This document shows positions 1 through 64,000 of a stretch of 64,000 nt of DNA, in pieces (position 1 is the first letter of the stretch; the number at the start of each line of letters is the position of its first letter). A program made the position numbers and the translations under genes. A model generated the notes under the pieces. It had not been told where the DNA came from, did not search any database, and saw only the letters and a list, made by a program, of their open reading frames with translations. Source of the stretch: an uncultured Bacteroidota bacterium (GTDB taxonomy: Bacteria; Bacteroidota; Bacteroidia; Flavobacteriales; Flavobacteriaceae); assembly GCA_902510475.1 (NCBI GenBank), contig CABXCC010000003.1:1-64000 (forward strand), in the 5' to 3' direction.

Positions 1-1218
1 CATGTAAATCCAAACTTACTTTTTCTTGGAACTGAATATGGTGTATATATTAGTTTAAACCAAGGTGAAAAATGGCATAAGTTTTCTAATGGTCTTCCAA
101 CAATTCCTGTTAGAGATATGGCAATTCAAAAAAGAGAAAATGACCTTGTCTTAGCAACTTTTGGTAGAAGTTTTTATATTCTTGACGACTATAGTGCCTT
201 GAGAGATTTAAGTGAGGAGACTTTGAGTAAAGAAGGTGTGATTTTTAAGCCAAGAAAAGCACTTCAGTTTAATCAAATTCCTGGCGGAACGAGTAGTGAT
301 GGTGGTCAAACATATTATGCAAAAAACCCTCAGTATGGTGCTAGTATTACATATTTTGTAAAAGATGCTCCTTCATCAATGAAATCAGAAAGGAAAAAAT
401 CCGAAAAGTCTAAAAAAGATGGAGATATTCCTTTTCCTGGCTGGGAGGCATTAGATAAAGAAAATTCTGAACAAAAAAACCAGGTTATTCTTGTTGTAAA
501 AGATAATGCTGGGGAAATTGTTACTAAAATTTCTGGCCCCCTTAAAAAGGGTATGTCAAGAGTAAACTGGAATTTAACAAGTTCAATTCCTACAACCATA
601 AATGCCTCATCTAGAAGTTGGAGGGGTTATGGTGGAATTACTAGACAGGTAGATCCTGGAACTTATGATTTGTTTTTAAATAAAAGAGTTAATGGGCTGG
701 TAACGGAAATTGCTGGGCCTGTTGAATTAGAAGTTGAAAAAATAAGATCTGGAACTTTAACCAACCCTATGAAAGCTGAACATGATCAATATTATAAAAA
801 TCTTGCAGATTTTTCATCGGTAGTGAATTCATATCAACATAAGTTTGAAAAAGCAAATACAAGGGTTTCAACCTACCAAAGAATGCTTATGCAAATAACA
901 ACCAATATTCCTGAAGCTAGCAAATCTTTATATGAGCTAACAGAAACTATGAATATGCTTGAAAGAAAGGTTGGAGGAAGTGAAGCTAAAGCAGAAGTTG
1001 GGGAGAAAGACTTTTTAACAATTAGTGATAGGCTTTGGGCTGCGAGAGGCGGCTGGTATCCTAATTCATATGGGCCAACGCAGCTGCACATGAAAAGTTT
1101 TGATATTGCAAAAGAAATGTTCAACAGGGTAAAGCCTGAAATGGACGCCTACTTTGAGAAAGTCAAAGAAGTAGGAAAAATCTTGGAGGAGGCCGGTGCT
1201 CCAATTGTGCTGGACTAA
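1..1218 (+). CDS. VPS10/sortilin-like BNR-repeat protein, C-terminal part
   Basis: The frame is open from base 1, so this is the 3' part of a longer gene (405 codons visible). The ORF track's ATG at 118 is internal. The first residues carry a BNR/Asp-box-like repeat (LNQGEKW), then RSFYILDDY and a long C-terminal region containing SGPLKKGMSRVNWNL, an order I associate with the large secreted proteins annotated as glycosyl hydrolase or sortilin-like beta-propeller in Flavobacteria. Such proteins usually exceed 1000 residues, so over half is probably outside the window. The substrate is unknown and glycosidase activity is doubtful. A strong terminator follows the stop, so it ends its transcript. 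The family assignment is from recall of the C-terminal pattern. Confidence 0.7.
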   Translation, partial: HVNPNLLFLGTEYGVYISLNQGEKWHKFSNGLPTIPVRDMAIQKRENDLVLATFGRSFYILDDYSALRDLSEETLSKEGVIFKPRKALQFNQIPGGTSSDGGQTYYAKNPQYGASITYFVKDAPSSMKSERKKSEKSKKDGDIPFPGWEALDKENSEQKNQVILVVKDNAGEIVTKISGPLKKGMSRVNWNLTSSIPTTINASSRSWRGYGGITRQVDPGTYDLFLNKRVNGLVTEIAGPVELEVEKIRSGTLTNPMKAEHDQYYKNLADFSSVVNSYQHKFEKANTRVSTYQRMLMQITTNIPEASKSLYELTETMNMLERKVGGSEAKAEVGEKDFLTISDRLWAARGGWYPNSYGPTQLHMKSFDIAKEMFNRVKPEMDAYFEKVKEVGKILEEAGAPIVLD

Positions 1219-1237
1219 ATCAAGTTTTAGTTAATAG

Positions 1238-1275
1238 AAAACCCCCAGCTTTAATCAGGCTGGGGGTTTTTGTTT
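1238..1275 (+). terminator. Rho-independent terminator
   Basis: A perfect 8-bp GC-rich stem (CCCCCAGC / GCTGGGGG) with a 9-base loop is flanked by AAAA upstream and a T-run downstream. It lies 20 bases after the sortilin-like gene and separates it from the M1 peptidase gene. Confidence 0.9.
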
Positions 1276-1301
1276 TTATAGACTTTAGTTTTGTAAATTT
1301 G
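1269..1301 (+). promoter_or_regulatory. Bacteroidota-type promoter for the M1 peptidase gene
   Basis: TTTG at 1269-1272, a 21-base spacer, then TAAATTTG at 1294-1301 fit the Bacteroidota sigma-factor consensus (TTG, 17-23 bases, TAnnTTTG). A second overlapping -7 match, TAGTTTTG, starts at 1286 but its spacing is too short. Transcription would start near 1306, leaving a leader of about 35 bases. Confidence 0.5.
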
Positions 1302-1343
1302 CCAACCATTATTGCTTCATTTTAGCTAAAAAACTTTAAAAAA

Positions 1344-3329
1344 ATGAAAAAAACACTTTTACTAACAGTAGCCTTTTTAATCTCCTTCGCTGAAGGAAAC
1401 TCTCAAAAACCAAAGGAATCAACATATGATTATGTTAAGGCTTTTAAAACATCATTCTATAACTCCCCTTCAACCGAAACAAGGTCTGCTAGTGGTAAGC
1501 CCGGAAGTAGCTATTGGCAAAACCGTGCTGATTATAATATAAATGTTGAGCTTGACACCCTTTCGGATATAGTAATGGGAAAAGAAATTATTAGGTATAC
1601 TAACAACAGCCCTGACGAATTAGATTTTTTGTGGCTACAGATGGATCAAAATATTTTTAAAGAAGACTCAAGGGGAAATGCTATTATTCCTTTGAATGGA
1701 AGCAGAAACGGATCAAGAGGTCAAAAAATTGATGGTGGTTTTAAAATCTCTGCTGTTCAATTTATCCCGGAAAGAGGAAGTAAAAATCGTACAATAATTG
1801 ATTTGAAACATGAAATTTATGATACACGGATGAAGGTTGTTTTGCCCGAACCATTAAAGGCAAATGGGGGTAAGCTCTCATTAAAAATTGATTTTTCATT
1901 TATTTCCCCTGATTATGGTTCCGACAGAATGGGAATCCTTAGAACAGAAAACGGAAAAGTATATACTGTAGCACAATGGTATCCAAGAATGTGTGTTTAT
2001 GACGATTTAAGGGGGTGGAATATTTTACCCTATACGGGTCAAGGCGAGTTCTATCTAGAATATGGTGATTTCAATGTTAATATAACTGCACCATCAGACC
2101 ATATTGTTGTTTGCTCTGGAGAGTTGTTAAACCCTCTTGAGACCTATACTTTAGATCAGCTTGACCGGTGGGCAAAAGCGGAAGCAAGTGACGAAACGGT
2201 AATGATTAGGGCAGCTGAAGAAATTAATGATTCTAGCACAAGACCAATTGGAAGAGAAATGATAACCTGGAAGTTTAGAATTGAGAATGCTAGAGATGTT
2301 GCTTGGGCATCATCGTCAGCTTTCATCATTGATGCTGCTAGAATTAATTTGCCCAGTGGGAAGAAATCAATGGCTATTTCTGCATATCCAATAGAAAGTT
2401 CTGGTGGGAATGCTTGGGAAAGATCAACAGAATATACCAAAGCATCTGTAGAACATTATTCAGAAAGATGGTTTGAATACCCTTACCCAACAGCTATTAA
2501 TGTTGCTGGAAATGTCAAGGGGATGGAATATCCTGGCGTGTCGTTTTGCAGTCATGAATCAAAAGCTGGTAGCCTTTGGGGAGTAACAGATCATGAATTT
2601 GGTCACAATTGGTTTCCTATGATTGTTGGGTCAAATGAAAGGCTATATGGGTGGATGGACGAAGGTTTTAACTCTTTTATTAATGACATATGCACGGAAG
2701 AATTTAATGAAGGCGAGTATTATCCTGGCAAACCAAATCAACACATGATGGTCTTTAGTTATGGTTTTTACTCTGATAAAGTTGAGCCAACAATAACAGC
2801 TCCTGACAACTTGATTGAAGACCATATGGGCTTACAATACAGAAAAACTGCAATGGTTTTGTGGTTGTTGAGAGATAATGTTTTAGGGGCTAAAAGATTT
2901 GATGACGCTTTTAAAGAATATATTTATAGATGGGCTTATAAGCATCCTGCGCCTGACGATTTTTTTAGAACCATAGAAGATGTTTCCGGAGAAGATTTAG
3001 GTTGGTTCTGGAGGTCATGGGTGCTAAACAACTGGAGTCTAGATCAAGCAATAACCGGAGTGGGCTATGTAAATGATAACCCGTCTGAGGGGGTTTTAAT
3101 TACCATAAAAAACATGAGAGAAATTCCAATGCCTGTGACTTTAGAAATGACAACAGAAAGTGGCAAAAAAATTAGAAAAGAATTGCCTGTGGAAATTTGG
3201 AAAAAAAACACGTCCTGGAAGTTCTTGGTCAATACAACTGAGGCCTTAACAAAAGTAATGATCGATCCAGATTTTGAGTATCCTGACATAGATGCAAAAA
3301 ATAACTATTGGTATCCTAGCTCTGAATAA
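1344..3329 (+). CDS. Secreted M1-family metallopeptidase (gluzincin)
   Basis: The zinc site is HEFGHNW near residue 417 with the third ligand in WMDEGF near residue 440, which is exactly the HExxH-18-E spacing of M1 aminopeptidases. The usual GxMEN substrate motif is replaced by GMEYP around residue 393, as in a branch of bacterial M1-like proteins. Residues 1-20 form a signal peptide ending near NSQ, so the enzyme acts in the periplasm or outside. At 661 residues it is shorter than the 850-900 of PepN and lacks the C-terminal helical domain. It probably trims peptides for nutrition. A paralogue lies at 22912. It stands alone, with a terminator upstream and a convergent DoxX gene directly after its stop. 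Confidence 0.88.
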   Translation: MKKTLLLTVAFLISFAEGNSQKPKESTYDYVKAFKTSFYNSPSTETRSASGKPGSSYWQNRADYNINVELDTLSDIVMGKEIIRYTNNSPDELDFLWLQMDQNIFKEDSRGNAIIPLNGSRNGSRGQKIDGGFKISAVQFIPERGSKNRTIIDLKHEIYDTRMKVVLPEPLKANGGKLSLKIDFSFISPDYGSDRMGILRTENGKVYTVAQWYPRMCVYDDLRGWNILPYTGQGEFYLEYGDFNVNITAPSDHIVVCSGELLNPLETYTLDQLDRWAKAEASDETVMIRAAEEINDSSTRPIGREMITWKFRIENARDVAWASSSAFIIDAARINLPSGKKSMAISAYPIESSGGNAWERSTEYTKASVEHYSERWFEYPYPTAINVAGNVKGMEYPGVSFCSHESKAGSLWGVTDHEFGHNWFPMIVGSNERLYGWMDEGFNSFINDICTEEFNEGEYYPGKPNQHMMVFSYGFYSDKVEPTITAPDNLIEDHMGLQYRKTAMVLWLLRDNVLGAKRFDDAFKEYIYRWAYKHPAPDDFFRTIEDVSGEDLGWFWRSWVLNNWSLDQAITGVGYVNDNPSEGVLITIKNMREIPMPVTLEMTTESGKKIRKELPVEIWKKNTSWKFLVNTTEALTKVMIDPDFEYPDIDAKNNYWYPSSE

Positions 3330-3773
3330 TTATGTCGTAGCAAAATAAATGATTGTAGGAATAAAAACTGCAGAAGAAAAATAAGCCATCCATTTAGGGT
3401 GGTTTTCTTTTGAATGCCAATAAGCCAAAATAATCAAGGGGATTTGAAAAGGCATCCTAACTAGAGCTTGTGTTTTACTAATCCCCATGAGGTCTTGAGC
3501 TGCCTCAGAAATATATAAATATATGTTTGCAGGGAACACAATAATTAAAAGAAAGATAAGCGTATATGCCCCAAACTTTCTTGTTTTATTAAAAAGTAGA
3601 AAAAAGCCGCCCAGAACCTCTAACAAACCTGTGAAATAAACTGCAAATAGTTTATAAGGAATTTGTGGTGGTGTTATGTTTAAAAAATACTGAGGTGATG
3701 TGAAGTGTTTAATTCCAATATAAACATACATACCGCTCAACACAAAAATTGAAATCCTTTTAAATAAAGACAT
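3330..3773 (-). CDS. DoxX-like family membrane protein
   Basis: A 147-residue protein with four predicted membrane segments. The start (GMYVYIGIKHFTSPQYF) and the middle (YFTGLLEVLGGFFLLF) match the DoxX/SURF4-like fold, where a conserved glycine-rich second helix is typical. The family has no firm role; some members are linked to redox or thiosulfate chemistry, but nothing here supports one. It abuts the stop of the convergent M1 peptidase gene with no spacer. The next minus-strand gene upstream encodes a HupE-like membrane protein 45 bases away, so the two may share a transcript. Confidence 0.72.
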   Translation of the reverse strand: MSLFKRISIFVLSGMYVYIGIKHFTSPQYFLNITPPQIPYKLFAVYFTGLLEVLGGFFLLFNKTRKFGAYTLIFLLIIVFPANIYLYISEAAQDLMGISKTQALVRMPFQIPLIILAYWHSKENHPKWMAYFSSAVFIPTIIYFATT

Positions 3774-3818
3774 GGGTCTAAATTTAATAAAACAAACAGG
3801 TTTTACTATAGCTTTAGC

Positions 3819-4565
3819 TTAAAAAACTCTTTCAATGAACCAAAATAAGCCTACAGCTGCAATTATTAGTGAGGCAGGAATTTTAATTTCGTTGCTATAC
3901 CAGTCTTTCTTTAATATTATCCTAATTAAAACGAATGCAATAAGCAAAACAGCTAATTGTCCAAATTCTACCCCCAAATTAAATGCTAACAACAATGAAA
4001 TAAAATTGTCTTTTGGGAGCCCATACTGAGTCAAGAGTGCTGCAAAACCTAAACCGTGTAATAAACCAAAGGCAAAAACAACCCAGTATCTCGACTTACT
4101 TGTTTCTTTATATAAACAGTTTTCGACAGCTACCCAAACAATTGATAGTGCAATTATGGCTTCAACGATATCCCCCCTAAGCTGAACTAATCCTTGTGCT
4201 GCAAGAACTAAAGTAATGCTGTGCGCAACTGTGAAGGCTGTTACTTGCCAAAGCAATGAACGAAAAGTAATACATGAAAAAAACAGCCCTAATACAAAAA
4301 GAATATGATCAATGCCTTCTGGAATAATATGCTCAAAACCTGCCTTTACAAAAATGTAAAACTTTTTATAAAATGGCATTGCTGCCAAACGACGGGCTCT
4401 TTGTCTTTTTAAGGCCGCACCATACTCTGCTGCAATTTGTTCGTTTTCGAAATTCATTTGTCCTCGCTCTATTTCAGCAATGACAAAATCTTCTGGATTA
4501 TGAGAATATAAACTTGAGCTTACCAAGAAAAGGGTAAAAAATAAAATAGCTCTGATAAAACTCAT
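3819..4565 (-). CDS. HupE/UreJ-type membrane protein
   Basis: A 248-residue protein with an N-terminal signal-like segment (to about residue 21), a charged stretch, then about six membrane helices. The motif EGIDHILFVLGLFF followed by FTVAHSITL and GLLHGLGFA is characteristic of HupE/UreJ proteins, whose conserved histidines are thought to help nickel or cobalt movement. No hydrogenase or urease genes are visible, so the classic accessory role does not apply. Many Flavobacteria carry such orphan copies. Its partner genes are DoxX-like downstream and an M3 peptidase upstream on the same strand, at about 40-base spacing. Metal transport is an inference from the family. Confidence 0.78.
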   Translation of the reverse strand: MSFIRAILFFTLFLVSSSLYSHNPEDFVIAEIERGQMNFENEQIAAEYGAALKRQRARRLAAMPFYKKFYIFVKAGFEHIIPEGIDHILFVLGLFFSCITFRSLLWQVTAFTVAHSITLVLAAQGLVQLRGDIVEAIIALSIVWVAVENCLYKETSKSRYWVVFAFGLLHGLGFAALLTQYGLPKDNFISLLLAFNLGVEFGQLAVLLIAFVLIRIILKKDWYSNEIKIPASLIIAAVGLFWFIERVF

Positions 4566-4606
4566 AAAGATTAAAGGAATATTTCTATTAGGTTCTTTTA
4601 AATTTA

Positions 4607-6754
4607 TTATTCTGAACCGTCTAAACCTCTAACTTTTAAAAGAGGTCCAATATCTGCTTTTCTTCCTCTAAATTGAACAAACAAATCCATTGCTTCTTCT
4701 GTTGATCCTTTTGAATATATTGTAGCTCTAAGTTTTGAAGAAAGATTTGGGTCAAAAACATCTCCTGCCTCTTTGAAAGCTTCAAAGGCATCAGAATCAA
4801 GTACCGCAGCATGAACATAGCTGTAATAGCCTGAAGAGTATCCTCCTGAAAAAATATGAGCAAAATAAGTAGTTCGGTATCTTGGTGCAATTTCATCAAT
4901 TAAGCCAACTTTTTTCATAGATTCAGATTCAAATGTATTTGCATCTTTCAGGTCATCTTGTGCAGAAATTGTATGCCAATCCATATCTAGTAGGGAGGCT
5001 GCTAAATATTCTGTGTTAATAAAGCCTTGGTTAAACTTAGATGCATTTAATAATTTTTCGATTAAATCATCTGGGATAGGCTCTCCTGTTTCATAGTGAG
5101 TAGCAAAAGATTTTAAAACTTCGGGTTCACTTGCCCAATGCTCAAGCAACTGCGACGGAAGTTCAATAAAATCTCTCGGCCCAGATGTTCCTGCCATACT
5201 TCCGTAAGTAACATCCGTAAGGGTTCCGTGCATAGCGTGGCCAAATTCATGAAAAAGAGTAACCACATTATCAAAGCTTAGCAGTGCTGGGTTGTCGCCT
5301 ACTGGTGCTGGAAAATTACATACGTTTACAACTATTGGGCGCTGTCTTCCATCAAGGTTTGACTGACCTTTAAAACTGCTCATCCAAGCTCCTCCACGTT
5401 TATTTGAGCGGGTAAAATAATCCCCAATGAAAACTCCTAGATGGCTGCCGTCTTTATCTGTTACTTTCCAAACTCTTGCGTCTGGATGATATAGATCAAT
5501 ATCAAATAGTTCAGTGAAATTTAGTCCCCATAATTTATTTGTAGTGCTAAAGACACCCTTTATAACATTATCTAAGGAAAGGTACGGTTTGATTGCAGAT
5601 TCATCAAGATTATATTTTTCTTTACGTACTTTTTCAGAATAGTGCCACCAGTCCCATGCTGCAATTTTAAAGTTTTGGCCTTCGGCATCAGCAACATCTT
5701 GCATGTCTGCAACCTCCACTTTAGCCCTTTTTACAGCTGGCTTCCACAACTTAGTTAAAAGATCATAAACCTCCTCTGGGGTTTTAAGCATGTTGTCGTC
5801 TAATACAAAGTGAGCATGGGTTTTATATCCCATTATTTGTGCTCTTTCAGCCCTTAGCTTTGCAATTTGTGCAGCAATTTCTTTGTTGTCTGTTTTGTTA
5901 TTATTATCTCCGCGCATTACATAAGATTTGTAAAGTTTTTCTCTTAAGTCTCGGCGTGTAGATTCGGTTAAAAATGGATACATACTACTTCTGTGGGGGG
6001 TGAATACATATTTGTCTTTATACCTTTCCTTTTCTTCCTCTGTTTCTGCTTTCTCCATTTTTTGAGATGCAGCGTCTAATGCTGCTGCAATTACTCCTTC
6101 TGATAACCCATCCAAATCTGACAGGTTAAGAATTAGTTCAAATCCGTTAGTCTCAGCCAAAAGGTTCTGGCCAAAAGATGTTGAGAGTCCTGAAATATTG
6201 GAGTTAATTTCTGTGATTTGCTTTTTTTGTTCTTCACTCATTAATGCCCCACTTCTAACAAACTGCTTTCTTGTATCCTCTAATAATTTTCGCTGTTCAC
6301 TTGTGAGATCAAGAGATTCTTTTTCTTGCCACACAGCCTCAACACGATTAAACAATCCTTCATTTAACGAGATTTTATCGTAATGTGCAGAGAGCATTGG
6401 GCTTAGCTCTCTTTGTAACTCCTGAAGCTTAGGATTGGTATTAGAGCTTGCTAAATTAGAAAACACGCGAGCTACTTTTGTAAGAAGCTTACCTGTTCTT
6501 TCAAGCTGTTCGATTGTATTGGCAAAAGTTGGTGCTTCTGGGCTGTTCACAATTACATCAATTTCAGATAAATTTTCTTCCATTCCTTTTTGATAGGCCG
6601 GCATATAATGCTCATCTTTTATGTCCATAAACGGGGGAACTTCATAAGGCGTGTTCCATTCTTGGAAAAATGGATTAATGTTTGGGTCCATGTTAGATTG
6701 TTGTTGGCAGCCGACTATAAGTAATAGTGCTGAAATTAAAAATAGTTTTCTCAT
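4607..6754 (-). CDS. M3-family oligopeptidase (Dcp-like peptidyl-dipeptidase), lipoprotein
   Basis: The metal site FHEFGHAMHG lies near residue 501, and the N-terminal helical region plus the C-terminal GGYSSGYYSY stretch fit the thimet-oligopeptidase/Dcp family, which cleaves short peptides. The ORF track starts at 6862, but that start lies inside the tRNA gene and crosses a terminator. The ATG at 6754 gives MRKLFLISALLLIVGC, a clean lipoprotein signal with lipobox LIVGC, and a 715-residue protein of normal length. It is therefore probably anchored to a membrane on the periplasmic side and digests imported peptides, complementing the M1 enzymes in this window. Confidence 0.9.
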   Translation of the reverse strand: MRKLFLISALLLIVGCQQQSNMDPNINPFFQEWNTPYEVPPFMDIKDEHYMPAYQKGMEENLSEIDVIVNSPEAPTFANTIEQLERTGKLLTKVARVFSNLASSNTNPKLQELQRELSPMLSAHYDKISLNEGLFNRVEAVWQEKESLDLTSEQRKLLEDTRKQFVRSGALMSEEQKKQITEINSNISGLSTSFGQNLLAETNGFELILNLSDLDGLSEGVIAAALDAASQKMEKAETEEEKERYKDKYVFTPHRSSMYPFLTESTRRDLREKLYKSYVMRGDNNNKTDNKEIAAQIAKLRAERAQIMGYKTHAHFVLDDNMLKTPEEVYDLLTKLWKPAVKRAKVEVADMQDVADAEGQNFKIAAWDWWHYSEKVRKEKYNLDESAIKPYLSLDNVIKGVFSTTNKLWGLNFTELFDIDLYHPDARVWKVTDKDGSHLGVFIGDYFTRSNKRGGAWMSSFKGQSNLDGRQRPIVVNVCNFPAPVGDNPALLSFDNVVTLFHEFGHAMHGTLTDVTYGSMAGTSGPRDFIELPSQLLEHWASEPEVLKSFATHYETGEPIPDDLIEKLLNASKFNQGFINTEYLAASLLDMDWHTISAQDDLKDANTFESESMKKVGLIDEIAPRYRTTYFAHIFSGGYSSGYYSYVHAAVLDSDAFEAFKEAGDVFDPNLSSKLRATIYSKGSTEEAMDLFVQFRGRKADIGPLLKVRGLDGSE

Positions 6755-6821
6755 TTTGTAGATCTTAAATTGATTGGTAAATATAGGATTTTTTAGTCTT
6801 CCTACTAAAAGAACTTTAATA

Positions 6822-6849
6822 AAAAACCCCTCTTTTATTGAGGGGTTTT
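6822..6849 (-). terminator. Terminator after tRNA(CAU)
   Basis: A 10-bp inverted repeat, AAAACCCCTC / GAGGGGTTTT, encloses a 7-base loop and ends in T-runs on both strands. On the minus strand it sits two bases after the tRNA and ahead of the M3 peptidase gene, so it uncouples the two. Confidence 0.85.
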
Positions 6850-6850
6850 G

Positions 6851-6927
6851 TGGTGGTCCCACCTGGGCTCGAACCAGGGACCAAATGATTATGAGTCATC
6901 TACTCTAACCAACTGAGCTATAGGACC
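6851..6927 (-). tRNA. tRNA with CAU anticodon (Met or Ile2)
   Basis: The minus strand folds into a full cloverleaf: acceptor GGTCCTA / TGGGACC, D arm with AGCTCAGTTGGTTAGAG, anticodon loop CTCATAA (CAU), T arm with GGTTCGAGCC, discriminator A and an encoded CCA. The anticodon stem and variable region (GACTCATAATC, TTGGTC) resemble tRNA-Ile2, whose CAU is modified to lysidine by TilS, but an elongator tRNA-Met cannot be excluded by eye. It lacks the C1-A72 mismatch of initiator tRNA, so it is not the initiator. Confidence 0.92.
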
Positions 6928-6973
6928 AAATAGTTTGCAATATTAATGAATGTTTTGCTAATGACAAAACATC

Positions 6974-7375
6974 TTAAATGTCTTCACAAAGCTCTACTAA
7001 AACTCCCTTTGTTGTTTTTGGGTGTAAGAAAACAATCATCTTATTGTCTGCTCCTCTTTTGGGTTTTGTTGAAATAAATTCGAAGCCCAAATTTTCAAGC
7101 CTTTCTACTTCTTTTTGAATACTGTCTACATGTAGGGCAATATGATGAACGCCCTCCTTTCTTTTTTCAATAAATTTTTGAATAGGCGATTCAGGATTGT
7201 TTCCTTTTAATAACTCAATTTTTTGGTTTCCAATTTTAAAAAAAGAGGTTACAACTCCTTCAGAGGCAACCTCTTCTTTTTTGTAGGGTTTTTTTCCAAG
7301 TAATTTTTCGAAAAGATCTTCAGATTTTTTTAAGTCTGCAACAGCAATTCCAATATGTTCGATTTTGTTTATCAC
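6974..7375 (-). CDS. mce: Methylmalonyl-CoA epimerase
   Basis: A 133-residue vicinal-oxygen-chelate (glyoxalase-fold) protein. It opens IEHIGIAVADL with a metal-ligand histidine at residue 7, has GVHHIALHV in the second half, and ends LVELCED with the expected ligand glutamate near residue 128. The enzyme interconverts (R)- and (S)-methylmalonyl-CoA in the propionate/succinate branch; the mutase genes are not in the window. The start is GTG at 7375 with no ATG alternative. A TAAATTTG box ends only four bases before that GTG, so the message may have almost no leader. It is divergent from rbfA. Confidence 0.88.
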   Translation of the reverse strand: MINKIEHIGIAVADLKKSEDLFEKLLGKKPYKKEEVASEGVVTSFFKIGNQKIELLKGNNPESPIQKFIEKRKEGVHHIALHVDSIQKEVERLENLGFEFISTKPKRGADNKMIVFLHPKTTKGVLVELCEDI

Positions 7376-7379
7376 ATTA

Positions 7380-7387
7380 CAAATTTA
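7380..7387 (-). promoter_or_regulatory. -7 promoter element for mce
   Basis: TAAATTTG on the minus strand matches TAnnTTTG and ends four bases before the GTG start of mce, so transcription would begin at or next to the start codon. I see no convincing -33 TTTG. Confidence 0.4.
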
Positions 7388-7440
7388 GCTTAAATTTATT
7401 TTTATTTAGTTTAAACCGGCAAATGTCCTAATTTTACGAA

Positions 7441-7803
7441 ATGGAAACAACTAGACAAAAAAAGGTTTCAAAGCTTCTTCAAAAGGATATTGCTGAGATA
7501 TTGCAAAAAAGAATAAAAAAAGCGGGCAACTATGGGATTCTGTTGTCCGTAACAAAGGTTTCTGTTACTGTAGATTTTTCTGTAGCCAAAATATACCTGA
7601 GTATCTTCCCCTCTGAAATGTCAACTCAAATTCTAGCGGAGGTTTCAAAAATTTCAAGTAGAATAAGGCATGAAGTTGCCCAAAAAGCAAAAAAACAGCT
7701 GAGAAAGGTTCCTGAATTAATTTTTTTCTTGGATGACTCTTTAGATTATATAGAAAAGATTGAAAGCTCATTAAAAGGGCTAGATAACCCTTTGAAAAAA
7801 TAG
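7441..7803 (+). CDS. rbfA: Ribosome-binding factor A
   Basis: At 120 residues this is the normal size for RbfA, a KH-fold protein needed for late maturation of the 30S subunit and the 5' end of 16S rRNA. The N-terminus (TRQKKVSKLLQKDIAEIL) and the conserved block TKVSVTVDFSVAKIYLSIFP, followed by VPELIFFLDDSLDY, are recognisable. It starts at ATG 7441, preceded by TAATTTTA, a near -7 box only four bases away. The LolC/E-like permease gene starts three bases after its stop, so the two are probably cotranscribed, a pairing I recall from other Flavobacteria. Confidence 0.92.
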   Translation: METTRQKKVSKLLQKDIAEILQKRIKKAGNYGILLSVTKVSVTVDFSVAKIYLSIFPSEMSTQILAEVSKISSRIRHEVAQKAKKQLRKVPELIFFLDDSLDYIEKIESSLKGLDNPLKK

Positions 7804-7806
7804 TTT

Positions 7807-8997
7807 TTGAGAATTGCTCGATACATATCGCTTAGATACTTTTTAACCAAAAGCAAAAACACGGCAGTTAACTACATGTCTATTCTTGCAATCTTAGGGG
7901 TTGTTGTAAGTTCCGCGGCAATGATTGTTGTTTTGTCTGGCTTTAGTGGACTAAAAAATTATAGTCTTGAGTTCATTTCTAGCGTATCTCCTGATTATAA
8001 AATTTCTTCAAAAAAAGGAAAGACTTTTGTTTTCACTCAGGAAATGCAAGGCTATTTAGCGGAAAATGGCTTCTATTATTACAAGGCAATTGAAGATAAG
8101 GCTCTTTTTTCTGTAAAGAACAGTAGTCAGATTGTTGAAGTTAGGGCTGTGGATGAAAAGTTTCCAAGAAAAAACATAGACACTATTTTAACAGATGGTG
8201 GTTGGGTTAATGAAGGTGGTGTTGTCATTGGCTGGGGGCTTGCTTATGATTTGGGTGTTGCTGTAAACGACGCTTTAAATCCTGTAACTTTTTATTCTCC
8301 AAAACCAGGAAAAGGACAGGTTTTCTCTGAAAAAGACATTTTGAGATCAAGAAAAGCTGTTGTGTCAGGTGTTTTTAATTTAAATGAGGACCTAAACTCA
8401 AATTTAGTTTTTACAGATTTTAGTTTTGGGAAAAATCTTTTTGACCTTAAAAAGGATGTGATTAGCTCCATAGGTCTTTATGAAAGCTCTTTAAATCGGT
8501 CTAAAATAAATGACCTTAGTAGTTATTTCGGAAAAAACTTTAGGGTTGAGGATAAAATTCAACAAAACAATAGTTTGTATAAAATGCTAAGAACTGAAGA
8601 AGCTGCTATATATTTTATTTTTTCATTGATTGTTGTTGTTGCGCTTTTTAATATGTTTGGAGCGCTAATAATGATGGTTTTAGAAAAAAGAAAAAACCTA
8701 AAAACAATGATGGTGTTAGGCCTAACCAAAAGGGAAATTGGTAAAATATTTCTTTATCAGGGCTGGATAATATCACTTTTTGGTTGTGTTTCTGGGTTGG
8801 CTATCGGGTCTGTTTTACTAATTCTGCAAAGCAATTTTTCTTTATTTATGATCACCCCATCTTTACCATACCCTATATCAATCGAGGCGGTTAATTATAT
8901 AGTTGTATTTGGAACGGTCTCTCTTCTTGGATTTATTACTTCTTTAGCGGTTTCTTTTTATGTTAGAAAGAGTATTCCGCAAACTGCTCAGCAATAG
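7807..8997 (+). CDS. LolC/E-like ABC transporter permease (FtsX fold)
   Basis: A 396-residue protein with one N-terminal membrane helix (about 20-45), a large periplasmic domain and three C-terminal helices (about 265-290, 315-340, 360-380), the MacB/FtsX layout. The start IARYISLRYFLTKSKNTAVNYMS is typical of LolC/LolE permeases that release lipoproteins from the inner membrane. The partner ATPase (LolD) is not adjacent. The start is TTG at 7807, three bases after the rbfA stop. Its last 35 bases overlap the convergent dus gene. Substrate assignment to lipoproteins is from family knowledge. Confidence 0.85.
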   Translation: MRIARYISLRYFLTKSKNTAVNYMSILAILGVVVSSAAMIVVLSGFSGLKNYSLEFISSVSPDYKISSKKGKTFVFTQEMQGYLAENGFYYYKAIEDKALFSVKNSSQIVEVRAVDEKFPRKNIDTILTDGGWVNEGGVVIGWGLAYDLGVAVNDALNPVTFYSPKPGKGQVFSEKDILRSRKAVVSGVFNLNEDLNSNLVFTDFSFGKNLFDLKKDVISSIGLYESSLNRSKINDLSSYFGKNFRVEDKIQQNNSLYKMLRTEEAAIYFIFSLIVVVALFNMFGALIMMVLEKRKNLKTMMVLGLTKREIGKIFLYQGWIISLFGCVSGLAIGSVLLILQSNFSLFMITPSLPYPISIEAVNYIVVFGTVSLLGFITSLAVSFYVRKSIPQTAQQ

Positions 8998-9952
8998 AGT
9001 CCAAAACCTCATACACCTCTTTTGAGGTTTCAGTTGTAACTAATTTTTGTCTAAAGGGCTTAAAGTTTTCAATTCCTTTAAAGTAATTTGAGTAGTGTCT
9101 TCTGGTTTCATAAACGCCTAGCCTTTCTCCCTTCCAGGAAACAGACATTTCTAAGTGTCTTTTGGCAATTGCTGCCCTTTCTTTTATAGAAACTGCGGGT
9201 TTGTGTTCTCCCGTCTCAAAGTAGTGCTTGATTTCATTAAAAAACCAAGGGTTTCCTATGGATGCTCTTCCGATCATAGCGCCGTCTAAACCTAAGTTGT
9301 CTCTGACAAACTTGGCTCTTTCTGGCGTGTTAATGTCTCCGTTAGCAAAAACAGGAATGTGCATTCTTGGATTGTTCTTAACTTTTTCTATATAACTCCA
9401 ATCAGCATCCCCTTTGTACATTTGGGCTCTGGTTCGTCCATGTATTGCTATTGCTTTACATCCAATGTCTTGAAGCCTTTCTGCTACTTCGACAATTTTT
9501 ATCGATTCATGGTCCCAACCAAGCCTTGTTTTTACTGTAACCGGCAAAGAAGTTCTTTCAACAATGGCTTTAGTTAAACTTTCCATTAAACATATGTCTT
9601 TTAATATCCCTGCTCCTGCACCTTTTGAGACAACTTTTTTAACAGGACAGCCAAAATTAATGTCTATTATATCTGGGTTTGACTTTTCGACAATATCAAC
9701 GGCTTTAAGCATGGAGTCTAGTTTGGCTCCAAATATCTGAATCCCAACAGGTCTTTCCTTCTCATATATGTCAAGTTTAATTACGCTTTTTGCTGCATCT
9801 CTAATTAATCCTTCTGATGAAATAAACTCCGTGTAAACGACATCTGCCCCGTTTTCTTTGCATAACGCTCTAAAAGGCGGGTCGCTTACGTCTTCCATAG
9901 GTGCCAATAGAAGAGGAAAACTCCCTAACTCTATATCTCCAATCTTTACCAT
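8963..9952 (-). CDS. dusB: tRNA-dihydrouridine synthase
   Basis: An FMN-dependent TIM-barrel protein of 329 residues. It opens PLLLAPMEDVSDPPFR, has the catalytic-cysteine motif INFGCPVKKV (Cys about 102), VKTRLGW, and the FMN-phosphate region GDINTPERA with GAMIGRAS. It reduces uridine to dihydrouridine in tRNA D-loops. The DusB subgroup fits best, and the symbol is given at that level only. Its 3' end overlaps the LolC/E-like gene by 35 bases in convergent orientation. It is divergent from lepA across a 92-base gap containing a -7 element for each gene. Confidence 0.9.
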   Translation of the reverse strand: MVKIGDIELGSFPLLLAPMEDVSDPPFRALCKENGADVVYTEFISSEGLIRDAAKSVIKLDIYEKERPVGIQIFGAKLDSMLKAVDIVEKSNPDIIDINFGCPVKKVVSKGAGAGILKDICLMESLTKAIVERTSLPVTVKTRLGWDHESIKIVEVAERLQDIGCKAIAIHGRTRAQMYKGDADWSYIEKVKNNPRMHIPVFANGDINTPERAKFVRDNLGLDGAMIGRASIGNPWFFNEIKHYFETGEHKPAVSIKERAAIAKRHLEMSVSWKGERLGVYETRRHYSNYFKGIENFKPFRQKLVTTETSKEVYEVLDSIAEQFAEYSF

Positions 9953-9971
9953 TTAATTATAAATGTTTTGG

Positions 9972-9979
9972 CAAAGATA
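9972..9979 (-). promoter_or_regulatory. -7 promoter element for dusB
   Basis: TATCTTTG on the minus strand fits TAnnTTTG and would start transcription roughly 15 bases upstream of the dusB ATG. No correctly spaced -33 element is obvious. Confidence 0.4.
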
Positions 9980-10019
9980 ACCAAGTCTTTAATATGGGCA
10001 TATAACAATAATTTTTACT

Positions 10020-10027
10020 TATTTTTG
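10020..10027 (+). promoter_or_regulatory. -7 promoter element for lepA
   Basis: TATTTTTG fits TAnnTTTG and lies 17 bases before the lepA ATG. With the dusB element it makes the 92-base gap a divergent promoter region. Confidence 0.4.
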
Positions 10028-10044
10028 TAGCCTTAATTTGTCAG

Positions 10045-11841
10045 ATGAAAAATATTCGAAATTTTTGCATAATTGCCCATATCGATCATGGAAAGAGCAC
10101 GCTTGCTGACAGATTATTAGAGTTTACTGGAGCAATCACTGATCGAGAAAAAAAAGACCAACTTTTAGACAACATGGACCTAGAAAGAGAAAGAGGGATT
10201 ACCATTAAATCTCATGCAATTCAAATGTATTTTAATCATAAAGGTGAAGATTTTGTATTAAACCTAATTGACACGCCTGGACATGTAGATTTTTCATATG
10301 AGGTTTCCAGATCGATTGCGGCTTGTGAAGGAGCTTTGTTGGTTGTTGATGCGGCACAAAGCATCCAAGCGCAGACTATATCGAATTTGTATTTGGCTTT
10401 AGAAAATGATCTAGAAATTATTCCGGTTTTAAACAAAGTAGATCTTCCAAGTGCAAATCCTGCTGAGGTTACAGATGATATTGTTGATTTGTTAGGTTGC
10501 CGTGCGGAAGAAGTAATTCCTGCAAGCGCAAAAACAGGGCTTGGTATTGAAGAAATTTTAGATGCTATTATTAATAGGGTACCGCCACCAAGCGGAGAGC
10601 CTGACAAACCATTACAGGCATTAATTTTTGACTCTGTTTACAATCCTTTTCGTGGAATAGAAACTTATTTTAGAATTCTTAGTGGTTCCATAAAAAAGAA
10701 TCAAAAAATTAAATTCATTGCAACGGGAAAATCTTATTTTGCTGATGAAGTTGGAACGCTTAATCTTAAGCAAAAACCAAAGCAGGAAATTTGTACCGGA
10801 GATGTTGGGTATTTAATCACTGGAATAAAAGAGGCTAAGGAAGTAAAAGTTGGAGATACAATCACTGATTTTGAAAACCCTACACTCGAGGCTGTTTCGG
10901 GTTTTGAGGATGTTAAGCCCATGGTCTTTGCTGGTATTTACCCTGTTGACACAGAAGATTATGAAGAGCTTCGTGGTGCAATGGAAAAGCTACAATTAAA
11001 CGATGCGTCCCTTGTTTTTACCCCAGAAAGCTCGGCTGCTTTAGGATTTGGATTTCGTTGTGGTTTTTTAGGAATGCTTCACATGGAAATTGTTCAAGAA
11101 CGCCTAGAAAGAGAGTTTGGAATGACGGTTATAACAACCGTTCCTAATGTTTCTTATCATGCGTATTCAAAGAAAAATCCGGAAGACATTATTCTTGTTA
11201 ACAACCCTTCTGATTTGCCTGACCCTTCATTTCTAGACAAGGTTGAAGAGCCTTTTATCAAGGCTTCAATAATAACAAAATCTGATTTTATCGGAAATGT
11301 GATGTCTCTTTGTATAGAGAAAAGAGGGGTTATAAAAAGTCAAACATATCTTACTACAACAAGGGTTGAGTTGGTTTTTGATATGCCTTTGGCTGAAATT
11401 GTTTTTGATTTTTATGACCGATTAAAAACAGTTTCTAAAGGTTATGCCTCTTTTGATTACTCACCTATTGGCCTTCAAGTATCAAAACTGGTGAGGGTAG
11501 ATATTTTATTAAATGCAAAAATTGTTGATGCCCTCTCCGCTTTAATTCACGCAGACAATGCTTATAGAATTGGTAAAAAGATTTGTGAAAAACTAAAAGA
11601 ATTAATCCCAAGACAACAATTCGATGTTCCTATTCAGGCGGCAATTGGTACAAAAATAATTTCTAGAGAAACGATAAAGGCATTAAGAAAAGATGTTACG
11701 GCTAAGTGCTATGGTGGGGATATCACAAGAAAAAGAAAGCTTTTAGAAAAACAGAAAAAAGGGAAAAAGAGAATGCGTCAAGTTGGAAGTGTTGAGATCC
11801 CTCAGGAAGCTTTTATGGCAGTATTAAAATTAAGTGACTAA
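10045..11841 (+). CDS. lepA: Elongation factor 4 (LepA)
   Basis: A translational GTPase of 598 residues, the normal LepA length. The P-loop AHIDHGKST is at residues 12-20, switch II DTPGHVD follows, NKVDLP is the G4 motif, and the LepA-specific C-terminal domain has KGYASFDY and ends with the basic [23 protein letters not shown] segment. It acts on ribosomes, back-translocating or remodelling stalled complexes. It has its own probable promoter and is convergent with the CNNM-type gene, with only eight bases between their stops. Confidence 0.97.
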
Positions 11842-11849
11842 AACTTTTT

Positions 11850-12941
11850 TCAACTTTCCTTAGGGCCTGAAGAAGCGCCGCCATTAGAGGCTATTTTTTT
11901 TGCTAGCTCCTGCATGTCATCAACCATGTCTGTTTCATCAACAATTTCATATCCCAACATGGTTTCTATTATATCTTCAAGGGTAACTATTCCAATAGGG
12001 GTTTTTGCATCGTCAAGTACTAGTGAAATGTGTTCGCGTTTTTTTAGTAGCTTATCAAAAAGTGGTGGTATTTTTGTTTTTTCACTAGAGATTATGATTG
12101 GCCGTTTTATTTCTTTTAATTTAAAGTCACCCTTGTTGTTTATTATACTTTCTAGTATGGTGTCTTTAAGAACATATGCTTCAATTTTATCATTATTTTG
12201 AATTGGTATTCTTGAAAACACCAATTCGGGGTTTTGCTGATAAAATTCGTTAATACTCAAGTTTGCATCTGCAGTAACCATTACTGAGTAAGGCGTCATA
12301 ATTTCTTTTACACTAACATTTCTAAGCTTTACAATATTTTTAATAAAGTTTGAATCCTTTGTTCCAATTATACCTTCCTCTTTTGCAATTTCTGCAATGG
12401 TTGAAATGTCTTCTCTTTTAAAAAAGAGCTCTTTTTTTGAGGCTCCAATTGACTTGGTAAATGCTTGTAATATCCATAACACTCCTGTGTATTTAAACAA
12501 GGGGATTATCGACGAAAGAACAATGGTTGTAAAACTTGCTAAATTAGCCCAATACTTTGCGCCTATTGTTTTTGGAATAATTTCTGAAAACAGCAAAATC
12601 ATTATCGTCATGACCGTCGAAACAATACCTACCAAAACATCGTCTGAAATTCCTCCTGCCAAGAAAGTGTTTTCGAGGTTAAGTTCAGAATAAGCCACTT
12701 TAGCCTGCGCCCCAACAAGGATTGCCCCAACAGTATGGGCTATGGTGTTGAGCGTCAAAATAATTATTAAAGGTTCGTCGATTGATTTTTTTAAGTTAGA
12801 TAATGTGTTTGCATATTTTTTGCCTTCTTTTATTTCAATTTTAATAAAGGTTGTGTTTATGCTTAGTAGTACAGCCTCAAGGATAGAGCACAGAAAGGAG
12901 AGGCTAATTGTTAAAAATATAAATAGTATTAGTAGTTCCAA
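11850..12941 (-). CDS. CNNM/CorC-type transporter protein (DUF21 plus CBS domains)
   Basis: A 363-residue protein with an N-terminal DUF21/CNNM membrane domain of about four helices (residues 1-175, including LFSEIIPKTIGAKYW) followed by a CBS pair (about 205-335, with MTPYSVMV and PIGIVTLEDIIETMLGYEIVDE). It lacks the C-terminal CorC_HlyC domain of longer relatives. Family members are linked to Mg2+ or Co2+ export and are often mislabelled hemolysins. The start is TTG at 12941. It runs convergently into lepA. A CNNM ion exporter is the best guess; the substrate cannot be read from the sequence. Confidence 0.88.
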   Translation of the reverse strand: MELLILFIFLTISLSFLCSILEAVLLSINTTFIKIEIKEGKKYANTLSNLKKSIDEPLIIILTLNTIAHTVGAILVGAQAKVAYSELNLENTFLAGGISDDVLVGIVSTVMTIMILLFSEIIPKTIGAKYWANLASFTTIVLSSIIPLFKYTGVLWILQAFTKSIGASKKELFFKREDISTIAEIAKEEGIIGTKDSNFIKNIVKLRNVSVKEIMTPYSVMVTADANLSINEFYQQNPELVFSRIPIQNNDKIEAYVLKDTILESIINNKGDFKLKEIKRPIIISSEKTKIPPLFDKLLKKREHISLVLDDAKTPIGIVTLEDIIETMLGYEIVDETDMVDDMQELAKKIASNGGASSGPKES

Positions 12942-13027
12942 TAAGAAAAAATAATTACTTCAAATTTAATAAATCATATGCATTTTTATAATTCTTTTTG
13001 AATTATTATAGATTGTGTATGTTAAAC

Positions 13028-15268
13028 TTAGTCTTTGAGTGTGATTCTGAGCACTGAACACGCTGCTCTTTCTGTAAACTTGTCTTTTCCCCCTCCGAAT
13101 AAAACATTAATCCAGTTGTCTTTTTCTGGTGTTCCAAGTATTAAAAGATCGTAGCCGGCAGATGTTTCAGAAATTGTTTCCACAGGGTCGGAGCTTTTTA
13201 AAATTAGAACTTCCGCATCAACACCAGACTGTTTTAATTTTTCCTCCGATCGATGCTTAACTGTTTCTGTTGTTGAGCTATTTTCTGGGACAACATGTAA
13301 TAGTGTCAAAGATCCTCCAAAATAATCACAAACATTTTTTGCAATACTTATAAAGTTTTTATCCTTTCTTCCAGGTCTTAGGGCTAATAAAACTTTTCCT
13401 ACATAGCGCACCCCATTGTCTCTATAAAGCGCAAGGTTAGAGTTTATATTTGCCAATAACCAGCCTATTGGATTTGTAATAAAGATTCCGGTTGTGGGTC
13501 TTCCATCCCATCCCATCACGAGCCAATCACAACTGCTTTGGGAGCTTAGTTGGTTGATTGTGTCTGAAAGTTCGTGGGTTACGACGGCTTCAAAATCAAC
13601 AGATATTTTTTGAGATTCTGATAGTCTTGAAAGTCTTCTTTTTAAAGAGTTTTCTGTAGGTGAGTCTTCTAAGAATGCGTCTAGATCTGTCTGGCTTGGG
13701 ATTTCAGTTATGTTTAGTGCTTGAATTACTTTTTTACTTTGAATCGCCGCTGCCATTTCAACAAGCATTTCTGGAGAAGTTTCATTTCCTAAAAGAGGGA
13801 CTATTGCCCCTGCACTTGATGCTATTTTTGGATCGAGTTTTGAAGATGCTTTTTTTATATTAATTGCTTTTTGTTTTTTTGTCTCCTGTTTTTTAGCAAA
13901 CAATGAAGATGCTGGTCTTTGAGCATAATTTTTTAAAACTCCTGATCTCATTACATCCTTTCCATAAACAAAGTAAATCACTGCTCCAATTAAAAATATT
14001 GCAAAAATAGCGAGCATTGGAACCATGCCTAAAAAGACTAGAAAAAAGATTCCACTTACAATTCCAAAAATCTGAATCCAAGGGTATAGTGGCGATTTGT
14101 ATTTTGGCTGATACCACTGTGCTGCTGTTTCTCTTAGTACGATTACCGCTAAATTTACTGAAACAAACATCATAACTTTAAATGCACTGGCCAGCTTGGC
14201 AATCTCAAAGACATCTAAAAACAAAACAACAAGAGCAATAGCCACGCATGTAATAGCAATTGTATTAATCGGGGTTAGAAACTTCTTGTGAACCTTGCTC
14301 CAAATTTCTGGTAATAGACCATCCCTTGACATAGCAAAAGGAAATCTTGATGAGGCCAAAACTCCTGCATTGACAGTTGAAAGAAGTGTAAGGACTGCAA
14401 TAAAGGCAATAGCGGCTCCAACCACATGAACGCCATTAAACTCAAGTGATGAAATATTAAGGTCAAGCGCTAATGTATGTATTGGGTTGTAATTCCCGGC
14501 TAGTTCCGAAAGGCTAACGTTTGCTGTTAAAACAAAAGAAATTAAGACATAAATTATTGTAATTATAAAAAGGGATAAAATCATTCCCTGTGGCAAATTT
14601 TTGTCTGGGTTTTTGATTTCTTCTGCAATTGCTGCTACTTTGGTTACTCCTGAATAAGAAAGGTAAACAAATGCAACGGCAAAAATAAGATCTTTATATC
14701 CCGCAAGCTCAACGGCTTCTCCTTTTAGTTTGGCAAAAAACGGGGTTGTTTGGTCCATGGTTTGAAGTCCTAAAACAAAAAGAGCTGCAAGAACTAATAA
14801 GGCAATAAGAACAGCATAAGACTGAAAATTCCCTGCTTTTTTTGCCCCAACAATATTTAATAGAAAAACTAAAAATAAGAACCCTAAGCCAACTGATTTT
14901 GTAATTGCCTCGCTGTCCATATCTAAAACTACAAGGACATATGCGCCGATTCCAACTAGGGCAAAAGCACATTTTAAAACAAGAGCAATCCACAAGCCGA
15001 GTCCAGAAATTGTTCCGAATAAAGGTCCAAAAGCTCTTTCAATAAACACATAGGTTCCTCCAGAGCTTGGCATTGCTGTGGCTAATTCTGATTTTGAATA
15101 TGCTGCAGGTAAAATACAAATAGCCGCAATTAAATAGGCTAACCAAAGAGACGCCCCAATCTTAGTTGCAGCAAGGCCTGGAAGGACAAAAATACCTGTC
15201 CCAAGCATTCCGCCAATACCAATTGCAATAACTGCAGGCAACGTTAAGCTTCTCTCTAATTTCTTCAA
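13028..15268 (-). CDS. APC-family amino-acid permease with C-terminal Usp domains
   Basis: The N-terminal 425 residues form a 12-helix APC-superfamily transporter: TLPAVIAIGIGGMLGTGIFVLPG is the classic first-helix signature and PSSGGTYVFIERAFGP follows. From about residue 470 to 746 there are two stretches resembling universal stress protein domains (LVMGWDGRPTTG and YDLLILGTPEKDNW are the Usp-like blocks). The fusion suggests transport tuned by nucleotide or stress signals, which is an inference. The start is TTG at 15268 with no upstream ATG in frame. It is divergent from the MBL hydrolase gene, with 43 bases between starts. No terminator is obvious downstream. Confidence 0.87.
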   Translation of the reverse strand: MKKLERSLTLPAVIAIGIGGMLGTGIFVLPGLAATKIGASLWLAYLIAAICILPAAYSKSELATAMPSSGGTYVFIERAFGPLFGTISGLGLWIALVLKCAFALVGIGAYVLVVLDMDSEAITKSVGLGFLFLVFLLNIVGAKKAGNFQSYAVLIALLVLAALFVLGLQTMDQTTPFFAKLKGEAVELAGYKDLIFAVAFVYLSYSGVTKVAAIAEEIKNPDKNLPQGMILSLFIITIIYVLISFVLTANVSLSELAGNYNPIHTLALDLNISSLEFNGVHVVGAAIAFIAVLTLLSTVNAGVLASSRFPFAMSRDGLLPEIWSKVHKKFLTPINTIAITCVAIALVVLFLDVFEIAKLASAFKVMMFVSVNLAVIVLRETAAQWYQPKYKSPLYPWIQIFGIVSGIFFLVFLGMVPMLAIFAIFLIGAVIYFVYGKDVMRSGVLKNYAQRPASSLFAKKQETKKQKAINIKKASSKLDPKIASSAGAIVPLLGNETSPEMLVEMAAAIQSKKVIQALNITEIPSQTDLDAFLEDSPTENSLKRRLSRLSESQKISVDFEAVVTHELSDTINQLSSQSSCDWLVMGWDGRPTTGIFITNPIGWLLANINSNLALYRDNGVRYVGKVLLALRPGRKDKNFISIAKNVCDYFGGSLTLLHVVPENSSTTETVKHRSEEKLKQSGVDAEVLILKSSDPVETISETSAGYDLLILGTPEKDNWINVLFGGGKDKFTERAACSVLRITLKD

Positions 15269-15311
15269 AATATTGTTTTATATTTATAAAAATACTAAAT
15301 ATATATTTCAA

Positions 15312-16163
15312 TTGAATTTATACCCCATTATTGCTGGTAATTTTATGCTTGACGGCGGCGCCATGTTTGGCGTTGTTCCCAAATCTATTTGGCAAAAAAC
15401 AAACCCTGCAGACAATAACAATATGGTAAAAATTGCTGCGCGCTGTTTGCTTATTGAAGACGGCGATCGGCGTATTTTAATTGATGCGGGAATGGGTGAT
15501 AAGCAAAGTGAAAAGTTCTTTGGCTATTATTATAGGTGGGGGGAAGATTCGCTGGAGTCCTCATTAAAAAAACATGGGTTTCATACTGATGATGTAACCG
15601 ATGTTTTTCTAACGCACTTACATTTTGATCACTGCGGCGGTGGGGTGATTCGCTCTGGGAAAAGCTCTTTTGAAACTACTTTTAAAAACGCAAACTATTG
15701 GAGCAATAAGGGTCATTGGGACTGGGCAACCGATCCAAACAAAAGAGAAAGTGCCTCTTTCTTAAAAGAAAACATTCTACCAATAGAAGAGTCTGGTCAA
15801 TTAAATTATTTAGAAAAAGATGAGGTTAATTATTTAACCCAAACCGACTTGGGTTTTGACGTGTTGTTTGTGGATGGTCATACGGAAAAACAAATGATTC
15901 CAGTTATTAATTACAAAGGTCAAAAAATTGCCTTTGCTGCAGACCTTGTGCCTACGCATGGTCATGTTCCTCTTACTTATATTCCTGGATATGACATAAG
16001 GCCTTTAATTTCTTTGAAAGAAAAAGATTTATTCTTAAATTATTGCGCCGAAAACAATGTTTTATTGTTTTTTGAACATGACGCTTTTGTAGAAGCTGCT
16101 TCGCTTCATAAAACTGCGCGAGGTGTTCGTGTTAACGAAAAAATTAAATTGCTTGAATTATGA
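15312..16163 (+). CDS. Metallo-beta-lactamase-fold hydrolase
   Basis: The zinc motif HLHFDHCGGG lies near residue 102, with later ligands in VDGHTEKQM, AADLVPTHGH and FEHDA, the full MBL set. The ORF track starts at TTG 15273, but the N-terminal 13 residues there are AT-rich and unlike the family. TTG at 15312 gives MNLYPIIAGNFMLDGGAMFG, the start I expect for this quorum-quenching-lactonase-like group, and 283 residues. The substrate is unknown. The stop overlaps the next start in an ATGA, so the T9SS protein downstream is probably translationally coupled. Confidence 0.85.
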   Translation: MNLYPIIAGNFMLDGGAMFGVVPKSIWQKTNPADNNNMVKIAARCLLIEDGDRRILIDAGMGDKQSEKFFGYYYRWGEDSLESSLKKHGFHTDDVTDVFLTHLHFDHCGGGVIRSGKSSFETTFKNANYWSNKGHWDWATDPNKRESASFLKENILPIEESGQLNYLEKDEVNYLTQTDLGFDVLFVDGHTEKQMIPVINYKGQKIAFAADLVPTHGHVPLTYIPGYDIRPLISLKEKDLFLNYCAENNVLLFFEHDAFVEAASLHKTARGVRVNEKIKLLEL

Positions 16164-19100
16164 AAAACCCAACCAATATGAAGAACTTTTTTTTATACCT
16201 GTTTTTAATTTTTCCATTTATAATTAATTCTCAAAGTGTAGGTGATATTGCGTTTATAGCGTTTAACGCAGATGGAGATGACGATATTGCTTTTGTTGCT
16301 CTTTCTGAAATATCCTCTGGAACTGAAATATACTTTACCGATAATGAATGGACGGGAGCTGCATTTAACAATACCAATGAAGGAACCGCTATATGGACCG
16401 CATCATCTACTGTGAGTGCGGGTACTGTTGTAGTTATTAATAATCTTAGCGTGTTTGATTCGTCATGGTCCGTTAATGTTGGAACTATATCGGTTAGCGG
16501 AAGTTGGAATATTGGTAGTAGTAATGATTGTGTCTGGGCTTTAAGTGCTGCTCCAGCCACTTCGTATGGGTCAACACCAACCTTTTATGGAGTTATTTGT
16601 AATGATGTATCAAATGGAGACACAACTACAGGGTCAGGTTTAACTCTTGGAACAAATGGAATAGATTTTAATAATGATCGTGATGGGTATGTTTATACCG
16701 GGAGCAGATCCAATCAAGCGTCTTTTTCAGCATATTTAGCTGAAATATATAATTCAAGTAATTGGCAACAAGAATCATCAAACGGGGAAGCTATCCTACC
16801 AATTTCTACAACTGCTTTTGCCGTCACAGGAGGTTCGGCTGACCCCGAGCCAACAAATCAACCCTCTGGGCTATCTGCGTCCGTAACTCATGAGAAAATT
16901 ACTTTGACATGGACAGATGCTGTAGCCGGAGATCAAGCTCCTTCCAAGTATTTGATAATTGGTGAAAAAGATAGCTCAATAGCTGACCCTGTAGATGGAA
17001 CGGCAATTGCTGATGATAGCGATGCCTCAGACAATAGAGTTTCGATCAATATAAACCATGGTGTTGGCACAACTTCTTTTTCAAACTTAGGAGTTTCAGC
17101 GTCCTGGTATTTTGAAATTTTTCCTTATACTAACTCAGCAAGCGATATTGATTTTAAAACAAATGGCACAGTCCAAACCGGCAATGCAACTACTGCTAAT
17201 GCAATTCAAATAACAGAAATTGTTTACAATTCTCCTTCTACTGACTGGGAGTGGGTAGAATTATACAATCCAACGGCCTCAGCAATTGATATTTCAGGTT
17301 ATACAATAATTGACGCATATCCTAATACAATGACGACATTTCCTGGTTCAACATCAATTTCTGCAACCTCCTATTTTACAGTTGTTGTTAGCGGAGGTGG
17401 AACAGCACAATTTAGTGCTGACTATGACCCAGGGGCTGGCAACTACGTTGGTGGTCTTAATAATGGGGGTGACTCGGTAATTTTAAAAGATGCTTCAGGC
17501 AATATAGTCGACCAAGTCGATTATGATGATGGTTCCCCGTGGCCAACCGATCCTGGCGGCTCCTTTAAATCGTTAGAGTTAATCGATGGAAATAATAATT
17601 ATTATGCTGCAAGTTGGCAGGCCTCTTCTGCTGAATATGGTTCCCCTGGCGCTAAAACATCAACCGCCTGGAACAGCTCTCTTGGTTCAGGAGATAATTT
17701 GACCATTTCTAGCCCTGATAATATCGTTATAACAGGAGATGAAGAAATTAATAACATAACAATAAATAGCGGAGCTGGTCTTACAGTTGAAAAAACCGGT
17801 TCACTAACAGTTGCTGGAGATTTTACAAATAACGGAACTGTTAAGTTACAATCCGATTCAAATGAATTTGCAGCGATAAAAGTTACTGGCACTCCAACTG
17901 GAAATATAACTTATAAGCGTTATGTAAATACTGTTGGCACAAATGAATGGGATTTAATTGGCTCGCCCGTTGGAGGTAATAATTATATTAGTTCGTTCAT
18001 AACTGCAAATTCTGGCAGATTAGCAACTAACGGAAGTTCTCCAACAGCATATGCAGTCGGGTATTATGATAATTCTGCAGATAGTTGGACTAATTATAAT
18101 TCAAGCACGGTGGTTAATAATTCAACCGCTTTTGATCCTGGAAAAGGTTATCAAATGGCACATGTTTCAGGTGGTGTATTAGATTTTACAGGAACAATAC
18201 CCTCAACGACCGTTAGTGAATCCGTTATCAATAATAGTGCTTCTGGGAGAAGATGGAATCTTGTTGCAAATCCATTTCCTTCGTTTATTAATGCAAATGA
18301 CGATGCAGATGCCACAAATAATTTCATTGATATTAACGCCTCACAAATTGATGATGAAAATTATCTGTTTGTATACGGATTTGATGCAGATGGAACTGGA
18401 TATACGGCCTACGGAGAAAATTATAACAATAACAACACTCCTGTTTACATAGCTCCAGGTCAAGGGTTTTTTATAGCTGCTGAAAGTAGTTCAAGCTCAA
18501 ATGTTTCCTTTACAACTGCCATGCAAACCATAACAGGCTCTGACGATTTTGTTTCCGGAGATATATATGATGATTTTGGAAATCAAATTCAAGTTAGATT
18601 GTACAAACAAAATCTCATGATTGAGGATGCACATATTTATTTCAATGATGATGTAACAGCAGGGCTAGATCCTGGTAGAGATGCTGGAGACTTAAACCAG
18701 TCTGCTGGTTTAATGAGTAGATTAGTTGAAAATGACCAAGGCGTGGGCTTTGCTATTCAAGAATTACCAGCAGAAACTATGAATAACTGTATAGTTCCAT
18801 TGGAAATTAATACGTATGCTAATGAAGAATTCAAAATTAGTCTTCACTTCTATTCAGTTGACAATATAAATATTTACTTAGAAGATACTGAAGAGGGGTC
18901 AATGACTAATTTACTCGAAGAAGACTTTGTGTTAACTCCTACTAGTAATTTAGAGGGTGCGGGAAGATTCTTTATCCACATGACTGCTGATACAATGAGT
19001 AATGAAGAGGTGTCAACAAGCATGTTGAATGCTTATAAAGAAACAGGTGCTAGCTATATCACTGTTGAAGGATTAGCTACTCAATCGAATGAAACTAACG

Positions 19101-19261
19101 TTAGTTTATATAATATTCTTGGTAGAGAAGTGTTGTCTACTAGTCTTAACAATAACATGGGCACACAAACAATCTCAACAATTGGATTGTCTGAGGGTCT
19201 TTATGTGATTGTGTTAGAGTCAGGAACTGAAAGATTAACTAAAAAGCTTTTAATACAATAA
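16160..19261 (+). CDS. Large secreted lamin-tail-domain protein with T9SS type A sorting domain
   Basis: This 1033-residue protein has a signal peptide (ending near INSQ), a beta-rich N-terminal region beginning VGDIAFIAFNADGDDDIAFV, and a fibronectin-III-like stretch around residue 230. A lamin-tail domain starts near residue 350 (IQITEIVYNSP, WVELYNP). A long module follows that it shares with the protein at 19463, and the last 75 residues form a type IX sorting domain (SLYNILGREV, LTKKLLIQ). It is expected to cross the outer membrane by the T9SS and be attached to or released from the surface. No catalytic motif is visible. Its start overlaps the MBL gene stop; ATG 16178 is an alternative. 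Confidence 0.9.
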   Translation: MKNPTNMKNFFLYLFLIFPFIINSQSVGDIAFIAFNADGDDDIAFVALSEISSGTEIYFTDNEWTGAAFNNTNEGTAIWTASSTVSAGTVVVINNLSVFDSSWSVNVGTISVSGSWNIGSSNDCVWALSAAPATSYGSTPTFYGVICNDVSNGDTTTGSGLTLGTNGIDFNNDRDGYVYTGSRSNQASFSAYLAEIYNSSNWQQESSNGEAILPISTTAFAVTGGSADPEPTNQPSGLSASVTHEKITLTWTDAVAGDQAPSKYLIIGEKDSSIADPVDGTAIADDSDASDNRVSININHGVGTTSFSNLGVSASWYFEIFPYTNSASDIDFKTNGTVQTGNATTANAIQITEIVYNSPSTDWEWVELYNPTASAIDISGYTIIDAYPNTMTTFPGSTSISATSYFTVVVSGGGTAQFSADYDPGAGNYVGGLNNGGDSVILKDASGNIVDQVDYDDGSPWPTDPGGSFKSLELIDGNNNYYAASWQASSAEYGSPGAKTSTAWNSSLGSGDNLTISSPDNIVITGDEEINNITINSGAGLTVEKTGSLTVAGDFTNNGTVKLQSDSNEFAAIKVTGTPTGNITYKRYVNTVGTNEWDLIGSPVGGNNYISSFITANSGRLATNGSSPTAYAVGYYDNSADSWTNYNSSTVVNNSTAFDPGKGYQMAHVSGGVLDFTGTIPSTTVSESVINNSASGRRWNLVANPFPSFINANDDADATNNFIDINASQIDDENYLFVYGFDADGTGYTAYGENYNNNNTPVYIAPGQGFFIAAESSSSSNVSFTTAMQTITGSDDFVSGDIYDDFGNQIQVRLYKQNLMIEDAHIYFNDDVTAGLDPGRDAGDLNQSAGLMSRLVENDQGVGFAIQELPAETMNNCIVPLEINTYANEEFKISLHFYSVDNINIYLEDTEEGSMTNLLEEDFVLTPTSNLEGAGRFFIHMTADTMSNEEVSTSMLNAYKETGASYITVEGLATQSNETNVSLYNILGREVLSTSLNNNMGTQTISTIGLSEGLYVIVLESGTERLTKKLLIQ
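17693..19258 (+). repeat. Shared C-terminal module, copy 1
   Basis: The region coding for roughly the last 520 residues of the first lamin-tail protein is paralogous to the end of the second (copy at 21319). Matching landmarks in the same order are GNITY, WDLIGSP, PGKGYQMA, SGRRWNL, APGQGFF, EGAGRFF, DTMSNEE and LTKK. It is a protein-level duplication, not an exact DNA repeat. Confidence 0.8.
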
Positions 19262-19264
19262 GCC

Positions 19265-19408
19265 ATGAAAAAGACAGAAATAACTAGAAAACAGGCAATT
19301 AAGAAGTTGGGGAAATATGCAGCATTAACTGCCATTGGAACCTTCGCTATACTGAATCCTAAGAAAGCTCAGGCTAGTTCATCGCCGCCAGAACCTGGTC
19401 GCTGGTAA
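19265..19408 (+). CDS. Mini-gene: 47-residue precursor of a predicted exported decapeptide
   Basis: This short ORF is absent from the track. It begins three bases after the first T9SS gene and ends 54 bases before the second. The product has a basic N-terminus (TRKQAIKKLGKY), a hydrophobic core (AALTAIGTFAIL) and a good signal-peptidase I site AQA, which would release SSSPPEPGRW. TRKQAIK loosely resembles a twin-arginine motif with RK in place of RR. I have an impression of similar short proteins beside lamin-tail genes in other Flavobacteria, but cannot verify it. Translation is plausible from the start context, the spacing and the signal-like design. The function is unknown; it could be a peptide signal, a surface tether or a chaperone-like partner of the neighbouring exported proteins. 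Confidence 0.72.
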   Translation: MKKTEITRKQAIKKLGKYAALTAIGTFAILNPKKAQASSSPPEPGRW

Positions 19409-19462
19409 AAACCTTATTGAGTTACGAATAATTTCCCCTTTTTTATAACTTAAGCGTGATTT

Positions 19463-22400
19463 ATGTATTTGAAAAAAAAAATTTTTATTCTATTGTTACT
19501 TCCGTTTGTTGTTTTCTCACAAACCGGTACGCCAGACGATTACTATGATGGTTTTGTTTTTAATCAGTCCAGCTCTAATTTGAAAACAGCTTTGGCAAAT
19601 AAAATAGCCTCAACTAGTAATCTTCAATCATATAGCACTGCTTGGGATGCTTTAAAAATTAGTGACTTGGCGTCGGGTTCAACCACTCATGTTTCCCTTA
19701 TTTATGGGTATAATGATACTGACGGGATTTATAAAACTGATGAGACAAGACTCAAAAGCGAAAATCAAACTAGCTCTCAAGGCACAGGAAAGTGGAATAG
19801 AGAACATGTGGTTTCCAAGTCCCTTGCCAACCCCACCATGGATACATCGACAGGAATAGGAACTGACTTACATAATTTAAGGGCTGTTGATTATACGATG
19901 AACATTTCCAGATCAAACAAAAGGTTTCAGGATGGGGGCTCTACAGGCGATTCTAACACAATTACAAATGATGGCGATAACGGCTGGTATCCTGGAGACG
20001 GCACAGGTACTGGGGGAGACGATTATCGCGGTGATGTTGCTAGGATTGTGATGTACATGTACTTGAGATATCCAGACCGTGTCTCTGCAAACAACTGCGC
20101 TGAATTGAGCAGCAACAATTATCATCCAGACATGCCTGATATTTTTTTGGAATGGAACAAAGAAGATCCTCCCAGCTATATTGAAATAAAGAGAAACGAC
20201 ACATTTGAATCTTACCAGGGCAACCGAAACCCATTTATTGACAACCCTTTCTTAGCATACTATATTTGGAATGGGCCAACAATAACTAATTGGTGGAGCG
20301 ACACACCAATAGGAACCCCTGGCATATCTTTTAATAGCTCAAACTCTGTAGATGAAAATGGAGACTCAACAGCTAGTGCAAATTTGTCTGTTACAATGTC
20401 TAATTATGATTCAAATCATGGAGATATTGTTTTGACCTACTCTGTAGATGCAAGCACTACAGCTGAATCTGGTGATTACAGCTATGTCCCAATCAGTCCC
20501 AATCAGCTAACTTTTAATTCAGACGGAACACAAACAATCTCTATTACAATAAATAGCGATGCTGATAGTGATAACGAAACCCTTGTCTTCAACTTTACCC
20601 TTAACAACAATAATGTAGAGCTTAGAAACACACAACACACAATTACCGTTGTTGATGATGAAAAACCTTTAATTATCACAGAAATTGCTGACCCAAACAA
20701 TGATCATACTGGTAGATATGTTGAGCTTTATAACCCTTCTTCCTCCTCTATAAGCTTAGACGGATTATATTTAATTCGGTGGACAAATGATAACGCTGAC
20801 CCAACCAGCTCGTCAGCAAAAAAACTATCCGAACATTGTGGGTCTACTATGACTGGAAATTCTTTTTGTATTCTTTCTAAGGCTACCGTTTCTGGCTTTA
20901 TGACAATGTATGGGCTTGAATCGGATGTTTCTCTTGGGTCTGCGTTGGTTACTGATTCCAACGGAGATGATCAAATTGCGATTGTACTTTCAGATGTTGC
21001 GAGCTTTAACTCTTCTTCTTATACAATCATTGATATTTTTGGTGTTCCTGGTGAAGATGGTACTGGAACCAGTCACGAATTTGAAAACGGAAGGGCTGAA
21101 AGAAAACCCTCTTCAACCACACCTTCATCATCCTGGGCCTCAAGTGACTGGAATGTTGAAAATGATACCGGAGGGGGTGACTCTACTAATTCTCCGCAAA
21201 CAGCTCCTGCTGGTTATGATCCTGGACATTGGATTGGAGCAGCCACAACCGACACATGGAATGGGCTTTTTGATACTAGCTGGGCAACAGCCGAAAACTG
21301 GGCTAGCGGTGCAACGCCAGATCCTGGAGATAAAGTTTTTATTCGTGGCGCCAATAATGATCCGGATATTTTGACTGATATAACCCTTACAGATCTTACC
21401 GTAAAAGCTAATGGTGTTTTAGATATAGAGGCTGCCGGATCACTAAGCCTTTCAGGCAATTTTTCTAACAGCGGAACTGTTACATTAAACTCTTCATCTT
21501 CTGTATATTCTTCGATTAAAGTTGGAGGCACCTCGTCGGGAAATATTACCTACAATAGACATGTAAACTCGCTAAGCGGCGGTACAGGTTGGGATTTAAT
21601 CGGCTCGCCTGTAAATGGATTACAGATTAGCTCTTTTGTGTCCACTAATACCTCTGGAAGTTCCCCTCTGGCTACCGGAAATGGCACTGGTGCTGGTGCA
21701 ACTGGTGAATACGCAATCGGAACGTATGATCCTAGCAATAACACCTGGACTAACTATACCCAAAGCGTTGTTGAAGTGGATGATCTTGATTTTGTGCCTG
21801 GAAAAGGTTATCAAATGGCAACTGACAGTGGCGCAGCAATGTCTTTTACTGGGACGATTGACACAGGCTCAACTGAGAAAATATCAATTGAAAGTTTTAC
21901 TGATGCTTCTGGGCGTCGTTGGAATTTAATTTCTAATCCGTACCCATCGTACATTAATATTGGTCCCAGCACAACGGACAACACTTTTCTTGACGAAAAT
22001 GAAGGTGTAATTGATAATTATTATACTGGAATTTATGGGTACGATGCTGTAGCTGACTCTAGTATATACACAATTATTAACGACCTTTCTGGCCCTACTT
22101 CAATTGCGCCTGGTCAAGGGTTCTTTGTGGCTGCAAGAAGCACAACGGCTGCAAACATTACCTTTAAAGAAGAAATGCAAACAGTAAACGGGGGTGACGA
22201 TTTTATTTCTGGGGATGTTGTTGAGCATGCTGAAGTTGAATTAAGATTATTAAACAATGGTATTTTGATGGGCAAAACAAACCTATTCTTTGTAGAAGGC
22301 CTAACATTAGGCCTTGATCCAGGATATGATGCAGGAAGCTTTACACAAAACGATCCTTTAATGACAAGGCTTGCTGAAAATGATGAGGGTCATGGAATGG

Positions 22401-22909
22401 CAATTAATGCCATGGGCCTTGAAGCAATGGAAAATGTAATAGTCCCTCTTGTAATTAATCAAAGTGCCGGACAGGAGTTTAGGGTTAGTCTATACAATGC
22501 TAACGTAAATGGCGCTAATGTATATTTAGAGGACATCCTTGAAAGCGAAATGATAGATCTTAAGGTTGGCGACTTCGCTTTGACTCCAACAGGTGATTTA
22601 GAAGGGGCTGGAAGGTTCTTTTTACACATTACCTTAGACACAATGAGCAATGAAGAATTGTCAACTACTATATTGAATGCTTACAAAGAAATCAGTTCTA
22701 GCCACATTACAATAGAAGGGTTAGCCACTCAACCTAATGAAACTAAGGTTAGTTTGTATAATGTTTTTGGAAGAAAGGTGTTAGAGAATTCTTTGGGTAA
22801 CAATGTAAGCACACAAAAAATTTCAACAGCTGGATTATCTGCAGGTATTTATATAATCGAATTAGAATCAGGAAATGATAGATTAACTAAGAAGTTTATA
22901 ATACATTAA
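19463..22909 (+). CDS. Secreted endonuclease I / lamin-tail protein with T9SS sorting domain
   Basis: A 1148-residue secreted protein. After a signal peptide (ending VVFSQ) comes an endonuclease I domain (about 25-260) with the His-metal motif KWNREHVVSKS, then GTDLHNLRAVD and ARIVMYMYLRYPDR, as in EndA-type nucleases that cut DNA non-specifically. Next are a Calx-beta-like region (about 286-395), a lamin-tail domain from about 402 (IITEIADP, YVELYNPS), the module shared with the previous gene, and a C-terminal type IX sorting domain ending RLTKKFIIH. It likely degrades extracellular DNA as a phosphorus or nitrogen source, or attacks DNA in matrices. Function beyond the nuclease domain is inference. 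Confidence 0.92.
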   Translation: MYLKKKIFILLLLPFVVFSQTGTPDDYYDGFVFNQSSSNLKTALANKIASTSNLQSYSTAWDALKISDLASGSTTHVSLIYGYNDTDGIYKTDETRLKSENQTSSQGTGKWNREHVVSKSLANPTMDTSTGIGTDLHNLRAVDYTMNISRSNKRFQDGGSTGDSNTITNDGDNGWYPGDGTGTGGDDYRGDVARIVMYMYLRYPDRVSANNCAELSSNNYHPDMPDIFLEWNKEDPPSYIEIKRNDTFESYQGNRNPFIDNPFLAYYIWNGPTITNWWSDTPIGTPGISFNSSNSVDENGDSTASANLSVTMSNYDSNHGDIVLTYSVDASTTAESGDYSYVPISPNQLTFNSDGTQTISITINSDADSDNETLVFNFTLNNNNVELRNTQHTITVVDDEKPLIITEIADPNNDHTGRYVELYNPSSSSISLDGLYLIRWTNDNADPTSSSAKKLSEHCGSTMTGNSFCILSKATVSGFMTMYGLESDVSLGSALVTDSNGDDQIAIVLSDVASFNSSSYTIIDIFGVPGEDGTGTSHEFENGRAERKPSSTTPSSSWASSDWNVENDTGGGDSTNSPQTAPAGYDPGHWIGAATTDTWNGLFDTSWATAENWASGATPDPGDKVFIRGANNDPDILTDITLTDLTVKANGVLDIEAAGSLSLSGNFSNSGTVTLNSSSSVYSSIKVGGTSSGNITYNRHVNSLSGGTGWDLIGSPVNGLQISSFVSTNTSGSSPLATGNGTGAGATGEYAIGTYDPSNNTWTNYTQSVVEVDDLDFVPGKGYQMATDSGAAMSFTGTIDTGSTEKISIESFTDASGRRWNLISNPYPSYINIGPSTTDNTFLDENEGVIDNYYTGIYGYDAVADSSIYTIINDLSGPTSIAPGQGFFVAARSTTAANITFKEEMQTVNGGDDFISGDVVEHAEVELRLLNNGILMGKTNLFFVEGLTLGLDPGYDAGSFTQNDPLMTRLAENDEGHGMAINAMGLEAMENVIVPLVINQSAGQEFRVSLYNANVNGANVYLEDILESEMIDLKVGDFALTPTGDLEGAGRFFLHITLDTMSNEELSTTILNAYKEISSSHITIEGLATQPNETKVSLYNVFGRKVLENSLGNNVSTQKISTAGLSAGIYIIELESGNDRLTKKFIIH
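21319..22906 (+). repeat. Shared C-terminal module, copy 2
   Basis: Second copy of the roughly 520-residue C-terminal module, homologous in order and landmarks to 17693-19258. Divergence between copies is substantial in the middle and lowest near the DTMSNEE to sorting-domain section. Confidence 0.8.
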
Positions 22910-22911
22910 TT

Positions 22912-24735
22912 GTGAAAAGGCCGATCTTCCTTTTGTTATTTTTCTTTTTTACTTTGGTGGGTTTTTCACAAGAAAACGTTTTTCGTTGGCAACAAGAGGT
23001 TGATTATACAATGGTAATTGATGTAGACGTAGAAAACCACACCTATAAAGGAACACAAAATCTTGTGTTTACAAACAATTCCCCCGATGATTTGGATCGT
23101 ATTTTTTACCACTTATACTTTAATGCTTTTAAGCCTGGCACCGATCTTGAACAAAATTCTAGATACTCTTCTGATGATTCTAGAACCATGTCTAAAAAAC
23201 TACTTTCTATGCCTAAAGAGGATTGGGGGGATGTTCAAATAAGCTGGCTATTACAAGATGGAAAACCTGTTTCTTATAAAATTGAAGAAACAATATTGGA
23301 GGTTGTTCTTGACAAACCTATTAAATCTGGAGAAAGTTCTGTTTTAGAAATGGAGTTTTTTACACAAACTCCTGCGATGGTTAGGCGGTCTGGAAAAAAT
23401 AGCAAAGACAATGTTGCTTTTTCAATGTCTCAGTGGTACCCTAAACTTTGTCAATATGATGATGAAGGTTGGCATGCCAACCCCTATATAGGTAGAGAGT
23501 TTTACGGAGTTTGGGGTGATTTTGATGTAACTATAAACATAGATAAAAACTATACTGTTGCTGGCTCTGGATATTTACAAGACCCTGAGTTAATTGGTCA
23601 TGGATATGCTCCGTTAAAAAAAGATGTTGTGCATGATGAAAAAATTTCTTGGAGGTTCATAGCTCCTAATGTTCATGATTTTAGCTGGGCGGCAGACCCT
23701 GAATTCGTTCATGATTTTTTTGATATAGAAGGTGGTCCTAGAATGCATTTTTTTTACAAAAGTGATTCTGAATTTGTTAATCTTTGGAAGGGGTTTCAAG
23801 AAAATTCTGCCAAGTTTTTAACTTTCTTTAGCGAAACAATTGGAAGATACCCCTATTCTCAGTACTCTGTAATTATGGCAGGAGATGGTGGAATGGAATA
23901 CGCAATGTGTACGTTCATTGACGGTGTGGGTCATCCAACAATTGAAAGCCTTTATTCTGTCACATCACATGAAATTGCACACACCTGGTTTCAGTTTTTA
24001 ATGGCCACCAATGAATCCAAGCATTCGTGGATGGACGAAGGTTTTACCAGCTATATTGATGATGTAGCTTTAAATGTTGTTTTGAAACAAGGCAAGGCTT
24101 TGCCAAATTCCAAAGCATATGATGATTATTTTATGTGGGTTGCTCTTGGGTTAGAGGAACCTATGACTACTCATGCTGATAGGTTTAAGTATAATGATGG
24201 TTACGGGATGAGCGCATATGATAAAGGTTCAATTTTTTTATCTCAACTTAAGTACATAATTGGAAAAGAAAATTTTGATAATAGTTTAAAAAATTATTTT
24301 TCTAACTGGGCTTTTAAGCACCCTAAACCAAACGATTTTATTCGCTCTGCTGAAAGAGTTTCTGGTCTTGAGCTAGACTGGTATTTATTAGATTGGGTAC
24401 AATCGACTATGACAATTGACTATGCAATAAACAGTATTGTTGATGATGAAAGCAAAACAACTATTAATCTTCAGAGAATTGGTCAAATGGGAATGCCAAT
24501 TGATTTAAAAGTTAAGCTTAAGTCTGGAGAAACCCTACTTTATAATATTCCTATGACAAAAATGAGAGGTTCAAAACCGCTTAAAAATATGAAAGCTCTT
24601 GATTCCTGGAGTTGGGCAAAGCCTTACTACTCTTTTACAATGGATGTTGTGGCTAGTAATATTTCGGAAATTATAATTGATCCAAAAGGGGAAATGGCAG
24701 ATGTTGATAGAGTAAATAATTTCTTATCCCTTTAG
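22912..24735 (+). CDS. Secreted M1-family metallopeptidase, second copy
   Basis: A 607-residue paralogue of the protein at 1344. HEIAHTW is near residue 353 and the third zinc ligand is in WMDEGF near residue 376, again at M1 spacing. The substrate motif is GGMEYAM instead of GxMEN. The signal peptide ends near VGFSQ. Shared landmarks include NNSPDDLD, SQWYPKLC and WAFKHPKPNDF. It starts with GTG two bases after the endonuclease gene and is followed two bases later by rnpA, so it sits in a tightly packed run. Probably a periplasmic or extracellular peptidase; substrate unknown. Confidence 0.87.
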   Translation: MKRPIFLLLFFFFTLVGFSQENVFRWQQEVDYTMVIDVDVENHTYKGTQNLVFTNNSPDDLDRIFYHLYFNAFKPGTDLEQNSRYSSDDSRTMSKKLLSMPKEDWGDVQISWLLQDGKPVSYKIEETILEVVLDKPIKSGESSVLEMEFFTQTPAMVRRSGKNSKDNVAFSMSQWYPKLCQYDDEGWHANPYIGREFYGVWGDFDVTINIDKNYTVAGSGYLQDPELIGHGYAPLKKDVVHDEKISWRFIAPNVHDFSWAADPEFVHDFFDIEGGPRMHFFYKSDSEFVNLWKGFQENSAKFLTFFSETIGRYPYSQYSVIMAGDGGMEYAMCTFIDGVGHPTIESLYSVTSHEIAHTWFQFLMATNESKHSWMDEGFTSYIDDVALNVVLKQGKALPNSKAYDDYFMWVALGLEEPMTTHADRFKYNDGYGMSAYDKGSIFLSQLKYIIGKENFDNSLKNYFSNWAFKHPKPNDFIRSAERVSGLELDWYLLDWVQSTMTIDYAINSIVDDESKTTINLQRIGQMGMPIDLKVKLKSGETLLYNIPMTKMRGSKPLKNMKALDSWSWAKPYYSFTMDVVASNISEIIIDPKGEMADVDRVNNFLSL

Positions 24736-24737
24736 TT

Positions 24738-25100
24738 TTGATAGCACGCACTCTTCACAAAAATAATATTCTTAGAAATGCCGCTTCACTAGATTCTGTT
24801 TTTTCGTCTGGAAAAAAACTCTCATCTTCTTCATGCTCTTTATATTATTTAAAGACGAAGTCAGATGCAGATTTTCGAGTTGCTTTTTCTGTAGGAAAAA
24901 AAACACATAATCTTGCGGTTAACAGAAACAAAATTAAACGATTTATGAGAGAAGCTTTTCGTTTAAATAGAGAAAAATATGGGGTTTCTTCCTGTGATAT
25001 GGTTTTTGTTTTTTTTGATAAAGATATTCCTACTTATGAAAAAGTAGAAAATTCTATTAAATCCTTACTTTTGTCATTGTCTAAAACTTTTGAGTCTTGA
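24738..25100 (+). CDS. rnpA: Ribonuclease P protein component
   Basis: The 120-residue product carries FRVAFSVGKKTHNLAVNRNKIKRFMREAFR, which contains the conserved RNR-type RNA-binding helix of RnpA, the protein that partners the M1 RNA to mature tRNA 5' ends. The start is TTG at 24738, two bases after the M1 peptidase stop. rpmH, its usual neighbour, is not here. The following OmpA-like gene overlaps its stop by four bases. Confidence 0.9.
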   Translation: MIARTLHKNNILRNAASLDSVFSSGKKLSSSSCSLYYLKTKSDADFRVAFSVGKKTHNLAVNRNKIKRFMREAFRLNREKYGVSSCDMVFVFFDKDIPTYEKVENSIKSLLLSLSKTFES

Positions 25101-25891
25101 GAAACCTTCTTTTTTTGCTTTTTATTTTTGAGAGTTTTCTAATGCACTCACAGTATAATGTTGAGCATTCCGTGTATTTTGATACTGATGAGTTTTTGCT
25201 CACAAAAACTGAACAAACTAGGTTACAAAAACTGATCTCCAGTTTGTCAAGAGACAATGTAATTCAGATTGAAATCTATGGTTTTTGTGACGACAGGGGC
25301 GGTGAAAATTACAATTTGGTTCTTTCTCAAAATAGAGCAAACTCTATTAAGAGTATCTTTAATGGTTCCTCTTTTTTTCCTGAAAAAATATCAACAGTTG
25401 ACGGCAAAGGAGAATTGCTGCTAAATGTTATTGATGACAAAGACCCAAGTGTTTTAAGAGCCTTGAATAGGCGTGTTGATGTTGTTATTAGTTATCCTGA
25501 AGATAAGTCTCCTGCTAAAAATATAAGTAGAAATGTAGCTGATAAAAATAAGTTTGTTTTAGATAATGTTTTATTTATTACAGGTTACAGCTATGTTACT
25601 AGAAACTCTAAAAAAACGTTAAGCAATGTGGTCAAAACTATAAAAGAAGACAGCTTTTCTTTTATAATTCAAGGCCATGTCTGTTGCACTGAAGGTTCTC
25701 TTGATGCTGTAGATAAAAAAACCAATAAACGTAATTTGTCTGTTGCGAGAGCTAAGTTTGTTTATGATTATTTTATAAAAAATGGAATTGATAAATCTCG
25801 TATGTCTTATGAGGGGCTAGCACATAAATTTCCTTTGGGGGGTAGCGCAGATAAAGATAGGCGGGTTGAAATTTTAATTGTTTCTGATTAA
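25097..25891 (+). CDS. OmpA-like protein with two tandem OmpA domains
   Basis: A 264-residue protein with a signal peptide (FLMHSQ) and two OmpA C-terminal-like units: residues about 25-125 (VYFDTDEF, EIYGFCDDRGG, LSQNRANS) and about 150-262 (VLFITGYSY, IIQGHVCC, LSVARAKFVYDYF, DRRVEIL). Each carries the usual arginine-rich peptidoglycan-binding pattern, though the GHTD core is altered to GFCD and GHVC. No beta-barrel domain is present, so it is probably periplasmic. The TTG start overlaps the rnpA stop. Its 3' end overlaps the convergent acetyltransferase gene by 18 bases. Confidence 0.82.
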   Translation: MRNLLFLLFIFESFLMHSQYNVEHSVYFDTDEFLLTKTEQTRLQKLISSLSRDNVIQIEIYGFCDDRGGENYNLVLSQNRANSIKSIFNGSSFFPEKISTVDGKGELLLNVIDDKDPSVLRALNRRVDVVISYPEDKSPAKNISRNVADKNKFVLDNVLFITGYSYVTRNSKKTLSNVVKTIKEDSFSFIIQGHVCCTEGSLDAVDKKTNKRNLSVARAKFVYDYFIKNGIDKSRMSYEGLAHKFPLGGSADKDRRVEILIVSD

Positions 25892-26332
25892 ATCATAAAA
25901 CATTCTTTGATGAGGTATACCATCTTCTAAATAGTCCTCACCTTCCGGATAAAATTGTAATTCTTTGTAAAATTTGTCTAAGTATTTTTGAGCGGATAAT
26001 TCTATTTTTTTTGCATCCATATTTTCTTTTACATAACGTATAGACTTTTTCATTATTTCTTTTCCGAGGTTTTTTCCTCTTTCTTTTTTGCATACCACTA
26101 CTCTGCCTATACTTGGGTTTTCTTCATAATAATCTCCTTTTTTAAAAATTCTTGTGTAGGCTATAATCTCACCATTTTTTTCTATAAAAAGATGAATGGC
26201 TTTTTGATCTTTTTCATCTATATCTTGATAAACACAGTTTTGCTCAACAACAAAAACTTCAGATCTTAATTTTAAAACATTATAAATTTCTTCTGTCGAA
26301 AGTTCACTAAATTTTTTAATTACGCTATTCAT
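25874..26332 (-). CDS. GNAT-family acetyltransferase, ElaA-like
   Basis: A 152-residue GNAT-fold protein. The block LYNVLKLRSEVFVVEQ-type N-terminus, here EEIYNVLKLRSEVFVVEQ, then YQDIDEKDQKAIHLF and the acetyl-CoA loop around VVCKKERGKNLGKEIM fit ElaA, whose substrate is unknown. It overlaps rpiB by four bases on the same strand, suggesting a two-gene transcript. The local sequence is notably AT-rich. Its end overlaps the convergent OmpA-like gene. Confidence 0.85.
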   Translation of the reverse strand: MNSVIKKFSELSTEEIYNVLKLRSEVFVVEQNCVYQDIDEKDQKAIHLFIEKNGEIIAYTRIFKKGDYYEENPSIGRVVVCKKERGKNLGKEIMKKSIRYVKENMDAKKIELSAQKYLDKFYKELQFYPEGEDYLEDGIPHQRMFYDLIRNN

Positions 26333-26757
26333 GTACTTATTTTATTCACTCTTCTTTCATGTCTTCCTCCTTCAAATTCTTCTGAAATAAATTTTTTAAT
26401 AATTTCCAAAGCTTCTTCTTTTTCTACAAATCTTGCAGGAATGCAAACAATGTTTGCATTATTATGGCTTTTTGAAAGTATTGCTAAATCTTTATTCCAG
26501 CATAAAGCTGCTCTTACATTTTTATATTTGTTTGCCGTCATACATACTCCGTTTCCACTTCCACAAATTAATATACCTAAATCTGATTTTTTTTTGTTTA
26601 CATCGTTTGATACTGGATGAGCAAAATCTGGGTAATCAACACTTTCCAAGGAGTCAGTACCATAATTATTTACCTCTATATTTTTAACAAGTAAATATTC
26701 TTTTATATAATTTTTATATTCTACACCTGCGTGATCATTTCCTATAGATATCCTCAT
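26329..26757 (-). CDS. rpiB: Ribose-5-phosphate isomerase B
   Basis: The 142-residue product begins RISIGNDHAGVEYKNYIKEYL, the DHAG substrate-binding start of RpiB/LacAB enzymes, and has the active-site cysteine in ILICGSGNGVCMTANK. It interconverts ribose 5-phosphate and ribulose 5-phosphate in the pentose phosphate pathway. It is the first gene of a minus-strand pair with the ElaA-like gene and is divergent from rnr across the large AT-rich gap. Confidence 0.93.
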   Translation of the reverse strand: MRISIGNDHAGVEYKNYIKEYLLVKNIEVNNYGTDSLESVDYPDFAHPVSNDVNKKKSDLGILICGSGNGVCMTANKYKNVRAALCWNKDLAILSKSHNNANIVCIPARFVEKEEALEIIKKFISEEFEGGRHERRVNKIST

Positions 26758-27190
26758 TCGTTGTTAGTTGGTTGTTAATATTGTTTAATATGTTTTTTTA
26801 AAGTAGTTCTCCTTAAAATTTATAATCTCTTTTCCTAATTTATTTTCATTATTTAATTTACCATTTATTAATAAAATTTTGAGGCTTTTTAAAAATTTTT
26901 ATGTTTTAATTTATTAAGTTTTTTAAGGTTTTATTTCATTTTATATATTGTTTATATATTAAATATGTATTTGAAAGTGAATTAATTACATCTAAATAAC
27001 ATGTTAATTTAATATTCATAAATTCTTAATATGATTATAACCAACTAATTATTTAAAAGTTATAGTAACTATTAACAAAGTATAATAACATCTTTTTATT
27101 TTTTTAAAATTTATTATAATAATATATAATGTTTATAAGTAAAAAATCATTTAATATTCTATGTTGTTATTAGTCATATTTTTGTTTTAA
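26758..27190 (+). other. 433-base AT-rich gap between rpiB and rnr
   Basis: The only stretch over 300 bases without a gene. It is almost all A and T, with long T-runs near the rpiB side and A/T alternation towards rnr. I see no ORF, tRNA, riboswitch or strong hairpin, and no TTATCCACA-type DnaA box. A 10-base palindrome TAACATGTTA lies at 26997-27006. The rnr promoter box is at its right end. Genes on both sides (rpiB, the ElaA-like gene, rnr) are also unusually AT-rich, and the strand composition seems to change here. Confidence 0.6.
27177..27184 (+). promoter_or_regulatory. -7 promoter element for rnr
   Basis: TATTTTTG fits TAnnTTTG and ends six bases before the rnr ATG, so the message would have essentially no leader. 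No matching -33 element was found in the surrounding AT-rich sequence. Confidence 0.4.
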
Positions 27191-29152
27191 ATGGGAAAAA
27201 GAAGAAAACAAAATAATAATAAAATATATAGAGGAGTATTAGACTTTTCAAATAAAAAAGATCCTTTTATTGATTGTATTAAAATCGCTCATCATGTAAA
27301 ACTAAACACGTCAATTATTAATTATCTCCATGGGGATATTGTAGAATTTGAAATATTAAGTAGAAAAAGAAAAGGATTTTATTTAGGAAATATATTAGGA
27401 TTAATTGAAAGAAAAAAGAAAGAATATGTTGGTATTATTCAGAGTAATAAAAATTTTGCTTTTGCTATTATCGAGGATAGAAAAGTTCATTCTGATATAT
27501 TTATACCAAGCACGAATATTGGAAAAGCTCAAGACGGAGATAAGGTTTTGATTAAAATATTAGACTGGAAAAAACAAGATTTATCTCCTATAGGAAAAGT
27601 TGAAAAAATATTAGGAAAACCAGGAGATCACACTACAGAAATTGACACAATTCTTTCCAAAAATAGTATAGAAATAAATTTTTCTGAAGAGGTAAAAGAC
27701 TTCACAAAAAATATTTCTGAAAAAATAAGCGAAGAGGAAATTGTAAAAAGAAGAGATTTTAGAAAAACTCTAACCTTTACAATTGATCCAACAGATGCAA
27801 AAGATTTTGATGATGCACTTTCTTACAAAAAAATGGAAAATAACAATATTGAAATTGGAATCCATATTGCGGATGTCTCTCACTATGTTATTCCAGGAAC
27901 CATATTGGATAAAGAAGCATATCATAGAGCAACCTCTATATATTTAGTTGATAGAGTTATACCAATGCTTCCAGAAAAACTTTCAAATAAAATATGCTCT
28001 TTAAGACCAAAGGAAGAAAAATTAACATTTTCAGCAGTATTTAATTTTAATGATAAAGGAGATATTATAGAAAGCTGGTTTGGAAGAACTATAATTGAGA
28101 GTGATTACAGATTTTCATATCAAGAAGCCCAGAAAATTATAGAGACAAAATCTGATAAAATACCAAAAGAAATTTCTTTAACTAAAGAGGAATATAAAGT
28201 TGATAAAAACATCGTTGAAGCAATTTTAATATTAGATAAAATAGCAAAACAAAAAAGAAAAGAAAGAGAAAACAAAGGATCTATTAATTTTAATAAAAAA
28301 GAGGTTTCTTTCAAATTGAACGAAGAAAAAGATCCAGTTGAAATTATTTTTAAAGAAAGTAAAGACGCAAATAAATTAATTGAAGAATTTATGCTTATCG
28401 CAAATAAAAAAGTAGCGGAACTTTTTACAGATATAAAAAAACAAAAATACATTTATAGAATACACGATGTCCCAGACATAGAAAAACTGAAAAATCTAAG
28501 ACACATTGTTAAGGGCTTTGGATATACACTTGATATTTCAAGTTCAAAAGGAATTTCAAAATCTTTAAATAAATTACTTGAAGATGTAAAAGGAAAAAAA
28601 GAACAAAATCTTATCGAGTCCTTAGCTTTAAGAAGTATGAGTAAAGCAGAATACTCAACAAACAATATTGGTCACTACGGCCTTTCTTTTATTAATTACA
28701 CTCATTTTACATCTCCAATTAGAAGATATCCAGATGTATTAGTCCATAGGCTTTTACAAGATATTTTAAACCAACAGTTTGGAAGATATGATCAAAATCT
28801 ACAAAAAAAATCAATTTATTGTTCCGAACAAGAAAACACAGCGGTAAAGGCAGAAAGAGAATCTATTAAGTATATGCAAATTAAGTACATGAAAGATAAA
28901 ATAGGAAACACATATAATGGGATAATTTCAGGAGTATCAGATTGGGGAATTTATGTTGAAATAGAAGAAAATAAATGTGAAGGAATGGTATATATAAGAG
29001 ACATAAAAGACGATAAATATTTTTATAATTCTGATGAACAATCACTAATAGGTAAAAACAAAAAAAACAAATATCAACTAGGTGACCCTATAGAAATAGA
29101 GGTAAAGAAGGCAGATTTAATAAAAAAACACCTTGATTTTATAATAATTTAA
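27191..29152 (+). CDS. rnr: Ribonuclease R, N-terminally short
   Basis: The RNB exonuclease domain has the catalytic motif IDPTDAKDFDDAL, and TSPIRRYPDVLVHRLL further on; an S1 domain (YNGIISGVSDWGIYVEIEE) is near the C-terminus. Two cold-shock-like OB regions precede the RNB domain. At 653 residues it is shorter than E. coli RNase R (813), because the N-terminal winged-helix region and the lysine-rich tail are absent. It degrades structured RNA 3' to 5'. Codon content is very AT-rich: one sampled line (28261-28320) has 13 G+C in 60. It has its own likely promoter. Confidence 0.92.
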   Translation: MGKRRKQNNNKIYRGVLDFSNKKDPFIDCIKIAHHVKLNTSIINYLHGDIVEFEILSRKRKGFYLGNILGLIERKKKEYVGIIQSNKNFAFAIIEDRKVHSDIFIPSTNIGKAQDGDKVLIKILDWKKQDLSPIGKVEKILGKPGDHTTEIDTILSKNSIEINFSEEVKDFTKNISEKISEEEIVKRRDFRKTLTFTIDPTDAKDFDDALSYKKMENNNIEIGIHIADVSHYVIPGTILDKEAYHRATSIYLVDRVIPMLPEKLSNKICSLRPKEEKLTFSAVFNFNDKGDIIESWFGRTIIESDYRFSYQEAQKIIETKSDKIPKEISLTKEEYKVDKNIVEAILILDKIAKQKRKERENKGSINFNKKEVSFKLNEEKDPVEIIFKESKDANKLIEEFMLIANKKVAELFTDIKKQKYIYRIHDVPDIEKLKNLRHIVKGFGYTLDISSSKGISKSLNKLLEDVKGKKEQNLIESLALRSMSKAEYSTNNIGHYGLSFINYTHFTSPIRRYPDVLVHRLLQDILNQQFGRYDQNLQKKSIYCSEQENTAVKAERESIKYMQIKYMKDKIGNTYNGIISGVSDWGIYVEIEENKCEGMVYIRDIKDDKYFYNSDEQSLIGKNKKNKYQLGDPIEIEVKKADLIKKHLDFIII

Positions 29153-29164
29153 TAATTTTAAAAT

Positions 29165-29842
29165 ATGAAAAGAATTTTCTACACACTTACCTTGTTTATT
29201 ATACCAGGTATTTTATTAGCTCAAACTGAAAGAAAAATAGGAGATTTTCAAAAACTATCAGTTTATGACGGGATTAATGTAGAATTAATAAAGTCTGATA
29301 CGAACAGAGTTGAAATCACAGGAAAAAACACTGCATTTATAGTTGTAAAAAACAAAAATGGAGATTTGAAAATTAGACTAAGCGTTGAAAAAAGATTTTC
29401 TGGTAGCAGAACAAAGGTAAGCGTATTTTATAAAAATGTGTATTCGATAATTTCCCACGAAGGCGCAAATGTTTTCTCAAAAGACACAATTACTCAGGCA
29501 GATTTAAAACTTAAAGCTAATAGTGGCTCTAGACAAAACATTATTGTTAAACTTAACACTCTTGACGCAGTAGCAACTGCTGGAGCAAAAATAAATATAT
29601 CAGGAGAATCAAAATACCAAAACTTATCTGCAGCAACAGGCTCAGAAATATTAGCATCAAAATTAGAAAATGAAGAAGCAAATGTCATTTCAACAACAGG
29701 AGCGTTAATCGATGTTTCTTCATCCAAAGATCTTGAACTTAACAGTAAAATAGGAGGAATAATTAATGTTCACACAAAAACAGATAAAATTATTGAAAAA
29801 ATATCTGTTGGAGGTACGGTTAATTATTTATACGAGGAATAG
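29165..29842 (+). CDS. GIN-domain (DUF2807) secreted protein
   Basis: A 225-residue protein with a signal peptide (ending ILLAQ) followed by a single beta-solenoid-like domain. FQKLSVYDGINVELIKSD, the repeated short strands, and SSKDLELNSKIGGIINV match the putative auto-transporter adhesin head GIN domain. Such proteins are common in Bacteroidota, and the function is unknown. The LysE-type transporter gene begins in its stop codon (TAGTG), so the two are cotranscribed. Confidence 0.85.
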   Translation: MKRIFYTLTLFIIPGILLAQTERKIGDFQKLSVYDGINVELIKSDTNRVEITGKNTAFIVVKNKNGDLKIRLSVEKRFSGSRTKVSVFYKNVYSIISHEGANVFSKDTITQADLKLKANSGSRQNIIVKLNTLDAVATAGAKINISGESKYQNLSAATGSEILASKLENEEANVISTTGALIDVSSSKDLELNSKIGGIINVHTKTDKIIEKISVGGTVNYLYEE

Positions 29843-30459
29843 TGGACTTTAACATTTTAACACCTATAACAATTGGTTTCTTTACAGCATTTATAATGGG
29901 TCCTGTTTTTTGGGTATTACTAGAGACAAGTATTACTAAAGGATTTCGGGCCGCTGTTGCGTTTGATTTAGGGGTTATGTTTGCAGATGTTTGTTTTATA
30001 GCCATATGCTATTTTGGAAGTATGCAGTTATTGGAGGTAGAACAAAACAAACAAGGTCTTTTTGTCCTTGGCGGAACAATTCTACTCTTATATGGGGTCT
30101 TTTCTTGGATCAACAGAAATAAGAAAAACAAGGAACAACCAGAAATTCAAGAGTTTAAAGAAAATTACTTTGGACTAGCAGCTAAAGGATTTTTCCTTAA
30201 TATATTAAACGTTGGGGTGTTTATTTTTTGGGGAGGGGTTTTGATAGTTTCATCACCTACTAGTGGAAAATCATTCACTAATTTTGCCTTGTTTTTTGCA
30301 ATTGTACTTCTTTCATATTTTTTAACAGATTTATTAAAAATATCTGTTGCTCACAGGTTTAAAAGTTTTTTAAAAGGAAGAGGAATACTTTTTGTAAACT
30401 CACTTATCTCATTAATATTGATTGTTTCTGGAGTGGTGTTGATAATTAAGGGAAGTTAG
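29842..30459 (+). CDS. LysE/RhtB-family transporter
   Basis: A 205-residue protein with about six membrane helices, beginning ILTPITIGFFTAFIMGPVFW, the LysE/RhtB opening where a small-residue and proline-rich first helix is typical. Family members export amino acids or related small molecules. The start is GTG at 29842, sharing one base with the stop of the GIN-domain gene. No partner gene reveals its substrate. Confidence 0.85.
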   Translation: MDFNILTPITIGFFTAFIMGPVFWVLLETSITKGFRAAVAFDLGVMFADVCFIAICYFGSMQLLEVEQNKQGLFVLGGTILLLYGVFSWINRNKKNKEQPEIQEFKENYFGLAAKGFFLNILNVGVFIFWGGVLIVSSPTSGKSFTNFALFFAIVLLSYFLTDLLKISVAHRFKSFLKGRGILFVNSLISLILIVSGVVLIIKGS

Positions 30460-30526
30460 CTCTCAGATTCTTATTAAAGATATAAAGAGAAATTCCTATA
30501 TTACAGTGCTAACCAAAAAAAATATC

Positions 30527-31039
30527 ATGAAAAAATTAATTATACTTTTTATTTCACTGTCTTTTTTAGGATGTGAAACAATCAATGTAGAAGTACAAAA
30601 ATCAGCGGGTGAGTGGATGATGGAAGGCTCTCAAAACCAAGGAAAAAAATATATAATGGGAGACGACGACGACGCAGACCTTGCTATGAAATTTATGGAC
30701 GGATACGAAAACATGGATCCGCAAACAATGGTAGACTTATCAGCAGATATCGTAAAGTTTCATCCAGGAGATGTGGCAGGTGTTTTTGACGTAGATATGA
30801 CAAACACAGACTTTATTGTTGACAGACAAAAAGATATGGATTCTGTGTCAAGAAACTACATCTTTATTATGCCTCTCAAAATGGAAGGTACCAATGTAAG
30901 GTTCGTAGAAACTTCATTTAATGAAACCACATACTTAAAGGACGGATCATCCAAATCGGTTGGCGTATATGAAAAACTTTATATAAATACAGACAATAAA
31001 ATTTCAAGGGTTGTGCAATGGCACAGACCGTCTAACTAA
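30527..31039 (+). CDS. Small lipoprotein of unknown function
   Basis: The ORF track starts at 30506, but ATG 30527 gives MKKLIILFISLSFLGCE, a clean lipoprotein signal with lipobox SFLGC. The mature part (about 155 residues) is acidic near the N-terminus (GDDDDADL) and contains KFHPGDVAGVFDVD. I do not recognise the family by name. The next gene, 11 bases on, also encodes a lipoprotein with an NTF2-like fold, and both are of similar size. Together they look like a two-gene operon of secreted small-molecule-binding or enzyme-like proteins. Confidence 0.72.
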   Translation: MKKLIILFISLSFLGCETINVEVQKSAGEWMMEGSQNQGKKYIMGDDDDADLAMKFMDGYENMDPQTMVDLSADIVKFHPGDVAGVFDVDMTNTDFIVDRQKDMDSVSRNYIFIMPLKMEGTNVRFVETSFNETTYLKDGSSKSVGVYEKLYINTDNKISRVVQWHRPSN

Positions 31040-31050
31040 AACAAAAAATT

Positions 31051-31575
31051 ATGAAAAAAACACTTTTGTCAATATTTACCGCTATAATAATTTTTAGCTG
31101 TAACCAAGGAGTACAAGTTACATTTGATGACGATAAGTCAAATGCAATTAGGGCACATTTTCAAAACTATCTAAATAATGACATGGATGGCCTCAAAGAA
31201 TTATGGTCTCCAGACCTTAAAGTTTTCTTGAATTCAAAAAAACCAATCGGGGTAGATGATTTGGTTTCTATGTTAGAAGCTCAGCACTCTGGATTCGAAC
31301 CAATAACCATGAGTTTTGGAGAAGAAGGAGGGGAAGATCTTGGAGTGTGGGTTCAGACAATAACCTACCCTGCTTTAGGCGAATATCCAGCTATAACGTT
31401 AACCCAGTCCTGGTTTGACTGGAACGCAACTGGAAAAGTAAGCGGAAACACAATAGTCCTACCAGCCCACATAGGATTCAAATGGGGAGAGAATGGAAAA
31501 ATAATTGAAGAATGGCACAATTATGACACTCAGGAAATGATGGCAGAGCTTGCCTTGTCCGAAAGCACAGAATAA
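31051..31575 (+). CDS. NTF2/SnoaL-like lipoprotein
   Basis: A 174-residue protein with lipobox IIFSC. The mature region reads as a cone-shaped NTF2/SnoaL-like domain: IRAHFQNYLNNDMDGLKELWSPDLKVF at its start and GFKWGENGKIIEEWHNYDTQEMMAEL at its end are classic for that superfamily. NTF2-like folds bind small hydrophobic molecules or act as isomerases or hydrolases; no substrate can be read. It follows a similar-sized lipoprotein gene and is followed by a terminator. Confidence 0.8.
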   Translation: MKKTLLSIFTAIIIFSCNQGVQVTFDDDKSNAIRAHFQNYLNNDMDGLKELWSPDLKVFLNSKKPIGVDDLVSMLEAQHSGFEPITMSFGEEGGEDLGVWVQTITYPALGEYPAITLTQSWFDWNATGKVSGNTIVLPAHIGFKWGENGKIIEEWHNYDTQEMMAELALSESTE

Positions 31576-31592
31576 TAAAAGCTTGTTGATAT

Positions 31593-31624
31593 AAAAACCC
31601 CTACATTATGTGTAGGGGTTTTTT
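31593..31624. terminator. Bidirectional terminator
   Basis: AAAACCCCTACA / TGTAGGGGTTTT with a 5-base loop, flanked by A-runs and T-runs on both sides. It ends the lipoprotein pair on the plus strand and the tRNA-Cys transcript on the minus strand. Confidence 0.88.
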
Positions 31625-31628
31625 GTTG

Positions 31629-31699
31629 AGGCGCCTGGCGGATTCGAACCGCCGTACAAGGTTTTGCAGACCTCTGCCTAGCCACTCGGCCAAGGCGCC
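31629..31699 (-). tRNA. tRNA-Cys (GCA)
   Basis: The minus strand gives a complete cloverleaf: acceptor GGCGCCT / AGGCGCC, anticodon loop CTGCAAA (GCA), T arm GGTTCGAATCC, and discriminator U, the base normally required by cysteinyl-tRNA synthetase. CCA is not encoded. It lies downstream of folB on the same strand, 42 bases from that gene's stop. Confidence 0.95.
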
Positions 31700-31741
31700 A
31701 AATTATAAGTGTGGGCAAATTTATAATAAATTTTTAACTTA

Positions 31742-32107
31742 TTACTTATTTCTCTTATCTGTTAGACAAACTGTAACACGCTCTACATCTGCATTTATCG
31801 GCGGGCAGATTTTAGAAACACAAACGGTGATTTTCTCTAATAAAGAAATCTCGGCTAAAGAGCATGAGCAAATTCTTTTTACCACGGACTCAAGCATTTT
31901 TGAACGAACCCCCATCTCCCTGGTCACAATCCTGGCAAGATCCACATAGTTAACCGTTTTTGATATGTCATCTTCAAAAGCCTCCTTTTCAAGCAAACAC
32001 TCTGCGGTTACATTTACAACATAATCACTTCCAATTATTTTTTCTTCTTTCATGCAACCGTGGTATGCATAAATTTTTAGATTTTCAACTTTAACTGTTG
32101 CCTTCAT
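31742..32107 (-). CDS. folB: Dihydroneopterin aldolase
   Basis: At 121 residues this matches FolB, which cleaves dihydroneopterin to 6-hydroxymethyl-dihydropterin in folate synthesis. The start VKVENLKIYAYHGCMKEEK and the middle SKTVNYVDLARIV are the expected conserved blocks, and the sheet VERVTVCLTDKRNK closes the fold. It is divergent from glnS, 47 bases apart, and runs toward tRNA-Cys on the same strand. Confidence 0.92.
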   Translation of the reverse strand: MKATVKVENLKIYAYHGCMKEEKIIGSDYVVNVTAECLLEKEAFEDDISKTVNYVDLARIVTREMGVRSKMLESVVKRICSCSLAEISLLEKITVCVSKICPPINADVERVTVCLTDKRNK

Positions 32108-32130
32108 TAATTATTCTTTTGATAACTTTG
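32098..32130 (+). promoter_or_regulatory. Promoter for glnS
   Basis: TTG (32098-32100), a 22-base spacer and TAACTTTG (32123-32130) are a full match to the Bacteroidota promoter consensus. Transcription would begin near 32136, leaving a leader of about 19 bases before the GTG start. Confidence 0.6.
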
Positions 32131-32154
32131 TAAACTTATTAAAAACAAATTAGT

Positions 32155-33831
32155 GTGGAAAACAAACCAGAAAATTTTATAGAACAAATAATCGCAGAAG
32201 ACCTTTCTGCGGGTTTTAGTTCTGCAAACCTAAAGTTTCGTTTTCCTCCGGAGCCAAACGGATATTTGCATATTGGACATGCAAAGGCAATTGCACTAAA
32301 TTTTGGATTGGGCGAAAAGTATAGCGCTCCTGTTAATTTGAGGTTTGATGACACCAACCCTGCAAAAGAAGAACTAGAGTATGTTGAAGCCATAAAAGAG
32401 GATGTTTCTTGGTTAGGATACACCTGGGCAAAAGAAACATACTCTTCGGACAACTTTCAAAAACTTTATGAATGGTCCGTTTTTTTAATTACCCAAGACC
32501 TGGCCTACGTAGATTCTCAAACCTCTGAACAGATGGCAATTCAAAAGGGCACGCCAACAAAGCCTGGGGAAAACAGCCCTTTTAGATCAAGGCCTGTTTC
32601 TGAGAGCCTTGTCCTTTTTAACCAAATGAAAAAAGGAGAGTGCCCTGAAAACAAACATGTGCTAAGGGCCAAAATTGACATGAGCCACCCAAATATGCTA
32701 ATGAGAGACCCTATAATTTATAGGGTTTTAAAAAAAACACACCACAGAACCTCAGACGAATGGAACATTTACCCAATGTATGACTGGGCACATGGACAAT
32801 GTGATTATATTGAACAGGTTTCACACTCTTTATGCTCGCTAGAGTTTAAACCACACCGAGAACTATATGACTGGTTCCTAAACACTATAACAAAAACTGA
32901 AAACGACTTAGAAATTCAACCCAAACAAAGAGAATTTGCTCGACTTAATTTAAGTTATACAATAATGAGCAAGAGAAAGCTTTCTGTGCTGGTTGAAAAA
33001 AACATTGTTTCAGGCTGGGATGATCCTAGAATGCCTACAATCTCAGGTCTTAGACGAAGAGGATACACCCCTGCCTCTATTCGCTCTTTTATTGAAAAAG
33101 TTGGTGTTGCAAAAAGAGAAAACTTAATAGACGTGTCTTTGCTGGAGTTTTGCATTAGAGAAGATCTTAACAAAACAGCTAACAGAAAAATGGTTGTAAT
33201 GGACCCCATTAAATTAACAATTAGCAATTACCCAGAAGGAAAGATAGAATTTGTAAGTACAGAAAACAATCCAGAAAATGAAGGCTCAGGAATAAGAAAG
33301 CTTCCTTTTAATAAACACCTTTTTATTGAAAGAGAAGATTTTAAAGAAGAAGCTAACAGGAAGTTTTTCCGCCTTACCACAGGAAAAGAGGTAAGGCTAA
33401 AAAGTGCATATATAATTGTAGGCACAGGCGTTATTAAAGATAATAATGGAAAAATTACAGAGATCCTTTGTGAATATGACCCAAAAAGTAAAAGTGGATC
33501 AGGCTCAGAGGAAAGCCTAAGAAAAGTAAAAGGAACACTACACTGGGTTACTCAAAACGAGAGCACTCAAATTACTGTTAATTCATACGACAGACTATTT
33601 AAAGAAGAGCTTCCCGGAAACAATACAAGTCAAGATTTTTTAGCAGATATTAATCCAGACTCACACACCGTTAATACTGGTTATGCTGAACCATCAATTT
33701 TAGAATCAACAATCGGTCAAAACTTTCAGTTTCAAAGAAAGGGCTATTTCGTCATGGACAAAAACAGTAAAGCCGACAATCCTGTTTTTAACAAAACTGT
33801 CGGCCTTAGAGACTCTTGGAAAAAAAAATAA
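32155..33831 (+). CDS. glnS: Glutaminyl-tRNA synthetase
   Basis: A class I aminoacyl-tRNA synthetase of 558 residues. YLHIGHAKA is the HIGH motif and SKRKLSVLVE the KMSKS-equivalent; EYVEAIKEDVSWLGY and the specific RFPPEPNGYLH opening distinguish GlnRS from GluRS. It charges tRNA-Gln with glutamine. The start is GTG at 32155. Its stop directly abuts the stop of the convergent SPFH gene, with no spacer. gltX lies further right on the minus strand. Confidence 0.97.
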   Translation: MENKPENFIEQIIAEDLSAGFSSANLKFRFPPEPNGYLHIGHAKAIALNFGLGEKYSAPVNLRFDDTNPAKEELEYVEAIKEDVSWLGYTWAKETYSSDNFQKLYEWSVFLITQDLAYVDSQTSEQMAIQKGTPTKPGENSPFRSRPVSESLVLFNQMKKGECPENKHVLRAKIDMSHPNMLMRDPIIYRVLKKTHHRTSDEWNIYPMYDWAHGQCDYIEQVSHSLCSLEFKPHRELYDWFLNTITKTENDLEIQPKQREFARLNLSYTIMSKRKLSVLVEKNIVSGWDDPRMPTISGLRRRGYTPASIRSFIEKVGVAKRENLIDVSLLEFCIREDLNKTANRKMVVMDPIKLTISNYPEGKIEFVSTENNPENEGSGIRKLPFNKHLFIEREDFKEEANRKFFRLTTGKEVRLKSAYIIVGTGVIKDNNGKITEILCEYDPKSKSGSGSEESLRKVKGTLHWVTQNESTQITVNSYDRLFKEELPGNNTSQDFLADINPDSHTVNTGYAEPSILESTIGQNFQFQRKGYFVMDKNSKADNPVFNKTVGLRDSWKKK

Positions 33832-34761
33832 TTACTTCTTTTCAGGTTTTTTTCTGAGCTTTGCAGCCTTCATTTCTTCACCAATTTGATTACTTGCCGT
33901 AAAAGAAGCAACCATATTATTGAGCATTTCTGATCCTGCCTGAGGGGAGTTGGGCATCAATATCAAATTACTATTGGACGCAGACCCCACAGACTGAAGG
34001 GTATCATAGTGTTGCGTTACAACTATTAGCGCAGACGCTTCTTGAGAATTTATATCAACACCATTTAAAACCTTTACAGAGTCCTCAAGACCTCTTGCAA
34101 TTTCACGTCTTTGATCGGCAATACCCTGACCCTGAAGTCTTTTGCTTTCAGCCTCAGCTTTTGCTCTTTCAACGATCAATATTTTTTGAGCTTCTCCTTC
34201 AAATTGCGCAGCAACCTTTTCTCTTTCGGAAGCGTTAATTCTATTCATTGATTCTTTTACCTGAGCATCAGGATCAATGTCTGTCACAAGGGTTTTAATT
34301 ATTTGAAAGCCATACTCTGTCATTGCTTCTTGAATCTCTGACTTGACAGCAATGGCGACATCATCTTTTTTAATAAAGACATCATCAAGTATTAGCTTGG
34401 GGACCTCGGCGCGAACAACATCAAAAATGAAACTCGTGATTTGGTCTGCTGGGTTGTCAAGCTTATAAAAAGCATCATAAACCTTTTCTTTAATCACTTT
34501 AAACTGAACAGAGACTTTAAGCTTTACAAAAACATCGTCTTTTGTTTTTGTTTCGACTACAACGTCAAGTTGCTGTATCCTTAAACTAAGCCTTCCGGCT
34601 ACACTGTCGATGATAGGTATTTTAATTTGCAGCCCAGATTGTCGGATGCTTACAAACTTACCGAATCGTTCAACAACGGCCGCAGACTGTTGTTTTACAA
34701 TAAAAAAAGTAAAGAATAAAAGTAACAGTCCAATAGGTAATAATATTGTATATATAATCAT
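33832..34761 (-). CDS. SPFH/Band 7 membrane protein (QmcA/stomatin-like)
   Basis: A 309-residue protein with one N-terminal helix (residues 1-25), then the SPFH domain (VVERFGKFVSIRQSGLQIKIPIIDS, VFVKLKVSVQFKV) and a coiled-coil region rich in alanine and glutamate (EREKVAAQFEGEAQKILIVERAKAEA). Stomatin-like proteins form large oligomers on membranes and organise microdomains. It overlaps nothing but touches the glnS stop. No NfeD partner gene is adjacent. Confidence 0.92.
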   Translation of the reverse strand: MIIYTILLPIGLLLLFFTFFIVKQQSAAVVERFGKFVSIRQSGLQIKIPIIDSVAGRLSLRIQQLDVVVETKTKDDVFVKLKVSVQFKVIKEKVYDAFYKLDNPADQITSFIFDVVRAEVPKLILDDVFIKKDDVAIAVKSEIQEAMTEYGFQIIKTLVTDIDPDAQVKESMNRINASEREKVAAQFEGEAQKILIVERAKAEAESKRLQGQGIADQRREIARGLEDSVKVLNGVDINSQEASALIVVTQHYDTLQSVGSASNSNLILMPNSPQAGSEMLNNMVASFTASNQIGEEMKAAKLRKKPEKK

Positions 34762-34840
34762 ATTTAAAATTTAATTGGTTCGTAACAAACAATATAAGTA
34801 AAAGGCCAGCCTAAAAAAAAAATAAACTTTTAAAATAATG

Positions 34841-36319
34841 TTAAAACAGCTTTGACAAAGCTTCTTTAGCACGACTAGAAGCGTCTTTTAAGCCAATGAA
34901 GGACACAATCTCTTGTAGATCAATTCCGTGAAGCGCCCCAACTAAAACCACCCTAAGAGTCATCATTATTTGTCCTGCAGAAAAACCTTTGTCTACGCAA
35001 GATTTTTTTACCCTCTCTACAAATAAGTCTGCTTGCTCACTTTCTGAATCTGCGAGCGATATAATTGTTTCTAAAATCTGTTTTCCACCCGGTTTAAGAA
35101 TTTTCTTAAGACTTTTTTCATCATAGGAATTTGGCCCAGCAAACAAATATTCTGAAAGCTCCCAAAGCTCATTGACCGTGCTTGCTCTTTCTTTGACAAG
35201 CCCTATAGCGACCTTCAGCTTAACAACATTATAATTACAGTCTTTTTTTGTGTTTTGTAAAATTCTTAACAATTCATCATTTTGAGTCTTTTGAATATGT
35301 TGGTGGTTGTACCACTTAAGCTTTTCAAAGTCAAAGTTTGCAGATGAAGAAACCACTTTTTCTAAGCTAAAAAGCCCTTTTAACTCACTTAAGGATAAAA
35401 TTTCTTTCGTCTCGTCAGGAGCCCACCCAAGAGTTGAAATATAGTTAACAAGAGCCTCAGGCATTATCCCTATCTCTTTGAAACCTAGGACTTCTTTTTC
35501 TCCTTTCCATCGAATGGGAAAAACAGGAAAGCCATTTTTTTCCCCACTCCTCTTACTTAACTTTCCTTTTCCGTTAGGGTTAAGTATTAATGGGAGATGC
35601 GCATACTTCGGGCTCTTCCACCCAAAGGCCTCATAAAGAAGCGTGTGTAGAGCAAGTGAGGGAAGCCATTCTTCACCTCTTATGACATGCGTTATGCCCA
35701 TCAAGTAATCGTCTACAACATTTGCAAAATGATAAGTTGGCATTCCGTCTGCTTTTACTAAAATCTTATCGTCTAACAAAGACGAGTCAATTGAAGAATC
35801 ACCTCGGACTATGTCAGAAGTCTTTACCTCAGATTCTCTAGGACACCTAAACCGGACCACATACTTTTCTTTGTTTTCTATTTTTTTTTGAACCTCTTTC
35901 TCGTCTAAGCACAGTGAGTTGTTTAAAGAGTTTCTGTTGCGCCAATTGTAAATAAAAACCTCGCCCTTACTCTCTTTATTTTCCCTCAATTTTAGGAGCT
36001 CTTCCTCTGTGTCAAAAGCATAATAAGCCTTGCCTTCTTTTAACAACAATAAAACATGCTCGTTATAAATGTCTTTTCTTTCGCTTTGTCTGCGCGGCTC
36101 TTGATCGGCTTCAATTCCACACCACTTAAGAGACTCAATAATATAGTTTTCGGCCCCAGAAACCTCTCTTTTTTTATCTGTATCTTCAATTCTTACAAGA
36201 AATTTACCCCCAGATTTTTTTGCATACAAATAATTAAACAGTGCGGTTCGCACCCCACCAATATGTAGAGGCCCTGTTGGGCTTGGAGCAAAACGCACGC
36301 ATACTTTTTTATTTGTCAA
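34841..36319 (-). CDS. gltX: Glutamyl-tRNA synthetase
   Basis: A 492-residue class I synthetase. RFAPSPTGPLHIGGVRTALFNYL carries the HIGH-type motif and GKLSKRSG is the KMSKS motif; the C-terminal anticodon-binding domain is present. It loads glutamate onto tRNA-Glu. The start is TTG at 36319, and TATATTTG lies 13 bases upstream on the minus strand. It is divergent from ybeY. Confidence 0.97.
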   Translation of the reverse strand: MTNKKVCVRFAPSPTGPLHIGGVRTALFNYLYAKKSGGKFLVRIEDTDKKREVSGAENYIIESLKWCGIEADQEPRRQSERKDIYNEHVLLLLKEGKAYYAFDTEEELLKLRENKESKGEVFIYNWRNRNSLNNSLCLDEKEVQKKIENKEKYVVRFRCPRESEVKTSDIVRGDSSIDSSLLDDKILVKADGMPTYHFANVVDDYLMGITHVIRGEEWLPSLALHTLLYEAFGWKSPKYAHLPLILNPNGKGKLSKRSGEKNGFPVFPIRWKGEKEVLGFKEIGIMPEALVNYISTLGWAPDETKEILSLSELKGLFSLEKVVSSSANFDFEKLKWYNHQHIQKTQNDELLRILQNTKKDCNYNVVKLKVAIGLVKERASTVNELWELSEYLFAGPNSYDEKSLKKILKPGGKQILETIISLADSESEQADLFVERVKKSCVDKGFSAGQIMMTLRVVLVGALHGIDLQEIVSFIGLKDASSRAKEALSKLF

Positions 36320-36332
36320 AACGAATTTTTAT

Positions 36333-36340
36333 CAAATATA
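36333..36340 (-). promoter_or_regulatory. -7 promoter element for gltX
   Basis: TATATTTG on the minus strand, 13 bases upstream of the TTG start, fits TAnnTTTG. The opposite strand carries the ybeY element 27 bases away, so the gap is a divergent promoter. Confidence 0.42.
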
Positions 36341-36366
36341 AAACAATATTCTTTCAATTGATTGTG

Positions 36367-36374
36367 TAGATTTG
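36367..36374 (+). promoter_or_regulatory. -7 promoter element for ybeY
   Basis: TAGATTTG fits TAnnTTTG and lies 10 bases before the ybeY ATG, giving a very short leader. Confidence 0.4.
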
Positions 36375-36384
36375 CTTATAATTT

Positions 36385-36807
36385 ATGATTGATTTTATAC
36401 ATAACACCTCCTTTGTCTTAAAGAGCACAGAAGAAATACGAAAACTTCTTTTACACGTTTCTTTACAAGAAGGATATGTCTTGTCTCAATTTTATTTTCA
36501 CTTTGTTTCATCTGAAGAAATAACACGAATTAATAAAAATCACCTCTCACATGACTACGCAACAGATGTTATAACCTTTGATTATAGCACAGATAAAGAA
36601 CTAAAAGCTGAGGCTTACATCTGCCCTGAAGAAGTTCATTCTAATGCCAAAAAGTATAGCCAAACCACTGAAAATGAGATGATTAGGGTTTTGATTCACG
36701 CGCTTCTTCATGTTTGTGGCCATGACGATAAAAGTGACGAATCAAAACTAAAAATGAGAAACAAAGAAGACTTATATATTAAGATTTATCAGGCCTCTTT
36801 CAAATGA
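36385..36807 (+). CDS. ybeY: Endoribonuclease YbeY
   Basis: The zinc motif HALLHVCGHDD starts at residue 105 (family consensus HxxxHxxGHDH, last ligand position is D here, then DKSD). NKNHLSHDYATDVITFDY is the other conserved block. YbeY processes rRNA and aids ribosome quality control. At 140 residues it has normal length. The gene ends 18 bases before the first parS-like site and 39 bases before mnmG. Confidence 0.93.
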   Translation: MIDFIHNTSFVLKSTEEIRKLLLHVSLQEGYVLSQFYFHFVSSEEITRINKNHLSHDYATDVITFDYSTDKELKAEAYICPEEVHSNAKKYSQTTENEMIRVLIHALLHVCGHDDKSDESKLKMRNKEDLYIKIYQASFK

Positions 36808-36809
36808 TT

Positions 36810-36817
36810 TATATTTG
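36810..36817 (+). promoter_or_regulatory. -7 promoter element for mnmG
   Basis: TATATTTG fits TAnnTTTG three bases after the ybeY stop. Transcription would begin near 36823, so the parS-like site at 36826 covers the start of the transcript. Confidence 0.42.
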
Positions 36818-36825
36818 CAAAAGAA

Positions 36826-36841
36826 TGTTCCACGTGAAACA
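36826..36841 (+). promoter_or_regulatory. parS-like site 1
   Basis: TGTTCCACGTGAAACA is a perfect match to the parS consensus TGTTNCACGTGAAACA, the centromere-like binding site of ParB. It lies between the likely mnmG promoter and its ATG. An identical 16-mer in the opposite orientation lies at 38720. Confidence 0.8.
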
Positions 36842-36846
36842 AGAAT

Positions 36847-38718
36847 ATGTTTAATCAAGAATACGATGTTATTGTAGTTGGTGGTGGCCACGCAGGTAGT
36901 GAGGCCGCAGCAGCAGCAGCAAATCTTGGCGCCAAAACTCTTTTGGTTACCATGAATTTACAAACCATCGGTCAAATGTCATGCAACCCTGCTATGGGAG
37001 GAATAGCAAAAGGTCAAATTGTTCGCGAAATTGATGCTTTGGGTGGATACAGTGGGATTGTCACAGACAAGTCTGCAATCCAATTTAAAATGTTAAACCT
37101 TTCAAAAGGCCCGGCTATGTGGAGCCCAAGAGCACAAAACGACAGAGCTCTTTTTGCCCAGTATTGGCGAGAAATGTTGGAAGCTACACCAAACTTAGAT
37201 TTCTATCAAGAAATGGTTAAGTCTTTGTGGATGGAAAAAGACAAACTTGTTGGTGTTGTTACTGGTCTTGGTCAAAAAATAAAAGCCAAATCTGTTGTAC
37301 TCACGAATGGAACTTTTTTGAATGGACTTATACACGTCGGCGAAAAAAATTTTGGTGGTGGCCGTGCTGGAGAGAAAGCAGCAACAGGAATCACAGAACA
37401 ACTTGTTTCTCTAGGTTTTGAGTCTGGTAGAATGAAGACAGGCACTCCCCCGCGAGTTGACGGAAGGTCTCTCGACTATTCTAAAATGATAGAACAGCCA
37501 GGCGACTCTATTCCGCAAAAATTCTCTTATTTGGAAACAACTCAGCCGCTAAAAAAGCAGGTTTCCTGTCATATGACCTACACTAGCCCTGAGGTGCATG
37601 ACTTGCTGCGTGATGGATTTGACAGATCTCCAATGTTTAACGGCAGAATTAAAAGTATAGGGCCAAGATACTGTCCTTCGATCGAAGATAAAATACACAG
37701 ATTTTCAGAAAGAGAAAGGCATCAACTATTTGTCGAGCCAGAAGGATGGAATACTGTAGAAGTATATGTTAATGGATTCTCTACTTCTTTACCCGAAGAG
37801 GTTCAGTTTACCGCCTTAAGGGCCGTTTCTGGATTCGAGAATGTAAAGTTCTTCAGACCAGGATACGCGATTGAATACGACTATTTTTTTCCAACCCAAC
37901 TCACCTATTCATTAGAAACTAAAATAATTGAAAATCTTTTTTTTGCAGGACAAATTAACGGGACAACGGGCTATGAAGAAGCAGGCTCACAAGGTCTTAT
38001 AGCAGGAATAAATGCTGTAAAAAAAATACAAAACAAACCTCCTTTAATCTTAAAAAGAGACCAAGCTTATATCGGAGTTTTAATAGATGATTTAATCACA
38101 AAAGGAACCGAAGAACCATACAGAATGTTTACATCAAGAGCTGAGTATAGAATGCTTTTAAGACAAGACAATGCCGACCAGAGATTAACAAAAATTAGCC
38201 ACGATATTGGTCTTGCAAGTCCTGAAAGAATTGCTGCTTGCGAAACAAAATATTCAGACTCGTCTAGCTTGATTTCGTTTCTAAAAAAACAGAGCATCTT
38301 GCCTTCAGAAATTAATAGTATATTGGACCAAAAAAAATCTGCAAAAATAAAGCAATCTGGAAAGGCAGATAAGATTCTTTCGCGCCCAAATATCTTTCTT
38401 GAAGACCTTAAAAAATGCAATTCTATTTCTTCTTTCATAGACTCAAACAATTTGCCTAAAGAGGTACAAGACCAAGCAGAAATACAAATCAAATATAGCG
38501 GCTACATTGAAAAAGAAAAAGCTAATGCAGACAAGCTTAATAGGCTTGAGTCAGTTAAAATACCCAAAGATTTTGATTATAAAAAACTTAAATCCATAAG
38601 CGCCGAAGCCTTAGAAAAGCTAAGAAAAATTAAGCCAGAAACCATTTCCCAAGCATCAAGAATTAGCGGGGTCTCCCCCAACGACATTTCTGTTTTGCTT
38701 GTCTTTATGGGCCGATAA
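36847..38718 (+). CDS. mnmG: tRNA uridine-5-carboxymethylaminomethyl modification enzyme MnmG (GidA)
   Basis: A 623-residue FAD protein. The N-terminal dinucleotide motif VVGGGHAGSEAAAAAA, the CNPAMGGIAKGQIVREIDALGG block and GTPPRVDGRS are diagnostic of MnmG, which with MnmE modifies wobble uridines of tRNA. Length is normal. In many bacteria it sits near oriC with parAB; here the neighbours are ybeY and a methyltransferase, and parA/parB are not visible, but two parS-like sites frame the gene, six bases before its start and one base after its stop. Confidence 0.97.
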   Translation: MFNQEYDVIVVGGGHAGSEAAAAAANLGAKTLLVTMNLQTIGQMSCNPAMGGIAKGQIVREIDALGGYSGIVTDKSAIQFKMLNLSKGPAMWSPRAQNDRALFAQYWREMLEATPNLDFYQEMVKSLWMEKDKLVGVVTGLGQKIKAKSVVLTNGTFLNGLIHVGEKNFGGGRAGEKAATGITEQLVSLGFESGRMKTGTPPRVDGRSLDYSKMIEQPGDSIPQKFSYLETTQPLKKQVSCHMTYTSPEVHDLLRDGFDRSPMFNGRIKSIGPRYCPSIEDKIHRFSERERHQLFVEPEGWNTVEVYVNGFSTSLPEEVQFTALRAVSGFENVKFFRPGYAIEYDYFFPTQLTYSLETKIIENLFFAGQINGTTGYEEAGSQGLIAGINAVKKIQNKPPLILKRDQAYIGVLIDDLITKGTEEPYRMFTSRAEYRMLLRQDNADQRLTKISHDIGLASPERIAACETKYSDSSSLISFLKKQSILPSEINSILDQKKSAKIKQSGKADKILSRPNIFLEDLKKCNSISSFIDSNNLPKEVQDQAEIQIKYSGYIEKEKANADKLNRLESVKIPKDFDYKKLKSISAEALEKLRKIKPETISQASRISGVSPNDISVLLVFMGR

Positions 38719-39561
38719 ATGTTTCACGTGGAACAAAAAAACATACATATAAAAACTAATGACTTTTTTTTAACAAAAGAAGTTTTTTCAATAATAAAAA
38801 CAGAACAAGAAGGACTCTTAAAAACAGACCCCCTTCCTCCAAAAGAAGAAATACAAAAATACTATAAAACAGAAGACTACCTTTCACATAATAGTAAATC
38901 AGACAGTTTGTTTTCTTTTTTTTACAGGCTTTTTAGAGCCATAAACTTTAAGCTCAAATACAATTCTATCAAACACCTCTTAAATCAAGGAAACCTTCTC
39001 GATTTTGGCTGTGGAGAGGGATATTTTTTAAGACAAATGAATAACAAAGGCTATAGCTCTTATGGGGTGGATCCTTTTCAAAATAAATTAAAAAAAATTA
39101 GCCATTCTATCTTTGACGAGGAATTTTCAGATGTTGGTTTTAAAACCATCACAGCATGGCATTCAATTGAGCACGTTTATGATTTAGAAAAGACAATTAA
39201 GCGCTTTCATGATATTCTTTCTGGGGATGGACTATTAATTGTTGCAGTTCCAAACCATAACTCTTATGACGCAAAGTATTATAAACATTTATGGGCAGGG
39301 TATGATACCCCTAGACACTTGTGGCACTTTAACAAAACAGCTTTAAGAAAAGTTTTTGAAAGAAATAAATTTATTTTTCATTCCGCGTATCCACTTTTTA
39401 TAGACGCATACTACGTTTCTTTTCTTTCCGAAAAATATAAAGGATCTAAGCTCCCGATATTAAGGTCTATTGTGATTGGTACAATTTCAAACTTAAAAGC
39501 ATTTTTTAGCGGACAATATTCTTCAAACTATTTTGTCTTCAAAAAAAGTCAAGAAATATAA
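38719..39561 (+). CDS. Class I SAM-dependent methyltransferase
   Basis: A 280-residue protein with the SAM-binding motif LLDFGCGEGYFLRQM near residue 95, then ITAWHSIEHVYDLEKT and LIVAVPNHNSYDA, as in Methyltransf_23-type enzymes found in polysaccharide or quinone pathways. The substrate is unknown. The start ATG begins one base before the second parS-like site, so the first residues MFHVEQ are encoded by that site. Its end overlaps the convergent lipid kinase gene by 13 bases. Confidence 0.88.
   Translation: MFHVEQKNIHIKTNDFFLTKEVFSIIKTEQEGLLKTDPLPPKEEIQKYYKTEDYLSHNSKSDSLFSFFYRLFRAINFKLKYNSIKHLLNQGNLLDFGCGEGYFLRQMNNKGYSSYGVDPFQNKLKKISHSIFDEEFSDVGFKTITAWHSIEHVYDLEKTIKRFHDILSGDGLLIVAVPNHNSYDAKYYKHLWAGYDTPRHLWHFNKTALRKVFERNKFIFHSAYPLFIDAYYVSFLSEKYKGSKLPILRSIVIGTISNLKAFFSGQYSSNYFVFKKSQEI
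38720..38735 (-). promoter_or_regulatory. parS-like site 2, inside the methyltransferase start
   Basis: TGTTTCACGTGGAACA on the plus strand is the exact reverse complement of site 1, so it matches TGTTNCACGTGAAACA perfectly on the minus strand. It overlaps the first codons of the methyltransferase and follows the mnmG stop by one base. Confidence 0.8.
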
Positions 39562-40463
39562 CGGAGCCCTTTTTTAACGACTGAATAGCTCACTTTTCCG
39601 TCCCCAAAAATCTCACCATCCCCCTGACACGTTAAAACACTGTTTTTAGCGATGATTAAAATTTTTTCAGAGGATAGTGTCAAAATCTTACGTTTCTTAA
39701 AAACACCCCCACTAAAAAGACTAAAAAAAATTTTAATTATTTCTGTTTTTCTTAAATCTTGTGCAATAGTCATGTTTAGCCGTCCATTGGTTCCCGCAGG
39801 AGTTTTAATTAGCTGCATACCTCCGCCCGTAAACTTACATAACCCCACGCCAAGCAAAAAAACCTTACTATTTATTTTGGCTTCATCCGTTTTGATTTCA
39901 ACCTCAATATTTTTGTAATTCATAAAGTTCATTAGTGCACAAAACAAATAGGAAAATTTACCAAGCCACTTATAACTATGGATTTTCTTTAACATAAATG
40001 AGTCAAAGCCCACACCAGAATAGGTTATAAAATATCTTTTAATTTTTTTTTCATTAGTTCTTATATTAGCCAAACCAACATCTTGTGTTTTTATTTTTCC
40101 TGAATTTAAAAAGGGGATACTCTCTGAAATTTTTAAGGAAATCCCTTTGGATTTTGCCCAATCATTACCGGTCCCTAAAGGAACTAAACCAAATAAAATA
40201 TTGTCTTTGGGAATATTTTTTTGAATTTGTATTCCAGCAACAATCTTTTGAATTGTTCCATCGCCTCCAATGCAAAGTATTTTTCTATAGCCTAAAGACG
40301 TTGCTTTTTCCACCAACATTATTTCATCGCCAGAAACAGAAGTTTTATGTAATTCAAAGTCAATTTGATTTTTACTAAGCTCAACCTCTACCCTATTCAA
40401 AAGCCCCCCTGATTTCCCGGAGCGAGATTTGGGATTAGCAATTGCAAACCACTTATTATGCAT
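39549..40463 (-). CDS. Diacylglycerol kinase-type lipid kinase
   Basis: A 304-residue protein of the DAGK catalytic family (YegS/BmrU group). It opens WFAIANPKSRSGKSGG, has the nucleotide-binding loop LCIGGDGTIQKIVAG near residue 63 and LVPLGTGNDWAKS, and the second lobe with VGLCKFTGGGMQLIKTP. It probably phosphorylates diacylglycerol or a related lipid. It overlaps holB by eight bases on the same strand and converges with the methyltransferase gene. Confidence 0.9.
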   Translation of the reverse strand: MHNKWFAIANPKSRSGKSGGLLNRVEVELSKNQIDFELHKTSVSGDEIMLVEKATSLGYRKILCIGGDGTIQKIVAGIQIQKNIPKDNILFGLVPLGTGNDWAKSKGISLKISESIPFLNSGKIKTQDVGLANIRTNEKKIKRYFITYSGVGFDSFMLKKIHSYKWLGKFSYLFCALMNFMNYKNIEVEIKTDEAKINSKVFLLGVGLCKFTGGGMQLIKTPAGTNGRLNMTIAQDLRKTEIIKIFFSLFSGGVFKKRKILTLSSEKILIIAKNSVLTCQGDGEIFGDGKVSYSVVKKGLRYIS

Positions 40464-41490
40464 ACTCAGTTTTTTTCTTGTGTAGCAATCTAGTTAGTTT
40501 TATTGAAATATCTAGGAAGATAATTCTAGGGTTCCCGTTTCTTTCAATATCCTCATAACCCTTTTGAACTTCATTGTAAAAGTTTAATATGTTCTCTTCG
40601 TGAACAAACGGAGCGAATTTTTTTAAATCAAGCCCGTTTGTGTACTTATTTTCACGGTTTTTTATTTTGTAACTATGTAAGATTGAGTCTTGAAAAACAA
40701 CAGAGCAATAGCTCAAAAATTGTTTTTGTTGCTCACGAGTTTTTTTATTCATCTTTTCAGAAAAAGCCACAAGATCATTAATAGCCTCTTTTTTTGACTT
40801 CACCTTAAAAGCTGCTCGCACCCATTCTACAAAAACAACCTCATTTTCACTCTCAACGCTATGATTATCAACACTTTGAGAAAATAAATTAATTTTTTGA
40901 CATCTTGAAATAATTGTTTTTAACAAGCCCTTTTCACTATTACAAACTAAGATGAAAACAGTTCTTTCAGGGGGTTCTTCCAACAGCTTGAGAAGTTTGT
41001 TTGAAGCGGAAATATTGAGTTTTTCAGCCATCCATATAACAAATATTTTTACTCCACCCTCATAAGACTTTAGGTAAGCTGTCTTTGCAATCTTTTCTGC
41101 TTCATCTTTATTAATTGCCCCTTGTTTATTTCCTAGCCCAATTTTTTCATACCAATCCTTTAATTCAAAATTAAAGCTCTTTTGAGTAAGCTCTCTCCAA
41201 TGTTGTATAAAGTTTGAAGATTTAGGGTTTTTTTTGATTTCACTTGTAGTGTTTACGGGATATATATAGTGAATATCTGGATGACTACAATTCTGAAGCT
41301 TTTCAATTGCCTTTTGTTGTAAGGGAATGTCTAGACCCGCGTAAGGGCTTCTAAGAATTGACTTGATTAAACTAATTGCTCCTCCAAGACCGCTAGCCCC
41401 TTTGTTGCCAATAAGTAAATACGTGTTTGCAACCTTTCCTTTTTCAACACTTTGTGTAATTTTATTTAATTGAATTTGATCCATTAGCAT
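40456..41490 (-). CDS. holB: DNA polymerase III delta' subunit-like protein
   Basis: A 344-residue clamp-loader-type protein. LLIGNKGASGLGGAISL replaces a standard P-loop, CSHPDIHYIYPV and EAEKIAKTAYLKSYEGGVKIFVIWMAEKLNISASNKLLKLLEEPPERTVFIL match delta', and ISRCQ is the sensor I-like motif. Delta' loads the sliding clamp with the tau/gamma subunits. The modified P-loop is expected since delta' usually does not bind ATP. ATG 41490 or 41484 could be the start. Divergent from pgk. Confidence 0.88.
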   Translation of the reverse strand: MLMDQIQLNKITQSVEKGKVANTYLLIGNKGASGLGGAISLIKSILRSPYAGLDIPLQQKAIEKLQNCSHPDIHYIYPVNTTSEIKKNPKSSNFIQHWRELTQKSFNFELKDWYEKIGLGNKQGAINKDEAEKIAKTAYLKSYEGGVKIFVIWMAEKLNISASNKLLKLLEEPPERTVFILVCNSEKGLLKTIISRCQKINLFSQSVDNHSVESENEVVFVEWVRAAFKVKSKKEAINDLVAFSEKMNKKTREQQKQFLSYCSVVFQDSILHSYKIKNRENKYTNGLDLKKFAPFVHEENILNFYNEVQKGYEDIERNGNPRIIFLDISIKLTRLLHKKKTEYA

Positions 41491-41500
41491 CCCTAGTGAA

Positions 41501-41508
41501 CAAATATA
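41501..41508 (-). promoter_or_regulatory. -7 promoter element for holB
   Basis: TATATTTG on the minus strand lies 10 bases before the ORF-track ATG, fitting TAnnTTTG. It faces away from an identical plus-strand box for pgk, six bases away. Confidence 0.42.
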
Positions 41509-41514
41509 AAGAAT

Positions 41515-41522
41515 TATATTTG
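41515..41522 (+). promoter_or_regulatory. -7 promoter element for pgk
   Basis: TATATTTG lies 16 bases before the pgk ATG. With the holB box it forms a compact divergent promoter. Confidence 0.42.
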
Positions 41523-41538
41523 CGACAATTATATTATT

Positions 41539-42720
41539 ATGAATTCTATTAAGGACATTTCATTTGAACAAAAAAAAGTATTGATAAGGGTAGATTTTAA
41601 TGTTCCGATAAACGATAAAGATCAAGTTACCGATAACTCTAGAATAAAATCTTCAATCCCCACAATAAAACATGTTCTAGATCAAGGAGGTTCTTGTATC
41701 CTAGCATCGCATCTTGGGCGGCCTAAAGGAGTAGATCCTCAATTTTCTCTGAAAAAAATTATTCCTGAACTCGAACACTTATTAAATCTCAAAGTAAAGT
41801 TTATTTCAGATTTTTTTGAAAGTAAGGATAAACACCAAGTATTAGATCTTAAAAAAGGGGAGGTGTTGCTATTAGAAAACCTTAGATTTAATCCCGAAGA
41901 AACTGCTGCCGACGAGGCTTTTGCCAAAAGATTATCAACTTTAGCGGATATATATATTAATGATGCTTTTGGCACAACGCACAGGGAACATGCCTCAACC
42001 GTGACTGTTGCAAAATTTTTTGAAATAAAATGTGCAGGACTTTTACTGCAAAGAGAAATTGATTCTTTACAAAAACTCCTGAAAAACCCAAAAAGCCCAG
42101 TAACTGCAATAATTGGAGGCGCTAAGGTGTCATCAAAATTATCGGTTATTGTTAACATGTTAAACGTAGTTGATAATTTGATAATTGGAGGAGGAATGGC
42201 CTATACATTTATAAAAAATAATGGGGGCAGCATTGGTGACTCAATTTTTGAAAAGGATTGCTTAAATGATTGCACAAAAATCATAGAACAAGCCAGGAAC
42301 AAAGGAGTCAACATTTACCTTCCCACAGATGTTATCGCCTCGAATGAATTTTCTGACTCATCATTAAAAAAAGAAATTAATATATTCGAAATTCCTGAAG
42401 GTTGGCAAGGCCTAGACATTGGCACACAAACAAGAAAAGAATTTGAAAAGATTATTTTTTCAAGCAAAACTATTTTGTGGAACGGTCCGATGGGTGTATT
42501 TGAAATGAGCTCCTTTGAGCATGGAACCAAAGAGGTAGCAATTGCTGTAGGAAAAGCAACAGCGCAAGGTGCTTTCTCACTTGTCGGGGGAGGAGATTCG
42601 GTTGCAGCTATTAAAAAATTTAAATTAGAGCAAAGTGTTAGCTGTATAAGTACAGGGGGAGGAGCCATGCTAGAAAGCTTGGAAGGAAAAGTATTACCAG
42701 GAATTAAGGCTTTATCATGA
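41539..42720 (+). CDS. pgk: Phosphoglycerate kinase
   Basis: A 393-residue glycolytic enzyme that makes ATP from 1,3-bisphosphoglycerate. KVLIRVDFNVPINDK is the N-terminal substrate motif, LASHLGRPKG follows, and the C-terminal nucleotide region has GGGDSVAAIKKF and ISTGGGAMLESLEGK. Length is normal for bacteria. The stop overlaps the MltD-like gene in an ATGA, implying coupled translation. Confidence 0.97.
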   Translation: MNSIKDISFEQKKVLIRVDFNVPINDKDQVTDNSRIKSSIPTIKHVLDQGGSCILASHLGRPKGVDPQFSLKKIIPELEHLLNLKVKFISDFFESKDKHQVLDLKKGEVLLLENLRFNPEETAADEAFAKRLSTLADIYINDAFGTTHREHASTVTVAKFFEIKCAGLLLQREIDSLQKLLKNPKSPVTAIIGGAKVSSKLSVIVNMLNVVDNLIIGGGMAYTFIKNNGGSIGDSIFEKDCLNDCTKIIEQARNKGVNIYLPTDVIASNEFSDSSLKKEINIFEIPEGWQGLDIGTQTRKEFEKIIFSSKTILWNGPMGVFEMSSFEHGTKEVAIAVGKATAQGAFSLVGGGDSVAAIKKFKLEQSVSCISTGGGAMLESLEGKVLPGIKALS

Positions 42721-43868
42721 GATTTCACATGAAAACCCCTCCGTTATTTATTCTTCTTCTTCTTCTTTGCCAAACTACTTTTTCTCAAAAATTTAACACG
42801 ACACCAATTACCGCTGAAAACCTAAACATTGATACAATAAAAAACAGAATTGACAGGCTTAACAAAAAAACACCTTTGGATATTTTTCTAAGCTCAGATG
42901 TAGAAAAACTGATCAAAAAGTATTTAAAAAACAGAACAGACTTTTATGCTAAAAACAAGGACAAGATAAATCTTTATTTTCCTATGTTTGAGGAGCAGCT
43001 TCAAAATAGAAAAATCCCATTGGAGCTTAAATATTTACCCATAATAGAATCAAGGCTAGATCCCGAAGCTGTTTCAAGGGTTGGCGCTACGGGTTTGTGG
43101 CAATTAATGTTTTATACGGGTTTGGAAAATGGGCTAAAACTCAATAGTTATATAGACGAAAGAATGGACCCATTAAAATCAACTATTGCAGCTACAAAAT
43201 ACTTGGAGAAGCTTTATAAAATTCATTCTGACTGGAACCTAGCCTTGGCATCCTATAATGCCGGACCAAGAACAATTTCTAAGGCAATCAAAAGGTCCGG
43301 GGGGTATAAAAATTACTGGAACCTAAGACCTTTTCTTCCTAGGGAAACAGCAAACTATATTCCGTCTTTTATTGCGACAATGTATATATTAGAATATGCT
43401 GAAGAGCATGGAATTGACATCAAAAAACTCCCCAACACCAAGCCTAAAACAGACACGATATATGTCAAAAACCAAATCTCATTCGAACACATTTCATCGT
43501 TTTTAAATATCTCAAAAGAGATTATAAAACAATATAATCCGTCATATATTCATGAAATTATCCCGGGAAAAAACAAAAACTATATAACCCTGCCCGTGAA
43601 AGTAGTAGATAGTATAATATCAAATGAGGAAAGACTTTATGCGTATTCTAAATCAGAGTTTGATAAACAAGAAAAACCGTTACCCGACTTATATTCAATA
43701 GACTCAAAAATTATATATAAAATTAAGTATGGTGAGTTTCTAGGAAAAATTGCCAAAAAATTTGGGGTAAAAGTTTCGGATTTAAAAAGGTGGAACAATC
43801 TTAAAAGCGACGCAGTCAAAGAAAACCAAAAGCTAATAGTATTCCCCAAAAGAATACCAAAAAATTAA
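42717..43868 (+). CDS. MltD-like lytic transglycosylase with LysM
   Basis: A secreted 383-residue protein. After the signal peptide (ending TTFSQ) comes a transglycosylase domain with the catalytic-glutamate motif IIESRLDPEAVSRVGATGLWQLM near residue 105 and SYNAGPRTISKAI, then two LysM-like repeats in the C-terminal third (about 240-290 and 335-380, the second ending LIVFPKR). It cleaves peptidoglycan. ATG 42717 and ATG 42726 (MKTPPLF) are both plausible starts; the second gives a tidier signal peptide. Confidence 0.9.
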   Translation: MRFHMKTPPLFILLLLLCQTTFSQKFNTTPITAENLNIDTIKNRIDRLNKKTPLDIFLSSDVEKLIKKYLKNRTDFYAKNKDKINLYFPMFEEQLQNRKIPLELKYLPIIESRLDPEAVSRVGATGLWQLMFYTGLENGLKLNSYIDERMDPLKSTIAATKYLEKLYKIHSDWNLALASYNAGPRTISKAIKRSGGYKNYWNLRPFLPRETANYIPSFIATMYILEYAEEHGIDIKKLPNTKPKTDTIYVKNQISFEHISSFLNISKEIIKQYNPSYIHEIIPGKNKNYITLPVKVVDSIISNEERLYAYSKSEFDKQEKPLPDLYSIDSKIIYKIKYGEFLGKIAKKFGVKVSDLKRWNNLKSDAVKENQKLIVFPKRIPKN

Positions 43869-43884
43869 ATGCTAACTTTACAGG

Positions 43885-44826
43885 ATGTCATCAAGACTTT
43901 TTACATTATCGGTGTTTTTTTTGTTTTTTTGCTCCTGCTCTGAAAGCAATGAGAAATTACTTCCGGGATCCAGCGGAAACATAAATAATATTTCTGTAGT
44001 AGCTAGTAATTCCTTGTGGGAAAGTAGTGTTGGAGATTTAATCAGAGAAAACCTTTCCAGACCTATATACGGCCTTCCACAAGCTGAACCTGTTTTTAAT
44101 CTTAGTCACATTCCCTCAAAAATATTCTCTGGATTTGCCACCAAATCGAGAACAATTTTAAAATTACATATCGGAAATAAAGAATCAATATCTAATTTTA
44201 AAAACAGTTACGCCTCTCCTCAAATTATTGTTCAAGTCACAGCCCCAAACAAGGAAGCTTTGTCTCGTTTAATTTTGGATAATATATTATCTATATATTC
44301 CTCACTATATTTTAGTGAATTAAAAGAAAAACAAAGAAGAATCTCAAAAAACACAAACAAATCACCTTTGCTAAAAAACAATCTAGGCCTTTCCCTAAAG
44401 TTCCCTTCAGCTTATCGAATTGCTAAAGAAGATTCTAATTTTATTTGGATTCGAAGGGATATCGAATCAGGCTCAGTAAACTTATCAATTAGTAAAGTAA
44501 AGAAAGGTAATCGAGGGATATTTAGCCTGAGGGATTCTATTTCAAAGGCACAAATTCCAGGGCCAGTTGAAAACACATATATGAGCACGGATTTCGGCTA
44601 TAAGCCAATTACGCAAGAGGTTAACTTTAGAAACATAAAAGCTCTTGAAAGCAGAGGCCTCTGGGAAGTTGAAAGTCAATTTATGGCAGGCCCATTTTTA
44701 AACTACTATATAGAGGCAGGCAATGATGAAGTAATTATTTTAGACGGATTTGTATATTCACCAGGAACAAATAAAAGAGAATATATTTTTGAGCTTGAAG
44801 CAATAATCAGAAGCTTGAAGCTTTAG
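43885..44826 (+). CDS. DUF4837 family lipoprotein
   Basis: A 313-residue lipoprotein (lipobox FFCSC). NNISVVASNSLWESSVGDLIRENLSRPIYGLPQAEPVFNL is a pattern I associate with DUF4837, found across Bacteroidota and of unknown function. The C-terminal half has a two-domain beta/alpha organisation. It follows the MltD-like gene at 16 bases and overlaps the convergent tatA stop by four bases, so it probably belongs to the pgk transcript. Confidence 0.82.
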   Translation: MSSRLFTLSVFFLFFCSCSESNEKLLPGSSGNINNISVVASNSLWESSVGDLIRENLSRPIYGLPQAEPVFNLSHIPSKIFSGFATKSRTILKLHIGNKESISNFKNSYASPQIIVQVTAPNKEALSRLILDNILSIYSSLYFSELKEKQRRISKNTNKSPLLKNNLGLSLKFPSAYRIAKEDSNFIWIRRDIESGSVNLSISKVKKGNRGIFSLRDSISKAQIPGPVENTYMSTDFGYKPITQEVNFRNIKALESRGLWEVESQFMAGPFLNYYIEAGNDEVIILDGFVYSPGTNKREYIFELEAIIRSLKL

Positions 44827-45008
44827 TCTTCTTTTTCAGAGTCATCTTCGTCTTCCTTTAGCGCTTTTTTAAACTCTCTAATCCCTTTTCCAGTCCCCCT
44901 CATTAATTCACTAATTTTTCTACCACCACCAAATAATATAAGAACAACAACAGCAATCAAAACAAGCTGTCCAGGACCTAACGCAAGAGGTATTATATAT
45001 AAATTCAT
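44823..45008 (-). CDS. tatA: Sec-independent translocase subunit TatA/E
   Basis: A 61-residue protein with one N-terminal membrane helix (LGPGQLVLIAVVVLILFGGGRKI), the hinge and the amphipathic helix (SELMRGTGKGIREFKKALKED), followed by an acidic tail. It forms the pore of the twin-arginine pathway with TatC, which is not in the window. The first residues before the helix are longer than usual. Convergent with the DUF4837 gene (4-base overlap). Confidence 0.92.
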   Translation of the reverse strand: MNLYIIPLALGPGQLVLIAVVVLILFGGGRKISELMRGTGKGIREFKKALKEDEDDSEKED

Positions 45009-45095
45009 TGTAAATTATTTTAAGCTAAGTTAATAATAATACATTTAATTGTTGCTATATCTCGTCTTTCTATTCAAGACTAATGTAATTTTAAG

Positions 45096-45103
45096 TATTT
45101 TTG
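45096..45103 (+). promoter_or_regulatory. -7 promoter element for the M23 peptidase gene
   Basis: TATTTTTG fits TAnnTTTG and ends six bases before GTG 45110, while overlapping the alternative TTG start at 45101. If real, it argues that GTG 45110 is the true start and that the message is leaderless. Confidence 0.4.
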
Positions 45104-45109
45104 AATACT

Positions 45110-45976
45110 GTGAAAAACAAAAAAGAAAAAAAGAATTCTATAAATAAACTCACAAGAAGCTATAAAGTTGTTGTTTCCAGTGAAGACACCTTTGAAGAAA
45201 GGCTTTCCTTTTCAACAAATAAATTAAATGGCTTTTTAGCACTGACTTTATATTCAATAATTCTTATTGCATTTACAATTAGTATTGTGTTTTTTACACA
45301 GCTTAGGGAAATGGTTCCGGGATACTCGTCTTCTGATTTGTTAACCCAGGCAATATACCTGACAAAAAAAACAGACTCTCTACAGAATGAGCTTGAGATA
45401 AATAATGCATTTTATCAGTCTATAGAAAATGTTCTTTCAGGAAAGACCAAGCAGATAATTTACAAAGACTCTTTGGCTATAAGTAATGAAATAGAAAATA
45501 TAGATATTAAGACAATATCAGCTAATTCCGAAGACTCAATACTTAGAAAATATGTAGAACAAGAGGACAAATTTAATCTAACAAAAAATGAATTAGTTAT
45601 TGAAAATAAAATGTTTGTAAGCCCTGTAAAAGGACAAATAACGCAAAAATTTGATCCGCTAAACAACCATTTTGCACTCGATATTTTGGTAGACACTGGC
45701 ACGCCTGTTAAATCTATATTGGAAGGCAAGATCATTTTTTCGGAATGGTCTATTGACACAGGGCACGTGCTAATAATTAACCATGGTGATGATATTATTT
45801 CTGTATACAAACACAACTCAAAAGTTTTAAAAACGCAAAATAATTATGTTAAAGCAGGAGAAGTTATTGCTTACTCCGGAAATCAAGGAACCCTTAGTAC
45901 AGGGCCTCACCTTCATTTTGAATTGTGGAAAAATGGAACTCCCATTAATCCTGAGCCACTTTTTAATTTTAATTAA
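45110..45976 (+). CDS. M23-family peptidoglycan endopeptidase
   Basis: A membrane-anchored protein with one helix (about 45-70), a coiled spacer and a C-terminal M23 domain (about 165-285). The zinc ligands are in NHFALDI (HxxxD) and HLHFEL. The enzyme would cut peptidoglycan crosslinks in the periplasm. The track start is TTG 45101; GTG 45110 fits the nearby -7 box better and shortens the protein by three residues to 288. The gene is followed by the GH3-like gene in a pairing I recall from other Flavobacteria. Confidence 0.88.
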   Translation: MKNKKEKKNSINKLTRSYKVVVSSEDTFEERLSFSTNKLNGFLALTLYSIILIAFTISIVFFTQLREMVPGYSSSDLLTQAIYLTKKTDSLQNELEINNAFYQSIENVLSGKTKQIIYKDSLAISNEIENIDIKTISANSEDSILRKYVEQEDKFNLTKNELVIENKMFVSPVKGQITQKFDPLNNHFALDILVDTGTPVKSILEGKIIFSEWSIDTGHVLIINHGDDIISVYKHNSKVLKTQNNYVKAGEVIAYSGNQGTLSTGPHLHFELWKNGTPINPEPLFNFN

Positions 45977-45977
45977 A

Positions 45978-47480
45978 ATGCTAAAGCATAGTCTTTTAAA
46001 ATTAGTTGCGTTTATTACAAAACATCAAATTTACAAATGGGCTAATAATCCTGAGTCTACCCAAAAAAAACAACTAAAAAAACTAATAAAAAAGGGGGCC
46101 AAAACGGTTTTTGGTAAAGACCACAAAATGGCCTCAATTAAATCATACCAAGATTTCAAGACTCAAATTCCAGTAAGAGATTACGAGGACCTAATAGATT
46201 ATTTTGAGATGATTAAAAAAGGAAAAGAAAATATTCTTTGGCCTGGGAAGCCGATATATCTAGCAATTACATCTGGAACAACTTCAGGAGCTAAATATAT
46301 TCCAATAACTAATGACAGTTTGCCCAATCATTTAAATGGTGCCAAAAACGCACTACTAATGTATGTTGCAGACACAGGCAAAACCGATTTCACTGATGGA
46401 CGCTTTATATTCGTTCAAGGATCACCTAAATTAGAAAAAATATCAGGAATTCATACTGGTAGGCTTTCAGGTATTTCTGCACATCACGTACCCTTTTTTA
46501 TGAAACAAAAAATGTTCCCATCTTGGGAAACTAACACTATTGAAAATTGGGAAGAAAAAGTGGATAAAATAATCGAAGAAACGATTGATGAAAACATGAC
46601 AATTATTAGTGGTATTCCTTCCTGGATTCAGATGTATTTTGAAAAAATATCTAGCATTAGTAAAAAGAAAATATCGTCCTTATTTCCGAACCTTGGCTTA
46701 CTAATCTACGGAGGGGTTAATTTTAAGCCGTATAAAGAAAAATTTAATTTTTTGATCGGTAAAGAAATAGATTCAATTGAATTGTTTCCAGCAAGTGAGG
46801 GTTTTTTTGCCTTTCAAGACCTTCAAGAAAAGAACGAATTACTTTTAATTTTAAACGCGGGTATTTTTTATGAGTTTATAAAGGATGAAGATTTCAGAGA
46901 AAACAAGATGATCAGATTTTGTATAGATGATGTCGAGTTAAACACAAATTATGTTTTAATAATTTCATCTACCGCTGGTCTTTGGGGATATAACACGGGC
47001 GATACTATACAATTTAAATCTTTAAGACCGCACAGGATTGTGGTAACGGGAAGAATTAAACAATATTTATCTGCCTTTGGGGAGCATGTAATAGTAAAAG
47101 AAGTTGAACAGGCAATGGAAAAAGCTATAGAAAAAACGGGCTCTATAGTTTCCGAGTTTACCGTTGCGCCAAGATATAAATCCGAAAATGAGCCTGCATG
47201 TCATGAATGGTTTATAGAATTTGACAAACCAGTTGCCAATAAAGACTATTTTGCTAAAGTTTTAAATCAAGAACTCATGTCTCAAAATAAGTACTACAAA
47301 GATTTGATTGATGGAAAGATAATTTCATATCCAATTATAACACCAGTTTTAAAATCAGGCTTTAAAAAATATATGCAGCATGTTGGTAGGTTAGGGGGGC
47401 AAAACAAAATTCCTAAAATAGCAAATGATAGAAAAACCGCCTCTCTCTTAAAAAAATTAAAACTTATCAACGCGACCTAA
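45978..47480 (+). CDS. GH3-family adenylate-forming enzyme
   Basis: A 500-residue protein of the GH3 auxin-responsive promoter family. KPIYLAITSGTTSGAKYIPIT contains the ATP-binding loop of adenylate-forming acyl-amino-acid synthetases, and IVVTGRIKQYLSAFGEHVIVKEVEQAM is the C-terminal hinge. In plants GH3 enzymes join amino acids to auxin or jasmonate; the bacterial substrate is not known. The ORF track's 45846 start overlaps the M23 gene by 131 bases; ATG 45978 two bases after the stop gives the family-like N-terminus and is preferred. Confidence 0.88.
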   Translation: MLKHSLLKLVAFITKHQIYKWANNPESTQKKQLKKLIKKGAKTVFGKDHKMASIKSYQDFKTQIPVRDYEDLIDYFEMIKKGKENILWPGKPIYLAITSGTTSGAKYIPITNDSLPNHLNGAKNALLMYVADTGKTDFTDGRFIFVQGSPKLEKISGIHTGRLSGISAHHVPFFMKQKMFPSWETNTIENWEEKVDKIIEETIDENMTIISGIPSWIQMYFEKISSISKKKISSLFPNLGLLIYGGVNFKPYKEKFNFLIGKEIDSIELFPASEGFFAFQDLQEKNELLLILNAGIFYEFIKDEDFRENKMIRFCIDDVELNTNYVLIISSTAGLWGYNTGDTIQFKSLRPHRIVVTGRIKQYLSAFGEHVIVKEVEQAMEKAIEKTGSIVSEFTVAPRYKSENEPACHEWFIEFDKPVANKDYFAKVLNQELMSQNKYYKDLIDGKIISYPIITPVLKSGFKKYMQHVGRLGGQNKIPKIANDRKTASLLKKLKLINAT

Positions 47481-47525
47481 AATATTTATCACAAAAAACC
47501 GTTCTAAAAAAACAAAAAGACACCT

Positions 47526-48500
47526 ATGAAAAATAATTTTAAAGAAAACGAAGAGCTAGACATAATTGTCCTTATAGAAAAAATTAAGCTCGTATTACTG
47601 AGCGTACTTTTGCAAATATTTAGAAGATCTAAAATGATACTTTCAAATTGGAAACAGCTTTTAGTTGTTGTTTTTGCAGGTGTTTTAGTTGGCTATATAA
47701 TGACCGACGGTGAGAAAATCAATTCAAAGGAAGCCGCGATTTTGGTTAAGGTAAATTTTGATGCAGGAAACTACATCTATGATGCAGTTGAGCTAATAAA
47801 TCTAAAAGTTTTATCTAGTGATACAGACTTTTTTACCAAAGATATAATGTTAGATGAAACAGAAAGAATAGACGAAATTTCAATTGCACCGGTTGTTGAT
47901 ATCAAAGACATAATGGATAAAGAAATTAATGCAAATGAGATTAGAGTATTGTTTGAAAACCTACAATACGAAGACGGTTTCTCCGTAACAGAGGGGTTTA
48001 AGTCTGATTATGACTACCACATTATTACCATCAAAGTCTCTAATAATTCATCACTCAATACAATTAGCAAGGTAATTGACTATTTTAACAGGAACCCATT
48101 ATTTACAGAATTAAAAGACAGAAACCTACAAAGAATTTCAAGTGTAATATATGATAATGAACAAACAATTAAGCAGATCGATAAAATTATCGATTTTTAC
48201 ACCTTAGAAAAAAAGGTTAATTCTACGCAGTTATATATAGACAACAAGGACATCACACCAAATGATTTGATTAGCACTAAAATTACCCTTCAGAAAGAAA
48301 ATGAAGATCTCAAAAACGAAAACTTAACGTCTAGACAAACGGTGATGATAATTAATGAAACTAATGTTCTAGTTCAAAATAAATCCTTGCTTTCAAACTT
48401 GATGATTTATTATCCAATTATATTTTTGGCGATATACGTGCTTATAAGCTTATTAATTGGCTTCTATTCTTATCTTGACAAATTAGACAGAGCAAGCTAA
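47526..48500 (+). CDS. Wzz-like polysaccharide chain-length/co-polymerase protein
   Basis: A 324-residue protein with a membrane helix at about 44-60 and another near 297-317, enclosing a long extracytoplasmic domain with predicted coiled-coil (YDNEQTIKQIDKIIDFYTLEKKV, KITLQKENEDLKNENL). That topology is the polysaccharide co-polymerase layout. Sequence identity to known Wzz is not visible by eye, so the call rests on topology and on its position as the first gene of the polysaccharide locus. It lies two bases before the flippase start. Confidence 0.62.
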   Translation: MKNNFKENEELDIIVLIEKIKLVLLSVLLQIFRRSKMILSNWKQLLVVVFAGVLVGYIMTDGEKINSKEAAILVKVNFDAGNYIYDAVELINLKVLSSDTDFFTKDIMLDETERIDEISIAPVVDIKDIMDKEINANEIRVLFENLQYEDGFSVTEGFKSDYDYHIITIKVSNNSSLNTISKVIDYFNRNPLFTELKDRNLQRISSVIYDNEQTIKQIDKIIDFYTLEKKVNSTQLYIDNKDITPNDLISTKITLQKENEDLKNENLTSRQTVMIINETNVLVQNKSLLSNLMIYYPIIFLAIYVLISLLIGFYSYLDKLDRAS

Positions 48501-48501
48501 A

Positions 48502-49785
48502 ATGTCGAAAAAAGATCTTACACAAAAGAGTTTTTCGGTTCTAATCATCAGATCTTCTGGAGTGTTACTTTTGTTTGGCTTTACACTATTTATAACTAAT
48601 TTTTATTCTGCTGAAAATGTTGGCCGTTACGATTTTGTAAGATCTACTCTAATGGTACTAGGGGGCATTTCTTTAATGGGAACAAACCAGTCAATTATTT
48701 ATTATTCAGGGCTTTTAAATGCAAGAAAGAGTATTGAATCAATTAGATCAATTTACTCTAAGATGTTAAAGATAATTTTTACTCTAAGTCTAATTATTTT
48801 AGGATTTTTTATGATTTTTTTTAACGAGTCAATTATAAATGACATTTTTAAAAACAGAGAATCGTATTCACTTATCTTAAAAACTATTTTAACATTAGTT
48901 TTCTTTGCCGTCACAATGTTAAACATTGATACAATTAGAGCTTTAAAAAAAACTATATTATCTGAAATGTATCGAAGTATATTCAGGTTTTTGCTAGTCT
49001 TTATTTTTGCAATTATTTTGCTAAAGACCAATAATGAAGAGCTTTTGGTAGAGGTATATTTGTTAGGGTTTTTGTTACTATCGCTATTTTCAAGTATCAG
49101 GGTTTATATACTTTTTAAAAAAATTGACAAACCCAATGATAAATCAGAATCTTTTACAATAACAGAAATATTTAAAACATCATCCCCTATGGCACTCAGC
49201 GCGATTGCCTATTTTATTATGCAAAGCATAGACATTATTATTTTGTCAATTTACAAGGGTTTTGATCAGATTGCATATTATTCGGTTTCTGTAAGATTAG
49301 CAATGCTAACAACCTTAGCATTAATGTCAGTTAATATTGTAATTGCCCCAAGAATTGCAGAAATCTATGAAAATCAAAATATGCAAAAACTACAAATACT
49401 AATTAAGCATTCAACAAGAATTATTTTTTTAATCAGTATTTGTGTTTTAAGTGTGCTGTTTTTCTTTTCTGAAGAAATTTTAAGTTTATTTGGACAAGAT
49501 TATATTATTGCAAAGAACTCTCTACTCTTTTTATTAGCGGCTCAATTTTTTAACGCTATCTCTGGGCCAGGAGCCATATACCTTAATATGACAAGGCGCC
49601 AAAAAACACTAAATAAAATATTAGTTTTTGGGTTGATAATTAATATCTCATTGAATTTCTATTTAATTCCAACTGAAGGAATTAACGGAGCAGCAATCGC
49701 AACGTTGATAAGCCTTATAGTTTGGAATACAATTACAACGATAGTAATATACTCAAAGGATAAAATAAAAATATTTTTAACCTAA
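48502..49785 (+). CDS. Oligosaccharide flippase (Wzx-like)
   Basis: A 427-residue protein with about 12 membrane helices. KSFSVLIIRSSGVLLLFGFTLFITNFYSAENVGRYDF is the standard opening of MATE-like polysaccharide flippases, and PTEGINGAAIATLISLIVWN is the common ending. It moves lipid-linked repeat units across the inner membrane. The preceding and following genes are two bases or less away, so the locus is one operon. Confidence 0.88.
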   Translation: MSKKDLTQKSFSVLIIRSSGVLLLFGFTLFITNFYSAENVGRYDFVRSTLMVLGGISLMGTNQSIIYYSGLLNARKSIESIRSIYSKMLKIIFTLSLIILGFFMIFFNESIINDIFKNRESYSLILKTILTLVFFAVTMLNIDTIRALKKTILSEMYRSIFRFLLVFIFAIILLKTNNEELLVEVYLLGFLLLSLFSSIRVYILFKKIDKPNDKSESFTITEIFKTSSPMALSAIAYFIMQSIDIIILSIYKGFDQIAYYSVSVRLAMLTTLALMSVNIVIAPRIAEIYENQNMQKLQILIKHSTRIIFLISICVLSVLFFFSEEILSLFGQDYIIAKNSLLFLLAAQFFNAISGPGAIYLNMTRRQKTLNKILVFGLIINISLNFYLIPTEGINGAAIATLISLIVWNTITTIVIYSKDKIKIFLT

Positions 49786-49786
49786 T

Positions 49787-50686
49787 ATGAAAAAACCCAA
49801 TTTCATAATTGCTGGATTTCCTAAGTGTGGAACCACCTCTCTTCATCATTATTTGAATGAGCACCCCCAGATCTTTATGCCCAGTCAAAAAGAGCTGCAT
49901 TTTTTCACCTATGAAATACTTTCAAAACTCAAAAACGGACCCAAAGACAGTGCTGTTAAAAAAACACAAATTCAGGATTCCAAAAGATATTTAGAATTTT
50001 ACAGAAACGTTAAAAATGAGATTGCTATTGGAGATGCCTCACCCTCCTATATAAACTACCCAGGCCAATTTCTAAAAATTAAAGAATATTTGGAAGACCC
50101 CAAATTCATCATTGTTTTGAGAGACCCTATCAATCGTGCATATTCAAACTATTTACACCTCAAAAGAGAACACAGGGAAACTCTAACTTTTAAAGAAGCG
50201 GTCAATAAAGAAAACAAAAGAATTAAAAACAAATATTCTGACTTTTGGTATTATAAATTTAACTCGACCTATTATGAAAAGATAGTTATGGCTAAAGAAA
50301 CATTTAAGGATGTATTGATTATAACTAGCGAAGAATTAAATGAAAATCATGAGGCTACTATGAAAAAAGTGTATAAATTTCTAGATGTAGATTGTGATTT
50401 TATTACAAAGCGAAAATCAAATAGGTTCAATAAAGGAGGCTACTATAAAAAAAATCTTTTCACTAAATTTCTTTTCCAACCTTCAAAATTTAAAAACTTA
50501 ATTAAAAAAGTTATAAAACCAACTCCATCTTTAAAAATTTTGTTGGCGCAAATAGCTTCTATTTTTAGAAAAAAGACTGAAGAAATTGATGAGGAAACCG
50601 TATTATACTTGACAAAACACTTTAAAGAAGATATTGAAAAACTTAAAAGCTTAAACATCAATACTTCAAATTGGAGAGACTATTAA
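49787..50686 (+). CDS. Sulfotransferase
   Basis: A 299-residue sulfotransferase. FIIAGFPKCGTTSLHHYLNEHPQI is the PAPS 5'-phosphosulfate loop and FIIVLRDPINRAYSNYLHLKREHRE the 3'-phosphate motif. It transfers sulfate from PAPS to a sugar hydroxyl, probably on the glycan built by this locus. No PAPS synthesis genes (cysC, cysN, cysD) lie in the window. Cytoplasmic; no membrane anchor. Confidence 0.9.
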   Translation: MKKPNFIIAGFPKCGTTSLHHYLNEHPQIFMPSQKELHFFTYEILSKLKNGPKDSAVKKTQIQDSKRYLEFYRNVKNEIAIGDASPSYINYPGQFLKIKEYLEDPKFIIVLRDPINRAYSNYLHLKREHRETLTFKEAVNKENKRIKNKYSDFWYYKFNSTYYEKIVMAKETFKDVLIITSEELNENHEATMKKVYKFLDVDCDFITKRKSNRFNKGGYYKKNLFTKFLFQPSKFKNLIKKVIKPTPSLKILLAQIASIFRKKTEEIDEETVLYLTKHFKEDIEKLKSLNINTSNWRDY

Positions 50687-50687
50687 C

Positions 50688-52061
50688 ATGAAGAAACTGA
50701 CAATTAAAAATATAATCCTACCCACATTACTTTTTGGAATATTTTTTATTCCTTTTAATTCGTGGTCTGGTATTAGTTTTTTAGGGGAATATTACAGAGA
50801 CTCCTGTTTTTTATTTTTCTCCTTTGCCTCTATTTTAATATTATTTAAAAGAAAAATCCAAATGCCCCTACAAAACCTAGTTTTTCAGTTTTTGATTCTT
50901 TTTTTACTTTGGTCTTTTTTAACAACAGTTTTAAATTCTCATAACATATTTGATTATTATTTCAAACAAACTTCAGGCTTATCAAGATTTGTAAATCAGT
51001 TTGGATCTTTGATAATTGCAGCTTTTATAGTCCCCCTAACTTTTTACAATGGTTTCAAAAGAATAAATGTAAACAAGACCTTCAGACTAATAAGAAGAAT
51101 AGTTTTTGCATCTTTAATAGTAGTTTTGATTTATTCAATCATCGAGATCTTAATTGTGAAGCTTAATATGGTTTATTTAAAAAAACCATTATTAAATCTA
51201 TTTGACTATTTTCCGTTTACTGAAGCTAAGATAGATATGAGAAATCAAAGAATTTCTTCTGTCTCTTTCGAATCGCCTGCCCTAGCCACTTATTTGATTT
51301 CAGTTTTTGGGTGGATGTTAAGCTACATTTTAACTGAAAAGAAAAAACTAAAATATTTACCTGCAACGATAGTTTTATTTTTAGGTTTTATGTCTGGCTC
51401 AAGAGCGGCATTTTTTGCAATTATAATCCAGTTTATTATTGCAATATTTGTTCTTTTAAAGAACAAAAATGTAGCTAACAATTTATACAGAACATTAATT
51501 GGGCTTTCAACAATTTTTGTTTTAATTGTTGGATATTTTAATAAACCAATTTTTGATTACATAAAAAAAGAAATTAATTCATTTAAGTTAGATGACTCAA
51601 CCCATGCCCTTTCAAATAAATCCAGATTTGGAATACAACAAGCCATGTTTAATGTATTTCTTGAAAACCCAATATTAGGGACAGGATATGGGCTTCAAGC
51701 ATTTGAATCTCGAAAAAAATATCCCTCATGGGCTAAGAAAAACAACTGGGAGTTTAGATTAAAATACCTAAATCAAAACGATAAAAGATTTCCACCAGGA
51801 TATAATATGTACTTAAGAATTTTAACTGAAACAGGATTAATTGGGTTTTTAGTTTTCAGCTTAATTATTTTACAGATTTTTTTGTGGTGCTACAACAATC
51901 TTAAGTCAGAAAATTCATCCATTGCATTTATAGTACTAATTTCAATGATAGGTTTTTCCCTTAATTGGCTTAAAATGGATTCCTTTCGAATTTATTTTTT
52001 CTGGCTTTGCGTAGCATTAATTTGGATTATTGAACATAAGAAAAAACTTCAAAATGGATAA
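50688..52061 (+). CDS. O-antigen ligase/polymerase-like membrane protein, copy 1
   Basis: A 457-residue protein with about 11 helices. GFMSGSRAAFFAIIIQF and the extracytoplasmic segment ending ILGTGYGLQAFESRKK fit the Wzy/WaaL superfamily. It polymerises or ligates polysaccharide units in the periplasm. A second superfamily member is at 52850. Its last eight bases overlap the GT2 gene. Confidence 0.8.
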   Translation: MKKLTIKNIILPTLLFGIFFIPFNSWSGISFLGEYYRDSCFLFFSFASILILFKRKIQMPLQNLVFQFLILFLLWSFLTTVLNSHNIFDYYFKQTSGLSRFVNQFGSLIIAAFIVPLTFYNGFKRINVNKTFRLIRRIVFASLIVVLIYSIIEILIVKLNMVYLKKPLLNLFDYFPFTEAKIDMRNQRISSVSFESPALATYLISVFGWMLSYILTEKKKLKYLPATIVLFLGFMSGSRAAFFAIIIQFIIAIFVLLKNKNVANNLYRTLIGLSTIFVLIVGYFNKPIFDYIKKEINSFKLDDSTHALSNKSRFGIQQAMFNVFLENPILGTGYGLQAFESRKKYPSWAKKNNWEFRLKYLNQNDKRFPPGYNMYLRILTETGLIGFLVFSLIILQIFLWCYNNLKSENSSIAFIVLISMIGFSLNWLKMDSFRIYFFWLCVALIWIIEHKKKLQNG

Positions 52062-52860
52062 GAAATTAATTATAACAATTCCTCACTATAATAATCCTGA
52101 AGGCTTAATTCAATCTATAAAATCGATTAATGAGTCATTCAAAATAGACATAATTATTACTGATGATGGAAGCAAGATTAAGCTTGATGAGAAACTCATA
52201 AGATCAGTGTTTAAAAATGAGGGAAATATTTATTTTGAATATTTAAACAATAATTATGGAGTTGGTATTGCCGCAAACAAGTGTTTAGAGTTTGTAAAAA
52301 ATCATAATTATAATTATGCAGCAAGATTGGACGCAGGAGATATTTGCTACAAAAACAAATTTCTAAAGCAAATAAATTTCTTGAAAAAAAACAATAAAAT
52401 TAAGCTAGTTGGAACATGGGCTAGAGCTTTAGATGACAATAAAATTTTGAAGTTTTTTATAAAACATCCAACCGAGCATAATATTATTAAAAGAAAGATG
52501 TATCTGAACTGCATGTTTGTGAATCCAACAGTTGTATTTGACACATCGATTCTGAAGACGATTCCAGAATATCCAATAAAATATAAAGACGCCGCCCAGG
52601 ATTATGCATTTTTTTTCAATGTGATTAAAAATTATGAGTGTGCAAATTTGCCCGAAGTTCTTTTAGACTATGTAATTAATGATAGTTCAATATCATCACA
52701 AAAAAGAAAATTACAAGTTAAAAATAGAATTAAAATTATATTAGATAATTTTAAACCGGGATTTTACCCCCTTTACGGTTTAATTAGAAATTTTATTCTT
52801 TATTTTTTTTCTAGAAAGGCCACAACCATGTTAAAAAGAATTAGCAGTCGTGAAGAATAG
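52054..52860 (+). CDS. Glycosyltransferase family 2
   Basis: A GT-A-fold protein of 268 residues from ATG 52054; the track start 52030 is inside the upstream gene. TIPHYNNPEGLIQSIKSINE and IIITDDGSK are the N-terminal nucleotide-binding blocks, YAARLDAGDIC the metal-site DxD equivalent, and AQDYAFFFNV the acceptor-side motif. It adds one sugar to the repeat unit. Overlaps the neighbouring genes on both sides (8 bases upstream, 11 bases downstream). Confidence 0.88.
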   Translation: MDKKLIITIPHYNNPEGLIQSIKSINESFKIDIIITDDGSKIKLDEKLIRSVFKNEGNIYFEYLNNNYGVGIAANKCLEFVKNHNYNYAARLDAGDICYKNKFLKQINFLKKNNKIKLVGTWARALDDNKILKFFIKHPTEHNIIKRKMYLNCMFVNPTVVFDTSILKTIPEYPIKYKDAAQDYAFFFNVIKNYECANLPEVLLDYVINDSSISSQKRKLQVKNRIKIILDNFKPGFYPLYGLIRNFILYFFSRKATTMLKRISSREE

Positions 52861-54061
52861 CACTTTAAATAGAGTTAACTTAATCTTAGGATGTATAATT
52901 TCCTTTTACATACCTTTCATGTCTTTTGCAGCTGCATTCCCAAATATCACAGCAATATTAATGGGTGTAATTTATGTTTTAAAGATAAAAAATAAAGAAA
53001 TCGTCCCAACAATTGGACCCTACCTCAAACCTTTAGTCATTTTTTTAATTTATGTAATATTGCTATCAATCTTTAACAAGACCATACACACTGATTTTGA
53101 CGAAATATTAAAAATTCTTCATTTAATTCTTTTAGTTCCTGTTTTGTATGAGGTTAAAGAAAAGGCTTTTTTGATTTTTGCGTTTATATTAGGTGTAATA
53201 ATATCTTCTTCCGCAACATTATTTAATATTATTAGCACAACTAATTTTAACTTTAACGATTTTATTTTAGACGGAGCTATTGTAAAGGAAGTTTTTATTA
53301 CCCAAAGACTATACTTAGGGTTTTTCCTTTCAATTTCAACAATATTTTGTGCTATTATCTTCTTTGAATCTAACAACAAAATAATTAGAAAAACATGTTT
53401 GACTTTGGGGATTATTACTACTGTATTAATTTTTATTTTTTCTTCAAGGAGTTCGATTATAATTTGGTTTATTTTGCTTTTTAGTGTATTGATTTTCAAG
53501 AGAAAAGAAATTATTCAGCAAAAGAAAACTTTATTGATTTTTTTAATCCTTATAGTATCATTAATAGCAATCAATTATAAGACACTAAACAAAAGGTTTT
53601 TTTATTCTGGGGATATCTATACAGAAAAATTAGTGGACAAAGTGATTAAACACGAGCCAAGATTTTTAATTTGGAAATTTTCTTTTGAAATATTCTCTGA
53701 AAACAAAAAGTATTTTTTTGGACTTGGGAATAAAGAAACCGATAATCTTTTATTAGAAAAGTACAGAACTATAAAAAACAAAAAAAGAGGAAACTGGTTT
53801 ATTGAAAGAGGCTTTAACACTCATAATCAATTTCTTGACTTTATGTTAAATTATGGAATCATCGGCTTAATAATATATTTATATGTTTTTTTAAGTTATT
53901 TATTTTCTTTAAAAGAAAATATATTTCTGTTTAATTTAATATTAAGTCTCTTTATTTTTTCATGTCTTGAAAACATTTTAAACCGGCAATTAGGCGTATA
54001 TATATTTGCTTTTTTGCTAGTCACTTCAAAAGCATTATCAAACAAACAGTTAAATGAATAA
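52850..54061 (+). CDS. O-antigen ligase/polymerase-like membrane protein, copy 2
   Basis: A 403-residue protein with about 11 helices. The large loop ends IERGFNTHNQFLDFMLNYGIIGL, where the His-containing motif typical of O-antigen ligases (WaaL-type, HNxxL) lies. So this copy is the likelier ligase and the one at 50688 the likelier polymerase, an inference from motif alone. The start is GTG at 52850, 11 bases before the GT2 stop. It overlaps the GT4 gene by eight bases. Confidence 0.8.
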   Translation: MKNSTLNRVNLILGCIISFYIPFMSFAAAFPNITAILMGVIYVLKIKNKEIVPTIGPYLKPLVIFLIYVILLSIFNKTIHTDFDEILKILHLILLVPVLYEVKEKAFLIFAFILGVIISSSATLFNIISTTNFNFNDFILDGAIVKEVFITQRLYLGFFLSISTIFCAIIFFESNNKIIRKTCLTLGIITTVLIFIFSSRSSIIIWFILLFSVLIFKRKEIIQQKKTLLIFLILIVSLIAINYKTLNKRFFYSGDIYTEKLVDKVIKHEPRFLIWKFSFEIFSENKKYFFGLGNKETDNLLLEKYRTIKNKKRGNWFIERGFNTHNQFLDFMLNYGIIGLIIYLYVFLSYLFSLKENIFLFNLILSLFIFSCLENILNRQLGVYIFAFLLVTSKALSNKQLNE

Positions 54062-55184
54062 AACAAAAGTTTTACATGTAGCAAATATGGTTGGTGGGGT
54101 TGAAATTTGTGTAAGACAAATCATAAACAACATAGACAATAGTAAAATAGAAAGCTTAATAGCATCACAATGCCTAAAAGAAAAAGAAGAGCTTTTAAGC
54201 AATGACAAAAGGCAAATAAAATCTTTTAAAATATCTATCACAAGAAATGTAAACTTATTCAAAGATCTAATCTGCCTTTTACAATTATTAAGAATAATAC
54301 ATTTAGAAAAGCCCAGCCTGATTCACGCACACAGTGCAAAAGCAGGATTTTTATGCAGAATTCTTTCAAAATTTACAAAAACCAAAGTTTTTTACACCCC
54401 ACATGCTTTTTCTTTTTTAAGTGCAAATAATAAATTCTTAAGAAATTTATATTTGATAATTGAACGTCTATCTATTTCAAAAAACACTACTTTAATTGCA
54501 ACCTCTAAGTCTGAACAAAATCTAGCAATTGAAAATGTTGGATACAAAAGAAATAAAACCGTTTTGTTAAATAATTCAATTAATATAAAAACAACCCCTA
54601 AATCAAAATCAAAATTTACAAACAATTTAGATAATTATATTTGTACAGTTGCAAGGCCATCATTTCAGAAAAACTTAAAAATGATGGTTAATGCTTTTAA
54701 GATTGTTTCAGAAAGAGATAATAATATACATTTATTTATAATTGGTGCAGGTGAGTACAGTCCTCAAAAGAAACAATTGCAAAGTCAAATAAGTAAAATG
54801 AATTTAGAAGACAGGATAACTGTTTTGCCTTGGATTCCCAGAGAAGAAGTACAAAAAATATTAATCACATCAAAGCTTTATGTGTCAACTTCTTTGTACG
54901 AAGGCCTTCCATATTCTGTATTAGAAAGCATGAGATATAAAATCCCTTCAGTATTGACAAACACTTTTGGAAATAGAGATCTGTTAGTAAACAATAAAAC
55001 TGGTTTTTTAGTAGATTTAAATGATGTACAAGACATGGCAGAAAAAATTCTAATTTTAATCAATGATAAACCTAAAAGGAAAATATTTGGAGAAAATGCT
55101 AATAAACTATTAAATGAAAAATATAATTTTAACGACTATATATTTAAACTTACGAACCTATATACAGCAAGCTTCAAATATTAA
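54054..55184 (+). CDS. Glycosyltransferase family 4
   Basis: A GT-B-fold protein of 376 residues. LHVANMVGGVEICVRQI is the N-terminal acceptor loop, IHAHSAKAGFLCRIL follows, and VSTSLYEGLPYSVLESMRYKIPSVLT is the donor-binding E(x7)E motif. It builds the polysaccharide repeat unit. Directly after its stop the same frame stays open for 53 codons with the look of another glycosyltransferase C-terminus (next entry). Confidence 0.92.
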   Translation: MNKTKVLHVANMVGGVEICVRQIINNIDNSKIESLIASQCLKEKEELLSNDKRQIKSFKISITRNVNLFKDLICLLQLLRIIHLEKPSLIHAHSAKAGFLCRILSKFTKTKVFYTPHAFSFLSANNKFLRNLYLIIERLSISKNTTLIATSKSEQNLAIENVGYKRNKTVLLNNSINIKTTPKSKSKFTNNLDNYICTVARPSFQKNLKMMVNAFKIVSERDNNIHLFIIGAGEYSPQKKQLQSQISKMNLEDRITVLPWIPREEVQKILITSKLYVSTSLYEGLPYSVLESMRYKIPSVLTNTFGNRDLLVNNKTGFLVDLNDVQDMAEKILILINDKPKRKIFGENANKLLNEKYNFNDYIFKLTNLYTASFKY

Positions 55185-55346
55185 ATTATTGATGCAATTT
55201 TAGACGCATTAACTCGTTTTAAACAAACTGAATTTAATTTCGAGAAAATAAGTGAACATGCTGAAAGTTTTCAGAAGAAAACTTTATCACGAATTTTCAC
55301 AGCTTTATTGATTCAAAAACAAAACAATAAAAATTCCATATGGTAA
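55185..55346 (+). pseudogene. Possible glycosyltransferase C-terminal remnant
   Basis: The 155-base gap between the GT4 gene and the WcaJ-type gene is open in the GT4 frame up to a stop at 55344. The reading LTRFKQTEFNFEKISEHAESF resembles the last helix of GT4 enzymes (an F-x-x-E-x-I-x-x-HA-x-x-F pattern). There is no start codon near its beginning. It could be what is left of a deleted second glycosyltransferase, whose end now overlaps the start of the next gene by seven bases. Chance openness in AT-rich DNA is the alternative. Confidence 0.45.
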
Positions 55347-56698
55347 AAAAGTACGCAGGGAGATATTCAATATACTTACGGCCAATTTCTGTAATTTTTG
55401 ACCTGCTAGTGCTGAATTCTTTTATTTACCTATTTTTAGGCAAGGGCTTATTTCAACCTACAACTATTTCTGTTTTTTCTATTCTTTGGATCATTTCATC
55501 AATAATTACAAAGTTTTATGAGGTATATAGATTCACAAAACTGATAAAAATCATCTCCTATGTTGTTTACCAATTATTGTTGTTTTCAATTGTTGTCTTT
55601 GCTTTTTTTGGAATTGTTGAAAGTCAAAATCCAGGCTTATCAAAAACTCTAACTTTTTTATTGTATACTTTCTCTTTAATCACACTCTTTAAGTTTACAT
55701 TGTTTTATGCTCTTCAAAGCTATAGGCTTGGGTTCGGTGGAAATTTCAGAAAAACTATAATTATTGGGAACAATGAATCTGTTATAGAGCTAAAAGAGTT
55801 TTTTATCAACCAAAAGGAGCTGGGGTATGAAAATAGAAAGACATTTAATTTTAAAACCCCAAGTGATTTAGATTTACAAGAATGTTTTGATTTTATTTTA
55901 ACAAGAAATATCGATGAGATTTATTGTTCAGCTAATGAACTTGAGGAAACTCAGATAAACTCACTGATTCAATTTTGTGAAAATAATTTTAAAATTTTAA
56001 AATTTATTTCCAAAAGAGGAGACTTGTTGTCCAAGAAATTAAAAACTGACACATATGGTCTTTCTACTGTTCAGTCGTTAAGAGAAATGCCTCTTTCTAA
56101 TGATTATAACACTTTTTTAAAGCGGGTATTTGACATTATGTTTTCATTGTTAATAATAATATTTTTTCTTTCATGGGCTACTCCAATAATAGCATTATTA
56201 ATAAAAATTGAAAGTCGTGGACCTGTTTTTTTTAAGCAAATTAGAAACGGGATTAAGTATAAAGAGTTTACTTGCTATAAATTCAGGTCAATGATCCAAA
56301 ACAATTACGCCGATATTCAACAGGCAACAAAAAATGACAAAAGAGTTACTAACATTGGTAAAATTTTAAGAAAAACAAGCCTTGATGAACTTCCACAATT
56401 TTACAATGTGCTAATTGGAAACATGTCAGTTGTTGGCCCTAGACCCCACATGATTAAGGAAAATGAAAGATATTCTAAGTCTGTAAATAAGTTTATGGTT
56501 AGACATTTTATTAAGCCTGGTATTACTGGCTTAGCTCAAGTAAAAGGATATAGAGGAGAAATCGAAACGGATGAGGATATCATAAACAGAGTAAAATATG
56601 ATATTTATTATTTGGAAAATTGGTCTTTATTGTTGGACCTAAATATTGTATTTTTGACATCAATAAATTTTTTAACAGGCCAAAAAAAGGCATATTAA
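55340..56698 (+). CDS. WcaJ-type initiating sugar-phosphate transferase
   Basis: A 452-residue polyisoprenyl-phosphate hexose-1-phosphate transferase. Several N-terminal helices and a CoA-binding-like central domain precede the catalytic part from about residue 255, with KRVFDIMFSLLIIIF, GPVFFKQIRNGIKYKEFTCYKFRSM, LRKTSLDELPQFYNVLIGNMSVVGPRPHM. It transfers the first sugar phosphate to undecaprenyl phosphate. It closes the polysaccharide locus; purD follows nine bases later. Confidence 0.92.
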   Translation: MVKKYAGRYSIYLRPISVIFDLLVLNSFIYLFLGKGLFQPTTISVFSILWIISSIITKFYEVYRFTKLIKIISYVVYQLLLFSIVVFAFFGIVESQNPGLSKTLTFLLYTFSLITLFKFTLFYALQSYRLGFGGNFRKTIIIGNNESVIELKEFFINQKELGYENRKTFNFKTPSDLDLQECFDFILTRNIDEIYCSANELEETQINSLIQFCENNFKILKFISKRGDLLSKKLKTDTYGLSTVQSLREMPLSNDYNTFLKRVFDIMFSLLIIIFFLSWATPIIALLIKIESRGPVFFKQIRNGIKYKEFTCYKFRSMIQNNYADIQQATKNDKRVTNIGKILRKTSLDELPQFYNVLIGNMSVVGPRPHMIKENERYSKSVNKFMVRHFIKPGITGLAQVKGYRGEIETDEDIINRVKYDIYYLENWSLLLDLNIVFLTSINFLTGQKKAY

Positions 56699-56707
56699 CA
56701 TAATTTA

Positions 56708-57979
56708 ATGAATGTACTTATTTTAGGATCAGGTGGTAGGGAGCATGCTTTTGCTTACAAAATAAAACAAAGCCCTTTATGCAAAAATCTTTTTGTTGCG
56801 CCAGGAAATTCTGGGACATCGGAATTAGCTACTAATCTAAATATTCAGGTTGACGAGTTTAGCAATATTGAATCGGCTATAATCAAACATGAAATCTCAT
56901 TGGTTGTGGTTGGGCCCGAAGGTCCTTTGGTAAATGGTTTTCACGATTTTATTTCTAATAATGACAAGCTATCTAATGTCTCTGTAATTGGACCCAAAAA
57001 AGAAGCGGCTCAGTTAGAGGGAAGTAAAGATTATGCAAAGCAGTTTTTAAATAGACACAATATTCCCACAGCGAAACATGAAACATTTACCGCTGAAAAT
57101 ATTGAAAATGCTTATGAATATATTGATCAAATGACTCCTCCCTACGTGTTAAAGGCAGATGGGCTTGCAGCAGGAAAAGGAGTTTTAATTATTGACAATG
57201 CGAATGAGGCAAAAAATTTAATTCACGAGATGCTGATCAACTCAAAATTTGGAAAAGCCAGTAGTAGTGTTGTAATTGAAGAGTTTTTAGATGGAATTGA
57301 ATTGAGCTGTTTTGTTCTAACCGATGGGGAAACATATAAGTTATTTCCCAGCGCTAAGGATTATAAAAGAATAGGTGAAGGAGATACAGGCCTGAATACA
57401 GGTGGCATGGGAGCTGTTTCACCACCACCGTTTTTATCTTCAGAGTTATTAAATAAAATTGAAAATAAAGTTATCAAACCAACAATAGAGGGGTTAAAAA
57501 AGGATGAAATTGAATACCAAGGGTTTATATTTTTTGGCTTGATTAAAGTTGACGATGAGCCATATGTCATAGAATACAATGTCAGGATGGGAGACCCAGA
57601 AACAGAAGCCGTCTTGCCTAGGATAAAATCGGATTTTTTGGATCTTTTAATTTCTGTAAATAACGGTAACTTAGAAAATCAAAATCTTGTTATTGACGAG
57701 GATTCGGCAGTAACCGTATTTTTAGTCTCTGGAGGATACCCTGAGAAATATGAAAAAAACCAAGAGATTTTTGGATTACAAAAAGTAAGTGACTCAACAG
57801 TATTCCATGCAGGTGCAATTAAAAAAGATAAAAAAATTGTGACTTCTGGAGGAAGGGTTTTGGCAGTAAGCTCATCAGCTGAAACAATTGAATTAGCTTT
57901 GCAAAAATCCTATAATTCGATTAAAAAAATAAACTTCAAAAACATGAATTATAGAAAAGACATTGGGTTTGACCTATAA
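56708..57979 (+). CDS. purD: Phosphoribosylamine-glycine ligase
   Basis: A 423-residue ATP-grasp enzyme of purine synthesis. VLILGSGGREHAFAYKI is the N-terminal signature, GPEGPLVNGF and KADGLAAGKGVL the substrate and ATP motifs, and VEYNVRMGDPETEAVLPRI (here IEYNVRMGDPETEAVLPRI) is the PurD hallmark. Its last bases overlap the convergent DUF6341 gene by six. Confidence 0.97.
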   Translation: MNVLILGSGGREHAFAYKIKQSPLCKNLFVAPGNSGTSELATNLNIQVDEFSNIESAIIKHEISLVVVGPEGPLVNGFHDFISNNDKLSNVSVIGPKKEAAQLEGSKDYAKQFLNRHNIPTAKHETFTAENIENAYEYIDQMTPPYVLKADGLAAGKGVLIIDNANEAKNLIHEMLINSKFGKASSSVVIEEFLDGIELSCFVLTDGETYKLFPSAKDYKRIGEGDTGLNTGGMGAVSPPPFLSSELLNKIENKVIKPTIEGLKKDEIEYQGFIFFGLIKVDDEPYVIEYNVRMGDPETEAVLPRIKSDFLDLLISVNNGNLENQNLVIDEDSAVTVFLVSGGYPEKYEKNQEIFGLQKVSDSTVFHAGAIKKDKKIVTSGGRVLAVSSSAETIELALQKSYNSIKKINFKNMNYRKDIGFDL

Positions 57980-58201
57980 ATAATCGTGAGCAGTTATAGT
58001 CTTATCTTCTTCGTTATTATCGTCAAACTTTTTTAGTTGAATCATCCAATAAGTGAATGCAACCATACCAATTGTTAAGAAAATCCAGGCCATGATATTT
58101 GCTAGCCACCAGTTATAATCTCCTATTTCTCTAAGCGCATCAAATGGAATAAAAAAATAGTTAACAAATAGATTTTCAATACCGTAAAAGAACTCTTTCA
58201 T
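57974..58201 (-). CDS. DUF6341-like small membrane protein
   Basis: A 75-residue protein with one or two membrane segments. MKEFFYGIENLFVNYFFIPFDALREI, WWLANIMAWIFLTIGM and the charged end QLKKFDDNNEEDKTITAHDYL match the DUF6341 family as I remember it, which sits between purD and a DUF6427 gene in Flavobacteria. Older annotation called it uracil phosphoribosyltransferase, which the sequence does not support. Function unknown. Confidence 0.75.
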   Translation of the reverse strand: MKEFFYGIENLFVNYFFIPFDALREIGDYNWWLANIMAWIFLTIGMVAFTYWMIQLKKFDDNNEEDKTITAHDYL

Positions 58202-58223
58202 TAGTTATAAATTATTTACTTTG

Positions 58224-58231
58224 CAAATATA
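58224..58231 (-). promoter_or_regulatory. -7 promoter element for the DUF6341 gene
   Basis: TATATTTG on the minus strand fits TAnnTTTG, with transcription beginning near 58218 and a leader of about 17 bases. Confidence 0.4.
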
Positions 58232-58242
58232 CAAATCTTTAC

Positions 58243-59136
58243 ATGATAATCAGATTTTTTAAACTTACAAAACTACCTCAATTAATAGTTTCTTTTCTTT
58301 TATCGATAGGCATAATGCTTATACTCAAAACTGATGAATTTTCTTTCGATATTTTCTATTCGTCAATTCTTCTAATTTTCATCTTTTTACTGTCAATTTT
58401 TATAATTTCTAAAAATTCTATTTTAAAAAATAATCAATACACTACTTTAGGTCTAATTATTTTTAGCGGATTTATTTATAAAACTCAACTTAATTCTTTC
58501 ACAATACTTTCTTATTTGACCTTACTGCTTTCTATAAGAAAAATTTATAGCCTTAAAACCCCTAAAAAGACAAATAAAAAACTGTTTGATATTGGCTTTT
58601 GGATTTCACTCTCTACAATATTAAATCCCGTTAATTTTATTTTTTTGGCCACTATATTTTTTGGCATATACGCCTTTTATAAACTTGACCTTAAAACCAT
58701 ATTACAATTTTTTGCTGGTTATATCTCTACATTACTTATTGCAATTTTATTTACTAGTTTAAGCTCAAACTTTTCATTTAACTTCGTTTATTTGGTTGAT
58801 ACTTTAGACTCACTTATTTTAGAATTTCATAAATGTTATGAATGTCCCAACCTTGCTTTTCCACAAATTTTATTTCCTTCAATTTCGCTTCTTGTATTCT
58901 TATTATATCTGTTTAAATATTTTGGAAACAATCTACATGAGAGGTTAAAAAACTCATTTCTTTTAATATTTTATTTGAATTCAATTTTAATGATTTTTAT
59001 AATCGAAGATTACACAATTTTTTTGTTCTTCCCATTTCTGGTAACTTTGATAAGAATTATTTCTCATTTAAGAAGAAGTTTGTTTTTTGAATTGGTTATT
59101 GTTTTGGCTATTTTACTTAACTCTTTTTCTTTTTAA
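58243..59136 (+). CDS. DUF6427-like membrane protein
   Basis: A 297-residue protein with about eight membrane helices. The start IIRFFKLTKLPQLIVSFLLSIGIML and the position next to purD and DUF6341 point to DUF6427. It has no enzymatic motif I can see. Its linkage to purD suggests general rather than polysaccharide function. A near -7 box (TTACTTTG, one mismatch) precedes it. Confidence 0.7.
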   Translation: MIIRFFKLTKLPQLIVSFLLSIGIMLILKTDEFSFDIFYSSILLIFIFLLSIFIISKNSILKNNQYTTLGLIIFSGFIYKTQLNSFTILSYLTLLLSIRKIYSLKTPKKTNKKLFDIGFWISLSTILNPVNFIFLATIFFGIYAFYKLDLKTILQFFAGYISTLLIAILFTSLSSNFSFNFVYLVDTLDSLILEFHKCYECPNLAFPQILFPSISLLVFLLYLFKYFGNNLHERLKNSFLLIFYLNSILMIFIIEDYTIFLFFPFLVTLIRIISHLRRSLFFELVIVLAILLNSFSF

Positions 59137-59153
59137 TTTTAAAAAATACAAAA

Positions 59154-59540
59154 ATGAAAGTTGAAGTATCAAATGGCGAATTACTAGACAAACTCACAAT
59201 CCTAGAATTAAAGATGTCAAATATTAGTGATGATAAAAAGCTTATTAATGTTAGAAAAGAATTTAATGAGCTGAACCCATTAGCTAAATTATTGTTTGAA
59301 AAATTTAAAGATGAGTTATTAAGCAAATATAAAGAACTAGCACTTATCAACAGTCAACTATGGAAAATCGAAGATGACATTAGAGAGTGTGAAAAGAATA
59401 AAAATTTTGGTGAAAAATTTGTTGAATTAGCCAGGGCCGTATATTTTACTAATGACAAAAGAAGCGATGTAAAAAAACAAATAAATATATTAACAGGATC
59501 AGGGTTTATTGAAGAAAAATCTTACGAAGATTATGAATAA
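59154..59540 (+). CDS. DUF6165 family protein
   Basis: A 128-residue helical protein. VEVSNGELLDKLTILELKMSNI, NSQLWKIEDDIRECEKN and FVELARAVYFTNDKRSDVKKQINILTGSGFIEEKSY match DUF6165 closely. Such genes often sit with lipopolysaccharide glycosyltransferases, and here a GT9-type gene follows at 42 bases. Function unknown; a structural or chain-length role in glycan synthesis is a guess from context. Confidence 0.82.
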   Translation: MKVEVSNGELLDKLTILELKMSNISDDKKLINVRKEFNELNPLAKLLFEKFKDELLSKYKELALINSQLWKIEDDIRECEKNKNFGEKFVELARAVYFTNDKRSDVKKQINILTGSGFIEEKSYEDYE

Positions 59541-59581
59541 TAAATTTTAAGATCAGTTAAATATACTTCAAGACACAGAAT

Positions 59582-60595
59582 TTGAATAAACACATTTTAA
59601 TAATAAGACTTTCTTCATTTGGGGATGTTGCCATGACTGTTCCTGTTATAAGTGTTTTAAGAAAAAAATATCCAAACACGAAAATAACAATACTTACAAC
59701 TGTTTTTTTTTCTGAATTATTTAATCAAACCCCAAATATTAATTTTCTATTCTTTGAAAACAAACACAAAAATATTTTAGGATTATTTTCTATTACCAGT
59801 GAAATAACAAAACTTAAAGTGGACTATGTTATTGATCTTCATAATGTTTTAAGAACAAAAATTATAAAGGCTTTAATAAATCCATTTAATCTTTTTAAAA
59901 CCCCTTTTTTTAAAATTGACAAAGGAAGAGAGCAGAAGAAAAGAATTATTAATGGAAGTGGAAGAAAAAAATTAAAAAGTATGCATCAAAGATATGCAGA
60001 TGTATTCTCAAGCTTAGAAATGACATTAGACCTAAAGCAATTTAAACCATACAAGAAATTAGAAATTAGAAACCAAAACTTTAGCTTCTTAAACTCAAAA
60101 AAAATGATTGGGATAGCTCCTTTTGCAAAGCATTCTTGTAAAGAATATTCAATAGAAAACATTTTAAAAATTATCAATTCAATTAGCGATAAATTTTGTG
60201 TGATTTTATTTGGTGCCCCTGGTGATGAACAAAGCAGATTGGAAAAAGTAGCCAAACAAAAAGATAATGTTTACTCGATTGCAGGAAAAGTAGTTCTGAG
60301 TGAACAGATGGCCATCATGTCAAACCTTGATTTGATGGTTTCTATGGATTCAGCAAATGGACACATAGCTTCACTTTTTGGCATAAATGTCATTTCAATT
60401 TGGGGAGCAACACACCCTTGTCTAGGTTACACCGCTTTTGGCCAACCTGAGCAAAATTCAATAACCCCTGGTTTAGAAAAATATCCTAGGATTCCAGTTA
60501 GTATTTATGGCGCAAAATGCCCCGAAGAATATATTGATGCCATAAACGACATCAAGGCAGAAGAAGTAATAAAAAGAATAAAAAAAGTAATTTAA
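59582..60595 (+). CDS. Glycosyltransferase family 9 (heptosyltransferase-like)
   Basis: A GT9 protein of 337 residues. ILIIRLSSFGDVAMTVPVISVLRKKYPN is the N-terminal signature and VSMDSANGHIASLFGINVISIWGATHP the conserved donor-site block, as in WaaC/WaaF-type enzymes of LPS core. The start is TTG at 59582. It overlaps the convergent ferredoxin gene by four bases. With DUF6165 it probably forms a small core-glycan unit apart from the polysaccharide locus. Confidence 0.88.
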   Translation: MNKHILIIRLSSFGDVAMTVPVISVLRKKYPNTKITILTTVFFSELFNQTPNINFLFFENKHKNILGLFSITSEITKLKVDYVIDLHNVLRTKIIKALINPFNLFKTPFFKIDKGREQKKRIINGSGRKKLKSMHQRYADVFSSLEMTLDLKQFKPYKKLEIRNQNFSFLNSKKMIGIAPFAKHSCKEYSIENILKIINSISDKFCVILFGAPGDEQSRLEKVAKQKDNVYSIAGKVVLSEQMAIMSNLDLMVSMDSANGHIASLFGINVISIWGATHPCLGYTAFGQPEQNSITPGLEKYPRIPVSIYGAKCPEEYIDAINDIKAEEVIKRIKKVI

Positions 60596-60876
60596 TTGTC
60601 GTCAATATCTAAAAATAGCTCGCTAGAAGTAGGGTACGCTTGACAGGTAATAATCAGGCCATCTTCGATTTCCCCATCTGTTAAAATGTAATTTTGTTCA
60701 AGCTCTACAGTTCCGCTTTTCAAACGCCCTATACAAGTTGCACAAGCCCCTCCTTTGCAAGAATAAGGCGCATCAATATCATTTTCCAAAGCAGTATCCA
60801 GGAGTGTCTTATTTTTATCCCCCTCAACTGTGGCTTCTAGACCGTCAACTTTGAATGTAATTTTAATTGAATCCAA
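60592..60876 (-). CDS. [2Fe-2S] ferredoxin
   Basis: A 94-residue plant-type ferredoxin. The four cluster cysteines are in CKGGACATC (CxxxxCxxC) near residue 40 and a further Cys in IITCQAYP near residue 78. It resembles the C-terminal domain of PaaE-type reductases but stands alone, so it probably carries electrons for an unlinked oxygenase or desaturase. It overlaps the convergent GT9 gene. Confidence 0.9.
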   Translation of the reverse strand: MDSIKITFKVDGLEATVEGDKNKTLLDTALENDIDAPYSCKGGACATCIGRLKSGTVELEQNYILTDGEIEDGLIITCQAYPTSSELFLDIDDN

Positions 60877-60933
60877 TAATTAATATTTATAACGCGAATT
60901 TAATTAATTTCCCCATCATATTAAAAAGATGTC

Positions 60934-60941
60934 TATTTTTG
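60934..60941 (+). promoter_or_regulatory. -7 promoter element for sprE/porW
   Basis: TATTTTTG fits TAnnTTTG, with transcription beginning near 60947 and a leader of about 51 bases to the TTG start. No -33 element was recognised. Confidence 0.38.
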
Positions 60942-60997
60942 CTCTTGCACAATATCAGTGATGATATTCTGTTTTATAATTATACTATTTATTTCAA

Positions 60998-63508
60998 TTG
61001 AAAAAGCTAAGACTAAATACTTTTTTATTTTCCTGTTTGATCCTCCTGGTTGTGGGCTGTTCAAGAAAAAAAGATAAATTTTTAAATAAAAAATTTCATT
61101 CAATTACCACAACTTACAATTATCTGTTTAACGGAAACAATCTTTTTTCTTCAGGATTAAATGAATTAGATACCGGAAAGAAAGAAAATTTTTGGGAGTT
61201 AATTCCTATAGAAAAATTCAAATATTATGATGATGATTTTGAAAAAGAAAGAGAAACTAATTTTACCAAGGCTGAGGAAAAGGCTACCCTAGCAATTCAA
61301 AAGCATTCCATGAATGTTGAGGGTAAAGAAAAAAACCCAGTTATGGATGAGGCATATTTATTGCTCGGAAAATCCAGATATTTTGATAACAGGTTTATTC
61401 CTGCGCTTGAGGCCTTTAATTATATACTATATAAATATCCAACTAGTGAGCTTATAAACGAGGTAAAAATTTGGAAAGAAAAGGTTAACATTAGACTTGA
61501 TCAAAACAACTATGCTATTGATAATTTAAAAGAGCTTTTAGAAGAGAAAAACCTTTCAAGAGAAGAGAGGTATTTAGCAAACTCATATATAGCTCAAGCA
61601 TTTGTAAATACAAATGAGCTAGACAGTGCACTTTTTTACTTAAAAAAATCGGTGTTTAAACAAAAAGATCTATTATTGAAAACTAGGAGAAAATTTTTAT
61701 TAGCTCAATTATATCAGGAACTTACCGCTCAGGACACAGCGTATTCAATCTATTCAGATATTATTGATTTACACAGAAAAATACCAAGAGATTTTTACAT
61801 TAATTCTTATATCAAAAGAACCATGGTATCCGACTCAATTGACAATTCAATTGCAGAACTAAAATTACTAACTGAAAATTTTGAAAACAACAACTATCTA
61901 GATATTATTTTTCATCAAATTGCCATGTTAAACTTGAAAAAAGGAGAATTATTAGATGATGATAAATCAGGTTTTACAATAACAGACTCAACTGCAATTA
62001 ATTTCTTTAATAAATCTCTTCAATCAGATTCAGAAGAAGAATTTTTAATTGCCAAAAACTATAATGAATTAGCTGAACTAAATTTTAGAAAGAAAAATTA
62101 TTTAGAAGCAGGGCAGTATTACGACAGCACCTTAACGCAATTAAGCAATAAGTCTAGAGAATTTAGAAAAATAAATAGACAACGAGAAAACTTAAAGGAT
62201 CTGATATATTATGAAAAAATTTCTTCTAGTCTGGATAGTATAATTAATTTAATTGAAATGCCGGAGAAAAAAAGAGAGGAATATTTTAACAACTATATTG
62301 AAAAAATAAAGGAAGCTCAAAAAAAAGAAAAAAAGAAAAGCAAAAATTTTGGATCCTTAAACACGTTAAGCACTTTTTCTGAAAAGGATGAAGGTTTATT
62401 TTATTTTTATAATTCTTCGGCTGTTGCCTATGGCAAATCAGATTTTAAAAACAGGTGGGGGGATAGGCGATTAGCGGATAATTGGAGGTGGTCAATTACA
62501 AATAAAGATTCTTCTGACAAAAATATCTCAGAAACTTCAAAAAACATTGACAATGATAGTCTGCTTTCAGTGGCATATTATATAGGACTTATAACAAAAG
62601 ATACTATTCAAATAGATAGTCTTAGAAACCTAAGAAATGATGCATATTTTAGGCTAGGCTCTATTTACAAAGACCAATTTCAGGAATATGAAATATCAAA
62701 TAATAGGCTCTATGATTTACTAGAAAACAATCCAAAGATTAATTTAATACCGCCTGCAAAATTCTTTATTTACAAAAACTGGATGATGCTAGACTTTACA
62801 GAAAAAGCAAATAAATTTAAAGACGATATCATAAACAATCACTCAGATTCAAAATATGCATCAATCTTGTTAGATCCAAATGCAACGATAAATAGTGATC
62901 AAGATTTTAAATTAATATATAAAAGTATTTACCAATTATATGAAAATGAAAAGTATGCTGAGGTAATTTCTAAGTGTGAAGAAAATATAATTTCATTTAG
63001 CGGTGAGCCAGTCGTTTCAAAATTAGAATTTTTAAAATCACTTGCAATAGCAAGAGTTAATGGATTTAAAGAATATGAAAAGGCTTTACAATTTATAAAA
63101 CTAAACTATTCCGTTACTCTAGAAGGAAAAGAAGCTGAACGGATTTTAGCCGACGTTCTGCCTCAAATTAAAAATGACGAATTTAAAGAGAATAGGCTAT
63201 CAGAAAATTATAAAATCGTATATGTCTTTGAAAAAGATGAAAACGAAAAAATTTCTCAGCAACTAAATGATCTTCAACAATATATTGATGGGTTTGACTT
63301 TTTAGATTTGAGGGTTTCTGAAGATTTTTACAATAATATTGTTACATTTGTTGTAGTTCATGGATTAAAAAGTTATGACGGAAGCTTCGGGCTTTCTGAA
63401 CGATTAGAAAAAACCATCAACATTCAGGCAGATTCGTTTTTTGTGATATCATCAGATAATTATAAAACGATTCAAATTCATAAAAATCTAGAAAAGTTTA
63501 GAAATTAA
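60998..63508 (+). CDS. sprE: SprE/PorW, type IX secretion lipoprotein
   Basis: An 836-residue TPR-rich lipoprotein with lipobox LVVGC followed by SRKKDKFLNKKFHSITTTYNYLFNGNN, a start I recognise from SprE/PorW, the periplasmic part of the T9SS that supports gliding and secretion. The long TPR array (about 100-400), the central basic region (EAQKKEKKKSKNF) and RWGDRRLADNWRWS are typical. It is needed for export of proteins like those at 16160 and 19463. The start is TTG at 60998. Gene order with bactofilin and the ATP synthase start looks conserved in the group. Confidence 0.88.
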   Translation: MKKLRLNTFLFSCLILLVVGCSRKKDKFLNKKFHSITTTYNYLFNGNNLFSSGLNELDTGKKENFWELIPIEKFKYYDDDFEKERETNFTKAEEKATLAIQKHSMNVEGKEKNPVMDEAYLLLGKSRYFDNRFIPALEAFNYILYKYPTSELINEVKIWKEKVNIRLDQNNYAIDNLKELLEEKNLSREERYLANSYIAQAFVNTNELDSALFYLKKSVFKQKDLLLKTRRKFLLAQLYQELTAQDTAYSIYSDIIDLHRKIPRDFYINSYIKRTMVSDSIDNSIAELKLLTENFENNNYLDIIFHQIAMLNLKKGELLDDDKSGFTITDSTAINFFNKSLQSDSEEEFLIAKNYNELAELNFRKKNYLEAGQYYDSTLTQLSNKSREFRKINRQRENLKDLIYYEKISSSLDSIINLIEMPEKKREEYFNNYIEKIKEAQKKEKKKSKNFGSLNTLSTFSEKDEGLFYFYNSSAVAYGKSDFKNRWGDRRLADNWRWSITNKDSSDKNISETSKNIDNDSLLSVAYYIGLITKDTIQIDSLRNLRNDAYFRLGSIYKDQFQEYEISNNRLYDLLENNPKINLIPPAKFFIYKNWMMLDFTEKANKFKDDIINNHSDSKYASILLDPNATINSDQDFKLIYKSIYQLYENEKYAEVISKCEENIISFSGEPVVSKLEFLKSLAIARVNGFKEYEKALQFIKLNYSVTLEGKEAERILADVLPQIKNDEFKENRLSENYKIVYVFEKDENEKISQQLNDLQQYIDGFDFLDLRVSEDFYNNIVTFVVVHGLKSYDGSFGLSERLEKTINIQADSFFVISSDNYKTIQIHKNLEKFRN

Positions 63509-63519
63509 AAAAATTGATT

Positions 63520-63909
63520 ATGAGCAACACAAATCAACAAAACATGATAACACAAGGCACAACTTTGGTTGGAGATATATTTAGCGAAGGAGACTTCAGG
63601 GTTGAAGGAAATATTAAAGGAAATATTAAAACTTCAGGAAAGATAGTTGTAGGAAAAACCGGTGTCGTAAACGGAAGTTTAGAAGGAGAAAATGCCGATT
63701 TTGAAGGAGGTTTTTCAGGAAAATTAAAACTTTCAGGTATGTTAACCTTGAGATCTTCAGCTTATATTGAAGGTGAAGTAGAAATTGCAAAACTTTCCGT
63801 AGAGCCAGGCGCAACATTTAATGCCACTTGTTCAATGAAAGGCGGGGTTAAAGAATTGAATAATATTGAAGAAAAAAACTCATCTGAAAAGAAGGAAAAA
63901 TCAGCATAA
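63520..63909 (+). CDS. Bactofilin-type polymer-forming protein
   Basis: A bactofilin of about 129 residues with the beta-helix repeat GTTLVGDIFSEGDFRVEGNIKGNI and GKIVVGKTGVVNGSLEGENADFEG. These proteins self-assemble without nucleotide into filaments tied to membranes and cell shape. The track start at 63514 (TTG) is less likely than ATG 63520. Its last 44 bases overlap the likely start of the AtpZ-like gene, a large overlap for this locus. Confidence 0.9.
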   Translation: MSNTNQQNMITQGTTLVGDIFSEGDFRVEGNIKGNIKTSGKIVVGKTGVVNGSLEGENADFEGGFSGKLKLSGMLTLRSSAYIEGEVEIAKLSVEPGATFNATCSMKGGVKELNNIEEKNSSEKKEKSA

Positions 63910-64000
63910 TTTTATAATTTTTTCACAGTTAGCTTTTCAAATGTTAATTGTAATTGGAGGCGGAATATTTCTAGGATTTAGACTTGACAATTACTTTAAC
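63866..64000 (+). CDS. AtpZ/AtpI-like protein, 5' part
   Basis: Not in the ORF track because the window ends. From TTG 63866 the frame reads KKKTHLKRRKNQHN, then FIIFSQLAFQMLIVIGGGIFLGFRLDNYF, the first-helix pattern of AtpZ/AtpI (F-x-LAFQM...G-x-x-LG-x-x-LD). The visible 45 residues run to the window edge. In Bacteroidota this gene commonly opens the ATP synthase operon, where AtpZ/AtpI assists c-ring assembly. The start overlaps the bactofilin gene by 44 bases; ATG 63941 is an alternative but would remove the conserved LAFQ. Confidence 0.75.
   Translation, partial: MKKKTHLKRRKNQHNFIIFSQLAFQMLIVIGGGIFLGFRLDNYFN

Follow-up and report, generated by a model that had tools for sequence, protein, structure and literature searches.

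The phosphorylated lasso peptides, among them paeninodin and pseudomycoidin, are modified on a serine by an HprK-type kinase and a nucleotidyltransferase (PMC8498205, PMC9266682). In pseudomycoidin, PsmK and PsmN phosphorylate and glycosylate this residue (PMC9266682), and PadeK is an HprK-type kinase of lasso peptides. The linear polyphosphorylated peptides (LPP) are RiPPs of Bacillota in which the kinase LppK phosphorylates Ser3 of the core (Popov et al. 2026, PMC13381572). Of known systems, these two come closest to the one described here. It resembles LPP in having a small precursor with a conserved N-terminus and a variable C-terminus, an HprK-like kinase and an NTP transferase with no macrolactam cyclase, a serine near the start of the core, and polysaccharide genes nearby.

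Our subject is a mini-gene in a 64,000-nucleotide stretch of DNA from an uncultured member of the Flavobacteriaceae (assembly GCA_902510475.1, contig CABXCC010000003.1, positions 1 to 64,000 of the forward strand), referred to below as the window. Together with the kinase and the type IX secretion system (T9SS) neighbours of its relatives, it suggests that a hitherto unrecognised system of peptide modification is connected with type IX secretion. A partnership of such a peptide system with the T9SS is unprecedented as far as the literature searched shows, since searches for a link between T9SS and RiPPs, and for HprK with exosortase, returned nothing relevant. The mini-genes supply a precursor family that neither Pfam nor NCBIfam contains, and the system would link the pair of kinase and nucleotidyltransferase, known from Bacillota RiPPs, to one class of type IX cargo. 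It would also offer a testable route to the function of phosphorylated or phosphoglycosylated RiPPs. It also suggests that some of the surface proteins which marine Flavobacteriaceae export by the T9SS depend on a small modified peptide.

The mini-gene and its relatives

The features of the locus are as follows.

16160..19261, + strand: T9SS type A surface protein of 1033 aa, with signal peptide, LTD, C-terminal module and sorting domain (Pfam)
17753..19039, + strand: C-terminal module of the upstream protein, aa 532-960 (match in 80/80 upstream proteins of at least 350 aa)
19265..19408, + strand: mini-gene, predicted 47-aa precursor peptide (ORF, homologues, dN/dS)
19265..19375, + strand: putative leader part, residues 1-37, ending at the conserved AQA (dN/dS 0.03)
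19376..19405, + strand: putative core peptide SSSPPEPGRW (dN/dS 0.38)
19379..19381, + strand: codon of Ser39, the proposed phospho-acceptor by analogy with LPP core Ser3 (PMC13381572); serine in 93/93 homologues
19463..22909, + strand: T9SS type A endonuclease I protein of 1148 aa, downstream neighbour with module (Pfam)

The original prediction, made from the window alone, had placed a 47-codon ORF, missing from the annotation, between two T9SS genes, and its coordinates are confirmed: the ORF follows the stop codon of the 1033-aa gene at a distance of 3 nt, leaves 54 nt to the start of the 1148-aa gene, and translates as MKKTEITRKQAIKKLGKYAALTAIGTFAILNPKKAQASSSPPEPGRW. The precursor design that had been proposed is likewise present and conserved. 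The basic start carries a net charge of +6 over 18 residues and is followed by a hydrophobic core, AALTAIGTFAIL, both being conserved in homologues, nearly all of which also keep AQA and so have small residues at -3 and -1. By sequence and column counts, these are the features of a signal peptidase I substrate (basic n-region, hydrophobic core, small -3/-1) at a predicted site, and the KK that precedes AQA forms a basic c-region. The tail of ten residues, also part of the prediction, holds for the window copy but not for the family, in which it reaches about 60 residues. Searches of Pfam and NCBIfam with the 47-mer gave no match.

The suggestion of a Tat-like start found no support among the homologues, in which position 8 is R in 93/93 and position 9 is K in 89, N in four and R in none, the sequence never being TRR. 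The n-region is long and basic and KK precedes AQA, both reminiscent of Tat signals, yet position 9 is never Arg, and a Tat route was rejected as a defining feature because the twin-Arg never occurs.

Profile searches found the mini-gene in 30 of 301 Flavobacteriaceae genomes and in 13 of 21 incomplete genomes of the window's genus, with up to four copies each; the window genome itself has three intact copies and one remnant. A phylum-wide sample contained it in 5 of 396 genomes, every one in the window's own family, and a scan of GTDB genome contigs yielded 168 relatives, with named hosts that include Winogradskyella, Psychroserpens, Gelidibacter, Polaribacter, Subsaxibacter and Xanthomarina. 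Eight positions (R8, A11, T22, A23, G25, L30, P32 and S39) are invariant among the approximately 93 distinct homologous peptides compared, and P41, P44 and a near-terminal F/W are mostly kept in the core. Within the genus, dN/dS (Nei-Gojobori, with paralogues and orthologues pooled and dS about 1) is 0.09 overall; residues 1-37 stand at 0.03 and the tail at 0.38, all far from 1. The mini-gene homologues are under strong purifying selection, and the ORF at 19265-19408 is a genuine gene, far beyond chance. Its product reads as a conserved leader joined to a faster-evolving core, not as a generic signal peptide, and, judged from their sequences, the mini-genes form a conserved family of predicted tiny precursor peptides in marine Flavobacteriaceae.

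The remnant is frame-shifted and lies beside an amylase/SusD-type locus (L034:5682-5799, - strand; G000:C1, approximately 25,680-25,800); at the equivalent place in a genus relative (G056, L036), beside the same kind of gene, an intact mini-gene is read. Two species of one genus (G317 and G638) carry six mini-gene copies per genome. Several contigs (G056:C15:1, G056:C22:1 and a number from SAGs) have their first base within or shortly ahead of a mini-gene, which is what one would see if near-identical copies had broken the assemblies.

Type IX cargo upstream of the mini-gene

Both window neighbours are sorting-domain proteins, as originally predicted. In Pfam, the gene at 16160-19261 matches LTD (1.7e-20) and Por_Secre_tail (PF18962, 2.4e-9), and that at 19463-22909 matches Endonuclease_1 (2.1e-39) and Por_Secre_tail (3.2e-10), with a sub-threshold LTD. 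It had also been suggested that similar short ORFs accompany such genes elsewhere, and this is supported: TIGR04183 (T9SS type A) was found on 81/85 upstream neighbours of mini-genes scanned, against a base rate for T9SS C-terminal domains (CTD) of about 2% of genes (14-131 CTD genes in each of 12 complete genomes, gene number being approximated at 0.9/kb). For most T9SS cargo genes no mini-gene follows: a complete genome has 1-6 mini-genes beside these 14-131 CTD genes. In the window's genus most mini-gene copies lie 2-3 nt behind the upstream gene; outside the genus the gap is mostly under 400 nt. Homologues were found at equivalent positions, for example at L155, where the mini-gene lies 2 nt behind a full-length homologue of the window's upstream protein. 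The two clear exceptions among the upstream neighbours are FolD, at loci without a T9SS gene. A locus adjoining a glyoxalase-like gene (L035, L037, L075, L090, L154) holds a mini-gene in several genomes; one of these also has the T9SS gene there, the others lack it, and in some FolD lies upstream.

The constant part of the upstream proteins is a C-terminal module of approximately 430 aa, common to 80/80 of those of at least 350 aa, for which Pfam has no family in any of 41 members. Their N-terminal domains vary, and in the shortest partners the module has just a signal peptide before it and a CTD behind it. The presence of an LTD or endonuclease part is hence incidental, and the functional link to lamin-tail and endonuclease domains that had been drawn from the window is not supported. 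Either domain as the definition of a partner was accordingly rejected. The downstream endonuclease gene also carries the module (21395-22687, E 4.8e-138). The five strong copies in the window genome (C3:17753, C3:21392, C5:5276, C1:28737 and C1:33123) adjoin its three intact mini-genes, upstream of all three and downstream of two. The module is found in weaker form in many genomes without a mini-gene.

Kinase and nucleotidyltransferase partners

Besides the invariant Ser39, the original prediction had missed what lies behind the mini-gene in most genomes: a dedicated kinase, a nucleotidyltransferase and a beta-barrel. Both enzymes are present at 51 loci, nearly all of which run in the order T9SS gene, mini-gene, kinase (approximately 377 aa) and nucleotidyltransferase (approximately 353 aa), the two enzymes being swapped in G004. 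A beta-barrel of approximately 194 aa, with a weak match to OMP_myx_plus and none in Pfam, follows the nucleotidyltransferase in 43/51 loci (e.g. L044:12262-12846).

Across the 301 family genomes, 30 have the mini-gene and 27 the kinase; 27 have both and 271 neither, the mini-gene occurring without the kinase in G000 (the window's assembly, 65% complete), G294 and G312 only. The Fisher p value for this association is about 2e-35, and 8e-25 by genus, neither being phylogeny-corrected. The kinase adjoins the mini-gene in 25/27 genomes, is distant from it in G124 and lies on a separate contig in G317. The module reaches at least 250 bits in all kinase-positive genomes and, among the matches listed, no more than 217 bits in the kinase-negative ones, G000 excepted; this association is partly circular, mini-gene neighbours having supplied the sequences for the module model. 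In three genera (g29, g39 and g141) the genome with the kinase has the module at 325-560 bits and its sister without the kinase at approximately 100-109 bits. Co-occurrence thus shows that the mini-gene functions with an HprK-type kinase, and usually also with an NTP_transf_5 enzyme.

Neither enzyme was found in the window's assembly. The kinase is present in 14/21 members of the window's genus, often on the opposite strand 2-3 kb from the mini-gene, and its absence from G000 is therefore most likely due to incomplete assembly. The nucleotidyltransferase was seen in G056, the sole relative searched, and we infer both enzymes of the window's organism from its relatives in the genus.

All of the kinases scanned (41/41) match HprK_rel_A (TIGR04352) below cut-off, at 61-74 bits among the matches listed against a curated cut-off of 200; on these scores the kinase would be a relative of that equivalog and not a member. 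Five of the 41 also match ScmC (TIGR04249), weakly. Both HprK-related kinase A and the SynChlorMet protein ScmC are encoded in cassettes alongside PqqD-like proteins; among the recurrent neighbours of the mini-gene, neither an exosortase nor a radical SAM gene was recognised. The kinase His, P-loop Lys and Asp-Asp align with those of Coxiella HprK, His-Lys-Asp-Asp being the residue set required in lasso kinases (PMC9266682). An AlphaFold2 model (pLDDT 93) has an HprK/PEPCK-type fold. The model places ahead of it an N-terminal domain of approximately 90 residues in the order b-b-b-a-a-a, which we take to be the RRE/PqqD topology; comparison with PDB and Pfam profiles gave chance matches only, with no PqqD or RRE, and the domain may be called RRE-like by its predicted topology only.

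The nucleotidyltransferase matches NTP_transf_5 (PF14907) over cut-off in 12/15 genomes, including all 11 complete ones, with scores of 92-119 bits against a cut-off of 31.2, and its GDxD acidic pair is conserved. It had no match among PDB sequences, and fold comparison gave a general nucleotidyltransferase match only. In G056:C16 (L095), an NTP_transf_5 gene at 9500-10531 (- strand), with no kinase beside it, adjoins genes that read as Wza/Wzc-type polysaccharide export.

The system differs from LPP in several respects. The LPP leader motif YxxPxVLxHQxIxFETxxS is absent from a 20-sequence alignment and from the column counts of 93 homologues; in place of YxxP the mini-gene leader has ITRKEAIKKMGKYAALTAIGTF-LNPKKAQA, and is itself signal-peptide-like. 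No SpI-like peptidase or MsbA-like exporter recurs within approximately 8 kb of the 51 loci, recurrent neighbours being those of at least 110 aa, read from sequence rather than scanned with profiles. As to the RRE, no discrete protein of this kind recurs at the loci, and the kinase N-terminus has the RRE-like predicted order but no profile match. Unlike in LPP, the kinase bears its own N-terminal domain, the cluster contains T9SS cargo and a beta-barrel, and the hosts are Flavobacteriaceae. The mini-gene system would function like the LPP type, but is not classed as LPP on account of the leader motif, peptidase and exporter. The lasso macrolactam cyclase C and B2 protease are not among the recurrent neighbours at the 51 loci, and the modified Ser of phosphorylated lasso peptides is C-terminal, whereas the invariant Ser of the mini-gene stands at the start of the core.

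Proposed mechanism and alternatives

We consider it reasonably probable that the mini-gene product is a precursor, which is phosphorylated, perhaps glycosylated, at Ser39, exported and cleaved to give a small modified peptide that serves the module-bearing surface proteins. Modification of Ser39 is proposed by analogy, because HprK-type kinases and nucleotidyltransferases modify Ser in small ribosomal peptides. In the cytoplasm, the leader would dock on the kinase, probably at the N-terminal RRE-like domain as modelled, and the kinase would phosphorylate Ser39; the nucleotidyltransferase, again by analogy, would then attach a sugar or nucleotide to the phosphate. The leader would double as a signal peptide, carrying the peptide across the inner membrane, and would be cut off after AQA. 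Most speculatively, the mature peptide may work with the module-bearing T9SS proteins, for instance as a bound ligand or an attached decoration, and the 194-aa beta-barrel may assist at the outer membrane. A tentative idea, which we would not expect to hold in this specific form, is that the modified core has the dedicated role of tag, ligand or linker for the surface proteins that the module defines, being either displayed on them or attached to them. If true, it would represent a peptide-dependent route of surface display or anchoring in Flavobacteriaceae, using phospho-sugar chemistry so far known from RiPPs of Bacillota.

The alternative that survives best, although we judge it unlikely, is that the product stays uncleaved as a small inner-membrane protein in which phosphorylation of the Ser acts as a switch, and which serves as an adaptor or assembly factor for module-bearing T9SS cargo. 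The conservation of the 'signal peptide' part (dN/dS 0.03) far exceeds what a signal peptide needs and suggests sequence-specific contacts, and the tight coupling of mini-gene and cargo genes would fit equally; however, hardly any homologue lacks AQA, and the invariant Ser stands shortly after this site, at what would be the beginning of a processed peptide.

A secreted signal peptide was among the roles that the original prediction had proposed; an unmodified signal peptide or pheromone of this kind, freed through Sec or Tat and signal peptidase, now appears improbable. The signal-peptide-like layout with its basic c-region agrees with release of this kind, but the exclusive co-occurrence with the kinase would go unexplained and the twin-Arg is never present at positions 8-9. 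TatC, which might be cited in its favour (41/44 mini-positive genomes, 29/29 of the complete ones), is near universal and hence uninformative. About as improbable, in our view, is that the modified peptide is a RiPP with antimicrobial or toxin-like action, sent out together with T9SS effectors, of which the endonuclease would be one: lasso peptides and LPP are known to be tailored by kinase and nucleotidyltransferase, an endonuclease stands among the neighbours and the distribution is patchy, but the recurrent neighbours of the 51 loci included no recognisable immunity or ABC exporter gene, the N-terminal domains of the cargo vary, and several copies per genome lie beside ordinary surface proteins. 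Finally, the ORF is short and begins 3 nt past a stop, as would a chance ORF or a translation-coupling leader without function as a peptide, an explanation with practically no remaining probability, being refuted by conservation at the protein level across 93 distinct homologous peptides (dN/dS 0.09) at many genomic positions.
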